Shown: piece by piece, positions 1 through 45,586 of the stretch
Position numbering within the stretch: the stretch's first letter is position 1
How the letters are laid out: each line of letters opens with the position of its first letter
NCBI GenBank assembly: GCA_017451915.1
Contig: JAFTNJ010000018.1
Span: forward strand, 1-45,586
Source: Clostridia bacterium
Lineage (GTDB): Bacteria; Bacillota; Clostridia; Oscillospirales; CAG-272
Length of the DNA stretch: 45,586 nucleotides
Reading direction: 5' to 3'
Notes under the pieces: generated by a model
What the model saw: only the letters and a program-made list of their open reading frames with translations
Told to the model about the DNA's origin: nothing
Databases searched by the model: none
Made by a program: the position numbers and the translations under genes

Positions 1-197
1 CCCTCTCCGTCTTGCTCCGCAATCCACCTCTCCCTAAGGGAGAGGCTTTCTTTTGGGCTTGCTTATAGCTCGCCCATCTTGTTCATCACTCCGCTCGTTT
101 CCCGCTCCCCTGGTAGAACCAGGGGTTTATTTGAATACCAATCCGAGATCCTCCATCGCAACCGCGGTGGAGGCTCTGCTCTCTATAAATTTTTGGG
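1..197. repeat. Intergenic stretch with three hairpins
   Basis: No gene is visible. Three inverted repeats follow one another: 27-45 (CCTCTCCCT, one base, AGGGAGAGG), 107-125 (CCCCTGG/CCAGGGG with loop TAGAA, followed by TTTATTT) and 150-173 (CCTCCATCGC/GCGGTGGAGG, loop AACC, one G-U pair). The second resembles an intrinsic terminator on the plus strand. The first 45 bases resemble the repeat at about 11003-11057 (CCCTC-CCGTCT-GC, then CACCTCTCCC), which suggests a dispersed intergenic repeat family. Confidence 0.55.
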
Positions 198-644
198 TCA
201 CGTCAGGGATAACAAATAAAACACCACTCGGTTGCCCTTGGCGTTGACGAATTCCGCTCCGTTGGTCTCAAAGCCCAAGGATTGGTGCAGGGCGATGCTG
301 GCGGTATTCTCTACCCGGATCTGCTGGTGCACGATCTTGAACCCCATCTCCCGCGCTTTGGCAAGTCCCAGCGTCATGGCCTCCTTGGCATAGCCCCGTC
401 TCCGCTCATCGGGAAAGATCTCGGGCCCCAGGGAGATCACCTCGCGGGTGTGCTGATACAGGGAAAGACTCCCCACCAACCGTCCCTCGCTCCGCACGGC
501 AAACATTTCAAAATATCGCCCCTGAAACTCCTTGGTGTTCCACTGGGCGATCATGTCCTCCACGACCTCCATGGATACCTTGGAATACAGATATTTTTGG
601 ATCTTGGGCGCATCCACCAGGGAAAAGGGGAACAGAGTTACCAT
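198..644 (-). CDS. GNAT family N-acetyltransferase
   Basis: A 148-residue protein with the GNAT fold signature. The acetyl-CoA loop is seen in PDERRRGYAKEAMTLGLAKA, and the C-terminal VENTASIALHQSLGFETNG is the usual beta-alpha segment of RimJ/RimL-like enzymes. It should transfer acetyl from acetyl-CoA to an amine; the substrate cannot be told from sequence. The start at 644 (MVTLFPF) is preferred over an upstream in-frame start because AGGAGAAGGACGC precedes it. That ATG overlaps the prmC stop codon (ATGGTAA), which is translational coupling. Its position after prmC may hint at modification of a ribosome-associated protein, as with RimI, but this is only inference. Confidence 0.8.
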   Translation of the reverse strand: MVTLFPFSLVDAPKIQKYLYSKVSMEVVEDMIAQWNTKEFQGRYFEMFAVRSEGRLVGSLSLYQHTREVISLGPEIFPDERRRGYAKEAMTLGLAKAREMGFKIVHQQIRVENTASIALHQSLGFETNGAEFVNAKGNRVVFYLLSLT

Positions 645-1474
645 GCGTCCTTCTCCTCTCTTGCCAGATAGACCACCCGCTGATTGCCACCGTAGTCCTT
701 GAGGATCCGACAAACGGGAAAGCCCGCTCTCGCCCCCAGCTGACCTACCGCCTCGGCCTGATCGTAGCCTACCTCAAAGAGGAAAAAGCCCTCGGGCTTG
801 AGCCGTTCTCCGTGCATCTGCAGGATCTTACGATAGAAAAGCAATCCGTCCTCCCCGCCGTCCAACGCCGCCTGCGGCTCTGCCCCCACCTCGGGTGCAA
901 GCCCCTCCAGATCCTTGGTGGGAATGTAGGGGGGATTGGAGAGAATGGCGTCCAGAGGGCGGTCGCTGACGTAGGTGGGCAGGAGAACGTCGGCGCACAG
1001 ACACTCCATGCGGTCATCCACACCCTGCCGCTCGCCGTTCCGCCGCGCTACCTCCAGGGTCCCCGGGAATTTATCCACCGCCACGCAACGGGTGTCGGGA
1101 CGCTCGCAGAGCACCGACACGGCAATGCAACCGCTCCCGGTGCAAAGATCGGCAAAATAAGCCCCCCGCGGCAGAAGCCGAATGGCCTCCTCCACCAAGA
1201 TCTCGGTGTCCGAGCGCGGGATCAGGCAGGCAGGGGAGACCTCGTAGGTCTGACGGTAAAAGGTCCACTCTCCCAAAAGATATTGCAGGGGATAGCGCAC
1301 CTCCCGCTTTTGCACCGCCGCCTCCAGGGCGGGCTCGGTATAGTCCCGCTCCGGGGTGAGGCGTACCAAGGTGGGGTTGGCCTTGCAAAAGCGCTCCAAC
1401 AGCAGCACCGCGTCCCACTCGGCGTTTTCAATTCCTGCGCGCTCCAGGCGCAAGCAAAGCTCCCGATAGGTCAT
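638..1474 (-). CDS. prmC: Peptide chain release factor N5-glutamine methyltransferase
   Basis: A 278-residue protein of normal PrmC length. It uses S-adenosylmethionine to methylate the glutamine of the GGQ motif in release factors RF1 and RF2. The N-terminal helical substrate-binding part includes PLQYLLGEWTFY (62-73). The Rossmann methyltransferase domain has the SAM-binding DLCTGSG (109-115) and the catalytic NPPY (180-183), followed by IPTKDLEGL and the EPQAALDGGEDGL segment typical of the family. The start has GAGGA upstream. prmC is often next to prfA; here prfA would lie outside this neighbourhood, because the next genes run on the other strand. It is coupled to the GNAT gene through a 7-base overlap. 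Confidence 0.95.
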   Translation of the reverse strand: MTYRELCLRLERAGIENAEWDAVLLLERFCKANPTLVRLTPERDYTEPALEAAVQKREVRYPLQYLLGEWTFYRQTYEVSPACLIPRSDTEILVEEAIRLLPRGAYFADLCTGSGCIAVSVLCERPDTRCVAVDKFPGTLEVARRNGERQGVDDRMECLCADVLLPTYVSDRPLDAILSNPPYIPTKDLEGLAPEVGAEPQAALDGGEDGLLFYRKILQMHGERLKPEGFFLFEVGYDQAEAVGQLGARAGFPVCRILKDYGGNQRVVYLAREEKDAW

Positions 1475-1564
1475 GTTTCGTCCTCTTTTTCTATAATATA
1501 GGTATATCTTATCATAAGGGAGGGAAAAAAGAAAGGGATTTTACAAAAAAATTTTCAATTCCAC

Positions 1565-1592
1565 TTGATTTTTTCAAAAAAAATGGTATACT
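1565..1592 (+). promoter_or_regulatory. Sigma-A promoter for the 77-residue membrane protein
   Basis: TTGATT at 1565-1570, a 16-base spacer and TATACT at 1587-1592 with an extended -10 (TGG just before). The ATG at 1643 follows about 40 bases downstream of the expected transcription start. Confidence 0.7.
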
Positions 1593-1642
1593 GGTATTAG
1601 AGTTGTCGGAGTGTTACGCTCTGTCCCGAAAGGAGAACTATC

Positions 1643-1876
1643 ATGGCTAAAGAAAACTACGTTGTTGTGGAGAAAAAGAACACCCTTTGGAAGATTCTTG
1701 GCATCGTTGCCGCCGTGGCCGCGATCTGCCTGGTTGTTGGTAAAATGTACCAGCTCTTCCTCCGCAAAAAAGAGACTGCCTTGGAAGCGACAGACGACGA
1801 ACTGGAGATGCTGGACGAATTGGCAGAGGAGCAGGAAGCCCTGGAGGCTACCGAGGACGCCGATCTGCAGGCTTAA
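1643..1876 (+). CDS. Small single-pass membrane protein with acidic tail
   Basis: A 77-residue protein not recognised as a named family. Residues 1-16 are hydrophilic and charged. Residues 18-37 (WKILGIVAAVAAICLVVGKM) form one transmembrane helix. The C-terminal half is strongly acidic with many Glu, Asp and Ala (DDELEMLDELAEEQEALEATEDAD) and is likely helical or coiled. The start follows GAAAGGAGAACTATC. It has its own promoter upstream and an intrinsic terminator just downstream, so it is probably mainly monocistronic. Function is unknown; the form resembles small membrane proteins that scaffold or tether partners. Confidence 0.8.
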   Translation: MAKENYVVVEKKNTLWKILGIVAAVAAICLVVGKMYQLFLRKKETALEATDDELEMLDELAEEQEALEATEDADLQA

Positions 1877-1888
1877 TCCAAATTCCAC

Positions 1889-1922
1889 CGCTTTCCCGTT
1901 TTCCCAAACGGGAAGGCGTTTT
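1889..1922 (+). terminator. Intrinsic terminator
   Basis: A 13-base-pair stem CGCTTTCCCGTTT / AAACGGGAAGGCG (one G-U) with loop TCCC, followed by TTTT. It separates the small membrane protein gene from rbfA. No clear promoter lies between it and rbfA, so rbfA may depend on read-through. Confidence 0.8.
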
Positions 1923-1958
1923 CACATTTCAAGAGAAACAAGAAAGGGATCAACCCAT

Positions 1959-2339
1959 ATGGCTAAATACAGACGCGGCAGGATCAACGAGGAAATTCAA
2001 AAGGAAATGACCATGATCCTGCGCAGAGTCAAAGACCCTCGGGTCAGCGACGCCTTTATCAGCGTTACGGCGGCCGATTGCACCGCCGACCTGAAATACG
2101 CAAAAATCTATTACTCGGCACTGCAGGGAGATAAGAAGGAGATCGCCAAAGGCCTCAAGGCCGCCACCGGCTTTATTCGTCGGGAACTGGCCAGCTCCCT
2201 CAACCTCCGCATTACCCCCGAGCTCACCTTCCTGCCCGATGATTCGGTGGCCTACGGTGCGCACATCGCATCGATCCTGAACGGTCTGGAGATCACCCCC
2301 GAGGAAGAGGAAGCAGAGGACGGGAACGATCATGAGTGA
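1959..2339 (+). CDS. rbfA: Ribosome-binding factor A
   Basis: A 126-residue protein of the RbfA KH-like fold that assists 30S subunit and 16S rRNA 5'-end maturation. The conserved start MAKYRRGRINEEIQKEM is followed by VKDPRVSDAFISVTA, LKYAKIYYSALQGDK and the ending IRRELASSLNLRITPELTF, all typical of RbfA. The C-terminal tail is acidic. The start at 1959 is set by homology of the N terminus and by AAGAAAGGG upstream. Its last bases overlap the next gene (ATGAGTGA), the common rbfA-nrnA order in Firmicutes. truB, often next in that cluster, is absent here. Confidence 0.95.
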   Translation: MAKYRRGRINEEIQKEMTMILRRVKDPRVSDAFISVTAADCTADLKYAKIYYSALQGDKKEIAKGLKAATGFIRRELASSLNLRITPELTFLPDDSVAYGAHIASILNGLEITPEEEEAEDGNDHE

Positions 2340-3330
2340 ATTTCGCAGTCTTTCCTTTGAGGAAGTGATCCGTGCTTTGGAGACCCCCGCCGACACCCTG
2401 GTGCTCTTTCACCGCAATCCCGACGCCGACGCGGTAGGCTCGGCCTTTGTAATGAAAAAGATCCTCTCGGATCTCGGCTCCCGCGCCCTTTGCGTTTGTT
2501 GTGATGAGGTTCCCGCGCGCCTGCGGTTTTTGACCGACGGGGAGCAGGAAAGCGTATTGCCGGAGGCCATTCCCGAGGACTTTGTTCCCGAGCGTATCGT
2601 TAGCGTGGACACCGCCTCGCCCAACCAGCTGGGCTCCCTGTGGGAGCTCTACGAGGGACAGATCCAGCTGATGATCGATCACCACGGCATGGGAGAGCCC
2701 TACGCCGACCACTACATCCGTCCCGAGGCCGCCGCCACGGGAGAGCTGATGTTTGATCTGGTAAAGCAGCTGGCCACCGACGGTCGTGTGGTCATCACCG
2801 ACGCCCTTTGCACCAATCTTTACGCGGCCATCAGCGGAGACACGGGCTGCTTCCGCTTTTCCAACGTGACCGCCGAAACCCACCTGCGCGCCGCCGAACT
2901 GATGGCCAGCGGCATTGATTGCGCCGAGATCAACCACCGTTTGTATGAGAGCAAAAGCATGGAGCAGCTCCGCGCCCAGGGGGCCGGCATCTCCAACCTC
3001 CAGCTCTTTGCCGAGGGAAAGATCGCCGTGATCACCTTCCCCTACGCCCTCAAGGCCGCTCTTGGTCTGCGGGACGAGCATCTGGAAACCCTGGTAGACG
3101 TGGCACGCTCCTTGAGTGGCGTTCAGTTGGCGATCTCGATCCGTCAACCCGGCACCGAAGGCGTCTTCCGCGTATCCACCCGTTCCTCCTGCGACTATGA
3201 CGTTGCGGCTCTTTGCGCCGCCTTTGGCGGTGGAGGACACAAAAAGGCCGCCGGTTGCACCGTTACCGCCGCCGACATGGACGACGCCGTCCGCAAGCTT
3301 CTTTCCGCCATCGACGCGGAGCAATTATAA
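2332..3330 (+). CDS. nrnA: DHH/DHHA1 phosphoesterase, NrnA-like oligoribonuclease
   Basis: A 332-residue DHH-family phosphoesterase. NrnA degrades short RNA oligomers (nanoRNA) and pAp. Seen here: HRNPDADAVGSA at about residues 28-38 (first metal motif), the second-motif aspartate region SVDTASPNQLG, the signature DHHGMGEPYADHY, DALCTNLYAAISGDTGCF, and the C-terminal DHHA1 substrate-binding GGGGHKKAAGC near residue 303. All metal ligands expected of the family appear present. It is translationally coupled to rbfA by an 8-base overlap. Assignment to NrnA rather than another DHH subfamily rests on length and on the rbfA neighbour. Confidence 0.9.
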   Translation: MSEFRSLSFEEVIRALETPADTLVLFHRNPDADAVGSAFVMKKILSDLGSRALCVCCDEVPARLRFLTDGEQESVLPEAIPEDFVPERIVSVDTASPNQLGSLWELYEGQIQLMIDHHGMGEPYADHYIRPEAAATGELMFDLVKQLATDGRVVITDALCTNLYAAISGDTGCFRFSNVTAETHLRAAELMASGIDCAEINHRLYESKSMEQLRAQGAGISNLQLFAEGKIAVITFPYALKAALGLRDEHLETLVDVARSLSGVQLAISIRQPGTEGVFRVSTRSSCDYDVAALCAAFGGGGHKKAAGCTVTAADMDDAVRKLLSAIDAEQL

Positions 3331-3347
3331 CGCGAACTGAATAAATC

Positions 3348-3399
3348 ACCTCCCGTTTGGTCAATGCTAAAGGCACAACAACCAAACAGGAGGTTTTTT
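3348..3399 (+). promoter_or_regulatory. Terminator-like hairpin that buries the spoIIR ribosome site
   Basis: ACCTCCCGTTTGGT (3348-3361) pairs with ACCAAACAGGAGGT (3381-3394) at 13 of 14 positions across a 19-base loop. Six T residues follow (3394-3399). The downstream arm contains AGGAGG (3388-3393), the only ribosome site for spoIIR at 3400. The structure can act as a terminator for rbfA-nrnA, or block translation of spoIIR on read-through transcripts. Structure only; no function shown. Confidence 0.65.
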
Positions 3400-4014
3400 A
3401 TGCAAAAACGTTTACTTATCGCCTTTTTCGCCCTTTCGTCCTTCCTTCTCTTTTTGGGATTGCTCCCGGTACACGGAGAGGAGGAGGTCTACCAAAGCGT
3501 GGTACGGCTCCACGTACTGGCCAACTCCGACGATCCCACAGATCAAGCCCTGAAGCTGGAGGTGCGGGATGCCGTACTGGAGGTAACCGCTCCCCTGCTG
3601 GCCGACTGTGGCTCCTGCGAGGAGGCCTGCCAACGCCTGCGGGAGCACGAGGAGGAGATCCTGACCGCCGCCCGCGGAGTGATTGCCGCGGCAGGACGGG
3701 AGGATCCCGTAACCATGGTATTGGGAGAGGAGGACTACCCGCGGCGAAGCTACGATAGCTTTTGCTTCCCCGCCGGCACCTACACGTCCCTGCGGCTCTG
3801 CATTGGGAACGCGGAGGGGCAGAACTGGTGGTGCTGTCTCTTCCCTCCCCTGTGCCTTGGGAGCAGTACCGTTTCCCCCGAGGGGGCCGAGGATGCCTTC
3901 CTCGAGGTGGGGCTGACCCCCGACCAATACAAGATCATCACCGAAACCGAAAAGCCGGTCTACCGTGTTCGCTTTAAGCTCCTGGAGCTTTTGGAGGACT
4001 GGTTTGGGAAATAA
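3400..4014 (+). CDS. spoIIR: Stage II sporulation protein R
   Basis: A 204-residue protein matching SpoIIR, the forespore-made secreted signal that activates SpoIIGA to process pro-sigma-E in the mother cell. Residues 1-22 form an uncleaved or cleaved export segment (MQKRLLIAFFALSSFLLFLG). The mature part opens with the family hallmark VVRLHVLANSDDPTDQALKL and KVRDAVL-like EVRDAVLEV. Also present are MVLGEEDYPRRSYDSFCFPAGTY and GQNWWCCLFPPLCL, strongly typical of SpoIIR. The start at 3400 has a perfect AGGAGG six bases upstream; an in-frame start at 3364 is rejected because it lies in the hairpin. No convincing sigma-F promoter was found by eye. It implies a spore-forming lineage. Confidence 0.95.
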   Translation: MQKRLLIAFFALSSFLLFLGLLPVHGEEEVYQSVVRLHVLANSDDPTDQALKLEVRDAVLEVTAPLLADCGSCEEACQRLREHEEEILTAARGVIAAAGREDPVTMVLGEEDYPRRSYDSFCFPAGTYTSLRLCIGNAEGQNWWCCLFPPLCLGSSTVSPEGAEDAFLEVGLTPDQYKIITETEKPVYRVRFKLLELLEDWFGK

Positions 4015-4019
4015 GACGG

Positions 4020-4058
4020 AAGGGACACTCCCGCAACGGAAGCGTCCCTTTTCTTCTT
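4020..4058 (+). terminator. Terminator after spoIIR
   Basis: AAGGGACACTCCC (4020-4032) pairs with GGAAGCGTCCCTT (4038-4050) with two mismatches, followed by TTTTCTTCTTATTTT. It lies between the convergent ends of spoIIR and the next minus-strand gene. Confidence 0.65.
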
Positions 4059-4602
4059 ATTTTCCTTCCGCCATGCGGTCCTCTTGGTGCATATAGTAGC
4101 GGAGCTTGCAACGGCGAATCAGAATTCCCGCCGTCATCAGCAGCAAAGCCAGATAGATCAACGCCAAGCCGCTGCCCTTGACCGCCGATTCGGTGTTGGG
4201 AATCAGATCTTCGCCGCCCTCGGTCACTACCACCACGTGGGTCACGCGGTCATAATTCACAACGCCCTCCCAGCGGTGTCCGATCTCCCATTTGGTACGG
4301 GGCGGCAGCTGCATCCCCTCCAGGGTCAGGGTCTCCTCCTGCCCGTCGCCGTCGCTGACGGTCACCTTGAGTGATTGGATATTCACGGCCTCGTCGGTGG
4401 GATTGAACAGGCTTCCGTACAGATCCAAAACGTAGGTCTGATCGTTTTTATTGAGTAGGGAGGCCGACACCGTGACCTCCTCCTGAACCTCCAGCCCCGA
4501 GGGAGCGGTGGGGATCCACTCCAGTGCCGCGAGCAGGCACCAAAGCAGACACAGCAGGATCAAGCCTGCAATCAGTAAATTCGCTCCGATATGCTTTAAC
4601 AT
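4057..4602 (-). CDS. Membrane protein with two TM segments and an outside Ig-like domain
   Basis: A 181-residue protein of unknown family. A transmembrane helix lies at about residues 6-28 (NLLIAGLILLCLLWCLLAAL). An extracytoplasmic domain of about 100 residues follows, with beta-rich phrases (VTVSASLLNKNDQTYVLDLYG, FNPTDEAVNIQSLKVTVSDG) that read like an Ig-like fold. A second helix spans about 143-163 (GLALIYLALLLMTAGILI) before a short basic tail. The start at 4602 is preferred over a GTG at 4641 because GGAAAGGAAG precedes it. It sits 25 bases after nagA and is probably co-transcribed with it. No catalytic motif was seen. Confidence 0.75.
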   Translation of the reverse strand: MLKHIGANLLIAGLILLCLLWCLLAALEWIPTAPSGLEVQEEVTVSASLLNKNDQTYVLDLYGSLFNPTDEAVNIQSLKVTVSDGDGQEETLTLEGMQLPPRTKWEIGHRWEGVVNYDRVTHVVVVTEGGEDLIPNTESAVKGSGLALIYLALLLMTAGILIRRCKLRYYMHQEDRMAEGK

Positions 4603-4627
4603 CGCTTTCTTCCTTTCCTTATTTGAT

Positions 4628-5755
4628 TTACGCGTTGACACAGCAACCGCGCCAGATCACGTTGGTGATCTGCAATTCGGGATCCACCACCAGCAGATTG
4701 GCTAGCTTGCCCGCCTCGATGCTTCCCACCTTCTTCTCAATGCCTACCATGCGCGCCGGGTTGACCGTGGCACAGGCAATGGCCTCCTCCAGGGGAATCG
4801 ACGCGAACTTCATCAGATTCTTGACTCCGTCCCAAAGCTCCAGAGTGCTTCCCGCAAGAACGCCGTCCAGGGTCAACGCCCGTCCATCCACCACCTGCAC
4901 CGGCTGACCGGCAATGGAATAGGTGCCGTCGGGACATCCCGTGGCCTCCATGGAATCGGTGATGAGCACCAACCGCTCCCGACCAAGGCAACGGTAGGCC
5001 AGCTTGACCATCTCGGGACAAACGTGCACGCCGTCCACAATCAGCTCACTGTACGCCCGGGGATCCGTCAGAGCCACGCTCACCGCGCCGCCGTCCCGAT
5101 GATGCAGGGGCGGCATGGCGTTAAACAAATGGGTAAAGGAGGTAACGCCCCGCGTCAACGCCTCCTCGGCCTCCTTGGCCGTGGCGGCGGTATGCCCCAA
5201 TCCCAGGGTGGTTCCATAGGATCTGGCAATGGCGGTAAACAGCCCGTTGGTGTCCAACTCAAAGGCCGCCGTAAGGTGGCTGGGCAGGGTCACGCGGGAA
5301 AGGAAATTCATCAGCTCCTCGGCGTCAAGCTCGGCCAACAGATGGGTGGGATGGGCTCCCCGCTTTTGGGGATTGAGGTAGCGTCCCTCAAAATGGATCC
5401 CGTCAAAGTCACAGGCCTGGATCCGATCCATCGCCTGCAACCATTCCTCGGGCGTTGCCGAGGCCAGGGTGGGAAACACCGAGGTGACGCCGTGGCGAAG
5501 ATACTCCGCCTTCATGGTCTGCATCTGTTCCTCCGTGGCCGTGGAAAAATCGTAGCCGCTCCGCCCGTGGGTGTGCACGTCGATCAGACCGGGCAACAGA
5601 TAGGCTCCCGAAAGATCGACCTCGCTATCGGCAACAATGCCGCGACAGTCCTCTCCCACCGCAATAATCCGACCGTTCTCCAGGAGAACGGGACAATCCC
5701 GCCTCCAAACGCCCGCGGCGTCCCAGACGGCGGCTCCCTGCAACCGTTGTTTCAT
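4628..5755 (-). CDS. nagA: N-acetylglucosamine-6-phosphate deacetylase
   Basis: A 375-residue amidohydrolase that deacetylates GlcNAc-6-phosphate to glucosamine-6-phosphate in amino-sugar and cell-wall recycling. Seen: the metal-binding GLIDVHTHGRSGYDF, the substrate and metal motif HFEGRYLNPQKRGAHP, the histidines in LGLGHTAATAKEAEE and FTHLFNAMPPLHHRDGG, and the catalytic aspartate in LITDSMEATG. The C terminus has the typical NPARMVGIEKKVGSIEAGKLA. The start at 5755 follows AAAGGAGG with a 9-base gap; an upstream ATG at 5776 lacks such a site. A good promoter lies at 5788-5816. No nagB is adjacent. Confidence 0.93.
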   Translation of the reverse strand: MKQRLQGAAVWDAAGVWRRDCPVLLENGRIIAVGEDCRGIVADSEVDLSGAYLLPGLIDVHTHGRSGYDFSTATEEQMQTMKAEYLRHGVTSVFPTLASATPEEWLQAMDRIQACDFDGIHFEGRYLNPQKRGAHPTHLLAELDAEELMNFLSRVTLPSHLTAAFELDTNGLFTAIARSYGTTLGLGHTAATAKEAEEALTRGVTSFTHLFNAMPPLHHRDGGAVSVALTDPRAYSELIVDGVHVCPEMVKLAYRCLGRERLVLITDSMEATGCPDGTYSIAGQPVQVVDGRALTLDGVLAGSTLELWDGVKNLMKFASIPLEEAIACATVNPARMVGIEKKVGSIEAGKLANLLVVDPELQITNVIWRGCCVNA

Positions 5756-5787
5756 GCTTCCAAGCCTCCTTTGCATATTCTGTCTTT

Positions 5788-5816
5788 ATTATAGCATTGG
5801 AAAGGGATTTTGTCTA
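5788..5816 (-). promoter_or_regulatory. Sigma-A promoter for nagA
   Basis: On the minus strand TAGACA (5811-5816), a 17-base spacer and TATAAT (5788-5793), about 33 bases before the nagA start. Confidence 0.8.
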
Positions 5817-5895
5817 CCGCTTTTTTCAAAAAAAGCCACTTCGGCCGGCACTTTGTTTTGAAAATGTTCTCCTTGCCAAGCGTTACCGTTCTGTC

Positions 5896-5920
5896 ACTTT
5901 TTCTTTTCTCGGCATATACT
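5896..5920 (+). promoter_or_regulatory. Possible sporulation (sigma-E/K type) promoter
   Basis: CATATACT at 5913-5920 fits the -10 of mother-cell sigma factors (sigma-K CATAnnnT; sigma-E CATACAnT with one change), with AC at 5896-5897, 15 bases upstream, as a sigma-K-like -35. A sigma-A reading (TGTCAC-17-TATACT) has a poor -35. Inference only. Confidence 0.35.
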
Positions 5921-5956
5921 GCCCTTGAAATGGAACCAACGAAAGGAGAACCCCTT

Positions 5957-6187
5957 ATGAAACTGGATAAACGAATGTTGGACCGTCTGCTGACCATGAA
6001 CGACGAGCAGCTGACCCAAGTGATCCAAAGCATTGCCACCGAGGCCGGCATTGACCCCGCCACGCTGGGATTGCAGACCGATCAGATCCAAGCCCTGCGG
6101 GCCGCCTTGGGCGGAGCCACGGAGGAGGATCTGCAGCGTATGGGAGAGGTGTATCAGGCCTATCGTCAAAATCGGAGATCGCCGTGA
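5957..6187 (+). CDS. Small helical protein, first of a three-gene set
   Basis: A 76-residue soluble protein (MKLDKRMLDRLLTMNDEQLT...) without a transmembrane segment. It is rich in Leu, Gln and acidic residues and looks all-helical (QLTQVIQSIATEAGIDPATL, IQALRAALGGATEEDLQRM). The start follows GAAAGGAGAACCCCTT. It is 25 bases ahead of the next gene on the same strand, and all three genes have strong ribosome sites, so they are probably one operon. No named family is recognised. The preceding promoter-like site suggests expression during sporulation, which would fit the spoIIR-bearing genome but is unproven. Confidence 0.75.
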   Translation: MKLDKRMLDRLLTMNDEQLTQVIQSIATEAGIDPATLGLQTDQIQALRAALGGATEEDLQRMGEVYQAYRQNRRSP

Positions 6188-6212
6188 CGCGAGTCTGCGA
6201 AAGGAGGATCCT

Positions 6213-6662
6213 ATGAATACCCCTTTGCAAAATTCCACTCCGGCCTCCCCGCCCATGGGAGAGGCGTTGCAGCAGCTGCTGGCGAACCCCGACCTGCTCC
6301 GACGGGTGCGGGAGATCCTTGCGCCCACCGCTGAGACCCCCGCAGATGCTCCCTCCGAGGATTCCCCCGTCTCGGCCGCGCCATCCACACCCCCACCCGC
6401 AACGGACGGCTTGGCCTCCTTGCTGGGAGACCCCGCGCTGTTGGAAAAGCTTCCCCAGATCATGGCCACGGTAAAGCCGTTGCTTGCCACCCTTCCAACC
6501 ACGCCCCCGGCGCAAGCCGCGGAGCCCAAGTCGCTCCCCGCCTGTCGGGACCATCTTCTGCTCTCCCTGAAGCCCTTTCTCTCTCCCACCCGTCGGGACG
6601 CGGTGGATACCATTCTCCGCATCGCCCGCCTGGGTGAGATCCTGGGTCAGCTGAAGTCTTGA
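6213..6662 (+). CDS. Proline/alanine-rich small protein, second of three
   Basis: A 149-residue protein. Two short helical units with similar wording, GEALQQLLANPDLLRRVREIL (about 16-36) and GLASLLGDPALLEKLPQIMATV (about 65-86), may be an internal duplication. They are joined by a low-complexity Pro/Ala/Ser/Thr linker. A conserved-looking C-terminal helix (SLKPFLSPTRRDAVDTILRI) follows. No signal peptide or catalytic motif. The start has AAGGAGG six bases upstream. It is eleven bases ahead of the third gene. Function unknown. Confidence 0.75.
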   Translation: MNTPLQNSTPASPPMGEALQQLLANPDLLRRVREILAPTAETPADAPSEDSPVSAAPSTPPPATDGLASLLGDPALLEKLPQIMATVKPLLATLPTTPPAQAAEPKSLPACRDHLLLSLKPFLSPTRRDAVDTILRIARLGEILGQLKS

Positions 6663-6673
6663 GGAGGTGCGCC

Positions 6674-7069
6674 ATGTATTCCCGTTCTACCAATCCCTCG
6701 GGACGTCCCATTCGGATCCCCGAGCATTACAGCGGAAGTGCCTTTGCCACGTCGCCTCCCCTTGCCGCAGAGCCCCTTCCAAAAAGACGCCTGCCTGAGG
6801 TCGCCACGCCCTCGCCGCCCAAGGAGCCCCCCGTTCCCCAGGAGCCCCCCCGCCGTGCCGAGGAACCTTCCCCTGCGCCCACGCTCCCCCTCCCGTTGCC
6901 GCCGCCCCATCCGGCACCGCCCGCGGGAGGCTTGGGGATCTCCCTCCCCTTCCTCCACGGCATCCACTCCGACGACCTTCTGCTCCTGGGATTGATCCTC
7001 CTTCTGGCTCAAAATCAGCAGGACACCTCCACCCTGCTTTGGCTGGCACTCCTTCTGTTTTGCGGTTAA
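6674..7069 (+). CDS. Proline-rich protein with hydrophobic C terminus, third of three
   Basis: A 131-residue protein. It opens with YSRSTNPSGRPIRIPEHYSG, runs through about 55 residues of extreme proline content, and ends with DDLLLLGLILLLAQNQQDTS and LLWLALLLFCG, two hydrophobic stretches that could insert in or lie on a membrane. My impression, not checked, is that small proteins with an IPxxYxGxAF start and a DDxLLLGLILLL ending recur in spore-forming Clostridia. The start has GAGGAGG upstream. High C content on the plus strand comes from proline codons. Function unknown; a role in spore envelope is only a guess. Confidence 0.7.
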   Translation: MYSRSTNPSGRPIRIPEHYSGSAFATSPPLAAEPLPKRRLPEVATPSPPKEPPVPQEPPRRAEEPSPAPTLPLPLPPPHPAPPAGGLGISLPFLHGIHSDDLLLLGLILLLAQNQQDTSTLLWLALLLFCG

Positions 7070-7116
7070 AGGACGAAATCCGTCGCTTTTTGCGAAAAAA
7101 GGTTTGCAAAAGGCTC

Positions 7117-7145
7117 TTGTAATTCCCAGGAAAATGTGGTATGAT
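7117..7145 (+). promoter_or_regulatory. Sigma-A promoter for the VanZ-phosphoesterase/trxA unit
   Basis: TTGTAA (7117-7122), a 17-base spacer and TATGAT (7140-7145), with the coding start at 7183. Confidence 0.75.
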
Positions 7146-7182
7146 AGTTACACCGATCATATCATAGGGAATTACATAGATT

Positions 7183-8484
7183 ATGAAAACACTGCTGAAA
7201 AAAAAGCTCTTTTGGGTACGGCTCCTGCTTTGCCTGCTCATTCTATTCAATCTGACGGCAATTTACCATTTTTCCTCTCAAAACGGAACCGTTTCCGCCA
7301 ACACCAGCGAAAAGGTCACGGAAGCGATGGCACAGGTCGTCATAAAGGATCTCTCACAAAAAACCCCGAGCGATCGGAGTTCCATGATCAACTGGATCGA
7401 AAACTCGGTTCGAAAGCTGGCGCACATGGTGGAATTTGGCAGCCTTGCCGTTCTCCTTTGCCTCCTGCTTCTGACCTGGAATGGACGCATTTGGCCGAAA
7501 GGCCTGCTCTCTTTGGGCATCACCGCTCTGGTCGCCGTCCTTGACGAATGGCACCAGGAACGGGTGAGCGGCCGCAGCGCCAAGCTGATTGACGTGGGTT
7601 ATGACCTTTTGGGAGCGATCCTGGGATGCGCCCTGCTGTTCTTACTCCTCCTTCTCATTCGCCACATGAAACAAAAGAAATTACGCCTGAAAACCACCTA
7701 CTATTCCTTATCCGCTCCCGCTTTTCCGGAGCTGCGTCTGCGCCTTGCCCTGGTGTCCGATCTTCACGGAACAGGCTTTGACGAGGCGTTGGAGCTCCTG
7801 GAGAAGGAAGCCCCCGATAATATTCTCATTCCCGGGGACGTGATGGAGGATAAGGAGCTGCTGGATCCCGAGGCTCCCGGCTATACCTTCCTGAAACGGT
7901 GCGCCGCACTGGCCCCCACCTATTACTCCCCCGGCAATCATGAAATTGGCTGCTACCACAAGGGCAACCCTTGGCGACACCCGGTTCCCAATCCCCTGCC
8001 TGCCGAGGTAAAGGCGCGCATTGCCGCCACCGGTGTGACCCTGTTGGATAACGACTGCGTCCTGCGGGAGGGTCTCTGCTTTTGCGGTCTGACCTCGGGG
8101 ATCGATCGGGAAAAGAATATTCCCAACCAAGCCGCCCTGGAGCGCTTTGCCAAAGCTCCCGGGTTCCGCATCCTGCTCTGCCATCACCCCGAGTATTTCG
8201 TTCCCTATATTCAAAAAACCGGGATCGAGCTGACGGTTTGCGGTCACGCCCACGGCGGACAATGGCGGTTCTTTGGCCGCGGCGTTTACGCCCCGGGCCA
8301 GGGCATCCTCCCCAAATACACCTCCGGCGTGCTGGACGGACGCTGTGTAATCAGCCGCGGCATCGGCAATCACACCATCTATCCCCGCATTTTCAACGCT
8401 CCCGAGCTGGTGATGATCTGTTTTGGCGATGCCGCCGAGGATCTTTCCATATCCCCCAAAAAGAAATCAAAAAAAAGGAGATAA
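7183..8484 (+). CDS. VanZ-like membrane domain fused to a metallophosphoesterase
   Basis: A single 433-residue reading frame with two parts. Residues 1-165 look like the VanZ family: four hydrophobic segments, FSSQNG after the first, RKLAHMVEFGSLAVLLCLLL, and DEWHQERVSGRSAKLIDVGYD before the last helix. Residues 175-420 are a calcineurin-like phosphoesterase of the YaeI/YkuE type, with the metal motifs SDLHG (Asp193, His195), IPGDVMED, SPGNHE, CHHPEYF and GHAHGGQW all intact. The C terminus is basic. The enzyme domain would be tethered to the membrane; lipid or undecaprenyl phosphate substrates are plausible but not shown. The stop is 5 bases before trxA. The fusion appears unusual. Confidence 0.85.
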   Translation: MKTLLKKKLFWVRLLLCLLILFNLTAIYHFSSQNGTVSANTSEKVTEAMAQVVIKDLSQKTPSDRSSMINWIENSVRKLAHMVEFGSLAVLLCLLLLTWNGRIWPKGLLSLGITALVAVLDEWHQERVSGRSAKLIDVGYDLLGAILGCALLFLLLLLIRHMKQKKLRLKTTYYSLSAPAFPELRLRLALVSDLHGTGFDEALELLEKEAPDNILIPGDVMEDKELLDPEAPGYTFLKRCAALAPTYYSPGNHEIGCYHKGNPWRHPVPNPLPAEVKARIAATGVTLLDNDCVLREGLCFCGLTSGIDREKNIPNQAALERFAKAPGFRILLCHHPEYFVPYIQKTGIELTVCGHAHGGQWRFFGRGVYAPGQGILPKYTSGVLDGRCVISRGIGNHTIYPRIFNAPELVMICFGDAAEDLSISPKKKSKKRR

Positions 8485-8489
8485 TCATC

Positions 8490-8807
8490 ATGGCAAACGA
8501 AAAAGTCATTCAGTTAACCAAGGACGCCTTTGAAGCAGAAGTATTGAAATCCGATAAGCCGGTCCTCATCGACTTTTGGGCCCCCTGGTGCGGCCCCTGC
8601 CGCCGTCTTGGCCCCGTGATCGACGAGATCGCCGAAGAAAACGACGGAATTAAGGTATGCAAGGTCAACGTAGACGAGGAGGAGGCCCTGGCCCAGCAGT
8701 TTGGGATCATGAGCATTCCCACCCTGCTGATCTTTAAGAACGGTACCCTGGCCAACCAGACCGTTGGCGTACAGGGCAAGCAGGAGATCCTGGATCTCTT
8801 GGCTTAA
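8490..8807 (+). CDS. trxA: Thioredoxin
   Basis: A 105-residue classical thioredoxin with the redox motif FWAPWCGPCRRLGPVIDEIA, the cis-proline region SIPTLLIFKNG and normal full length. It reduces protein disulfides in the cytoplasm. The start follows AAAAGGAGATAATCATC, within the last codons of the upstream phosphoesterase gene, so the two are co-transcribed. A thioredoxin reductase gene occurs about 12 kb away at 21209. Confidence 0.95.
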   Translation: MANEKVIQLTKDAFEAEVLKSDKPVLIDFWAPWCGPCRRLGPVIDEIAEENDGIKVCKVNVDEEEALAQQFGIMSIPTLLIFKNGTLANQTVGVQGKQEILDLLA

Positions 8808-8822
8808 AAATGACAATATCCA

Positions 8823-8856
8823 TTTTGGGGGAGCCTTTGCAAAGGCTCCCCCAAAA
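8823..8856. repeat. Perfect 34-base palindrome
   Basis: TTTT GGGGG AGCC TTTGCAAA GGCT CCCCC AAAA reads identically on both strands. It lies 16 bases after trxA. As RNA it forms a 13-base-pair or longer hairpin but lacks a following T run, so it is more like an intergenic repeat or transcript-end stabiliser than a full terminator. Confidence 0.8.
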
Positions 8857-8894
8857 AACATAAGTCACACAACCAAATTCCGTCCGCTTGGAGA

Positions 8895-8945
8895 GCCCAA
8901 CGATCGGCTTGCAACAACGCAAGAATACTGTTGGGCCCTCTTTTT
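8895..8945 (+). terminator. Nested hairpin followed by a T run
   Basis: Outer stem GCCCAAC (8895-8901)/GTTGGGC (8930-8936), inner stem CTTGC (8908-8912)/GCAAG (8919-8923) with loop AACAAC, symmetrical internal loops GATCGG and AATACT, then CCTCTTTTT. It probably ends the trxA transcript. The two-tier form could also be the end of a small RNA. Confidence 0.5.
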
Positions 8946-8978
8946 CTTCCATATTTCCTATAATATTTCCAAAACCCA

Positions 8979-9007
8979 TTGATTTTTTCACACAAATCCG
9001 TTATAAT
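8979..9007 (+). promoter_or_regulatory. Sigma-A promoter for the DUF1836 operon
   Basis: TTGATT (8979-8984), a 17-base spacer and TATAAT (9002-9007), leaving a leader of about 80 bases before the start at 9093. Confidence 0.8.
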
Positions 9008-9092
9008 AGTATCGTAAATCACATCAAACAGACCCAGAAACTGCAAACCATGGCCAATGTTCCTGTTTTGCAGAGAAAGGAATGGAATTACG

Positions 9093-9764
9093 ATGCCCAT
9101 AAACGATATGGAACAGCAGATCCGCCTGGCAATGCAGGACGCCGATCTGCGCCCCGAGGAGATCCCCGCCATTGACCTCTACGTAGACCAGATCACAAGC
9201 CTGGTTGCCGACCGCGCCAAGGAGGGCTCCCCCCGCTATCACGACCGACTGTTGACCAAAACCATGATCAACAACTACTCCAAGGACGGTTTGATCTCCC
9301 CCATCAAGGGAAAGAAATATACCAAGGAGCAGATCCTGCAAATGCTCCTGGTCTACTCCATGAAGAATACCCTCTCCATTGGCGAGATCAAGCGCATTCT
9401 GCAAAACGTTTACGCGCTCCCCGATTACAGCGAAAAAATGCTGGAGGACGTTTACAAGCGTTTTTTGGAGATCAAAGAGCTGGAGCGCGAAGAGGCCTTT
9501 GATATGATCACGGGCTTTGCCGATCGCTGGGAGTTTGATCCCGAAAACGACGCCGATTTTTTCACCTTCCTTTTAGGTCTTTCGGCCTGGTCCGCCTACC
9601 TGAAGTGCATTGTTCAGGAGCTGCTGGAGACAAGATACCTGGAAAAAGAGGATTTGGAAAAGGCGGTTGCCAAGCGGCAAAAAGAGGAGAAAAAAGCGGC
9701 GAAAAAGGAAAAGAACACCAAAAAAGCCGACGGCAATGACGGCGAAAGCGAGGCACAGGACTAA
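9093..9764 (+). CDS. DUF1836 family protein
   Basis: A 223-residue protein of the DUF1836 family of Firmicutes. The hallmark is a MerR-like helix-turn-helix region: KTMINNYSKDGLISPIKGKK followed by YTKEQILQMLLVYSMKNTLS and IGEIKRILQNVY. A regulatory role is likely but not established. The C terminus is a lysine-rich coiled tail (KRQKEEKKAAKKEKNTKKA). The start at 9093 (MPINDMEQQ) has AGAAAGGAATGGA upstream; an ATG at 9057 is possible but has no ribosome site. Its stop directly abuts the ATG of mrnC, so the two are co-expressed. Confidence 0.85.
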   Translation: MPINDMEQQIRLAMQDADLRPEEIPAIDLYVDQITSLVADRAKEGSPRYHDRLLTKTMINNYSKDGLISPIKGKKYTKEQILQMLLVYSMKNTLSIGEIKRILQNVYALPDYSEKMLEDVYKRFLEIKELEREEAFDMITGFADRWEFDPENDADFFTFLLGLSAWSAYLKCIVQELLETRYLEKEDLEKAVAKRQKEEKKAAKKEKNTKKADGNDGESEAQD

Positions 9765-10154
9765 ATGGACATTCGTGAGATCAGCGTCCCCGCCCTGGCC
9801 TACCTTGGGGACTGCGTGCTGGAGCTCTGCGTCAGACAGCATCTGATCGCCCGGGGGCTTTCTACCTCGGCGCACCTCAACGCCGCCGCCCTGGACTACG
9901 TCCGCGCTCCCGCCCAAGCCGAGGCCATGAAGCGTATTCTTCCCCTTTTGACCGAGGAGGAAGCGTCCTATTTCCGCCGCGGACGCAACATGGGACACTC
10001 CAACGTTCCCAAGCGGTCCACGGTCAGCGAGTACCGCGCCGCCACGGGCATGGAGACCCTCTTTGGATATCTGCACCTCACGGGGCAGAAGGAACGCATC
10101 GACACCCTGTTCCGCATGGCGTACCTTGAAGAGCCAAGCCACACCGAGGAGTAA
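9765..10154 (+). CDS. mrnC: Mini-ribonuclease III
   Basis: A 129-residue RNase III domain without a double-stranded RNA-binding domain, which defines Mini-III. This enzyme matures 23S rRNA ends in Firmicutes. Seen: PALAYLGDCVLELCVRQHL, the RNase III signature region with its acidic residue, LNAAALDYVRAPAQAEAM, RRGRNMGHSNVPKRSTVSEYR and ATGMETLFGYLHLTGQKERI, all typical. The ATG follows the previous stop directly (TAAATG), so re-initiation is likely. In many Firmicutes mrnC follows cysS; here it follows a DUF1836 gene instead. Confidence 0.92.
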   Translation: MDIREISVPALAYLGDCVLELCVRQHLIARGLSTSAHLNAAALDYVRAPAQAEAMKRILPLLTEEEASYFRRGRNMGHSNVPKRSTVSEYRAATGMETLFGYLHLTGQKERIDTLFRMAYLEEPSHTEE

Positions 10155-10157
10155 CGT

Positions 10158-10961
10158 ATGGGAAAATTTGACGGCTATTTATTACTTTCGGATTTTGACG
10201 GCACCCTGTCTCACGACGAGAAAGAGTTCCTTCCCGACGGCACCAAGATCTACAGGAAAGCCATTTCGCCGGAAAACTGCGACGCCATTCGCTACTTTCA
10301 ATCCGAGGGAGGGCTCTTTACCCTTGCCACGGGACGTCCCTTTCATTGGCTGAAGCAGTGGGACGAATTCTTCGTTCCCAACACCTATATCGTCAGCTTC
10401 AACGGAGCCTATATTTGTGACGCCGACGGAAAGGACGTGCTCTTCTCCCGTGCAATGGATCGGGATTTTCTTCAAAAGGCCGAGGAAATTTGGAAGGCCT
10501 GCCCCGATCTGGAATGGGTGCATTTTCATTCCGTTACCGAAAGCGTTATGATCAAAAAGGGCGAGCCGCTCTCGTCTGCCCGTCTGCCTGCTTCGGTTTA
10601 CAAAATGGTCTTTTACGCCCACAAGGAACAGAGCGACGACTACGCCGCTCGCATCGCCACCCTTTTGGATGACCGCTTTATTTCCATGCGCAGCTGGATC
10701 AACGGCATTGAGGTACAGATGAAGGGCGCGGGCAAGGGAGACGCCATTCCCCGCCTGAAAAAGCATTTGGGAGACCGCGCCCGCGTGGCAATTGCCGTGG
10801 GAGACTATGAAAACGACGTGGACATGATCCGCTCCGCCGACATCGGCTACGCCGTAGACAATGCCGTGCCCGTCCTCAAAGCCGTGGCTGACCGTTTCAC
10901 CGTCTCCAACCGTCAGTCCGCCATTGCAAAAATCATTGAAGAACTTGGTCGGGATTGTTGA
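10158..10961 (+). CDS. Cof-type HAD family hydrolase
   Basis: A 267-residue HAD subfamily IIB phosphatase. The nucleophile motif is LLSDFDGTLSHDE, motif II lies in TLATGRPFHWL, the lysine loop in GAGKGDAIPRLKKHLG and the metal-binding motif in AVGDYENDVDMIRSADIGYAV. Family members dephosphorylate sugar phosphates, flavin or pyridoxal phosphates; the substrate cannot be told here. The start has GAGGAG upstream and is 3 bases after mrnC. Its TGA stop lies inside the -35 box (TTGACA) of the next promoter. Confidence 0.9.
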   Translation: MGKFDGYLLLSDFDGTLSHDEKEFLPDGTKIYRKAISPENCDAIRYFQSEGGLFTLATGRPFHWLKQWDEFFVPNTYIVSFNGAYICDADGKDVLFSRAMDRDFLQKAEEIWKACPDLEWVHFHSVTESVMIKKGEPLSSARLPASVYKMVFYAHKEQSDDYAARIATLLDDRFISMRSWINGIEVQMKGAGKGDAIPRLKKHLGDRARVAIAVGDYENDVDMIRSADIGYAVDNAVPVLKAVADRFTVSNRQSAIAKIIEELGRDC

Positions 10962-10986
10962 CAGAAAAACAAAAACAAGCTATAAT
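10958..10986 (+). promoter_or_regulatory. Exact-consensus sigma-A promoter overlapping a stop codon
   Basis: TTGACA (10958-10963), 17 bases, TATAAT (10981-10986): a full match to the consensus. The TGA stop of the HAD gene is inside the -35 box. It should drive the cyclophilin gene and perhaps the operon through 16027. Confidence 0.9.
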
Positions 10987-11002
10987 ATCACAAGAAAATC
11001 GT

Positions 11003-11057
11003 CCCTCCCCGTCTCGCCAAAGCGAGACACCTCTCCCAACGAAGTCGGGTGAGAGGG
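11003..11057 (+). repeat. Two-hairpin leader repeat before the cyclophilin gene
   Basis: GTCTCGC-CAAA-GCGAGAC (7-base-pair stem, 4-base loop), then CCTCTCCC...GGGTGAGAGG with one bulge. The wording resembles the repeat at 1-45. It lies just downstream of the consensus promoter, so it would be in the mRNA leader. Confidence 0.6.
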
Positions 11058-11093
11058 CTATCATACTTCAAAAAAACAAAAAGGAGAAACACC

Positions 11094-11597
11094 ATGAAAC
11101 ACCCCAAGATTAAAATTACCGTTCGCGAATACGGCGAAATGATCGCCGAGCTCTACCCCGAAAAGGCCCCCAAGACCGTAGAGAATTTCCTGGGCCTGAT
11201 CCAAAAGGACTTCTTCAGCGGTCTGATCTTCCACCGCGTCATCAAAGGCTTTATGATCCAGGGCGGCGGCTTTAACGAGGGCTTTGAGCAGCAGCACGCC
11301 GACGCCATTCCCGGAGAATTCCTGGCCAACGGCTGTATGCTCAACGATCTGCGTCACACCCGCGGCGTCCTCTCCATGGCCCGCACCTCGGATCCCAACT
11401 CGGCGTCCTCGCAGTTCTTTATCATGCACAAGGATTCCCCTCATCTGGATGCCCAATACGCCGGCTTTGGTAAGGTGACCGAGGGTCTGGACGTGATCGA
11501 CAAGATCGCCAACGTAAAGACGGGTCGCCTGGGCTGGTTCGACGACGTTCCCAAGACTCCCGTGGTGATTGACAAAATCGAGATCATCGAAGAATAA
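11094..11597 (+). CDS. Cyclophilin-type peptidyl-prolyl isomerase
   Basis: A 167-residue single-domain cyclophilin that speeds cis-trans isomerisation at proline peptide bonds. Seen: ELYPEKAPKTVENFLGLI, FHRVIKGFMIQGGGF with the catalytic arginine in FHRV, SMARTSDPNSASSQFFIM, and the cyclosporin-pocket-like HLDAQYAGFGKVTEGLDVID. No signal peptide, so cytoplasmic. The start follows AAAGGAGAAACACC. The leader contains two hairpins from an intergenic repeat. The next gene (MoxR ATPase) begins 31 bases on. Confidence 0.93.
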   Translation: MKHPKIKITVREYGEMIAELYPEKAPKTVENFLGLIQKDFFSGLIFHRVIKGFMIQGGGFNEGFEQQHADAIPGEFLANGCMLNDLRHTRGVLSMARTSDPNSASSQFFIMHKDSPHLDAQYAGFGKVTEGLDVIDKIANVKTGRLGWFDDVPKTPVVIDKIEIIEE

Positions 11598-11628
11598 TTC
11601 TATCATTCCTACACAAGGAGGGGGCATT

Positions 11629-12597
11629 ATGCAACCAACCACCGTTCAAGCCATTCATCAAACCGTACGGGAGCGCGTCAGCCGTGTGATCGTGGGAAAG
11701 GAGCAGGTCACCGACCTTGCCGTGATCGCTCTGCTTTGCGGCGGGCATATGCTCATTGACGACGTCCCCGGCACCGGTAAAACGGTTTTGGCAAAGACCT
11801 TTGCCAACGCCCTCTCCTTAACCTTCAAACGGGTGCAATGCGTGCCCGATCTGCTCCCCTCGGATCTCTTTGGCGTCAACTTCTTTGACATGAAGCAATC
11901 CGAGTTCCGCTTCCTCCGGGGACCGGTCTTTACCAACATCCTCCTGGCCGACGAGATCAACCGCGCCATGCCCAAGACCCAATCGGGACTTTTGGAGTGC
12001 ATGGAGGAGCACCAGGTAACCGTGGAGGGAGTGTCCTACCCCTTGGAGGAACCCTTTATGGTGCTGGCTACCCAAAACCCCGTGGAAACCAAGGGAACCT
12101 TTGATCTGCCCGAGGCTCAGCTCGACCGCTTTTTGATCAAAACCTCCATGGGATACCCTTCCCATGAGGAAAACGTGGAGATCCTTTCCCGCAAGCTCTG
12201 TCCTACGCCGACCGACGGTGACGACGGTAAAGTGCTTGACGCCGCCCTGATCGGGGAGGCGCGACGGGAGCTGGCCGCGGTCTACGTGCACCCCGATCTG
12301 CTTTCCTACGCCGCCGCCATCTGCGAGGAGACCCGCAACGGTAAGGACGTGGTGCTGGGCGCAAGCCCCCGCGCCATGATCGCCCTGGTGCGCGTGGCGC
12401 AAGGCTACGCCGCTCTTGAGGGACGGGATTTCGTTCTTCCCGACGATATCAAACGCGCCGTGCGTCCCGTGCTGGCGCACCGCATCCTATTCCACAACAG
12501 CTTTTTCCATCGGGAAAACCTGGGAGAGGAGCTCCTTACAAGCATTTTGGAGCAAGTGCCCGTTCCCAGTGAGCAAATGGATTTTTCCCGCAGGTAA
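11629..12597 (+). CDS. MoxR family AAA+ ATPase
   Basis: A 322-residue AAA+ ATPase of the MoxR type. Walker A is DDVPGTGKT, Walker B is ILLADEINRAMPKTQSGLLE, and the sensor region is MVLATQNPVETKGTFDLPEA with QLDRF. The C-terminal lid contains ASPRAMIALVRVAQGYAAL. MoxR proteins act as chaperones together with DUF58/VWA-type partners, and the next two genes encode such partners. The start has AAGGAGGGGG upstream. Confidence 0.93.
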   Translation: MQPTTVQAIHQTVRERVSRVIVGKEQVTDLAVIALLCGGHMLIDDVPGTGKTVLAKTFANALSLTFKRVQCVPDLLPSDLFGVNFFDMKQSEFRFLRGPVFTNILLADEINRAMPKTQSGLLECMEEHQVTVEGVSYPLEEPFMVLATQNPVETKGTFDLPEAQLDRFLIKTSMGYPSHEENVEILSRKLCPTPTDGDDGKVLDAALIGEARRELAAVYVHPDLLSYAAAICEETRNGKDVVLGASPRAMIALVRVAQGYAALEGRDFVLPDDIKRAVRPVLAHRILFHNSFFHRENLGEELLTSILEQVPVPSEQMDFSRR

Positions 12598-12603
12598 CCC
12601 GCC

Positions 12604-13725
12604 ATGGAAGGGATCTTGCTTTTCCTTGCCGACCTGGCCTCGCGCCTGTTGACCTCCCGGTGGTTTTGGATCCTTTGCCTGCTTTTGTTCCTCGGATTCC
12701 TCCTTCTCACCCTCTACCGCCGAGCCAAGCTGGCGGCTCTGGAGAAGGTCTCCTACACCCGCGCCTTCTCGACCGACGGCATTTTTGTTGGCGAGGAGCT
12801 GGAGCTGCGGGAGTCGATCCGCAACCCCTCCTGGTTTCCTCTCTTTGGGGTGCGGGTGGAGTTCTTCATGCCCTCGGGCGTGACCGTGGACGGCATTGTT
12901 TGCAAGGAATACCAAAAGCTGACCAGCGTGTTTCACATTCCCCCCTTCTCTACGGTGCAAAAGGCGCACGTCCTGCGCGCCGACCGAAGGGATCATTACC
13001 GTTTGTACAACGCTACCATCGAGTACCGAAAAAACGAGTTTTTATTCTCGGTGCCCCTGGACTTTTACGCCTACCCCGACCGCTACGATGCCGACGCCGC
13101 GCTGGCCCCCGACATCTACCACGCGGGGAACACTATTTCCCATCGCAAATACCTGGAGGATCCCTTTTTCCTCTCGGGCATTCGCCCCTATCAATCGGGA
13201 GATCCCATGCGTGCCATCAATTTCAAGGCCTCGGTGCGCTCCTTTTCGGGCGGCGTGCGGCAGCTGATGTGCAACAACTACGATTCCTCCCGCAAATACG
13301 ACTCCATGATCTTTTTGGATCTCACCGCCTATCCCGAGGCCGTGTTTGACGGCACCGACCAGATCGAGCAGGGTCTGCGTGCCGCCTGCTTCCTCTTTTG
13401 TGAGGCGGTCACCAACGGCGGACGGGTGGGCTTTGCCTCCAACTGTTGCGTGGGGGACGCCCATTTTGTCCATCTTCCCTGCGGCAGCGGCGACACCCAT
13501 TCCAAGCGCATCCTGGAGCACTTTGCCGAGATCACCGGCTTTGCCCAACGGGATTACTCCATGACGGCACTCTTGGAGCAGCTGGCTCCTTCCCTGACCG
13601 CCGGGACCGATCTCTACCTCATCACCCCCTTCGTCAGCAGCAAAATGGCCCGTTTGCTCCACGCCCTGGAGCGCGCGGGGCGCAACGTTTGCATCATTGA
13701 GCTAAAAGGAAGGAGGATCGCATGA
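12604..13725 (+). CDS. DUF58 domain membrane protein
   Basis: A 373-residue protein. One or two transmembrane helices at about residues 17-38 (SRWFWILCLLLFLGFLLLTL) are followed by a beta-rich region (ELELRESIRNPSWFPLFGVR) and the DUF58 signature GIRPYQSGDPMRAINFKASV near residue 197. A von Willebrand-A-like segment follows (YDSMIFLDLTAYPE). In family members this part partners the MoxR ATPase. The ribosome site is weak (CAGGTAACCC). The gene is 6 bases after moxR, and its end overlaps the next start (ATGA), so coupling is tight. Confidence 0.9.
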   Translation: MEGILLFLADLASRLLTSRWFWILCLLLFLGFLLLTLYRRAKLAALEKVSYTRAFSTDGIFVGEELELRESIRNPSWFPLFGVRVEFFMPSGVTVDGIVCKEYQKLTSVFHIPPFSTVQKAHVLRADRRDHYRLYNATIEYRKNEFLFSVPLDFYAYPDRYDADAALAPDIYHAGNTISHRKYLEDPFFLSGIRPYQSGDPMRAINFKASVRSFSGGVRQLMCNNYDSSRKYDSMIFLDLTAYPEAVFDGTDQIEQGLRAACFLFCEAVTNGGRVGFASNCCVGDAHFVHLPCGSGDTHSKRILEHFAEITGFAQRDYSMTALLEQLAPSLTAGTDLYLITPFVSSKMARLLHALERAGRNVCIIELKGRRIA

Positions 13726-14348
13726 GAAACCTTCTATCCCGTTTTCGCTACGAGCTTTGCGCTCTGCTGTTGGCGGCAGGTCTTGGACAGATCGTGATCT
13801 ATTGGAGGGTCCGACAGCCCGCCGATCCCCGCGTACGCGCGTTGCTCATCGTTCTTGGCGGCCTCGGCGCCGTTCTGCTCTTGGTTACCCTCCGCAAGCT
13901 CTGGCGTACCAAATGGCGCCGCGCAATCCTCTCGGGTGCCCGTACCCTGCTCGCCAAGGCCTCCCGATTCATGCTTAAGCTCCTGGACAAGTGGAATCTG
14001 ACCGGACGCGGAAAGCAGGTCCTCCGAGGCAAAACCACCGTATCCTTTGATTTCTCGGTGGCGGACATCGCCCCCAAAAAGCGTCCAAAACCAAAGAAGT
14101 GGAAGCATCTTCGCACCAATCGGGAAAAGATGGGCTATCTCTACCGTCATATGCTGACGGCGCGCATCAAATCCGGTATGACCGTTCATTCCTGCGATAC
14201 CCCCGCCGAGCTGAAGGAAAAGGCCGAAAACGCTCCCCACGAGGAAGCACTGTTCGACCTCTACCTGGACACCCGCTACGACGAGCGCACCGACAACATT
14301 CCCGACGACACCATCGACCATCTGAAGGACGCCTTTGCCATTAAATAA
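13722..14348 (+). CDS. Membrane protein with DUF4129-like C-terminal domain
   Basis: A 208-residue protein. Two transmembrane helices span about residues 10-30 and 41-60 (ALLIVLGGLGAVLLLVTL). A basic juxtamembrane segment follows. The C-terminal domain (REKMGYLYRHMLTARIKSGM, CDTPAELKEKAENAPHEEAL) matches the DUF4129 pattern found at the end of transglutaminase-like proteins in MoxR-DUF58 operons. The transglutaminase part itself is missing here. The start has AAGGAGG and overlaps the DUF58 stop by four bases. Confidence 0.75.
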   Translation: MRNLLSRFRYELCALLLAAGLGQIVIYWRVRQPADPRVRALLIVLGGLGAVLLLVTLRKLWRTKWRRAILSGARTLLAKASRFMLKLLDKWNLTGRGKQVLRGKTTVSFDFSVADIAPKKRPKPKKWKHLRTNREKMGYLYRHMLTARIKSGMTVHSCDTPAELKEKAENAPHEEALFDLYLDTRYDERTDNIPDDTIDHLKDAFAIK

Positions 14349-14378
14349 AATCCAATCCTCAATCAGAAAGGAACCCCC

Positions 14379-14861
14379 ATGAATACCAAACTGTTAAAAC
14401 TCATCAGCAAGGATTCTCGCCTCAGCCACCAAACCATGGCCACCATGCTGGGAATCTCCGAAGAAGAAGTAAAAACCGAGCTCGCCCAAATGGAGCGGGA
14501 CGGCATTATTCGCGGCTACAAGGCCGTGATCGACTGGGATAAGCTGGACAGCGCCTACGTTTCGGCCATCATTGAGCTTAAGGTTACCCCCAAGGCCGGC
14601 CTGGGCTTTGAGGACGTTGCCGCCAAGGTAATGAAGTACCCCGAGGTGGAATCGGTCTACCTGATGTCGGGTGTGTACGACCTGAACGTGGTGGTGAAGG
14701 GCAAAACCTTCCAGGAGGTTGCTAAATTCGTTGCCAAGGAGCTGGCCACCATCGACTCGGTGACCTCCACCGCCACCCACTTCGTCCTGCGCCGCTACAA
14801 GGAGCTGGACGTGGAGCTGCTGGGCTCCGGAAAAGATGAGAGAGGCAGTTACCTGTTGTGA
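14379..14861 (+). CDS. Lrp/AsnC family transcription regulator
   Basis: A 160-residue regulator with an N-terminal winged helix (LLKLISKDSRLSHQTMATML, GISEEEVKTELAQMERDGII) and a C-terminal RAM/ACT-like ligand domain (AAKVMKYPEVESVYLMSGVY, DLNVVVKGKTFQEVAKFVAK). Such proteins sense amino acids and regulate their metabolism. The start has AGAAAGGAACCCCC. It overlaps the following aminotransferase gene (TGATG), an arrangement that suggests it controls its own operon in response to the aminotransferase product or substrate. Confidence 0.92.
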   Translation: MNTKLLKLISKDSRLSHQTMATMLGISEEEVKTELAQMERDGIIRGYKAVIDWDKLDSAYVSAIIELKVTPKAGLGFEDVAAKVMKYPEVESVYLMSGVYDLNVVVKGKTFQEVAKFVAKELATIDSVTSTATHFVLRRYKELDVELLGSGKDERGSYLL

Positions 14862-16027
14862 TGGATTACAGTAAGATCTTATCGCCCACGGTGCAAGAGC
14901 TCCGGCCGTCGGGCATTCGCAAATTCTTTGATATTGCCGAGACCATGCAAGACGTGATCTCGCTGGGCGTGGGGGAACCCGACTTCCCCACCCCCTGGGA
15001 GATCCGCAAGGCCGGCATCCTTTCCCTGGAGAGCGGCAAAACCCGCTATACCTCCAACCGCGGCCTGGAGCTGTTGCGCCGGGAGATCTGCCGCTATATG
15101 AAGCGCAAATACGCGCTGGACTATGAGGCCGAGGACGACGTTCTGGTAACCGTGGGAGGCTCGGAGGCCATTGACGGCTGTATCCGCGCCGTCACCTGCC
15201 CCGGGGATGAGATCATCATTCCCCAGCCCAGCTACGTTTGCTACGAGCCCATGGTTCGTCTGGCCGGCGGCGTCCCTGTGATCATTGAGACCAAGGCCAA
15301 GGACGATTTCAAGCTCACTCCCGAGGATCTCCAGGCCGCCATCACCCCCCGCACCAAGGCCTTGATCCTGCCCTACCCCTGCAATCCCACGGGGGGCATT
15401 ATGGAGCGGGAGGACCTGGAAAAGGTAGCCGCCGTTCTGCGGGACACCAATATTGTGGTGATCTCCGACGAGATCTACGCCGAGCTGACCTTTGGAGGAA
15501 AGCGTCACGTTTCCATCGCCGCCATAGATGGCATGAAGGAACGCACCGTGGTGGTGGGCGGCTTTTCCAAAACCTTTTCCATGACGGGCTGGCGTTTGGG
15601 CTATGCCTGCGGCCCCGCCCCCTTGATGAAGCAGGTTACCAAGATCCACCAGTTTGCCATTATGTGCGCCCCCACCACCTCCCAGTACGCCGCCATTGAG
15701 GCACTGAAAAACGGAGACGAGGCCGTGGCCGCCATGGTGGAGGAATACGATATGCGCCGACGGCTCATCGTTTCGGGCTTCAATCGCATCGGTCTTACCT
15801 GCCGCGAGCCCAAGGGTGCCTTCTACGCCTTCCCCTGCATCGCATCCACCGGACTTTCCAGCGAGGAATTCTGCGAAAAGCTGCTCTATGCCGAAAAGGT
15901 AGCCGTGGTTCCAGGAACCGCCTTTGGACAGGGCGGCGAGGGCTTTATCCGCGCCTCCTACTGCTATTCCACCGAGCATATTCTGGAAGCCATTCGTCGC
16001 ATTGAACGGTTCCTGAAAGCCCTCTGA
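14861..16027 (+). CDS. Class I/II PLP-dependent aminotransferase
   Basis: A 388-residue fold-type I aminotransferase. Seen: SLGVGEPDFPTPWEIR, TSNRGLELLRREIC, the substrate and cofactor motif LPYPCNPTGG, VVISDEIYAEL with the PLP-binding Asp and Tyr, and the Schiff-base lysine in GGFSKTFSMTGWRLGY. The ending GFIRASYCYST contains the carboxylate-binding arginine. The wording is close to aspartate/aromatic-type aminotransferases (PatA/AraT-like); exact substrate unknown. The ATG at 14861 overlaps the Lrp stop; a GTG three bases earlier is an alternative. It is the last gene of the unit. Confidence 0.9.
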   Translation: MDYSKILSPTVQELRPSGIRKFFDIAETMQDVISLGVGEPDFPTPWEIRKAGILSLESGKTRYTSNRGLELLRREICRYMKRKYALDYEAEDDVLVTVGGSEAIDGCIRAVTCPGDEIIIPQPSYVCYEPMVRLAGGVPVIIETKAKDDFKLTPEDLQAAITPRTKALILPYPCNPTGGIMEREDLEKVAAVLRDTNIVVISDEIYAELTFGGKRHVSIAAIDGMKERTVVVGGFSKTFSMTGWRLGYACGPAPLMKQVTKIHQFAIMCAPTTSQYAAIEALKNGDEAVAAMVEEYDMRRRLIVSGFNRIGLTCREPKGAFYAFPCIASTGLSSEEFCEKLLYAEKVAVVPGTAFGQGGEGFIRASYCYSTEHILEAIRRIERFLKAL

Positions 16028-16445
16028 ATCGGGTTCAACAAAAAAGACCACGATGTCAAAGGGTGTTGTCCTTATCGGAGAAATATGATATGGGTATGGG
16101 CTTAGCCCGAAGCATTTGTAATACAAATGCGAAACTTGCGATAAAAACAGAAGAGAGAGCAAATCGGTTTATGGCCGAATTGTTCTCTCTTTTTTCTGCT
16201 TTTCCGTTTAGAGTTATAAGGCGCGCCAAATTGCTTTGCAATTTATCTCGCCGTTATGAGTTTGCCTTTGGCTTCGCCAAAATGCAAACGTTATGATATG
16301 ATTGCCCCGCATCCCTTTAGCGCGACGTAGCCGCTCATAACTTGGCGCAGCCAATCAGAACTCATAACTTGCCCGCAAGGGCAATCATAACTTAGCGTGA
16401 TACTCCGTTAAAAGTATCACGCTAACATCGTGGTCTTCTTTTTCA
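16028..16445. repeat. Palindrome-rich element between convergent genes
   Basis: No gene is supported. The outermost inverted repeat is AAGACCACGATGT (16044-16056)/ACATCGTGGTCTT (16425-16437), each flanked outward by A or T runs as in a bidirectional terminator. Inside lie GCATTTGTA-A-TACAAATGC (16112-16130), a terminator (16152-16195), AAATTGC-TTT-GCAATTT (16228-16244), TTTGGC-TTC-GCCAAA inside GTTTGC/GCAAAC (16260-16289), TTGGC-GCA-GCCAA (16342-16354), TTGCCC-GCAA-GGGCAA (16369-16384) and TTAGCGTGATAC/GTATCACGCTAA (16392-16425). GTTAT(A/G)A units in the left half (16213, 16253, 16290) mirror TCATAACTT units in the right half (16335, 16362, 16385). Likely a non-coding mobile or repeat element. 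Confidence 0.75.
16152..16195 (+). terminator. Intrinsic terminator inside the palindromic element
   Basis: AGAGAGAGCAAATCGG (16152-16167) pairs with CCGAATTGTTCTCTCT (16175-16190) with one G-U and one mismatch, loop TTTATGG, then TTTTTT. It can end transcripts of the Lrp-aminotransferase unit. Confidence 0.7.
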
Positions 16446-17777
16446 TTACATATAGTGATATTTCCCCTTGAATTTCCAAAAGCAGAACACCGTCACGCCC
16501 AGGGCCATCAGCTCGGAGGCCACGATGGCCAGCCAGATGCCGTCCAAGCCCCATATCATGGGCATGAGCAGGATGGTTGCGATCTGAAGCAACAGCGTCC
16601 GCAAAAAGGAAAGCACGCCCGACACCAATCCGTCGTTGAGGGCAGTAAAGAAGGAGGATGCGTAAATGTTGAAGCCCAGCACCAAAAAGCAAAGGGAATA
16701 CAGCATAAATCCTCGGGTGGTCATTTCCATGAGTGCCGCGTCATAGCCAACGAAGATCCGGGCAAGGGGCAACGCCAGCACCTCGGCCAGTGCCGTCATG
16801 GCTACCGAGCAAAAGGTCAGGATCACCATGCTTTTTCGGAACAAATTCTTGAGCTCGTCCCGGTTTCCGGCACCATAATGATACCCCACAATGGGAGCCG
16901 CTCCAATGGAATACCCAATGAACACCGCCACAAAGATAAAGGCAACGTACATGATCACGCCGTAGGCGGCAATGCCGTCCTCCCCGGCGTACTCCATCAG
17001 CTGAAAATTATACAGCATATTCACCAGAGACATGGAAAGGTTGGTCAGCATTTCCGAGGCTCCGTTGGTACAAGTCTTGACCAGAGCCCAGCCGTCAAAG
17101 GAGAAGCCGGTGAGATGCAGTAAGCTCTTGTTGGGAAAGAGAAAATACAGCAGAGGCACCACGCCGCCCACGGTCTGGCTCAACGCCGTGGCTACCGCCG
17201 CGCCAACCAGTCCCCAATCCAGCACCGCCACAAACAGCGCGTCTAAAACAATGTTGGTAACACCGGCGGCCACGGTAATGGCCAATCCCAGAGTAGGCTT
17301 TTCGGCGGTGATCAAAAAGCTTTGAAATTCATTTTGCAAAATAAAAGCGGTCAGGGAAATCAGGATGATGCGCCCGTAGGTCACGCAATCCTCCAGCATG
17401 GCCCCCTCGGCCCCCAGGAACTGGGCAATGGGGCGCAGGAACAGGATTCCCACCACGCTCAAAACCACACCAAAGACCAGGGAAATAGAAACCAGCATGG
17501 AGAAAAGGCGGTTGGCCTTTTGGGCCTCGCCCTGCCCCAGGGTCTTGGCCACCAGGGCACTGCCTCCGGTACCGATCATAAATCCAATGGTACCAAAAAG
17601 CATCAAAAAGGGCATGATCAGATTGATGGCCGCAAAGGGCGTCTTGCCCACAAAATTGGAAACAAACAGGCCGTCCACCACACCGTAGATCGAGGTAAAG
17701 ATCATCATGATGACCGACGGAATGGTAAACCGAATCAGTTTTGCATAGGTAAAATGCGCGGAAAGCGGGATCTTCAT
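16446..17777 (-). CDS. MATE family multidrug/cation efflux protein
   Basis: A 443-residue inner-membrane antiporter of the MATE family with about 12 hydrophobic segments. Family wording is seen in FTIPSVIMMIFTSIYGVVDG, LFVSNFVGKTPFAAINLIMP and FMIGTGGSALVAKTLGQGEA, repeated in weaker form in the second half (GYSIGAAPIVGYHYGAGNRD). It likely exports drugs or cationic metabolites using a sodium or proton gradient. The start at 17777 has AAAGGAGG eight bases upstream; the longer open frame is rejected. It is transcribed divergently from nrdG and has its own promoter. Confidence 0.92.
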   Translation of the reverse strand: MKIPLSAHFTYAKLIRFTIPSVIMMIFTSIYGVVDGLFVSNFVGKTPFAAINLIMPFLMLFGTIGFMIGTGGSALVAKTLGQGEAQKANRLFSMLVSISLVFGVVLSVVGILFLRPIAQFLGAEGAMLEDCVTYGRIILISLTAFILQNEFQSFLITAEKPTLGLAITVAAGVTNIVLDALFVAVLDWGLVGAAVATALSQTVGGVVPLLYFLFPNKSLLHLTGFSFDGWALVKTCTNGASEMLTNLSMSLVNMLYNFQLMEYAGEDGIAAYGVIMYVAFIFVAVFIGYSIGAAPIVGYHYGAGNRDELKNLFRKSMVILTFCSVAMTALAEVLALPLARIFVGYDAALMEMTTRGFMLYSLCFLVLGFNIYASSFFTALNDGLVSGVLSFLRTLLLQIATILLMPMIWGLDGIWLAIVASELMALGVTVFCFWKFKGKYHYM

Positions 17778-17816
17778 GCCTGCCTCCTTTCTTTGTCGTA
17801 TACTGTCACAATCTAT

Positions 17817-17845
17817 ATTATAATGGATAATTTGCGCAAAGTCAA
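17817..17845 (-). promoter_or_regulatory. Sigma-A promoter for the MATE gene
   Basis: Minus strand TTGACT (17840-17845), 17 bases, TATAAT (17817-17822), about 35 bases before the start at 17777. Confidence 0.85.
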
Positions 17846-17879
17846 GCAAAATACGCAACAAAACCAAAAAAACGTGCAA

Positions 17880-17927
17880 AAACAAGATATTGTGTCTTTT
17901 ATCAAAAAAAATTACAATATCTTGTTT
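17880..17927. promoter_or_regulatory. Pair of NrdR-box-like sites
   Basis: Two 16-base near-palindromes, AAACAAGATATTGTGT (17880-17895) and TTACAATATCTTGTTT (17912-17927). They match the published NrdR box acaCwAtATaTwGtgt at 14 and 12 positions. Their starts are 32 bases apart, about three helical turns, as expected for NrdR pairs. Together they form a 16-base perfect dyad (17878-17893/17914-17929). They sit just upstream of the nrdG -35 box, so repression of the ribonucleotide reductase genes by NrdR is a strong inference. Confidence 0.75.
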
Positions 17928-17934
17928 TTTACTA

Positions 17935-17963
17935 TTGACAAGCGACACAACCTATGGTATAAT
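17935..17963 (+). promoter_or_regulatory. Exact-consensus sigma-A promoter for nrdG-nrdD
   Basis: TTGACA (17935-17940), 17 bases, TATAAT (17958-17963), 7 bases after the second NrdR-like box. Confidence 0.9.
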
Positions 17964-18027
17964 GTGTAGGCTGACGCAAAATGGCCACGTGCCACACGCA
18001 ACCCCCGAAGGAAAGGAGCTCCTGCCC

Positions 18028-18720
18028 ATGAATATCCAAGGATATCAAAAAATGACCCTGCTGGATTTTCCCGGGAAGGTAGCCTGTACCGTATTTACCG
18101 GGGGGTGTAATCTGCGTTGTCCCTTTTGCCACAATGCGGGATTGGTTCGTTCCCCCAAGGAGTACGACAACCTGGAATCCGAGGTGCTTTCCTATCTTTC
18201 CAAGCGCCGCGGGATCCTGGACGGTGTGTGCGTTACCGGAGGCGAACCCCTTCTGCAGCCCGATCTTGGCGACTTTCTCAAGCAGGTCAAGGAGATGGGA
18301 CTTGCCGTAAAGCTGGACACCAACGGCAGTCTTCCCGCCCTCCTCGAATCTCTGCTTGCCACCGGATGGGTCGATTATGTGGCAATGGACGTGAAAAGCT
18401 CTCCCGAGGGCTATTCCGCGGCGGTTGGCCGTCCTACGGATTTTGCCCCCTTTCGGGAAAGCATCCGACTCCTGAAGGAGAGTGGGATCCCCCACGAGTT
18501 CCGCACCACGGCGGTCAAAGGCATTCATACCCCGGAGGACTTTGAAAAGATCTCCCGGGAGATCGGCGATGCCGCCTATTTCATTCAAGCCTTTGTGGAC
18601 TCGGGAAATCTTTTGGGCGAGGGCTGCACGGCCTTTGACCGGGAGGAATCCTTGGCACTTTTGGAGCAAGCCCGCACCCATACCCCCCGCGCCCGCTTGC
18701 GCGGACAAGACGAAGACTAA
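18028..18720 (+). CDS. nrdG: Anaerobic ribonucleotide reductase activating protein (radical SAM)
   Basis: A 230-residue radical-SAM activase. The [4Fe-4S] motif is CNLRCPFC (Cys-x3-Cys-x2-Cys), and GGEPLLQPDLGDFL and VKLDTNGSLP are typical of this class. It uses SAM and a low-potential electron to place the glycyl radical on NrdD. The start MNIQGYQKMTLLDFPGKVAC has AAAGGAG nine bases upstream. It precedes nrdD by 40 bases; in many species nrdG follows nrdD, so here the order is reversed. The sequence is of the longer subtype with a full radical-SAM core. Confidence 0.92.
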   Translation: MNIQGYQKMTLLDFPGKVACTVFTGGCNLRCPFCHNAGLVRSPKEYDNLESEVLSYLSKRRGILDGVCVTGGEPLLQPDLGDFLKQVKEMGLAVKLDTNGSLPALLESLLATGWVDYVAMDVKSSPEGYSAAVGRPTDFAPFRESIRLLKESGIPHEFRTTAVKGIHTPEDFEKISREIGDAAYFIQAFVDSGNLLGEGCTAFDREESLALLEQARTHTPRARLRGQDED

Positions 18721-18760
18721 ATCCACCGAATAAACAAAACAAAAGAAATGGAGAAAACGA

Positions 18761-21127
18761 ATGTATCAGGTCACAAAAAGAGACGGCAAAGTTGCAAGCT
18801 TTGACATTTCCAAAATTTCCGCCGCCATTCAAAAGGCATTCGATGCTTGCCAGCGGCAGTACAACGATAACATTATCGACTTCCTCGCCCTGAAGGTCAC
18901 CTCCGATTTTGAGCCCAAGATCGAAAACGGCATCGTTGCCGTGGAGGATATTCAGGACAGCGTGGAAACCGTTTTGGTGCAGGCCGGCTACGCCGACGTT
19001 GCAAAAGCCTACATCCTCTACCGCAGACAGCGGGAAAAGCTCCGTAACATGAAGTCCACCATTCTGGACTACAAGGAGATCGTGGATCAGTACGTAAAGA
19101 ATCTGGACTGGCGTGTGAAGGAGAACTCCACCGTTACCTACTCGGTAGGCGGCTTGATCCTCTCCAACTCGGGTGCCATCACCGCAAACTACTGGCTCTC
19201 CGAGATCTACGACGACGAGATCGCCAACGCCCATAAGAACGCCGACATCCACCTGCACGACCTCTCCATGCTCACCGGCTACTGTGCCGGTTGGTCCCTC
19301 AAGCAGCTCATCGAGGAGGGTCTGGGCGGCATTCCCGGCAAGATCACCTCGGCACCCGCTAAGCATCTGGCAACCCTTTGCAACCAGATGGTCAACTTCC
19401 TGGGCATCATGCAGAACGAGTGGGCAGGCGCACAGGCCTTCTCCTCCTTTGATACCTACCTGGCTCCCTTCGTCCGCGTGGACAATCTGAGCTACGATAC
19501 CGTAAAGAAGTGCATTGAGTCCTTCATCTACGGCGTCAACACCCCCAGCCGCTGGGGTACCCAGGCGCCCTTCTCCAACATCACTCTGGACTGGACGGTT
19601 CCCGCCGACCTGAAGGATGAGCCCTGCATCATCGGCGGTAAGCGCATGGACTTTACCTACGGCGATTGCAAGAAGGAAATGGATATGGTCAACCGTGCCT
19701 TCATCGAGGTCATGATCGAGGGCGACGCCCACGGCCGCGGCTTCCAGTACCCCATTCCCACCTATTCCATTACCCGTGACTTTGACTGGTCCGAGACCGA
19801 AAACAACAAGCTGTTGTTTGAAATGACCGCAAAATACGGTACTCCCTACTTCTCCAACTACGTGAACAGTGATATGGAGCCCTCCGACGTCCGCTCCATG
19901 TGCTGCCGTTTGCGTCTGGACCTCCGTGAGCTCCGCAAAAAGTCGGGCGGCTTCTTTGGAAGCGGCGAGAGCACCGGCTCCATTGGCGTGGTTACCATCA
20001 ACATGCCCCGCATTGCCTACCTGGCAGAGGACGAGGCCGATTTCTACAAGCGTCTCGACCACATGATGGACATTGCCGCAAGATCCCTGAAGATCAAGAG
20101 AACCATCATCACCAAGCTCCTGGACGAGGGTCTGTACCCCTACACCAAGAGATACCTTGGAACCTTTAACAATCACTTCTCCACCATCGGTCTGGTTGGT
20201 ATGAACGAGGCCGGCAAGAACGCCAAGTGGATCCGCAAGGATATGACCCACCCCGAGACCCAGGAGTTCACCAAGAACGTTCTGAATCATATGCGTGAGC
20301 GTCTCTCCGACTACCAGGAGATGTACGGCGACCTGTACAACCTGGAAGCAACCCCCGCAGAGTCCACCTCCTACCGTCTTGCAAAGCACGACCGCAAGCG
20401 TTACCCCGACATCATCTGTGCCTCCGAGGGCACCACTCCCTACTACACCAACTCCTCTCACCTGCCCGTTGGCTACACCAGCGACGTGTTCACGGCTCTG
20501 GATATTCAAGACGAGCTCCAGACCCTGTACACCTCGGGAACCGTATTCCACGCCTTCCTTGGCGAAAAGCTTCCCGACTGGAAGGCCGCAGCCTCCATCG
20601 TTCGCAAGATCGCGGAGAACTACCGTCTGCCCTACTACAGCCTCTCCCCCACCTACTCGGTATGTAAGGAGCACGGCTACCTGGCAGGCGAGCACTTCAC
20701 CTGCCCCAAGTGCGGTGCCGAGGCCGAGGTTTACAGCCGTATCACCGGCTACTACCGTCCCGTAAAGAACTGGAACGACGGTAAGTCCCAGGAGTACAAG
20801 GAGCGTAAGACCTATGACATCGCCTCCTCGGTGCTCACCCACCAGGGTCCCAAGGGCGAGGCCGAAACGACCTGCGCTTGCGAGTCCGCTCCCGTGCTGG
20901 CCGATGGCGTTTACCTCTTTGCTTCTGCCACCTGCCCCAACTGTAAGATCGCAGAATCCCTGCTTACCAAGGCAAACATCGCCTACACCAAGGTGCTGGC
21001 CGAGCAGAACGTGGCTCTCACCGAATCCCTTGGAATCAAGCAGGCGCCCACTCTGGTCAAGGTAACCGGCGCGAGCGTAGAAAAGTTTGCAACCGTTCCC
21101 AACATTAAAAAGTTTATTCAAGCCTGA
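18761..21127 (+). CDS. nrdD: Class III ribonucleotide reductase with C-terminal redoxin domain
   Basis: A 788-residue oxygen-sensitive reductase that makes deoxyribonucleotides from ribonucleoside triphosphates. An ATP-cone covers about residues 1-90 (VTKRDGKVASFDISKISAAI). Catalytic-domain cysteines are Cys175 (TGYCAGW) and the adjacent pair Cys381-Cys382 (SMCCRLRLD). A zinc site is likely formed by CKEH and CPKC (Cys648, Cys651). Gly663 in SRITGYYRP is the glycyl-radical residue. Unusually, residues about 712-788 form a glutaredoxin/thioredoxin-like domain with Cys725-Pro-Asn-Cys728, a cis-Pro region (QAPTLVKVTG) and full length for a small redoxin. This suggests reduction by an attached redoxin rather than formate. 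trxB follows. Confidence 0.93.
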   Translation: MYQVTKRDGKVASFDISKISAAIQKAFDACQRQYNDNIIDFLALKVTSDFEPKIENGIVAVEDIQDSVETVLVQAGYADVAKAYILYRRQREKLRNMKSTILDYKEIVDQYVKNLDWRVKENSTVTYSVGGLILSNSGAITANYWLSEIYDDEIANAHKNADIHLHDLSMLTGYCAGWSLKQLIEEGLGGIPGKITSAPAKHLATLCNQMVNFLGIMQNEWAGAQAFSSFDTYLAPFVRVDNLSYDTVKKCIESFIYGVNTPSRWGTQAPFSNITLDWTVPADLKDEPCIIGGKRMDFTYGDCKKEMDMVNRAFIEVMIEGDAHGRGFQYPIPTYSITRDFDWSETENNKLLFEMTAKYGTPYFSNYVNSDMEPSDVRSMCCRLRLDLRELRKKSGGFFGSGESTGSIGVVTINMPRIAYLAEDEADFYKRLDHMMDIAARSLKIKRTIITKLLDEGLYPYTKRYLGTFNNHFSTIGLVGMNEAGKNAKWIRKDMTHPETQEFTKNVLNHMRERLSDYQEMYGDLYNLEATPAESTSYRLAKHDRKRYPDIICASEGTTPYYTNSSHLPVGYTSDVFTALDIQDELQTLYTSGTVFHAFLGEKLPDWKAAASIVRKIAENYRLPYYSLSPTYSVCKEHGYLAGEHFTCPKCGAEAEVYSRITGYYRPVKNWNDGKSQEYKERKTYDIASSVLTHQGPKGEAETTCACESAPVLADGVYLFASATCPNCKIAESLLTKANIAYTKVLAEQNVALTESLGIKQAPTLVKVTGASVEKFATVPNIKKFIQA

Positions 21128-21141
21128 TTGGTAGACTTTTC

Positions 21142-21177
21142 GGGGAAGGAGAATCCCGATGCGTGTTCTCCTTCCCC
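21142..21177 (+). terminator. Hairpin between nrdD and trxB
   Basis: Perfect 12-base-pair stem GGGGAAGGAGAA (21142-21153)/TTCTCCTTCCCC (21166-21177) with a 12-base loop, followed by GTCCCATTTT, a weak T run. It may partly terminate transcription before trxB or mark a processing site. Confidence 0.6.
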
Positions 21178-21208
21178 GTCCCATTTTGTAACGAAGGAGT
21201 ATTTCATC

Positions 21209-22117
21209 ATGTACGATATTATCATCGTTGGTGCTGGTCCCGCGGGGCTCACCGCCGCCATTTATGCCGGACGCGCCAATAAGAGCGTGCTGCTGCTGGA
21301 TAAGGGTGCCTTTGGCGGGCAGATCACCTTTTCCCCCAAGATCGAAAACTACCCCGGCTTTGAGAGCATCAGCGGCAGTGAGCTGGCCGACAAGATGGTA
21401 GAGCAGGCTCTGGCTCTGGGGACCGAGGTGGAGGTAGAGAACGTGACCGAGATTCTGGATGCCGACGGCGTTAAGACCGTGGTCACCGAGGACGGCAACC
21501 GCTACGAGGGACGCTCCCTGATCCTGGCCGCCGGTGCCAAGCACCGTCATCTGGGTCTGGAGAACGAGGAGCAGTTCATTGGCGACGGCATCTCCTTTTG
21601 CGCGGTCTGCGACGGTGCCTTTTACACGGGCAAGACCGTAGCCCTGATTGGCGGCGGCAATTCGGCTCTCCAGGAGGCCATTCTCCTCTCCGAGACCTGC
21701 AAAAAGGTCTACGTGATCCAGAACCTGGATTTTTTGACGGGCGAGGAGCGTCTGCAGGAGATCCTGAAGCAGAAACCCAACGTGGAAATCCTGACGGGAA
21801 CTCTGGTCAGTGCCATTGCCAACACCCCCACCTTCTCGGCCATCACCCTCAAACGGGTCAGCGACGGCGAGGAACGCGCGCTTGCCCTGGACGGCATGTT
21901 TGTTGCCATTGGACTGGAGCCCGAGAATCAGGCCTTTGCCAATCTCATTGATCTGGACGAGCGTGGCTACGCCAACGCCGATGAGGGCTGTGCCACCAAA
22001 ACGCCCGGCGTATTTGTGGCCGGCGACTGCCGCCGCAAATCGGTGCGCCAGGTAGCCACCGCCATTGCCGACGGTGCCACCGCCGCTATTTCGGCCTGCC
22101 GCTATTTGGATGCTTGA
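21209..22117 (+). CDS. trxB: Thioredoxin-disulfide reductase
   Basis: A 302-residue FAD and NADPH-dependent reductase. Seen: FAD motif IIIVGAGPAGLTAAIYAGRA, redox-active CAVC (Cys131, Cys134) in ISFCAVCDGAF, NADPH motif VALIGGGNSALQEA and the C-terminal FAD motif GVFVAGDCRRKSVRQVATAI. It should reduce thioredoxin (trxA at 8490) and perhaps the redoxin domain attached to NrdD. The start at 21209 follows GAAGGAG; a longer reading to 21128 is rejected because it runs through the hairpin. It is 81 bases after nrdD. Confidence 0.93.
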   Translation: MYDIIIVGAGPAGLTAAIYAGRANKSVLLLDKGAFGGQITFSPKIENYPGFESISGSELADKMVEQALALGTEVEVENVTEILDADGVKTVVTEDGNRYEGRSLILAAGAKHRHLGLENEEQFIGDGISFCAVCDGAFYTGKTVALIGGGNSALQEAILLSETCKKVYVIQNLDFLTGEERLQEILKQKPNVEILTGTLVSAIANTPTFSAITLKRVSDGEERALALDGMFVAIGLEPENQAFANLIDLDERGYANADEGCATKTPGVFVAGDCRRKSVRQVATAIADGATAAISACRYLDA

Positions 22118-22135
22118 TCAAAAATGATAAAACCA

Positions 22136-22177
22136 CCCCGCCCCTCCCGCAATGCTTGCGGGAGGGGCGGGGGTTTT
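22136..22177. terminator. Strong bidirectional terminator
   Basis: A perfect 17-base-pair stem (22136-22152 with 22156-22172) and a 3-base TGC loop, flanked by AAAACCA on one side and GTTTT on the other. It ends both trxB and the convergent aminotransferase operon. Confidence 0.9.
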
Positions 22178-22190
22178 CTGTTTCATTGGA

Positions 22191-23378
22191 TTATTGGTAG
22201 CTCTCCATCAGCTTTTGGAAGGCCGGGAGGGCGTTTTGAATCTGCTCTGTGCTGACACAGTAAGCAATGCGGACAAATCCGGGAGTGCCAAAGTCGTCGG
22301 CAGGCACCAGGAGCAGCTCCTGCTCTCTTGCCTTGAGGCAGAATGCATTGGCATCGGCCTCGGGGGATTTGACGAACAAATAAAAGGCACCGTCGGGATA
22401 AATACAGGTATATCCGTACGCGGTCAGAGCGTTGTAAAGCAGGTCCCGATTGGTCTTATACACCGAAGTATCGGCGGTCTTGCCAAGGCACTTGACCACG
22501 ACCCGTTGCATCATGCTGGGGGCGCAAACGTAGCCCAGGGCACGGCCCGCGCCGCAAACCGCGGCGTAGACGCGTCGCTCGTCCTCCAGCTTGTTGGAAA
22601 GCGCGATGTAACCAATGCGCTCACCCGGCAGGGAGAGGGACTTACTGAAGGAATAGCAGATCACGGTATTGTCGTAGTAGTTGACCAGGAAGGGCACTTC
22701 CTTGCCATCGTAAACCAATTCGCGGTAGGGTTCATCCGAGATCAGATAGATGGGATGGCCGTACTCCTTGGATTTCTTCTCCATGAGGGCGCAGGCCGCC
22801 TTCAGCTTCTCGGGGGTAAAGACCACACCCGAGGGGTTGTTGGGAGAGTTGACGATCACCGCCTTGGTATTGGGGGTAATGGCCTTTTCAAAGGCCTCCA
22901 GGTCGATCTGGAAGTCGGCGGGATCCGACGCCACGGGAACCAATCTGCCTCCTGCCGCCTCCACAAACACCCGATACTCGGGGAAGAAGGGGGTGAAGGT
23001 GATATATTCGTCCGCCGAAGAAGCGTTCAACGCCTTGAGAATGATGCACAGGGACGCCGCGGCTCCGCAGGTCATGTAAATGCTGTCGGGGCTGATATTG
23101 GTGGCGTATCTTGCATTGAGATCGGCGGCAATGGCACGGCGCACTCCCGCGTCGCCCTGGGCCGAGGTGTAGCCGTGGAGGGCGATGGGATCGCTGTTCT
23201 TTACCAGATCCAAAATCGCCTCCTCTACCTCCCGGGGAGCGGGCACCGAAGGATTGCCCAGACTGAAATCAAAGACCTTATCGGCTCCGATCTCGGCGCG
23301 GCGGCGATTGCCGTACTCAAAGATCTCACGAATGACCGAGCGGCGACTGCCCAGGCCGTACATGGTTTCATTTATCAT
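22191..23378 (-). CDS. PLP-dependent aminotransferase, last gene of the ior operon
   Basis: A 395-residue fold-type I aminotransferase. Seen: FDFSLGNPSVPAPREVEEAI, HGYTSAQGDAGVRRAIA, VNSPNNPSGVVF, LISDEPYRELVY and the Schiff-base lysine in CYSFSKSLSLPGERIGY, ending with FVRIAYCVST. It could turn arylpyruvates into aromatic amino acids or the reverse. Its place at the end of a unit with iorAB and paaK ties it to arylpyruvate chemistry by inference. It starts 29 bases after the ACT protein gene; the ribosome site AAAGGA is rather far (13 bases). It is distinct from the Lrp-linked aminotransferase at 14861. Confidence 0.88.
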   Translation of the reverse strand: MINETMYGLGSRRSVIREIFEYGNRRRAEIGADKVFDFSLGNPSVPAPREVEEAILDLVKNSDPIALHGYTSAQGDAGVRRAIAADLNARYATNISPDSIYMTCGAAASLCIILKALNASSADEYITFTPFFPEYRVFVEAAGGRLVPVASDPADFQIDLEAFEKAITPNTKAVIVNSPNNPSGVVFTPEKLKAACALMEKKSKEYGHPIYLISDEPYRELVYDGKEVPFLVNYYDNTVICYSFSKSLSLPGERIGYIALSNKLEDERRVYAAVCGAGRALGYVCAPSMMQRVVVKCLGKTADTSVYKTNRDLLYNALTAYGYTCIYPDGAFYLFVKSPEADANAFCLKAREQELLLVPADDFGTPGFVRIAYCVSTEQIQNALPAFQKLMESYQ

Positions 23379-23407
23379 GGTTGTTGTGTGGTCCTTTCGG
23401 AATAAAA

Positions 23408-23839
23408 TTACTTCTTGCGAATGTCGGACTCGGCAAGAATGGAAACGCCTGCGGCCCGGAGGGTCTCCAGGGCCTTTTGGTTATCGTCGGTACGCAGCAC
23501 CGCCATGGCGTGCTTCTCGTTCTCACCCACAAAGGAGTACATATACTCAATGGCGTGACCGCCGGCATCCAGTGCCGACAGCGCCTTGGCCAGGCCGCCG
23601 GGGGTATCGTCCACGGCAAGACCCAGAACCTGATTGACCTTGACCACAACGCCGTGATCGGTCAGGATCTGCTCGGCCTTTTCCTCGTCGTCCACGATCA
23701 GTCTCAAAATACCAAAGTCGGTGGAATCCGCCAGGGACAGGGCGCAAATATCAATATTGTTGTTTCCAAGCTCCGTCAGGATCTCGGCAAGGCCGCCCTT
23801 CTTGTTCTCCACAAAAATGGAAAGCTGTCTGATAAACAT
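23408..23839 (-). CDS. Tandem ACT domain protein
   Basis: A 143-residue protein made of two ACT domains and nothing else: residues 1-70 (FIRQLSIFVENKKGGLAEIL and following) and 71-140 (QVLGLAVDDTPGGLAKALSA and following). ACT domains bind amino acids. Genes of this kind often lie next to paaK and iorAB in Firmicutes, so it is probably the amino-acid-sensing partner of this pathway; the mechanism is not known. The start has GAGAGGAACC. Spacing to neighbours is 23 and 29 bases. Confidence 0.88.
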   Translation of the reverse strand: MFIRQLSIFVENKKGGLAEILTELGNNNIDICALSLADSTDFGILRLIVDDEEKAEQILTDHGVVVKVNQVLGLAVDDTPGGLAKALSALDAGGHAIEYMYSFVGENEKHAMAVLRTDDNQKALETLRAAGVSILAESDIRKK

Positions 23840-23862
23840 ATGGGTTCCTCTCTTTCTTCGGA

Positions 23863-25182
23863 TTATTTCTTGTAAAGATTACGGTTATCGATGATTCGCT
23901 TTGCCTTTCCTTCGCTACGCACAATCGACTTGGGGTTCACCAGATGCACCTTGGCACCCAGACCCAACACGTTGCGGAGCTCGCCAACAATGCGCTTTTC
24001 CACCTTCTCGATGGACTTGATATCGTCGGCAAAGAGCTCGGGGCTCATCTCCACGTTGATGTCCAGAGTGTCGGTGTTGTTCTCTCTGCCCACCACGATC
24101 TGGTAGTTGGGGGTCACCGCGCCACCGATCTTGAGGAGGACCTCCTCGATCTGGGAGGGGAATACGTTCACGCCGCGAATAATGAGCATATCGTCGCTGC
24201 GTCCCGCGGGCTTGCCCATACGAATGTGGGTACGTCCGCAAGCGCAGGGCTCGGGATTGAGGGTACAAATGTCACGGGTACGGTAGCGGATCACCGGGAA
24301 GCCCTGCTTGGTGATGGTGGTAAAGACCAGCTCGCCCTGCTCACCGTAGGGCAGAACCTCGCCGGTATCGGGATCAATGATCTCGGCAATAAAGTGGTCC
24401 TCGCAAATGTGCATACCGGCCTGGCACTCGCACTCGTAGGAAACGCCGGGGCCCATGATCTCGGAAAGTCCGTAAATATCGTAAGCCTTGATGTTGAGCT
24501 TTTCCTCAATGGCGGCTCTCATATCCTCGGTCCAGGGCTCGGCACCAAAAATGCCTGCCTTAAGGGAGAGCTTTTCCTTCACGCCTGCCTCTTCCACGGC
24601 TTCTCCAAGATAAAGGGCGTAGGAAGGCGTGCAGCAGAGAACGGTAGAACCAAAGTCCACCATGGTTTGCACCTGGCGGGCGGTATTGCCCGAGGAGGTG
24701 GGAACCACCGTGGCACCGATGCGGGTGGCACCGTCGTGAGCGCCAAGACCGCCGGTAAAGAGGCCGTAACCGTAGGAAACCTGCACCACGTCCTTGTTGG
24801 ATCCGCCAATGGCGCGGATCATTCTTGCCACACAGTCGGCCCACATTTCAATATCCGACTCGGTGTAGCCTACCACGATCTGCTTACCCGTGGTACCGCT
24901 GGAGGCGTGGATACGCACAATGTTCTCCAGAGGCTCGGCAAACAGGCCGTAGGGATATTCGTCCCGCAGGTCGCTCTTATAGGCAAAGGGGAGCTTGTGC
25001 AGATCCTCCACACCGTGAATGTCCGAGGGCACGAGGCCCTTCTCATCCATTCGCTTGCGGAACAGCGGAACTCTTTCATACATTCTCGCAACCTGCGCCA
25101 CGAGTCTCTCGCTTTGCAGCTTCTTCAGCTCCTCGCGGGGCATGGTTTCAATTTCGGGCTGATGCATAGGATAACTTGCCAT
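23863..25182 (-). CDS. paaK: Phenylacetate-CoA ligase family enzyme
   Basis: A 439-residue adenylate-forming ligase of PaaK length. It activates phenylacetate or a related arylacetate with ATP and CoA. Seen: [20 protein letters not shown] (P-loop-like ATP motif), [57 protein letters not shown], and [20 protein letters not shown] in the C-terminal domain. The start at 25182 ([12 protein letters not shown]) has AAAGGAAG upstream; the longer TTG start lies on that site. Its neighbour iorAB makes or uses arylacetyl-CoA, so the two act on the same intermediate. Confidence 0.92.
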
Positions 25183-25211
25183 TTGGGAAACACTTCCTTT
25201 CAAAAATCAAA

Positions 25212-25781
25212 TCAAATTAAATGGTAGCCCGCGTCAAAGGCCTTGAGATTGACCTCCAGAGCCTTGGGCGGAACCGTAGCTTTAATCGTCTCGATCCAGG
25301 TGTCATAAGGGATTTCGGTATTCTTTGCCATGACGCCGATGAGAACCACGTTGACTACACGCACGTTCCCCAGCTCGTTGGCAATGGCAAGGGCGTCCAC
25401 CTCGCAGAGGTCAGCGGCCGCCGCGATCTTTTCGGAGAGCCCCTCGGGATACTTGGCCGCGCCGATGATCACCGGCATGGGGGCGGTCTCCTGGGCGTTC
25501 ATGATCATCTTACCGCCCTTTTTGAGGTACGGAAGATAACGGTACGCCTCCAATTTTTCAAAGGCAAGAATGATATCGGCCTCGCCCATATCAATGATGG
25601 GAGAGTAAACCTTCTCACCAAATTTTACGTAAGTAACCACGCTGCCGCCGCGCTGGCTCATGCCGTGCACCTCGGAAAGCTTGACGTCATAGCCCTGAGA
25701 AATAATGGCGTTGCCTAAGATTCGGCTGGCCAACAGAGTTCCCTGTCCACCCACGCCAACGATCATAATATTCTTGGTCAT
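25212..25781 (-). CDS. iorB: Indolepyruvate:ferredoxin oxidoreductase, beta subunit
   Basis: A 189-residue subunit of the IOR complex. The N terminus has the gamma-domain pattern IMIVGVGGQGTLLASRILGN, then SEVHGMSQRGGSVVTYVKFG and EKVYSPIIDMGEADIILAFE, all highly typical of IorB. With IorA it converts arylpyruvates plus CoA to arylacyl-CoA and CO2 with ferredoxin as electron acceptor, or the reverse. It starts 3 bases after the iorA stop with GGAGG inside the iorA end, so the subunits are translationally linked. Confidence 0.95.
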   Translation of the reverse strand: MTKNIMIVGVGGQGTLLASRILGNAIISQGYDVKLSEVHGMSQRGGSVVTYVKFGEKVYSPIIDMGEADIILAFEKLEAYRYLPYLKKGGKMIMNAQETAPMPVIIGAAKYPEGLSEKIAAAADLCEVDALAIANELGNVRVVNVVLIGVMAKNTEIPYDTWIETIKATVPPKALEVNLKAFDAGYHLI

Positions 25782-25784
25782 GAC

Positions 25785-27542
25785 TCAAACCTCCTTCTTT
25801 TCGATGGCACCAAAGGGACACAAATTGGTGCAAAGACCACAGCCGTTGCATTGGGTGGCATCGATCTTCACGGTACTGCCGTCCTCGCAAAGGGAGATGG
25901 CGGGACATCCAAGCTTCATACAAAGCTTGCACTTCTTGCATTTCTCGCTGTTGATCTCACATCTGCCGCTATACTTGAAGCGCTTGAGCAGAGCGCAGGG
26001 ACGCTGGGCAATGATCACCGAGGGCGCTTCCCTCTCCACTTCTTCCTTTACAACCTTCTCAAAGGTCTTCAGGTCAAAGGGATCGGCCACAACCACGTGC
26101 TCCACGCCAATGGCCTTGCAAAGAGCCAAGAGGTTGACCTGTCTTGTCTCCTCGCCCCGAATGGTATAGCCCGTGGTGGGGTTTTCCTGATGACCGGTCA
26201 TACCCGTAATAGAGTTATCCAAAATGATGACGGTATTGTTGCCCTTGTTGTAAACGATGTCAATCAGCCCCGTAATACCCGAGTGCATAAAGGTGGAGTC
26301 ACCAATGACCGACACCAGCTTCTTGTTGAATTCCTGGCCTCTGGCCTTGGCCATACCCATGGCCGCCGAAACCGACGCGCCCATGCAGATGGTGGTATCC
26401 ACCGACATCAAGGGAGCAACCGCGCCCAGGGTGTAGCATCCAATGTCACCCGAAACGGTAAGTCCCAGCTTTTTGAGGACGTAGAAGGTGCCTCTGTGGG
26501 GGCATCCCGCACACATGACGGGAGGACGGACGGGAATGGTCTCCTCCATGGCAAAATGCTCTGCCGCATCCTCCCCAAAGATGGCCTTTTTGATCATGGT
26601 GGGGGTGTATTCCCCGAGAAGGGTAAAGGCCTCCTTGCCAACCAGGTTGGAAACGCCAATGGCACGGCAATGCTCCTCTACGAAGGGATCCAGCTCCTCC
26701 AGAACGTAGACCTTTTCGTACTTGGCGGCAAAATCCCGAATGAGCTTGGTGGGCAGAGGATAGGACATTCCCAACTTGAGGTAGCCGACACGATCACCCA
26801 AAGCTTCTTTGGCGTAGAGATAGGTGGTACCTCCGGCAATGACGCCGATCTTGGCATCCGCAGTATGCTCCACGGTATTGAAGGGGCAATTCTCGGCGTA
26901 TTCCGCCAGCGCCGCTTGACGCGCCTCCACGGTTACGTGACGTCCCTTGGCATTGGCGGGCATCATCACGTATTTTCCAATGTTCTTTTCATAGGGCTTG
27001 AGCGCGACCTCTTCCCGCTCGCAGATCTCCACCAACCCTTGGGAATGGGACACACGGGTGGAAAGACGGATCATCATGGGAAGGTCGTACTCCTCGGACA
27101 GAGCAAAGGCTGCCTTGGTAAATTCCTTGCACTCCGAGGAATCGGAAGGCTCCAGCATACAAAGCTTTGCTGCTTTGGCGTAGTGTCTGGAATCCTGCTC
27201 GTTTTGCGAGGAATGCATTCCGGGGTCGTCGGCAACGCAGATGACCAGTCCCCCGTTGACGCCGGTATAGGCCGCCGTAAAGACGGGATCGGCCATGACG
27301 TTCAGTCCCACGTGCTTACAGCAGGTCATGGAGCGACCGCCGGCAATGGAGGCGCCAATGGCAACCTCGCAGGCCACCTTTTCGTTGGGTGCCCACTCGG
27401 CGTAGACCTCCTTTGCGTCGTAGGTGGCAATGGCCTCGGTGATCTCGGTACTGGGGGTACCGGGATAGGAGGAAACCACCTTTACCCCTGCCTCATAAGC
27501 ACCACGCGCCACGGCATGGTTTCCAAGCAATAATTTTTTCAT
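25785..27542 (-). CDS. iorA: Indolepyruvate:ferredoxin oxidoreductase, alpha subunit
   Basis: A 585-residue thiamine-diphosphate enzyme of normal IorA length. Order: pyrimidine-binding domain at the N terminus (LLGNHAVARGAYEAGVKVVS, YPGTPSTEITE), a central part, then the TPP-binding half (CAGCPHRGTFYVL, SGDIGCYTLGAVAPL, IGDSTFMHSGITGLIDIVYN, NSITGMTGHQENP), and two C-terminal [4Fe-4S] clusters (CKKCKLCMKLGCP and CNGCGLCTNLCP). It acts in the anaerobic cytoplasm with reduced or oxidised ferredoxin. It lies 24 bases after the acyl-CoA synthetase gene. Confidence 0.95.
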   Translation of the reverse strand: MKKLLLGNHAVARGAYEAGVKVVSSYPGTPSTEITEAIATYDAKEVYAEWAPNEKVACEVAIGASIAGGRSMTCCKHVGLNVMADPVFTAAYTGVNGGLVICVADDPGMHSSQNEQDSRHYAKAAKLCMLEPSDSSECKEFTKAAFALSEEYDLPMMIRLSTRVSHSQGLVEICEREEVALKPYEKNIGKYVMMPANAKGRHVTVEARQAALAEYAENCPFNTVEHTADAKIGVIAGGTTYLYAKEALGDRVGYLKLGMSYPLPTKLIRDFAAKYEKVYVLEELDPFVEEHCRAIGVSNLVGKEAFTLLGEYTPTMIKKAIFGEDAAEHFAMEETIPVRPPVMCAGCPHRGTFYVLKKLGLTVSGDIGCYTLGAVAPLMSVDTTICMGASVSAAMGMAKARGQEFNKKLVSVIGDSTFMHSGITGLIDIVYNKGNNTVIILDNSITGMTGHQENPTTGYTIRGEETRQVNLLALCKAIGVEHVVVADPFDLKTFEKVVKEEVEREAPSVIIAQRPCALLKRFKYSGRCEINSEKCKKCKLCMKLGCPAISLCEDGSTVKIDATQCNGCGLCTNLCPFGAIEKKEV

Positions 27543-27566
27543 AAAATTTATGTACCTTTCTTTCTC

Positions 27567-29207
27567 TTACTCTTCGATCTGCTGCGCAACCACGCTATCG
27601 CCGGCGTACAGCTTGCGAAGCTTGGGCTTTTCGATCTTGCCGGTGGGGTTTCTCGGAACCTCGGCAAAAATAAACTTGTGAGGACGCTTGTAGCGGGGCA
27701 AGCCAAAGCAGAAGTCCCGCATCTCCTCCTCGCCAAGGGAATAGCCCTCCTTGGCCTCGATGATGGCCGCGGCGATCTCTCCGAGACGTTTGTCGCGGAT
27801 GCCAATGACCGCTACGTCCTTGACGGCGTTGTGCTTGCGGATGTAATCCTCGATCTGCACGGGATAGATGTTCTCACCGCCCGAGATGATCACGTCCTTT
27901 TTGCGGTCGACCAGGTAGATAAATCCATCCTCGTCCTCCTTGGCCATGTCTCCCGTATAGAGCCATCCGTCCTCGGAAAGCACCTCACGGGTCGCCTTTT
28001 CGTCGTTGTAATAGCAAAGCATTACGCCGGGACCCTTCACGGCAAGCTCGCCCACGTCGCCCTTTTCCACTTCCTTATGCTCGGTATTCAGGATCTTGAC
28101 CTCCCAGCCAAAGCCGGCCTTACCGATGGCACCCACCTTGTGGGGGTTCTCTACGCCCAGATGCACGCATCCGGGGCCAATGGACTCACTCAAACCGTAG
28201 TTGGTATCGTACTGATGATTGGGGAAATGCTCGAACCAGCGCTTGATCAGGCTGGGGGGAACCGGTTGCGCGCCGATGTGCATCAAACGCCACTGGGAAA
28301 GCTCGTAACGGTCGGGATCCACGTCCCCACGGTCAATGGCGTCCAGCAGATCCTGCGCCCACGGCACCAAGAGCCAGACGATGGTGCATTTCTCCTCGCT
28401 GACCGCCTTGAGGATCCACTCGGGCTTTACACCCTTGAGGAGCACGGCGCGTCCGCCCGAAATCAGGGAGCCGAACCAGTGCATCTTGGCACCCGTGTGA
28501 TACAGGGGCGGGATGCAGAGGAAAACGTCATCCTTGGTCTGTCCGTGGTGCATCTGCTCCACGCGGCAGGAGTGTACCAACGCCTCGTGGGCGTGAAGGA
28601 TGGCCTTGGGGAAGCCGGTGGTTCCCGAAGAGAAATAGATCGCGGCGTAGTCCTGCTCATTCAGCTCAATGGCGGGATCCCGGGAGGTACAGTAGGTCAC
28701 CAGCTTATCGTAGCTCTCGGCAAAGCGGGGGCAATCGGCACCCACGTAGAAGTTGGCCTTGATCCGAGGCATACGGTCACAGATCTCCTCCACACGTCCG
28801 ATGAATTCGGGGCCAAAAACCAGCATGGAGGCATCGGAAAGATTGAGACAGTAACGAATCTCCTCCGAGGTATAACGGTAGTTGAGGGGAACCGCAAGAG
28901 CACCGGTCTTGAGGATACCAAAATATACGGGGAGCCACTCCAGGCAGTTCATGAGCAGAATAGCGATCTTATCCCCTTTTTGCACACCGCGGGAAAGCAG
29001 CAGATTGGCAAAGCGGTTGGCCCGCTTGTCAAATTCCTCCCAGGTCATCTCGGTACGGACCGCTCCGTTGTTGGGATCCGACTCGATGAGGGAAAATTCC
29101 TTCCAGGTAATGCGTTGGTTGGTCTGCGCCTGGGGATTGATCTCCACCAAAGCCACCTCGTTGGGGGTTTCTTTTGCGTTTCGTCTTAAAAAATCGGCAA
29201 TGGTCAT
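27567..29207 (-). CDS. Acyl-CoA synthetase (AMP-forming)
   Basis: A 546-residue ANL superfamily ligase. Seen: IYFSSGTTGFPKAILHAHEA (ATP-binding A3-like motif), NYGLSESIGPGC, GWLYTGDMAKEDEDGFIYLV and DRKKDVIISGGENIYPVQIE, ending with PRNPTGKIEKPKLRKL that holds the catalytic lysine. It joins a carboxylic acid to CoA through an acyl-adenylate. Neighbourhood suggests an aryl or branched acid, complementary to the PaaK ligase. It is first behind the internal promoter at 29250-29278; the ribosome site is weak (AGAAAGAGAA). Confidence 0.88.
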   Translation of the reverse strand: MTIADFLRRNAKETPNEVALVEINPQAQTNQRITWKEFSLIESDPNNGAVRTEMTWEEFDKRANRFANLLLSRGVQKGDKIAILLMNCLEWLPVYFGILKTGALAVPLNYRYTSEEIRYCLNLSDASMLVFGPEFIGRVEEICDRMPRIKANFYVGADCPRFAESYDKLVTYCTSRDPAIELNEQDYAAIYFSSGTTGFPKAILHAHEALVHSCRVEQMHHGQTKDDVFLCIPPLYHTGAKMHWFGSLISGGRAVLLKGVKPEWILKAVSEEKCTIVWLLVPWAQDLLDAIDRGDVDPDRYELSQWRLMHIGAQPVPPSLIKRWFEHFPNHQYDTNYGLSESIGPGCVHLGVENPHKVGAIGKAGFGWEVKILNTEHKEVEKGDVGELAVKGPGVMLCYYNDEKATREVLSEDGWLYTGDMAKEDEDGFIYLVDRKKDVIISGGENIYPVQIEDYIRKHNAVKDVAVIGIRDKRLGEIAAAIIEAKEGYSLGEEEMRDFCFGLPRYKRPHKFIFAEVPRNPTGKIEKPKLRKLYAGDSVVAQQIEE

Positions 29208-29249
29208 TTTGATGATTCTCTTTCTTTTTCTATCAACTTGTATTTATCT

Positions 29250-29278
29250 ATTATACCTCTGTTCGGAGGATCTGTCAA
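29250..29278 (-). promoter_or_regulatory. Exact-consensus internal promoter for the ior genes
   Basis: Minus strand TTGACA (29273-29278), 17 bases, TATAAT (29250-29255). The -35 box contains the TGA stop of the symporter gene. It can supply transcripts of the synthetase-ior-paaK-ACT-aminotransferase genes that do not pass the T-box. Confidence 0.88.
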
Positions 29279-30786
29279 TCGTTTTTTGCTTCTTTCAGGG
29301 AAGAAAATGCGTCGTTTACCTCATCCACATTCTTTACGGGGGTCAGGAGGCTGACCACGGGAACGATCACCAGTCCCGCCAGCATCACAAAGGCACCGCA
29401 GTTAATAGGAGATGCCAGCCATGCGGGGAAAAGGCCGGGAACGAAGGTGTTGAGCAGCATAACGATCACGCCAAAGCCAAAGGAGGCCCAAACCGACGCG
29501 GGGGAGGTACGCTTCCAGTACAGGCCGTACAGGAAGGGCGCCAGGAAGGCACCCGCCAGAGCACCCCAGGAGAGTCCCATGAGCTGGGCGATAAAGGCAA
29601 AGCCGTACTTGTACTGCAGAATAGCGATCACCGAGGATACGGCCACAAAGAAGACCACCAGCACGCGCATGATCAGCACCTGCTTTTTCTCCTTCATTTC
29701 CCGATTCCGCTTAATGAGATCCAGGGTCAGGGTCGAGCTGGAGGTAAGCACCAGGGAGGACAGGGTGGACATGGAGGCCGACAGCACCAGAACCACGATC
29801 ACGGCAATGAGCACGTTGGGGAGTCCCTCCAGCATCTTGGGGATAATGGCGTCGTAGATCACCTTGCCGTTGGCACCTACGGGAGCCTCGTACAAGCGTC
29901 CAAAGCCGCCCAGGAAGTAGCAGCCGCCGGCCACGATCAGAGCAAACACCGTGGAAACGATGGCACCCTTCTTAATGGCCTGGGTGTTTTTGATGGCGTA
30001 GAATTTGCCAACCATCTGGGGCAGGCCCCAGGTACCGAGAGAGGTAAGAATAATTACGGCAATCAGATTGAAGGGATCGGGACCGAGAATGGCGGTAAAG
30101 CTACCTGCGGGTGCGTTTTCGGCAGGCGCGCTGATCTGGGACATGGCATCAAAGGCCTCGGCAAAGCCACCGTTGCTGTTGACCACGGCCAGCACCACCG
30201 CAACAATACCCACCAGCATAATGATGCCCTGGAGGAAGTCGTTGACGGCCGTCGCCATATATCCTCCGGCCACCACGTAAATGCAGGTCAGCACGGCCAT
30301 TGCAAGGATGCAAACGGAATAATCAATGCTGAACGCCATGGCGAACAGACGGGAAAGTCCGTTGTAAAGGGAGGCGGTGTAAGGAATCAGGAAGATGAAT
30401 ACGATCAACGCCGCGGCGATCTTGAGCGCCTCGGAGCGATACCGCTTTCCAAAGAAATCCGGCATGGTAGAGCTCTTGTAGTACTGGGTCATGGAGCGTG
30501 TGCGCGCACCGAGAACGATCCAGGCAAGGAGAGAGCCCAGGATGGCGTTTCCAATACCGATCCAGGTAGAGGCAAGGCCAAAGCGCCAGCCAAACTGTCC
30601 GGCATAGCCAATAAAGATAACGGCCGAGAAATAGGAGGTTCCGTAGGCAAAGGCGGTAAGCCAGGGACCAACGGCACGTCCACCGAGAACAAAGCTATCC
30701 ACGTTGGTGGAATGCTTGCGGCAGATCACACCGATGGCAATAGTAGAGCCAACGAAAAGCACGAGAAGCAGGATTTTGATCAACAT
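29275..30786 (-). CDS. Sodium:solute symporter (SSS family)
   Basis: A 503-residue membrane protein with about 13 hydrophobic segments. Family wording: ADF-like NVDSFVLGGRAVGPWLTAFA, YFSAVIFIGYAGQFGWRFGL, MTQYYKSSTMPDFFGKRYRS, CIYVVAGGYMATAVNDFLQG and LVLSASMSTLSSLVLTSSST with the sodium-site serines. SSS proteins import proline, pantothenate, carboxylates or sugars with sodium. Behind a T-box and ahead of arylacetate-activating genes, uptake of an aromatic acid or amino acid is the likely role (inference). The start follows AAAGGAAAAC. Confidence 0.92.
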   Translation of the reverse strand: MLIKILLLVLFVGSTIAIGVICRKHSTNVDSFVLGGRAVGPWLTAFAYGTSYFSAVIFIGYAGQFGWRFGLASTWIGIGNAILGSLLAWIVLGARTRSMTQYYKSSTMPDFFGKRYRSEALKIAAALIVFIFLIPYTASLYNGLSRLFAMAFSIDYSVCILAMAVLTCIYVVAGGYMATAVNDFLQGIIMLVGIVAVVLAVVNSNGGFAEAFDAMSQISAPAENAPAGSFTAILGPDPFNLIAVIILTSLGTWGLPQMVGKFYAIKNTQAIKKGAIVSTVFALIVAGGCYFLGGFGRLYEAPVGANGKVIYDAIIPKMLEGLPNVLIAVIVVLVLSASMSTLSSLVLTSSSTLTLDLIKRNREMKEKKQVLIMRVLVVFFVAVSSVIAILQYKYGFAFIAQLMGLSWGALAGAFLAPFLYGLYWKRTSPASVWASFGFGVIVMLLNTFVPGLFPAWLASPINCGAFVMLAGLVIVPVVSLLTPVKNVDEVNDAFSSLKEAKND

Positions 30787-30842
30787 AACTGTTTTCCTTT
30801 CTTTTTTTGGGTCGCTGCCCGATTTTTGGGAATCGGAGGAAC

Positions 30843-31192
30843 AAAAAAAGCCCTCCGTAAAACAGAGGACGGGATATGAACATCTCGTGATACCACCTCA
30901 ATTCGCCATATCCTCACGAACATGGCCTCATAGGGTACGATGATACCCTTGCGCGATAACGGGCGCGCCCGTTGCACTCTACTGGGTGGGTCTCCCCACG
31001 GTTCGGTACACAACTCGCAAAATGTATTCCCCCGTTCCGCTTCTCTGTCTTTCACCGGCCGACAGCTCTCTGTGCAAGGTAGGCGCGAGGTACTTCTTTT
31101 TGGTCACCGTCTTTGTTTGCGTTGAAGTCGCAAATAAGGTCGCTCTCCGAATCGCACCCCTACGCACAAGAGGCAACGCCACGAAAAACGAT
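30843..31192 (-). ncRNA. T-box riboswitch leader, probably tyrosine-specific
   Basis: Minus-strand leader of about 350 bases. The T-box sequence is at 30884-30903 (AATTGAGGTGGTATCACGAG). Antiterminator arms GGATATG/CATATCC lie at 30907-30913 and 30872-30878. The terminator pairs GTCCTCTG with CGGAGGGC (30850-30870) before seven T residues (30843-30849). A Stem III-like hairpin AGGGTA/TACCCT is at 30932-30949 and a palindrome AACGGGCGCGCCCGTT at 30958-30973. Stem I has AGAGAG, a CTGTC/GACAG distal helix (31045-31065) with GGTGAAA in the loop, and a lower GCGAG/CTCGC helix. The UGGU of the T-box needs a tRNA with discriminator A. A UAC codon at 31024-31026 is the candidate specifier. Confidence 0.88.
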
Positions 31193-31198
31193 ATCATT

Positions 31199-31227
31199 AT
31201 TATACCACGTTCGTCTTTTTTCGTCAA
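31199..31227 (-). promoter_or_regulatory. Sigma-A promoter of the T-box operon
   Basis: Minus strand TTGACG (31222-31227), 17 bases, TATAAT (31199-31204). The expected transcription start near 31192 gives a leader of about 400 bases before the symporter. Confidence 0.88.
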
Positions 31228-31304
31228 TATACAATCTAAACAAGAATTCAAATTAAATTTTGTAGGAGGTGTTCATGCCTCCCTTCCCCGTCGCCACGGA
31301 ACCG

Positions 31305-31341
31305 AAAAAGACGCCGTCCCAAAACGGAATTGGGACGGCGT
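31305..31341 (-). terminator. Terminator of binding-protein gene 1
   Basis: Perfect 12-base-pair stem ACGCCGTCCCAA/TTGGGACGGCGT (31311-31341), 7-base loop, then CTTTTT on the minus strand. Confidence 0.9.
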
Positions 31342-31352
31342 GGATGGGGGAA

Positions 31353-32828
31353 TTATTTGTTGTAAGCGTCAATAATCTGCTGGAAGGACGACTCCCAAGC
31401 ATTCTTGTATTGCGCGGAGGAGCTTGCCCACTGATTGGAGGTGGGGTTCAAGTAGCATTTCTTGAATACATCCTTGGGGCTGCTGGAATATACGCAGGTG
31501 AACAGATAGATAAAGTCAAAGGTAATACCGTCGCGGATCAGATCGTACATATCGGCCAATCTTTCATCGGGAGCCAGACGAAGCTTGAGGTAGGTCTCAA
31601 AGTAGAGGGGACCGATCTGACGGTAGGACTCGGAAGCCATACACTCCATGACTGCGGAGGTGCAATCCATATCCTTTACGTTGTAGGGAACGCACCAGGC
31701 ATCGTGCTCGTTGGAGAGGTGGGTGTAGTAACGCTCCTGCTCGGAGTTAAGCTTGGGCTGAGGAACCACGCCAAAGTTAATGGAATCCTCCTTGGTACCC
31801 ATGGCCAAGTATACGCCGCCGGAATAGAAGTAGGCGCGTCTCTCATAGAACATCTTACCCTGAGAGGTATCGTTCTGGTATACGTCGTTGTTGTTCATGA
31901 ACTTGGTCAAAACGTCCAGAGCCTTGTTAAGCTCGTCGCTGGCGATCAGAGAGGTAACCTCACCGTCCCGCACCTCGGAGAAGCGGTAGCCGCAGCCATA
32001 GAACCAAGCGTCGATCTTGGAGTTGCTGGCGGTACAAACGCCAAAGATATCCCCGGCACTGATCTTTTGGTCATTGTCAAAGTCCTCGTAGGTATCCTTA
32101 ATCATCTCGGAGAGCTTCTCCATGGTCCATTCATTCTTTGCCACCAGATCGTAGGGAGATTCCAGATTGCGGCTCTCCAGACGGTCGTTATCAAAGAACA
32201 CGGCAAGCATACTGAGAAGAACGCCGTGATCGTTGGCCTCCTCCAAGCTATAGATCTGATCGTTGATCAGCATCTCTCTCTGGTAAACCGAAGGCCACCA
32301 GGGTGCGGAGAGGTCGATGTATTCGGTTCCGTACAGGTTGGCGGCGTAGCCACGCACGGCCACTACGGGAGGAACCAGGTTGTAGGCAATGATGGCGTCG
32401 TGAGGCGTGCCGCCGTCACAAGCCGTCTGAATGGCGGTCAGGAAGGTCTCACGGCTTCCCCAAACGCCCGATACCAGATCCCACTCGAACTCAATGCCCA
32501 TACGGTCCTCTACGGTCATGTTGCGCTCGTAGATGGCGCGCTGGATGGGATCGTCATCCTCTGCGTTGGTACCCTGGAACTGGTATGCCTGCTGCTGACA
32601 GCCCAAAACGCGGAAGATACGGTTAAAGTCCAGATCCTCAGGGAGCTCATCATAATACAGTCCGTTTTCGTCGGTGTTCTCGGTCACCACCGTGGTAACG
32701 GCGGCGGGAGCTTCGGTGGTTCCCTGCTCTCCGGAATTCGGCGTCTGGCAAGCAGCCAGGGAGGCCAAAAGCATGGTAGCAACAAGGAACAGCAAGAGAC
32801 TCCGGATCACGATTGCTTGTTTTTTCAT
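31353..32828 (-). CDS. Lipoprotein solute-binding protein, paralog 1 of 6
   Basis: A 491-residue extracellular binding protein of the family-1 (carbohydrate ABC transporter) type. The lipobox is SLAAC near residue 27, followed by a short Thr/Glu-rich linker. The array-wide signature is TENTDENGLYYDELPEDLDF. Later come HDAIIAYNLVPPVVAVRGYA, APWWPSVY, an EF-hand-like loop DFDNDQKISAGD, DAWFYGCGYRF and DAWCVPYNVKD. It should capture a sugar or oligosaccharide at the cell surface. The start at 32828 has AAAGGAG. It has its own promoter and terminator. By eye it is most similar to paralog 2 (shared QQQAYQFQGT segment). No permease gene is nearby. Confidence 0.9.
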   Translation of the reverse strand: MKKQAIVIRSLLLFLVATMLLASLAACQTPNSGEQGTTEAPAAVTTVVTENTDENGLYYDELPEDLDFNRIFRVLGCQQQAYQFQGTNAEDDDPIQRAIYERNMTVEDRMGIEFEWDLVSGVWGSRETFLTAIQTACDGGTPHDAIIAYNLVPPVVAVRGYAANLYGTEYIDLSAPWWPSVYQREMLINDQIYSLEEANDHGVLLSMLAVFFDNDRLESRNLESPYDLVAKNEWTMEKLSEMIKDTYEDFDNDQKISAGDIFGVCTASNSKIDAWFYGCGYRFSEVRDGEVTSLIASDELNKALDVLTKFMNNNDVYQNDTSQGKMFYERRAYFYSGGVYLAMGTKEDSINFGVVPQPKLNSEQERYYTHLSNEHDAWCVPYNVKDMDCTSAVMECMASESYRQIGPLYFETYLKLRLAPDERLADMYDLIRDGITFDFIYLFTCVYSSSPKDVFKKCYLNPTSNQWASSSAQYKNAWESSFQQIIDAYNK

Positions 32829-32894
32829 ACTCTTTCTCCTTTGCGATGAAATTGGAAAAGGGGTACCGCGCAATGAATACGGGTATACAATCAC

Positions 32895-32923
32895 ATAATA
32901 CACTTTTTTGCGATGAAAATCAA
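32895..32923 (-). promoter_or_regulatory. Promoter of binding-protein gene 1
   Basis: Minus strand TTGATT (32918-32923), 17 bases, TATTAT (32895-32900). Confidence 0.75.
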
Positions 32924-33046
32924 TGTACTTTTTCACTCAAAAGGTGTATTTTTTTACTGTCTTGTGATTTTTTCTTTGTTGGAATCAACGAAAAAGCAAA
33001 AGAGGATGTCCTCGGCTTTGTTTGATTTTATGCACGGTGCATACCA

Positions 33047-33082
33047 AAAAGGACAGAGGAAATTGCGTTCCTCTGTCCTTTT
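33047..33082 (-). terminator. Terminator of binding-protein gene 2
   Basis: Perfect 15-base-pair stem AAAAGGACAGAGGAA/TTCCTCTGTCCTTTT with a 6-base loop; the T residues of the arm continue into TGG. Confidence 0.88.
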
Positions 33083-33094
33083 CGAAGGGAATGA

Positions 33095-34567
33095 TTACTT
33101 ATCGTAGGTATCCAGGATCTGCTGGAAGGCGGCAGTCCAGGTGTTTTTGTACTGCGCCAGAGTGCTGGCCCACTGATAGGTAGCGGGCTTGAGATAACAG
33201 TTTTTGAACTGATCCTTGGGACTTTGAGAGTACACGCAGGTGTACAAATAGATAAAATCGAAGGTGATGCCCTCACGGATCAGATCGTACATCCCCGCCA
33301 ACCGCTCGTCGGGGGCCAGGCGAAGCTTGAGATAGGTCTCAAAGTAAAGGGGACCGATCTGACGGTAGGATTCGGAAGCCATGCACTCCATAACGGCGGA
33401 GGTACAATCCATATCCTTGACGTTGTAGGGAACGCACCACGCGTCGTGCTCGTTGGAAAGATGGGTGTAGTAACGCTCCTGCTCGGAGTTGAGCTTGGGC
33501 TGAGGTACGATGCCAAAGTTCACCTCTCCCTCGGTGTAGCGCGCAAGATACACGCCGCCGGAATAGAAGTAAGCGCGCTTCTCGTAAAACATCTTTCCCT
33601 GGGAGGTATCATACGGGTATACGTCGTTATTGTTCAAAAAACCGATCAGCGTATCCAGGCAATCGTTGAGCTCGGGGCTCTCCACCAAGGAGACCACCTC
33701 GCCGTTTTGCACCTCGGAGAAGCGGTAGCCGCAGCCATAGAACCAAGCGTCGATCTTGGAGTTGCTGGCGGTACAAACGCCAAAGATGTCTCCGGCACTC
33801 ACCTTTTGGTCGTTGTCAAAGTCCTCATAGGTATCCTTGATCATCTCGGAGAGCTTTTCCATGGTCCATTCGTTCTTTGCTACCAGATCGTAGGGAGATT
33901 CCAGATTGCGGCTTTCCAGGCGGTCGTTGTCAAAGAATACGGCAAGCATACTCATAAGAACGCCGTGATCGTTGGTCTCCTCCAGGCTATAGATCTGATC
34001 GTTGATCAGCATTTCTCTCCGGTAGACCGAAGGCCACCAGGGTGCGGAGAGGTCGATGTATTCGGCGCCGTACAGATTGGCCGCATAGCCACGCACGGCA
34101 ACCACGGGAGGCACCAGATTGTAGGCAATCACGCCATCATGGGGCGTACCGCCGTCACAGGCCGTTTGCAGGGCGGTGAGGAAGGTCTCGCGGGTTCCCC
34201 AGGTTCCCTGAACCAGATCCCATTCAATTTCCACGCCCAGGCGCTCCTCTACGGTCATGTTCCGCTCGTAGATGGCGCGTTGAATGGCATCCTCATCCTC
34301 GGCATGGGTCCCTTGGAACTGGTACGCCTGCTGCTGACAGCCCAAAATGCGGAAGATACGGTTAAAATCCAGATCCTCGGGGAGATCGTCATAATACAGT
34401 CCGTTTTCGTCGGTGTTCTCGGTCACCACCGTGGTGGCAATGACCGGTGCCTCGGTGGTTCCCGACATTTCCTTGTCGGGGGTCTGACACGCGGTCAGAA
34501 TTGTCAAAAGCATGGCAGCAACGAGAAGCAGCACCGCGCTTTTGATTGCAATGGTTTGCTTTTTCAT
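33095..34567 (-). CDS. Lipoprotein solute-binding protein, paralog 2 of 6
   Basis: A 490-residue member of the array with lipobox LTAC, linker DKEMSGTTEAPVIA and TENTDENGLYYDDLPEDLDF. It shares with paralog 1 the QQQAYQFQGT segment, the FDNDRLESRNLESPYDLVAK region and DAWFYGCGYRF. Differences gather in the middle (VESPELNDCLDTLIGFLNNN) and around YLARYTEGEVNFG, which may be ligand-contact loops. A 79-base stretch (33709-33787) is identical to paralog 1 (31970-32048). The start has AAAGGAGGAG. It would be anchored to the outer face of the membrane. Confidence 0.9.
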   Translation of the reverse strand: MKKQTIAIKSAVLLLVAAMLLTILTACQTPDKEMSGTTEAPVIATTVVTENTDENGLYYDDLPEDLDFNRIFRILGCQQQAYQFQGTHAEDEDAIQRAIYERNMTVEERLGVEIEWDLVQGTWGTRETFLTALQTACDGGTPHDGVIAYNLVPPVVAVRGYAANLYGAEYIDLSAPWWPSVYRREMLINDQIYSLEETNDHGVLMSMLAVFFDNDRLESRNLESPYDLVAKNEWTMEKLSEMIKDTYEDFDNDQKVSAGDIFGVCTASNSKIDAWFYGCGYRFSEVQNGEVVSLVESPELNDCLDTLIGFLNNNDVYPYDTSQGKMFYEKRAYFYSGGVYLARYTEGEVNFGIVPQPKLNSEQERYYTHLSNEHDAWCVPYNVKDMDCTSAVMECMASESYRQIGPLYFETYLKLRLAPDERLAGMYDLIREGITFDFIYLYTCVYSQSPKDQFKNCYLKPATYQWASTLAQYKNTWTAAFQQILDTYDK

Positions 34568-34636
34568 AGGACTCCTCCTTTGATTCCATGGTGTTCAAGG
34601 TTCTTTTTTGCGCAGACCTCGAAAGCTTACAACTAC

Positions 34637-34642
34637 ATCATA
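34637..34642 (-). promoter_or_regulatory. Possible -10 box for binding-protein gene 2
   Basis: Minus strand TATGAT about 70 bases before the start; the -35 region (TGGTTT) is poor, so this promoter may be weak or need an activator. Confidence 0.4.
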
Positions 34643-34731
34643 CCCTTTTGAAAAAGGAAAAACCATAGGAATTTTCATTAATACTGCCTGTTTTTTTACA
34701 TTTTTTCAAGATCCCCACCGTTGCACACAAA

Positions 34732-34770
34732 AAGGGGCGGTCTCAAATTTGCAATTTGAGACCGCCCCTT
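34732..34770 (-). terminator. Terminator of binding-protein gene 3
   Basis: Perfect 18-base-pair stem (34732-34749 with 34753-34770), 3-base loop, ending in CCTTTTTG on the minus strand. Confidence 0.9.
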
Positions 34771-34775
34771 GGGAA

Positions 34776-36251
34776 TTATTTTTTTGCGTAGGTATCTACG
34801 ATCTGCTGGAAGGAAGAATCCCATGCGTTTTTAAATTGCGCATAGGTGCTTGCCCATTGCTTACTCTCGGGCTTGCGGTAGCAGGCCTTGACCTGATCCT
34901 TGGGGTTCAGGGTGTAAACGCAGGAGAACAGATAGATAAAATCAAAGGTTACGCTGTCACGCACCAGATCGTACATCTCGGCCAAGCGCTCGTCGGGAGC
35001 GTAGCGGAGCTTCACGTAGGTATCGTAGTAGGTGGGACCGATCTGACGGTAGGACTCGGAGGCCATACACTCGATCACGGCAGAGGTGCAATCCATATCC
35101 TTTACGTTGTAAGGAACGCACCAAGCGTCGTGAGTGTTGGAGAGGTGGGTGTAGTAGCGCTCCTGCTCGGCATTGCGCTTGGGCATGGGAACAACACCGT
35201 AGTTGATCTCCAGGTTATTTCCCTTGATCCAGTCGGTCATGAGAATGGCGGAGCAGTAGAAGTAGACGCGCTCCTCCAGGAACATCCAGTTCATGTTGGG
35301 GTCAAAATCGTACAGGTCAATGGTATCCTGGAATTTCACCATGGTGTCAATGAATTCGGTCACCAAGGAATCCTCCAGAAGAGAAACCACTTCCCCGTCA
35401 CGCACCTCGGAAAGCTTGTATCCCAGGCCGTACATCCAGGCGTCCATCTTTGCCTCGGTAGCCGTAGAGCAACCGAAGATGTCACCGCTGGACACCTTTT
35501 GGTCGTTGTCAAAGTCCTCGTAGGTGCCCTTGATCATCTCGGCCAGCTTATCCAGGGTCCATTCATTCGTTGCTACCAGATCGTAGGGAGACTCCAGGCC
35601 GCGGCTCTCCAGCATGGTGTTGTTAAAGAACATGGCCATCATGTTGCGGAGCATACCCAGGTCGTTGCTCTCTACCAAACAGTAAATCTGATCGTTGAGC
35701 AGCATCTCCTCCAGGTAAACGCTGGGCCACCAGGGCGCGGTCAGATCCAGGTGCTCGGTATCGTACAGGTTGGCTGCGTAGCCACGCACGGCAATAACGG
35801 GAGGAACCAGGTTGTAGGCAATAATACCGTCGTGGGGGGTACCGCCGTCGGACGCAGTCTGCATGGCATTGAGGAAGCCGTTTCTTGCTCCCCAGTTACC
35901 GGCGACCATTTCCCACTCAAATTCCACACCCAAACGATCCTCAACCGTAAGATTGCGGTTATACATCGCGCGATCCATGGGGTCGGTAGAGGATTCCTCT
36001 GCCCAGAACTGCTCCTTACTCTCGCTCCAGGCCAGGAGGCGGAAGGTGCGGTTAAAGTTCAGCTCCTCGGGAAGCTCATCCAGATAATAGCCGTTTTCGT
36101 CGGTGTTTTCGGTCACCTCGGTGGTGGGAGCCACGGTGGCCTCGGGGGTGGTTGCCACGCTCTGTCCTTCGGTCGTGCAGGCAGACAGGACGCCCGCCAT
36201 CATGCACAGAGAAAGAAGCAACAGCAAAAGTCTTGTGTAGAATTGCATCAT
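34776..36251 (-). CDS. Lipoprotein solute-binding protein, paralog 3 of 6
   Basis: A 491-residue member with lipobox LSAC and the signature TENTDENGYYLDELPEELNF. It belongs with paralog 5 in a second subgroup: IGPTYYDTYVKLRYAPDERL in place of IGPLYFETYLKLR, YGLGYKLSEVRDGE in place of YGCGYRF, and NNLEINYGVVPMPKRNAEQE. The EF-hand-like loop is DFDNDQKVSSGD. Two ATG codons (36251, 36248) follow CGGAGG; the first is used here, and the second has better spacing. Its promoter shares an upstream motif with paralog 4. Confidence 0.9.
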   Translation of the reverse strand: MMQFYTRLLLLLLSLCMMAGVLSACTTEGQSVATTPEATVAPTTEVTENTDENGYYLDELPEELNFNRTFRLLAWSESKEQFWAEESSTDPMDRAMYNRNLTVEDRLGVEFEWEMVAGNWGARNGFLNAMQTASDGGTPHDGIIAYNLVPPVIAVRGYAANLYDTEHLDLTAPWWPSVYLEEMLLNDQIYCLVESNDLGMLRNMMAMFFNNTMLESRGLESPYDLVATNEWTLDKLAEMIKGTYEDFDNDQKVSSGDIFGCSTATEAKMDAWMYGLGYKLSEVRDGEVVSLLEDSLVTEFIDTMVKFQDTIDLYDFDPNMNWMFLEERVYFYCSAILMTDWIKGNNLEINYGVVPMPKRNAEQERYYTHLSNTHDAWCVPYNVKDMDCTSAVIECMASESYRQIGPTYYDTYVKLRYAPDERLAEMYDLVRDSVTFDFIYLFSCVYTLNPKDQVKACYRKPESKQWASTYAQFKNAWDSSFQQIVDTYAKK

Positions 36252-36281
36252 CAAATCCTCCGTTTGTAAAATTCTACACTC

Positions 36282-36310
36282 ATTATAATACATCAATCGG
36301 AATTTGTAAA
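36282..36310 (-). promoter_or_regulatory. Promoter of binding-protein gene 3
   Basis: Minus strand TTTACA (36305-36310), 17 bases, TATAAT (36282-36287). The -35 region reads GCTATTTACA, as in gene 4. Confidence 0.85.
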
Positions 36311-36328
36311 TAGCCTGTCCCCTGTTAT

Positions 36329-36344
36329 ATTTAGCATTTTTTTG
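36329..36344 (-). promoter_or_regulatory. Shared upstream motif, copy 1
   Basis: Minus strand CAAAAAAATGCTAAAT, 18 bases upstream of the gene 3 -35 box; identical to the copy at 37991-38006. Candidate activator site. Confidence 0.5.
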
Positions 36345-36399
36345 GTTCTTTAGCGTTTTTGGAGTATTTCTTTTGGTTTTTGTTGATTTTTAAAGAAAT

Positions 36400-36425
36400 C
36401 CCGCCGTGGAACAGGCCACGGCGGG
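36400..36425 (-). terminator. Terminator of binding-protein gene 4
   Basis: Stem CCCGCCGTGG/CCACGGCGGG (10 pairs, 6-base loop), followed on the minus strand by ATTTCTTT. Confidence 0.82.
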
Positions 36426-36434
36426 AAATAGGTT

Positions 36435-37907
36435 TTATTTTGCGTAAGTATCTACGATCTGCTGGAAGGCGGCATCCCAGGCACTCTTGTACTGTGCGTG
36501 GATGCTTGCCCACTGGTAGGTCTGGGGCTGCTGATAGCAGAGCTTATACTGATCCTTGGGGTTCTTGGTGTAAACGCAGGAGAAGAGATACATGAAGTCG
36601 AAGGTAATGCTCTCACGAATGATGTCGTACATTCCGGCCAGTCTTTCGTCGGGAGCGTAGCGGAGCTTCAGATAGGTCTCAAAGTAGAGGGGACCGATCT
36701 GACGGTAGGACTCGGAGGCCATACATTCCATCACCGCGGAGGTGCAATCCAGATCCTTGACGTTGTAGGGAACGCACCAGGTATCGTGGGTGTTGGAAAG
36801 GTGGGTGTAGTAGCGCTCCTGCTCGGAGTTCAGCTTAGGCATGGGAACCACGCCAAAGTTGATCTCGCCGTAGCTCTGGGAGAACTCGCACATCATGGTG
36901 ATGCCGGCGTAGAAGTATGCGCGCTGTTCGTAGAACATCAGGCTCTGCTGAGGATCGTACATATAAACGTCCTTGGTATCCAGGAACTTCACCATCATGT
37001 CAACGAAATCGTTCAGACCGGGATCGGTCAGAAGAGATACGGCCTGACCGTCGCGCACCTCGGAGAAGCGGTAGCCGCAGCCGTAGAACCAAGCGTCCAT
37101 CTTGGAGCTGGTGGCGGTGCATACGCCGTAAATATCGCCGCCGCTCACCTTTTGGTCATTGTCCAGGTCCTCGTAGGTATCCTTGACCATTTCGGAAAGC
37201 TTATCCATGGTCCATTCATTCCGGGCAACCAGATCGTAGGGAGACTCCAGGTTGCGGTCCTCCAGACGGTCGTTGTTGAAGAAGATGGCCATCATGTTAC
37301 GCAGTACACCAAAGTCATTGTTCTCAACCAGGCAGTAGATCTGGTCGTTTACCAGCAGCTCGTTCAAATAAACGGAAGGCCACCAGGGAGCGGTCAGATC
37401 CAGGTACTCGGTGTCATAGAGGTTGGCCGCGTAGCCACGTACGGCAACTACGGGAGGAACCAGGTTGTAGGCAATCACGCCATCGTGAGGCGTACCGCCG
37501 TCACAGGCCGTTTGCAGCGCGGTCAGGAAGACCTCGCGCTCACCCCATTCACCGGGAACCATTTCCCACTCAAATTCGATGCCCAAGCGATCCTCAACCG
37601 TAACGTTACGCTCATAGATGGCGCGACGAATGGGGTTTTCGGATTCGGGCTCGTTGCTCCAGAACTGGGTCTTCAAGCCGTCGCATCCAAGGATCTTGAA
37701 GGTGCGGTTAAAGTCCAGACTGTCGGGGAGCTCGTCGTAATACAGACCGTTTTCATCGGTGTTCTCGGTCACCACGGTGGTGGCTTCGGTCTGGGCGTTG
37801 GTGGTCACCTGGGGTTGGCCGCCGGAGGTCTGGCAGGATGCCAGCACCAGCAACAGGGCAAACAGGCACAGGAGCACACGCGTCCGGTTGGTAACGGTTC
37901 TCATCAT
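36435..37907 (-). CDS. Lipoprotein solute-binding protein, paralog 4 of 6
   Basis: A 490-residue member with lipobox LASC and TENTDENGLYYDELPDSLDF. It is of the first subgroup at its C terminus (IGPLYFETYLKLRYAPDERL) and keeps DAWFYGCGYRFSEVRDGQ. It differs at GCDGLKTQFWSNEPESENPI and around QSLMFYEQRAYFYAGITMMC, FSQSYGEINFG. The EF-hand-like loop is DLDNDQKVSGGD, followed by IYG. The start at 37907 has AAGGAGG eight bases upstream. It is separately transcribed from a promoter resembling that of gene 3. Confidence 0.9.
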   Translation of the reverse strand: MMRTVTNRTRVLLCLFALLLVLASCQTSGGQPQVTTNAQTEATTVVTENTDENGLYYDELPDSLDFNRTFKILGCDGLKTQFWSNEPESENPIRRAIYERNVTVEDRLGIEFEWEMVPGEWGEREVFLTALQTACDGGTPHDGVIAYNLVPPVVAVRGYAANLYDTEYLDLTAPWWPSVYLNELLVNDQIYCLVENNDFGVLRNMMAIFFNNDRLEDRNLESPYDLVARNEWTMDKLSEMVKDTYEDLDNDQKVSGGDIYGVCTATSSKMDAWFYGCGYRFSEVRDGQAVSLLTDPGLNDFVDMMVKFLDTKDVYMYDPQQSLMFYEQRAYFYAGITMMCEFSQSYGEINFGVVPMPKLNSEQERYYTHLSNTHDTWCVPYNVKDLDCTSAVMECMASESYRQIGPLYFETYLKLRYAPDERLAGMYDIIRESITFDFMYLFSCVYTKNPKDQYKLCYQQPQTYQWASIHAQYKSAWDAAFQQIVDTYAK

Positions 37908-37942
37908 ATAAAAAGCCTCCTTGCAATAATTTAGGTAAGTTC

Positions 37943-37971
37943 ATTATAGCATAAGCCCTGGGGGTTGTAAA
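37943..37971 (-). promoter_or_regulatory. Promoter of binding-protein gene 4
   Basis: Minus strand TTTACA (37966-37971), 17 bases, TATAAT (37943-37948), again within GCTATTTACA. Confidence 0.85.
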
Positions 37972-37990
37972 TAGCAATTCTTTTCCTATA

Positions 37991-38006
37991 ATTTAGCATT
38001 TTTTTG
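37991..38006 (-). promoter_or_regulatory. Shared upstream motif, copy 2
   Basis: Minus strand CAAAAAAATGCTAAAT, 19 bases upstream of the gene 4 -35 box, identical to copy 1. Confidence 0.5.
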
Positions 38007-38065
38007 TTTTTTTGAAAAAATGTAAAAAAAGGGCAAAAGAAATTGGACAAATCGACAGAAAAGAC

Positions 38066-38097
38066 GAGCGCCCTGATGCAAGTGCATCGGGGCGCTC
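38066..38097 (-). terminator. Terminator of binding-protein gene 5
   Basis: GAGCGCCC and GATGCA pair with TGCATC and GGGCGCTC around one mismatch; a T-rich GTCTTTTC follows on the minus strand. Confidence 0.82.
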
Positions 38098-38116
38098 TCC
38101 AAAGAAAAGTGCGGAA

Positions 38117-39607
38117 TTATTTTGCGTAGGTATCTACGATCTGCTGGAAGGAAGCATCCCACGCGCTCTGGTTCTGTGCGTACACAGTTGCCCAGTTCAT
38201 GGAAGTGGGGCTCTTGTAGCAAGCCTTGATCTGATCCTTGGGGTTATTGGTATAAACGCAAGAGAACAGATAGATAAAGTCGAAGGTTACGCTGTCACGA
38301 ACCAGGTCGTACATATCGGCCAGTCTTTCGTCGGGAGCGTAGCGCAGCTTAACGTAGGTATCATAGTAGGTGGGGCCGATCTGACGGTAGGACTCGGAAG
38401 CCATACACTCGATTACGGCAGAGGTGCAATCCATATCCTTCACGTTGTAAGGAACGCACCAAGCATCGTGGGTGTTGGAGAGGTGGGTGTAGTAACGGCT
38501 CTGCTCGGAGTTGAGTTTAGGCATGGGAACAACACCGTAGTTGATCTCCAGGTTCTTGTTCTTGATCTCGTTGGTCAGAAGGATACCTGCACTGTAGAAG
38601 TACACGCGCTCCTCAACGAACATCTTGTGCTGGGTGGGGTCGAAAACGTAAACATCATCGGTATCCAGGAACTTCACCATGGTGTCGATGAAGGAATCCA
38701 CGGTAGTATCGGTGAGCAGGGATACTACTTCGCCGTCACGAACCTCGGAAAGCTTTACGCCCAGGCCGTAGAGCCAAGCATCCAGCTTTGCGTTGGTAGC
38801 GGTGGAGCAACCGAAGATATCTCCGGAGGAAACCTTTTGGTCGTTATCGGCATCCTCGTAGGTGTCCTTGATCATCTCGGACAGCTTGTCGATGGTCCAC
38901 TCGTTCTTAGCAACCAGATCGTAGGGAGATTCCATGTTTCTGGCCTCCAGGAGCTCGTTGTTGAAGAACATAGCCATCATATTTTTGAGCAGACCCAGGT
39001 CATTGCTCTCTACCAGGCAGTAGAGCTGATCGTTCACCAGCATCTCCTGCAGGTAAACGCTGGGCCACCAGGGGCCGGTCAGATCCAGGTACTCGGTGCC
39101 GTAGAGGTTAGCAGCGTAGCCGCGAACCGCAATTACCTGAGGAACCAGGTTGTAAGCGATCATACCGTCGTGGGGAGTACCGCCGTCGGAAGCGGTCTGC
39201 ATAGCGTTGATGTAGTCGTTTCTGGAACCCCAGTCGCCGTTGACCATTTCCCATTCGAACTCAATGCCAATACGCTCCTCAACCGTGAGGTTACGCTCGT
39301 ACATTGCGCGCTCAATGGGATCATCGGACTCGCCGCTCTCTGCCCAGAACTGCGCTCTGTACTGCTTGCAGCCCAGGATCTTGAAGGTGCGGTTGAAGTT
39401 GAGATCTGCGGGCAGATCGTCCAGGTAGAAGCCGTCGGCATCGGTGTTCTCGGTAGCAACGGTGGTTTGTGCAGCGTCGCCCTCGCCGCCGGCGGTGGTA
39501 GAGTTACCGCCATTGCCGGAGGTGGTGCAGGATGCAAACACCACGGTTACCATGGAGAGTGCCAGAGCCAGAACCAACAGCTTTACCCAAAAAGAATGTT
39601 GTTTCAT
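38117..39607 (-). CDS. Lipoprotein solute-binding protein, paralog 5 of 6
   Basis: A 496-residue member with lipobox FASC, a Gly/Asn/Ser/Thr-rich linker (TTSGNGGNSTTAGGEGDAAQ) and ATENTDADGFYLDDLPADLN. It groups with paralog 3 (IGPTYYDTYVKLRYAPDERL, YGLGVKLSEVRDGE, KNLEINYGVVPMPKLNSEQ). It has the EF-hand-like loop DADNDQKVSSGD. It lacks the second-position valine pair of other copies (LVPQVIAVRGYA). The start has AAAGGAGAAACAC. Its leader contains a hairpin at 39634-39656. It has its own promoter and terminator. Confidence 0.9.
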   Translation of the reverse strand: MKQHSFWVKLLVLALALSMVTVVFASCTTSGNGGNSTTAGGEGDAAQTTVATENTDADGFYLDDLPADLNFNRTFKILGCKQYRAQFWAESGESDDPIERAMYERNLTVEERIGIEFEWEMVNGDWGSRNDYINAMQTASDGGTPHDGMIAYNLVPQVIAVRGYAANLYGTEYLDLTGPWWPSVYLQEMLVNDQLYCLVESNDLGLLKNMMAMFFNNELLEARNMESPYDLVAKNEWTIDKLSEMIKDTYEDADNDQKVSSGDIFGCSTATNAKLDAWLYGLGVKLSEVRDGEVVSLLTDTTVDSFIDTMVKFLDTDDVYVFDPTQHKMFVEERVYFYSAGILLTNEIKNKNLEINYGVVPMPKLNSEQSRYYTHLSNTHDAWCVPYNVKDMDCTSAVIECMASESYRQIGPTYYDTYVKLRYAPDERLADMYDLVRDSVTFDFIYLFSCVYTNNPKDQIKACYKSPTSMNWATVYAQNQSAWDASFQQIVDTYAK

Positions 39608-39944
39608 GTGTTTCTCCTTTTTTGTTTTTATTAGGGAACGTAAGCCTTACGTTCCCCATTGTTTCATCCTATATTTTACCATGCTTCCTTTAAAAAGTCA
39701 AGGACAAACAATGTTTATTTACAAAAAACTATTATTTTATCAAAATTACCAAAAACCAAGAGATACGGCTTTGTTTTTAGACGTTTTTTTATGCTTTTTT
39801 GTGCATTTTGCCTTTTGCCTTTTTCAAACGTTTCAAAAAACAACATAAAAATCTTTGTTTTAAAAAAGGCAGAAACCACAGCTCTCCCAAGGGATAAAGA
39901 GGCCGCCGCGGAGCTGTCCGCGGCGGCCGGGATCCAAGGATCGG
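39608..39944 (-). promoter_or_regulatory. Spacer with gene 5 promoter, leader hairpin and gene 6 terminator
   Basis: No gene. It holds TTGACT (39696-39701), 17 bases, TAAAAT (39673-39678) as promoter of gene 5, and a leader hairpin GGGAACGTA/TACGTTCCC (39634-39656). About 170 bases of very AT-rich DNA follow, in which nothing else was seen. The gene 6 terminator lies at 39901-39928. Confidence 0.75.
39901..39928 (-). terminator. Terminator of binding-protein gene 6
   Basis: GC-only 12-base-pair stem GGCCGCCGCGGA/TCCGCGGCGGCC with a 4-base loop, then TCTTTAT on the minus strand. Confidence 0.82.
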
Positions 39945-41432
39945 TTATTTTGCGTAGGTATCTACAATCTGCTGGAAGGAAGCATCCCAAGCGTTCTTAT
40001 ACTGTGCGTAAACGCTGGCCCAGTTGTAGGTCTCGGGCTTTTGGAAGCACAGCTTATACTGCTCCTTGGGGCTCTGCGTATAGACGCAAGAGAAGAGATA
40101 GATGAAATCAAAGGTTACACTCTCGCGGATCAGGTCGTACATATCGGCCAGTCTTTCGTCGGGAGCGTAGCGAAGCTTCAGATAGGTCTCAAAGTAGAGG
40201 GGACCGATCTGGCGGTAGGACTCGGATGCCATGGCCTCCATCACCGCGGAGGAGCAATCCAGATCCTTAACGTTGTAGGGAACGCACCAGGCATCGTGGG
40301 TATTGTGCACCATGGTGTAGTAGTCTTCCTGCTCGGAGGTCTCCTTGGGCATGGGGACTACACCAAAGTTGATCTCCAGGTTACCTCTCTTGATGGACTC
40401 GGACATAAAGATGCCGCTGACGTAGAAGTATGCGCGCTCCTCCATAAACATCTTGCACTGCTCGGCATCGTACTGATAAACGTCATCGGTATCCAGGAAC
40501 TTGATCATGGTAGCCAGATAATCGTTCATTTCGGGCTCACCGAGAAGAGATACCACCTGGCCCTCACGTACGGTAGCGTACTGATAGCCAAGGCTGAAGA
40601 ACCAGCAGTCCATCTTTGCGTTGGTTGCGGTGGAGCATCCGAAAATGTCGCCCGCGCTGACCTTCTGGTCATTGTCAAAATCCTCGTAGGTTTCCTTGAT
40701 CATCTCGGAAAGGGTCCCTACCGTCCACTCGTTCTTTGCAACCAGATCGTAGGGAGACTCCATGCCTCTGGCCTCCAGCATCTCGTTGTTAAAGAACATT
40801 GCCATGATGTTGCGAAGCAGACCGATGTCGTTGTTCTCCACCAGGCAGTAGATCTGATCGTTTACCAGCATTTCCTCCAGGTACACGCTGGGCCACCAGG
40901 GGCCGGTCAGATCCAGATACTCGGTTCCGTACAGATTGGCCGCGTAGCCACGCACGGCAACCACGGGGGGAACCAGGTTATAGGCGATCAGGCCATCGTG
41001 AGGGGTGCCTCCGTCGGATGCGGTCTGCATAGCGGTCAGGTATTTTTCCCGGCTGCCCCAGTCACCGTTGACGAATTCCCACTCGAATTCGATGCCCAGA
41101 CGCTCCTCCACCGTTGCGTTGCGCTCGTAGATCGCAAGATCCACGGGGTTCGTGGCGGATTCGGCGCTCTCCATCCAGAACTGATGCTTGTACTGGTTAC
41201 AGCCCAGGATTCGAACAGTACGGTTAAAGTTCAAATCCGCGGGAAGATTGTCGTAGTACAGGCCGTTCTCGTCGGTGTTCTCGGTGGCAACCGTGGTAGC
41301 AACATCGGCTCCGCCCTCGGTGGTACTGTTACCACCCTGCTGGGGAGTGGTACACGCCGCAAACACGCTGACCAGCATGGCAAGTACCAGTGCCAGCACC
41401 AGACTCTTAACGCCCAAAGATTGGTTTCTCAT
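39945..41432 (-). CDS. Lipoprotein solute-binding protein, paralog 6 of 6
   Basis: A 495-residue member with lipobox FAAC, linker TTPQQGGNSTTEGGADVA and ATENTDENGLYYDNLPADLN. It is the most divergent in the pocket-like regions: FFSLGYQYATVREGQVVSLL instead of YGCGYRFSEV, YYTMVHNTHDAW instead of YYTHLSN, and LDCSSAVMEAMASESYRQ. The C terminus is of the first subgroup (IGPLYFETYLKLR). The EF-hand-like loop DFDNDQKVSAGD is intact. The start has AAAAGGAGAATACAT. It lies nearest the glycoside hydrolase gene. Confidence 0.9.
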   Translation of the reverse strand: MRNQSLGVKSLVLALVLAMLVSVFAACTTPQQGGNSTTEGGADVATTVATENTDENGLYYDNLPADLNFNRTVRILGCNQYKHQFWMESAESATNPVDLAIYERNATVEERLGIEFEWEFVNGDWGSREKYLTAMQTASDGGTPHDGLIAYNLVPPVVAVRGYAANLYGTEYLDLTGPWWPSVYLEEMLVNDQIYCLVENNDIGLLRNIMAMFFNNEMLEARGMESPYDLVAKNEWTVGTLSEMIKETYEDFDNDQKVSAGDIFGCSTATNAKMDCWFFSLGYQYATVREGQVVSLLGEPEMNDYLATMIKFLDTDDVYQYDAEQCKMFMEERAYFYVSGIFMSESIKRGNLEINFGVVPMPKETSEQEDYYTMVHNTHDAWCVPYNVKDLDCSSAVMEAMASESYRQIGPLYFETYLKLRYAPDERLADMYDLIRESVTFDFIYLFSCVYTQSPKEQYKLCFQKPETYNWASVYAQYKNAWDASFQQIVDTYAK

Positions 41433-41495
41433 ATGTATTCTCCTTTTCGTTTTTTTCCCGGGTCGCCGTAGCGGCGATCTGCGGGATGCATCCTT

Positions 41496-41525
41496 ATTTT
41501 ATCATACCCGTACGGGAATTGTCAA
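41496..41525 (-). promoter_or_regulatory. Promoter of binding-protein gene 6 with internal palindrome
   Basis: Minus strand TTGACA (41520-41525), 18 bases, TAAAAT (41496-41501). The spacer contains the perfect palindrome CCCGTACGGG (41507-41516), a possible repressor site. The leader has a CGCCG-CTA-CGGCG hairpin. Confidence 0.75.
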
Positions 41526-41566
41526 CCTTTGGTTGCATAATTTGAAAAAAAAATTACATCCAACCG

Positions 41567-41597
41567 ACAAAAAAGGGGCGAACAACGTCCGCCCCTT
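41567..41597 (-). terminator. Terminator of the glycoside hydrolase gene
   Basis: Minus strand AAGGGGCG(GAC)/(GTT)CGCCCCTT stem at 41573-41597 with a GTT loop, then TTTTTT. Confidence 0.82.
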
Positions 41598-41608
41598 GTG
41601 GGTTCGTA

Positions 41609-44600
41609 TTAAATTTCTGCCAAAACGGGAGCTTCCAGCAATCCCTGGGAAGCCAGCGCGTAGGCATCGGTCCATTTCTCATCCAGAGTACGATAGGTAT
41701 TGGGAGACAGGTAAGAGCCGGCGCCCTCGGCAAAATGCACGGGTCCAAAGGAGTTGGTACGGGGTACGCAAAGCTCCATGGAAAGGGTGTGCGTGCCCTT
41801 CTCCAGCCCCTGCAGCATTACCTGATGAGGCGGATAGGAAGCCAGGCCGCGGTCGGTACCGTCCACCCATACGCGCACAAAGGTTCCTCCAAAGGAGGGG
41901 AAGGTCAGGGTGACGTCGCCGCCCTTGGTCTCAATCTCGGTGCGGTAGCAGATCTTTCCGCCATAGAAGGGATATCCCTGGGCGGCCAGATCGCCGCAGG
42001 TCAGCGTAGCGGGCTTGGGGGTCAGCACGGCGGAGTCGCCCTCCACGCGCACGCCAAACTCGCCCAAAAGATAGAACCACTCGGTATTGGAGGTCTTTCC
42101 AAAGGGAAGGGTCACCTCCAAAATATTGGTTCCCTTCTTCAGCTTGGGCAGAGGCACCGTAACGATGGCGCGATCCACGTACCAACCGTCGGGATTCATG
42201 GGAACTTCTTCCCCATTCCAGCACAGAGTACTGTCCGCCGTTAGCTCGGCGGCAATCGTGGGACAGATGCCCTCGATCTCACTCTCTACGGCAAAGCGCA
42301 AACGGATCCGATGGGTCATCTTCTCCTTGCCGTAGACCCAAGGCTGCACGATGGCAGACTCCCGGGAAAGATATCCCAGCTCGGCGCGGCAAAGGTTATC
42401 GGCGCGGAGCAGCTCGGTGCGTGCCTGATAGGGGGCATCGTCCAAAGCGTACTCGGCGGCATCCAGAAGCAGGACGTTGGGCTCGTCGGTGGTATAATCA
42501 AAGGAACGGTTCAAAAGGGTCTTCTTCCCTGCCTTGATCTCCTTCAGACAGAGCAGGAGCGAATCACAGTCGTGCATCGCACGCAGGAAGGTGGTTTTGC
42601 CGTTGCAGTAGCAGACCGCAAAGGGCTTGTGGGTTCCCTTCTCGGTATCGTATTCCTCGGCCTCGTAGCGTCCGTTGAGGGTAATGCGGAAGAGCTTTTC
42701 GCCCTCGTAACGCTGACGTCTGCCCTGGGCAAGGAAGAGCCATCTGCAGTCTCCGTCGGCGCGAAGGTTGAACAGCAGATCGTTGCTTTCGCCTTGGCCG
42801 CACTCCTCAATCGAGATCTCGCGGTAGTCCTCCAGCTGTGCCAGAATGGCGTCTTTCTCGAAAGCGACCACGTCCGCCGCGTCGTAGACGTCGGCGATCT
42901 CAAAGGAGGGAACGGCGTTGAGGTAAGGAGGCGGCTCGGAGGTAAAGATCAGCTTACCGCCGGCCTTTACAAAGGCACGCAGACGCGCCACGGTGGTATC
43001 GCGGAGGGTCAAAAGCGGAGGAACGATGACGGCGTCGTAGGCCATCTTGCCCACCTGCAAGGGCGCCGAGCCCTCGGGGCAAAGATCGGGCAAAAGTGCC
43101 TCGCTGATAAAATCGAAGTCCATGCCGCCAAAGAGCAACCACTCGGTCAGCTTTTGGAAGGCCTCGTCCAAGCGCGCCTTGCTCTCGGCCGATTCCTTTT
43201 CGGGGCCGTAGTTGAGCCAATAACTCTCAATGGGATGAATGACGGCAACGCGGGACAACGCCTTGCCGCGGGTCAAAGCGGTAGCAAGACGGGCAAAGTG
43301 ATCCTCCACGGCGGCAAAATCCTTCCACCAGGGGGATTGATAATTGATGGATGCGGGATAATCGCGCTTTGCCTCGCCTCCCATGGAAAGGAAGGACAGG
43401 TGAGGAACGCGCACCGTAACCCCCAGAGCGGCCTGCCAGTCGCCCTGCCGCTTGTAGCCGGCAAAATCGTAGTTCCAGCCGGTGCAACCGTAAAGCTCGG
43501 AGGTCATGCCCTCCCGTCCGTACTGGCGCACCGCCGATTGGCACTGCTTGGCCGTGGTATATTCGTAGCTGTTCCGAAGCATATCAATGCCGGGAATGGT
43601 AAAGGAGCGGTAGGAGCGCATGGTCTCGCCGGTAGCTCCCGTCTGGGAGGCCAGAGTGGGCTCCCGCATGACGTGGCCGGTCAAGGGCAGACCGTTCTCC
43701 TCGCACCAAGCACCGCAAACGTCGGCAAAGGACCGCACGAAACGCTCGGTGATGTAATTGTGGAAGCGCCAACGAAGCTCGGAGGGACGGTTGTCCTTCA
43801 GGTTCCAGAACAGCTCGGGCATACGCTCGAACATATCCACCCCCTCCTCCTTGAGGAAATCCTCCTCCATGCCCATGGACCAGGGCAGGACCGCCTCGGC
43901 GTCCAGAGCAAAGGCCTCGGGCAGAGGACGCTTTTGCGCCATCTGGGGCTCGTCGGTGAAGATGGCGGGAACCACGCTGTTATCAAAGGCGCCGCCCAGC
44001 TCCTCCTTGTATTTTGCGTGGGTCATGGAAACAAACTGCTCGGTCACCTTGGGATTGAGCAGGTCGGCATAGGTCTGGCCGTTGTACCAGGGGTTGGGCG
44101 AGGGCGTTTCGGCGTAGGCGTACCACTTTTTGCCCTTGGCCTCCTCGTTCTCCCCAATGCGGCGGTAGCTTTTCAAACATCCGTCATCGTCCAGCTCCAC
44201 GTCATAGCAGGCCAGAAGCACGCCGTTTTCGGTACGCTCGGCCCAGTTGGAGCCACTGGCGGTCAGGGGACGCTTGTAGGTCTTTCCGCAGTAGGGGGTG
44301 CCGGTAAACAACAAAAAGTGCTGACGGTTGGCAGGATCCTTGGTCAAAAGTCCGCCCACCGCTCCCGAGGGCCAACGGTCCTCGTCGTAGAGCCAGGCCA
44401 GCATATTCTTTTCCTTGGCCGCCGCAACGCAGGTTCGGATACAATCAAAAAATTCAGGGCTCAGATACTTTTGATCCATGCCGCTGCGCACGTGCATATG
44501 AAAACCGCCGAATCCCATTTGACGAAAGACCTCGATCTGTCGGCAAAGCTCCTCCTTATCGGGGTGCGCATTCCAGGCCCAGAAGGGGGTTCCGCGGTAC

Positions 44601-44665
44601 TCGGACGTGGGAGAGCGGAACAGCTCGTCCTCCAGCCGCTGACTTTTGTTCTTTGGATATAACAT
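41609..44665 (-). CDS. GH106-like glycoside hydrolase (alpha-L-rhamnosidase family)
   Basis: A 1018-residue protein. The N-terminal TIM-barrel part reads like GH106: RGTPFWAWNAHPDKEELCRQ, GFGGFHMHVRSGMDQKYLSP, KEKNMLAWLYDEDRWPSGAV. A central region (ALTRGKALSRVAVIHPIESY) and a glutamine-amidotransferase-like strand (PPLLTLRDTTVARLRAFVKA) follow. A C-terminal jelly-roll domain (FPSFGGTFVRVWVDGTDRGL) resembles galactose-binding folds. No signal peptide is seen, so it should act in the cytoplasm on imported oligosaccharides; known GH106 members cleave rhamnosides. The exact substrate is not readable. The start has AAAGGAAC. Upstream lie two hairpins, and no clear promoter was found. Confidence 0.75.
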   Translation of the reverse strand: MLYPKNKSQRLEDELFRSPTSEYRGTPFWAWNAHPDKEELCRQIEVFRQMGFGGFHMHVRSGMDQKYLSPEFFDCIRTCVAAAKEKNMLAWLYDEDRWPSGAVGGLLTKDPANRQHFLLFTGTPYCGKTYKRPLTASGSNWAERTENGVLLACYDVELDDDGCLKSYRRIGENEEAKGKKWYAYAETPSPNPWYNGQTYADLLNPKVTEQFVSMTHAKYKEELGGAFDNSVVPAIFTDEPQMAQKRPLPEAFALDAEAVLPWSMGMEEDFLKEEGVDMFERMPELFWNLKDNRPSELRWRFHNYITERFVRSFADVCGAWCEENGLPLTGHVMREPTLASQTGATGETMRSYRSFTIPGIDMLRNSYEYTTAKQCQSAVRQYGREGMTSELYGCTGWNYDFAGYKRQGDWQAALGVTVRVPHLSFLSMGGEAKRDYPASINYQSPWWKDFAAVEDHFARLATALTRGKALSRVAVIHPIESYWLNYGPEKESAESKARLDEAFQKLTEWLLFGGMDFDFISEALLPDLCPEGSAPLQVGKMAYDAVIVPPLLTLRDTTVARLRAFVKAGGKLIFTSEPPPYLNAVPSFEIADVYDAADVVAFEKDAILAQLEDYREISIEECGQGESNDLLFNLRADGDCRWLFLAQGRRQRYEGEKLFRITLNGRYEAEEYDTEKGTHKPFAVCYCNGKTTFLRAMHDCDSLLLCLKEIKAGKKTLLNRSFDYTTDEPNVLLLDAAEYALDDAPYQARTELLRADNLCRAELGYLSRESAIVQPWVYGKEKMTHRIRLRFAVESEIEGICPTIAAELTADSTLCWNGEEVPMNPDGWYVDRAIVTVPLPKLKKGTNILEVTLPFGKTSNTEWFYLLGEFGVRVEGDSAVLTPKPATLTCGDLAAQGYPFYGGKICYRTEIETKGGDVTLTFPSFGGTFVRVWVDGTDRGLASYPPHQVMLQGLEKGTHTLSMELCVPRTNSFGPVHFAEGAGSYLSPNTYRTLDEKWTDAYALASQGLLEAPVLAEI

Positions 44666-44698
44666 AGTTGTTCCTTTCTACATTGCAAAGATATTGAC

Positions 44699-44756
44699 AA
44701 AATAAAAAGACAAAGCGTCCTGCGTTTTTTTACAGGAAACCTTGTCTTTTTATTTT
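44699..44756 (-). terminator. AT-rich terminator before the glycoside hydrolase gene
   Basis: A 15-base arm AAAATAAAAAGACAA (44699-44713) is an inverted repeat of 44742-44756, enclosing TCCTG/CAGGA. On the minus strand the downstream arm is T-rich. It may be a second terminator for the upstream gene or an attenuator for the hydrolase. Confidence 0.6.
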
Positions 44757-44765
44757 CCCATGAAA

Positions 44766-44793
44766 GCCCGAGCGGGAAAAACCCCGCTCGGGC
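44766..44793 (-). terminator. Terminator after the jelly-roll repeat gene
   Basis: Perfect 11-base-pair stem GCCCGAGCGGG/CCCGCTCGGGC with a 6-base loop, then TTTCATG on the minus strand. Confidence 0.75.
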
Positions 44794-44852
44794 ACAGAAT
44801 CATTGTAAAAAAACGTTCTGTTTCAGTTTATTTTATTTGCGCTCGGGGAGAA

Positions 44853-45586
44853 TCAAGCAACCTTTACCAGGTAGATGTTACGGAAGTGCCAAGAACCAAC
44901 GTCGGTCTGGGGAATACGGAAGGTAAAGGTGTGAGTGCCTGCGGTCAGATCCAGCTGCAGACCGGTCAGGTAGGAGTTCTCCAGGGAATCCTTCAGAGTG
45001 CTCACGTCGCCGGCGATCTCATAATCCATGAGGATCATATCCTTCACCTGAGCGTTGTCGATCTCAAGCATGGTGTAGCGGTGTGCGTTGTTCTTCAGAC
45101 GGAACTGGAAGCATACAGCGTAGGTGCCGTCAGCAGGAATCTCAACGCTCCAACGAATGTAAGCGGAGTACCAGTCGGGGCCGTTGCCGTTCTCATCCTT
45201 GAACTGGGATGCGCCGGGATCTACGTAGTAGTGGTACAGACCCGTGCCGGAGGGATCGTATGCGGTAATACCGTGAGCCGATACCGTGCCGGGATCAACA
45301 AAGTTGATCAGCTTGTACTGGGTAGCGTTTACTTCTACGATCTCGCTGTTGGCATCGGGAGCCTTGATATCTACCTTGATCACATTGTCACCGGCAAATG
45401 CTGCGGGCAGCTCGGCGGTGAAATTGCTGTCATTGTAGGTGTAGGTGGTCTCGGGAGCCTGCGCCAGCAGGTAAATGTTACGGAAGTGGAAGGTAGAGGA
45501 CATATCCTCGGTTACGTACATCTTAATGGTGTGGGTACCTGCGGTCAGGAATGCGGAGAAGCCGGTTACGTAGGAGTTCTCGCAAC
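44853..45586 (-). CDS. Jelly-roll repeat protein, 3' end only
   Basis: The reading frame stays open to the window edge, so the N-terminal part is missing; at least 243 C-terminal residues are seen. Two copies of one unit are visible: ENSYVTGFSAFLTAGTHTIK ... FHFRNIYLLAQ at the edge and ENSYLTGLQLDLTAGTHTFT ... WHFRNIYLVKVA at the C terminus. A full domain lies between them (WYSAYIRWSVEIPADGTYAV, CFQFRLKNNAHRYTMLEIDN). The pattern is that of carbohydrate-binding-like beta-sandwich modules of about 200 residues, so a large secreted or surface protein is likely. No anchor or signal is seen in this part. Confidence 0.7.
   Translation of the reverse strand, partial: CENSYVTGFSAFLTAGTHTIKMYVTEDMSSTFHFRNIYLLAQAPETTYTYNDSNFTAELPAAFAGDNVIKVDIKAPDANSEIVEVNATQYKLINFVDPGTVSAHGITAYDPSGTGLYHYYVDPGASQFKDENGNGPDWYSAYIRWSVEIPADGTYAVCFQFRLKNNAHRYTMLEIDNAQVKDMILMDYEIAGDVSTLKDSLENSYLTGLQLDLTAGTHTFTFRIPQTDVGSWHFRNIYLVKVA

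Follow-up and report, generated by a model that had tools for sequence, protein, structure and literature searches.

A candidate tyrosine-starvation salvage operon with a tyrosine-specific T-box, an indolepyruvate:ferredoxin oxidoreductase and an AMP-forming acyl-CoA ligase in Clostridia

Introduction

Which way indolepyruvate:ferredoxin oxidoreductase (IOR) works in gut anaerobes is debatable, since this reversible enzyme usually receives a degradative annotation. An operon of a Clostridia bacterium, located in a stretch of 45,586 nucleotides (hereafter the window), places the IOR genes behind a T-box leader RNA. Reverse action of IOR is already known in methanogens and rumen microbes, and has been suggested for Bacteroides. 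The original work on phenylalanine synthesis from phenylacetate in the rumen is reportedly that of Allison. In Methanococcus maripaludis, aryl acids are converted to aromatic amino acids and IOR MMP0713/0714 is named for this step (Porat et al., as cited in a passage of PMC4162585), while a passage of PMC7356843 describes the synthesis of phenylalanine from phenylacetate by rumen microbes. In Bacteroides, IOR adjoins an AMP-forming arylacetate-CoA ligase, for which the authors suggested a biosynthetic role in 2026; as a counterpoint, the same passages cite work on Bacteroides thetaiotaomicron that tied IOR to the degradation of phenylalanine into phenylacetate (PMC13285125).

The tyrosine T-box targets given for Firmicutes in the relevant sections of PMC2494555 are tyrS, an operon for tyrosine biosynthesis in the B. 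cereus group and the NhaC transporter. The words “indolepyruvate” and “phenylacetate” do not occur in the main text of that paper or in the GapMind paper (PMC7311316), and the examined parts of the C. difficile T-box list (PMC11477304) contain neither an IOR nor an acyl-CoA ligase target. A tyrosine T-box regulon with the ligase described here was not found in the open literature, most subscription papers lying outside this search.

Results

Organization of the operon and its leader RNA

Seven minus-strand genes are packed behind the T-box in the order symporter, acyl-CoA ligase (hereafter LIG), IorA, IorB, PaaK, paired ACT protein and aminotransferase, with intergenic gaps of 3-67 bases. This layout had been claimed in a preliminary description of the locus, and both the gaps and the order were confirmed, as was the T-box itself by a match to RF00230 (101.9 bits). 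A sigma-70-type promoter-like site (TTGACG-17-TATAAT, 31227-31199, minus strand) agrees with the consensus at 11/12 positions; shuffled sequence gave a mean of 0.5 sites. The RF00230 match (30862-31116, minus strand; gathering score 93; E 1.8e-21) covers the full model (1-219) and includes Stem I, the specifier loop and an antiterminator with the GGUGGNA core. According to the Rfam alignment and the sequence, the specifier codon, which was absent from the preliminary description, is UAC (31026-31024, minus strand; context GGGGGAA-UAC-AUUUUG), one of the two codons (UAC/UAU) that define a tyrosine-specific T-box. A terminator-like hairpin followed by a run of T (30870-30850, minus strand), also predicted by folding, shares bases with the 3' arm of the Rfam-aligned antiterminator, as in a terminator alternative; the folding energy of the 71-base stretch was no better than that of shuffles (z -0.77).

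The arrangement is more than chance, since its core (T-box, LIG, IOR and symporter) is met again in other genomes, both closely and distantly related. The complete seven-gene set was seen, among the genomes compared, only in the window and in one close relative (G001), the two in which an orthologue of the same aminotransferase adjoins the operon.

Predicted gene products

The first gene (29275-30786; all genes on the minus strand) encodes an SSS-family sodium:solute symporter (PF00474, E 3e-55) whose best NCBIfam match, PutP, is under cut-off, and which is proposed to import an aryl acid. LIG (27567-29207; PF00501, E 1.5e-76) is an AMP-forming acyl-CoA ligase that exceeds no cut-off of a named NCBIfam acyl-CoA ligase among the matches listed (25 of 108 families), the best of these being PRK06187 (405 bits; cut-off 476). 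It distantly resembles 4-coumarate and feruloyl-CoA ligases. Gly239 and His243 of LIG align with Tyr239 and Ser243 of 4CL, which we take to be pocket residues; the alignment is a hint only and carries no weight here. The next two genes encode the alpha and beta subunits of IOR, namely IorA (25785-27542; TIGR03336, 737.5 bits, cut-off 650.9) and IorB (25212-25781), which scored over NF005325 (288.3 bits, cut-off 230) and NF005322 and under TIGR03334 (189.8 vs 205.8). The fifth product (23863-25203; start codon TTG, with an ATG at 25182) is under the cut-off of the equivalog TIGR02155 (555.2 bits vs 646.3), yet its nearest solved proteins are phenylacetate-CoA ligases (phmmer, 2y27, E 1e-138) and it was therefore filed as PaaK-type. 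The operon ends with a tandem ACT protein (23408-23839; PF19571 ACT_8, E 4e-28), which may sense an amino acid on behalf of the ligase or of IOR, and a class I/II aminotransferase (22191-23378; NF005305, 561 bits, cut-off 376) proposed to convert 4-hydroxyphenylpyruvate to tyrosine.

Genes for activation, carboxylation and transamination, the steps of arylacetate salvage by reverse IOR, are thus all present. The same genes may also be read as an oxidative, Stickland-type breakdown, where IOR would oxidise arylpyruvates, the ligases would recover energy or CoA and the symporter would move the acid. This agrees with the usual annotation of IOR, and passages of PMC13285125 describe the reconstitution of an oxidative C. 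scatologenes route that uses a phosphotransferase and a kinase, as well as kinases and a ligase that adjoin such oxidoreductases in C. difficile. However, both ligases of the operon are of the AMP-forming type, which typically favours acyl-CoA synthesis (a passage of PMC13285125), and the seven genes include no phosphotransacylase, kinase or ADP-forming ligase. A tyrosine T-box, moreover, activates genes in tyrosine shortage, and every T-box read before LIG or its symporter carried UAC, making breakdown very improbable for this operon. The biosynthetic direction advanced in the preliminary description is accordingly well supported, by the tyrosine T-box in the window and by the UAC specifiers of all 20 such T-boxes in the class sample described below; of its broader product, aromatic amino acids, the regulatory evidence sustains tyrosine, and the generality does not follow from evidence that concerns tyrosine alone.

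Tyrosine T-boxes before LIG in other genomes

LIG orthologues were detected in 93 of the 243 genomes sampled from the class, from which the counts below are taken unless stated otherwise. In at least 20 of the 93 (regex and Rfam combined), representing 13 family-level groups, a T-box immediately precedes LIG or the symporter that goes with it, and its specifier was UAC in 20/20. The regex alone detected 19/93, with UAC in 19/19; Rfam confirmed all 13 of the regex T-boxes submitted, in addition to that of the window, and among 12 regex-negative LIG loci revealed one extra T-box, in G136 and again with UAC (regex miss 1/12). At four of the 93 loci, fewer than 350 bases were available upstream of LIG. 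No Phe or Trp specifier was read in either position, whether before LIG or before its symporter. By the same reading, UAC was found in 0/30 other T-boxes of related genomes, a control made up of the best-scoring T-boxes and not of a random draw, 3/30 being without the core by regex. Among 40 relatives, 17 carried LIG and UAC was present in 7/7 of their T-box-bearing LIG loci, the window being included in both this and the class set; three of the 80 named loci also occur in the relative or the class set, which is why the counts come from the class sample. Since 73 of the 93 LIG loci had no detected T-box (regex on all, Rfam on 12 regex-negatives), not every LIG is under tyrosine control. Mapped onto the LIG tree, presence of the T-box requires at least nine changes, of which at least five are forced by starred branches.

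The position of these T-boxes bears on whether the leader mainly serves the symporter, as a transporter of tyrosine or aromatic amino acids behind which the remaining genes merely ride along. Amino acid transporters are common T-box targets (sections of PMC2494555) and the symporter is the first gene of the window operon, but the T-box lies directly before LIG in 10 of the 19 regex loci, as opposed to nine before the symporter, or in 11/20 once G136 is counted. No symporter match was found in the fetched stretch at the former ten loci (an SSS symporter was found around LIG at 25/93 loci overall), and at L081 the T-box and LIG are followed by an MFS carrier instead. It is therefore scarcely credible that transport is the main object of the control. 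At four T-box/LIG loci (G185, G104, G057 and G082), the fetched stretch held no match to the other six operon proteins.

IOR was present in 89 of the 93 LIG genomes vs 80 of the 150 without LIG (Fisher 8e-14, a value that overstates independence because the genomes share ancestry), and IorA was inside the fetched LIG neighbourhood at only 27/93 loci. No IOR match at E 1e-150 was obtained for G082 and G148, which are among the 20 T-box genomes, so that LIG must feed something else there unless IOR escaped detection or the assembly lacks it; this slightly lowered our confidence in salvage to tyrosine. These two genomes would also agree with salvage of another acid, in which LIG would take phenylacetate, indoleacetate, phenylpropionate or hydroxycinnamate and tyrosine control would be a proxy for general aromatic shortage. 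The PaaK of the same operon, which implies phenylacetate, and the distant likeness of LIG to 4-coumarate and feruloyl-CoA ligases point the same way; the lack of Phe or Trp specifiers before LIG or its symporter speaks against it, as do the LIG-alone units, which are also UAC, and we regard this alternative as possible and rather unlikely.

Proposed salvage route and known systems

Judged from sequence, the operon is probably a tyrosine-starvation salvage unit leading from an aryl acid to tyrosine, and the evidence fits salvage of 4-hydroxyphenylacetate, and probably of phenylacetate, to tyrosine and not breakdown. Uncharged tRNA-Tyr that accumulates would bind the UAC T-box, the antiterminator would form and the operon would be transcribed. 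The symporter would import the aryl acid, most likely 4-hydroxyphenylacetate, and LIG would form the arylacetyl-CoA, converting ATP to AMP in the process, with PaaK perhaps acting on phenylacetate or as a second ligase. IorAB would then work in reverse, a direction suggested by the regulation and the ligase type, joining CO2 to the arylacetyl-CoA with reduced ferredoxin to yield 4-hydroxyphenylpyruvate, which the aminotransferase would turn into tyrosine, with the paired ACT domains as a probable product sensor. With less assurance, we lean towards a wider reading, in which LIG represents a family of 4-hydroxyphenylacetate-CoA ligases not named before and, together with IOR and importers that can replace one another, makes up a salvage regulon of gut and rumen Clostridia that senses tyrosine-tRNA; prototrophs, too, would then draw on cross-fed 4-hydroxyphenylacetate as a precursor of tyrosine.

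We know of no T-box in the aryl-acid route of M. maripaludis. Unlike that archaeon, the window operon combines a ligase of the LIG family and a symporter with an RNA switch specific for tyrosine; the two are alike in an IOR-based use of aryl acids as a second pathway beside de novo synthesis (a passage of PMC4162585). The chemistry and the gut-anaerobe setting are shared with rumen phenylalanine synthesis from phenylacetate, for which the passage of PMC7356843 gives no genes or regulation, whereas the window supplies genes, a sensor and tyrosine specificity. With the Bacteroides locus the operon shares IOR and an AMP-forming ligase, but it differs in having a second ligase and an importer and in the support that tyrosine T-boxes in 13 family-level groups give to the direction, the Bacteroides passages of PMC13285125 containing no T-box. 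As in the Firmicutes examples from PMC2494555, a tyrosine T-box switches genes of tyrosine supply, those targets being, in the sections concerned, a tRNA ligase, shikimate-derived synthesis and a transporter and the present ones arylacetate salvage genes.

The tyrosine T-box, which recurs with different gene orders, provides an independent, sequence-based indication of the direction of IOR, and a role is offered for a widespread ligase family that is under every NCBIfam cut-off among the matches listed. If the proposal is true, 4-hydroxyphenylacetate, which counts as a final product of tyrosine fermentation, would pass between organisms as a precursor of tyrosine, and gut arylacetates may be partly recycled to amino acids, beyond their excretion or conversion to p-cresol. 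The prediction extends to cultured LIG carriers of the genera Ruminococcus and Blautia, among them Ruminococcus albus KH2T6, R. flavefaciens Y1 and Blautia schinkii DSM 10518, in none of which the regex detected a T-box before LIG.

De novo tyrosine synthesis in LIG genomes

Loss of the shikimate branch, which the preliminary description had proposed to look for, found no support. The five enzymes searched were all present in the window genome (G000), on contig C77 at 16290 (prephenate dehydratase), 17131 (EPSP synthase), 18383 (prephenate dehydrogenase), 19335 (DAHP synthase) and 51344 (chorismate synthase). In the class sample, prephenate dehydrogenase occurred in 90/93 LIG genomes vs 94/150 without LIG, and prephenate dehydratase in 88/93 LIG genomes, which indicates that most LIG genomes can do without the salvage route for tyrosine. 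The idea that the operon makes up for a lost prephenate branch was thus rejected, both for the window genome and as a trend. Since the de novo enzymes are kept, no T-box was detected at most LIG loci and two T-box genomes gave no IOR match, the operon would supplement de novo synthesis; in the window genome it would spare this synthesis by reusing acid excreted by tyrosine-fermenting neighbours. Among the 40 relatives, three with LIG (G018, G027 and G039) had neither prephenate dehydratase nor prephenate dehydrogenase over cut-off, G027 having two prephenate dehydrogenase matches under it, and two LIG-free relatives (G011 and G021) were also without both enzymes. In G013 and G016, prephenate dehydrogenase lies approximately 4 and 8 kb, respectively, from LIG on the same contig, which is not a general pattern.

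A tyrosine T-box precedes the operon

Analysis of the minus-strand operon at 22191..31192 found its leader at 30862-31116 to be a T-box (101.9 bits against a gathering score of 93), with a promoter-like site at 31227-31199 and a terminator-like hairpin (30870-30850) that overlaps the T-box antiterminator. Seven tightly spaced genes follow, encoding a sodium:solute symporter, an AMP-forming acyl-CoA ligase (LIG, a putative arylacetate-CoA ligase; 27567-29207, minus strand), the IorA and IorB subunits of indolepyruvate:ferredoxin oxidoreductase (IOR), a PaaK-type ligase, a paired-ACT protein and an aminotransferase. The preliminary description had the coordinates and gene calls right, with intergenic gaps of 3-67 bases; the decisive detail absent from it is the specifier, the T-box codon read by tRNA, which is UAC (tyrosine) in the context GGGGGAA-UAC-AUUUUG.

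Upstream of the operon lie two adjacent, strongly similar lipoprotein-like ORFs (31353-32936 and 33095-34567, minus strand), tandem duplicates by eye, with a terminator-like hairpin after them (31341-31311). ARAGORN placed a tRNA-Thr(TGT) at 33734-33808 (minus strand), inside the second reading frame; Rfam at its gathering score gave no tRNA there, and the call is probably a false positive.

Conservation of the T-box and its genes

A class-wide sample of 243 genomes, evenly drawn (requested completeness at least 92%; the window's genome, at 87%, included), contained LIG in 93. In these 93 loci, comprising the window and the fetched neighbourhoods of the other 92 LIG genes, a regex search detected a T-box core accompanied by a run of T ahead of LIG (ten, directly) or the symporter (nine), and the specifier was UAC in 19/19. 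Rfam confirmed the window's T-box and all 13 others submitted, the remaining five resting on the regex, and a scan of 12 regex-negative loci added one more UAC T-box, in G136. At least 20 of the 93 loci, spanning 13 family-level groups, therefore carry the element. By the same reading, UAC occurred in none of 30 other T-boxes from related genomes (chosen by top score rather than at random; three lacked the regex core), many of which were GUC or GUA. These tyrosine specifiers support the earlier argument that a T-box suits biosynthesis. By regex (all loci) and Rfam (12 of the regex-negative loci), 73 of the 93 loci had no T-box, so other control must exist. Genome G057 has a second, separate T-box about 4 kb downstream of LIG (L199 6554-6797, minus strand; 132.8 bits), and G155 has, some 190-370 bases upstream of the T-box preceding LIG, a Gut-1 sRNA (RF01706; L170 2816-2891, minus strand) beside a tRNA.

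Among 40 related genomes, 17 (the window's counted) had a LIG orthologue. A T-box stood ahead of the unit in seven (G000, G001, G003, G010, G014, G020 and G024), two preceding the symporter and five LIG, with GAA-UAC in every case; nine showed no recognisable upstream T-box (G002, G012, G013, G016, G018, G023, G027, G035 and G039), and G038, whose contig ends within LIG, was left out of this judgement. In 14 of the 17, IorA or part of it was found within the stretch fetched around LIG; in G027, G035 and G039 it lies elsewhere in the genome.

A scan of genome contigs with the LIG alignment yielded at least 593 loci, of which the best 80 were kept as the named set. Within these 80, a UAC T-box preceded LIG or the symporter in 13: L051, L057, L060, L061, L076, L077, L078, L081, L084, L096 and L103, plus L073, where CAA precedes UAC, and L089, in which UAC follows one extra A. 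L082 makes fourteen; the locus sets overlap, since L082 is G136 and L084 is identical to L037 (G024). Many titles in the same 80 refer to rumen, horse, rabbit, goat, sheep or deer gut samples. Ruminococcus albus, R. flavefaciens and Blautia schinkii are in the set, as are records whose titles read Lentisphaeria, Victivallales, Kiritimatiellae and planctomycete. Eight loci, mostly from gut samples and titled Lentisphaeria/Lentisphaerae, Victivallales/Victivallaceae, Kiritimatiellae or planctomycete (L064, L068, L085, L099, L115, L125, L128 and L129), carry LIG at 67-72% identity, which suggests transfer between phyla.

In the window and 98 relative or named loci, the commonest protein clusters besides LIG were IorA (33), IorB (29), PaaK (24), ACT (22) and the symporter (22); each remaining cluster occurred in at most seven loci. 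The core of the proposed gene set recurs in relatives; its order differs (LIG-IOR, IOR-LIG, LIG-symporter, symporter-LIG-IOR; T-box-LIG-MFS carrier in L081), and an orthologue of the aminotransferase adjoins the operon only in the window and G001; L059 (after IorB) and L057 (after ACT) encode aminotransferase-like proteins from other subfamilies. The other six operon proteins were not found in the fetched stretch around the T-box and LIG in G185, G104, G057 and G082, so the switch there acts on LIG without them. On the LIG tree, the regex T-box label required at least nine changes (at least five forced by starred branches), IorA adjacency (27/93 loci) 12 and symporter adjacency (25/93) 15; the set was thus lost or assembled several times around one tyrosine control. 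The operon is a real, conserved unit of both metabolism and regulation.

Four genus relatives share a clustered protein of 153-178 aa, by eye perhaps a hotdog thioesterase, which follows ACT in L036, L038 and L039 and IorB in L034; the L036 copy had no NCBIfam match at 1e-15. In L123, where no T-box was found, an AgcS-type amino acid carrier (11647-13173, plus strand) lies 11 bases after LIG.

Predicted function and direction

IOR is reversible. LIG and the PaaK-type ligase belong to the AMP-forming superfamily, and this ligase type together with tyrosine T-box regulation suggests that IOR runs in the biosynthetic, salvage direction. At E 1e-150, IOR was found in 169 of the 243 class-sample genomes: 89/93 with LIG versus 80/150 without (Fisher 8e-14, indicative only, as the genomes are related). 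From ligase type, regulation and this co-occurrence we propose that 4-hydroxyphenylacetate would be imported, converted to its CoA thioester, reductively carboxylated to 4-hydroxyphenylpyruvate and transaminated to tyrosine. The tyrosine codon is the reason for choosing 4-hydroxyphenylacetate as putative LIG substrate; PaaK suggests that phenylacetate is also handled. Of the 20 genomes with a T-box, G082 (95% complete) and G148 (98%) gave no IOR match at E 1e-150, a result that lowered our confidence by a small step. A salvage operon for tyrosine starvation is, with fairly good confidence, the best explanation of these sequences. The anabolic direction is its best-supported part and the exact substrates of LIG and the symporter its weakest.

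Use of IOR from aryl acids is known in Methanococcus maripaludis (as cited in PMC4162585), and formation of phenylalanine from phenylacetate in rumen fermentation (PMC7356843). The nearest statement in the open literature found, in the accessible text of PMC13285125 (2026), places IOR of Bacteroides next to an AMP-forming arylacetate-CoA ligase, with a possible biosynthetic role for it. Tyrosine T-box targets are described as tRNA charging, biosynthesis or transport (PMC2494555, PMC11477304), the word "indolepyruvate" having no occurrence in the accessible text of either paper. No description of a tyrosine T-box on arylacetate salvage genes was found in the open literature searched.

Relation to the shikimate route

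The loss of the shikimate route that the preliminary description proposed to look for in carriers was not seen, either in the window's genome or as a trend. All five enzymes searched are present in the window's genome: prephenate dehydratase, EPSP synthase, prephenate dehydrogenase and DAHP synthase are clustered on contig C77, with chorismate synthase further along. In the class sample, the prephenate enzymes were commoner in LIG genomes than in others (dehydrogenase 90/93 versus 94/150; dehydratase 88/93 versus 91/150). Since nearly all carriers have them, most can probably make tyrosine, and the operon would be a sparing route. Four genomes (G147, G202, G173 and G190) had LIG and prephenate dehydrogenase with no prephenate dehydratase match, and are possible users of phenylacetate for phenylalanine. 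In G023, one in-frame TAG lies within IorA (L034 7056-8798) and two in the prephenate dehydrogenase frame, reflecting either decayed genes or sequencing errors in the assembly.
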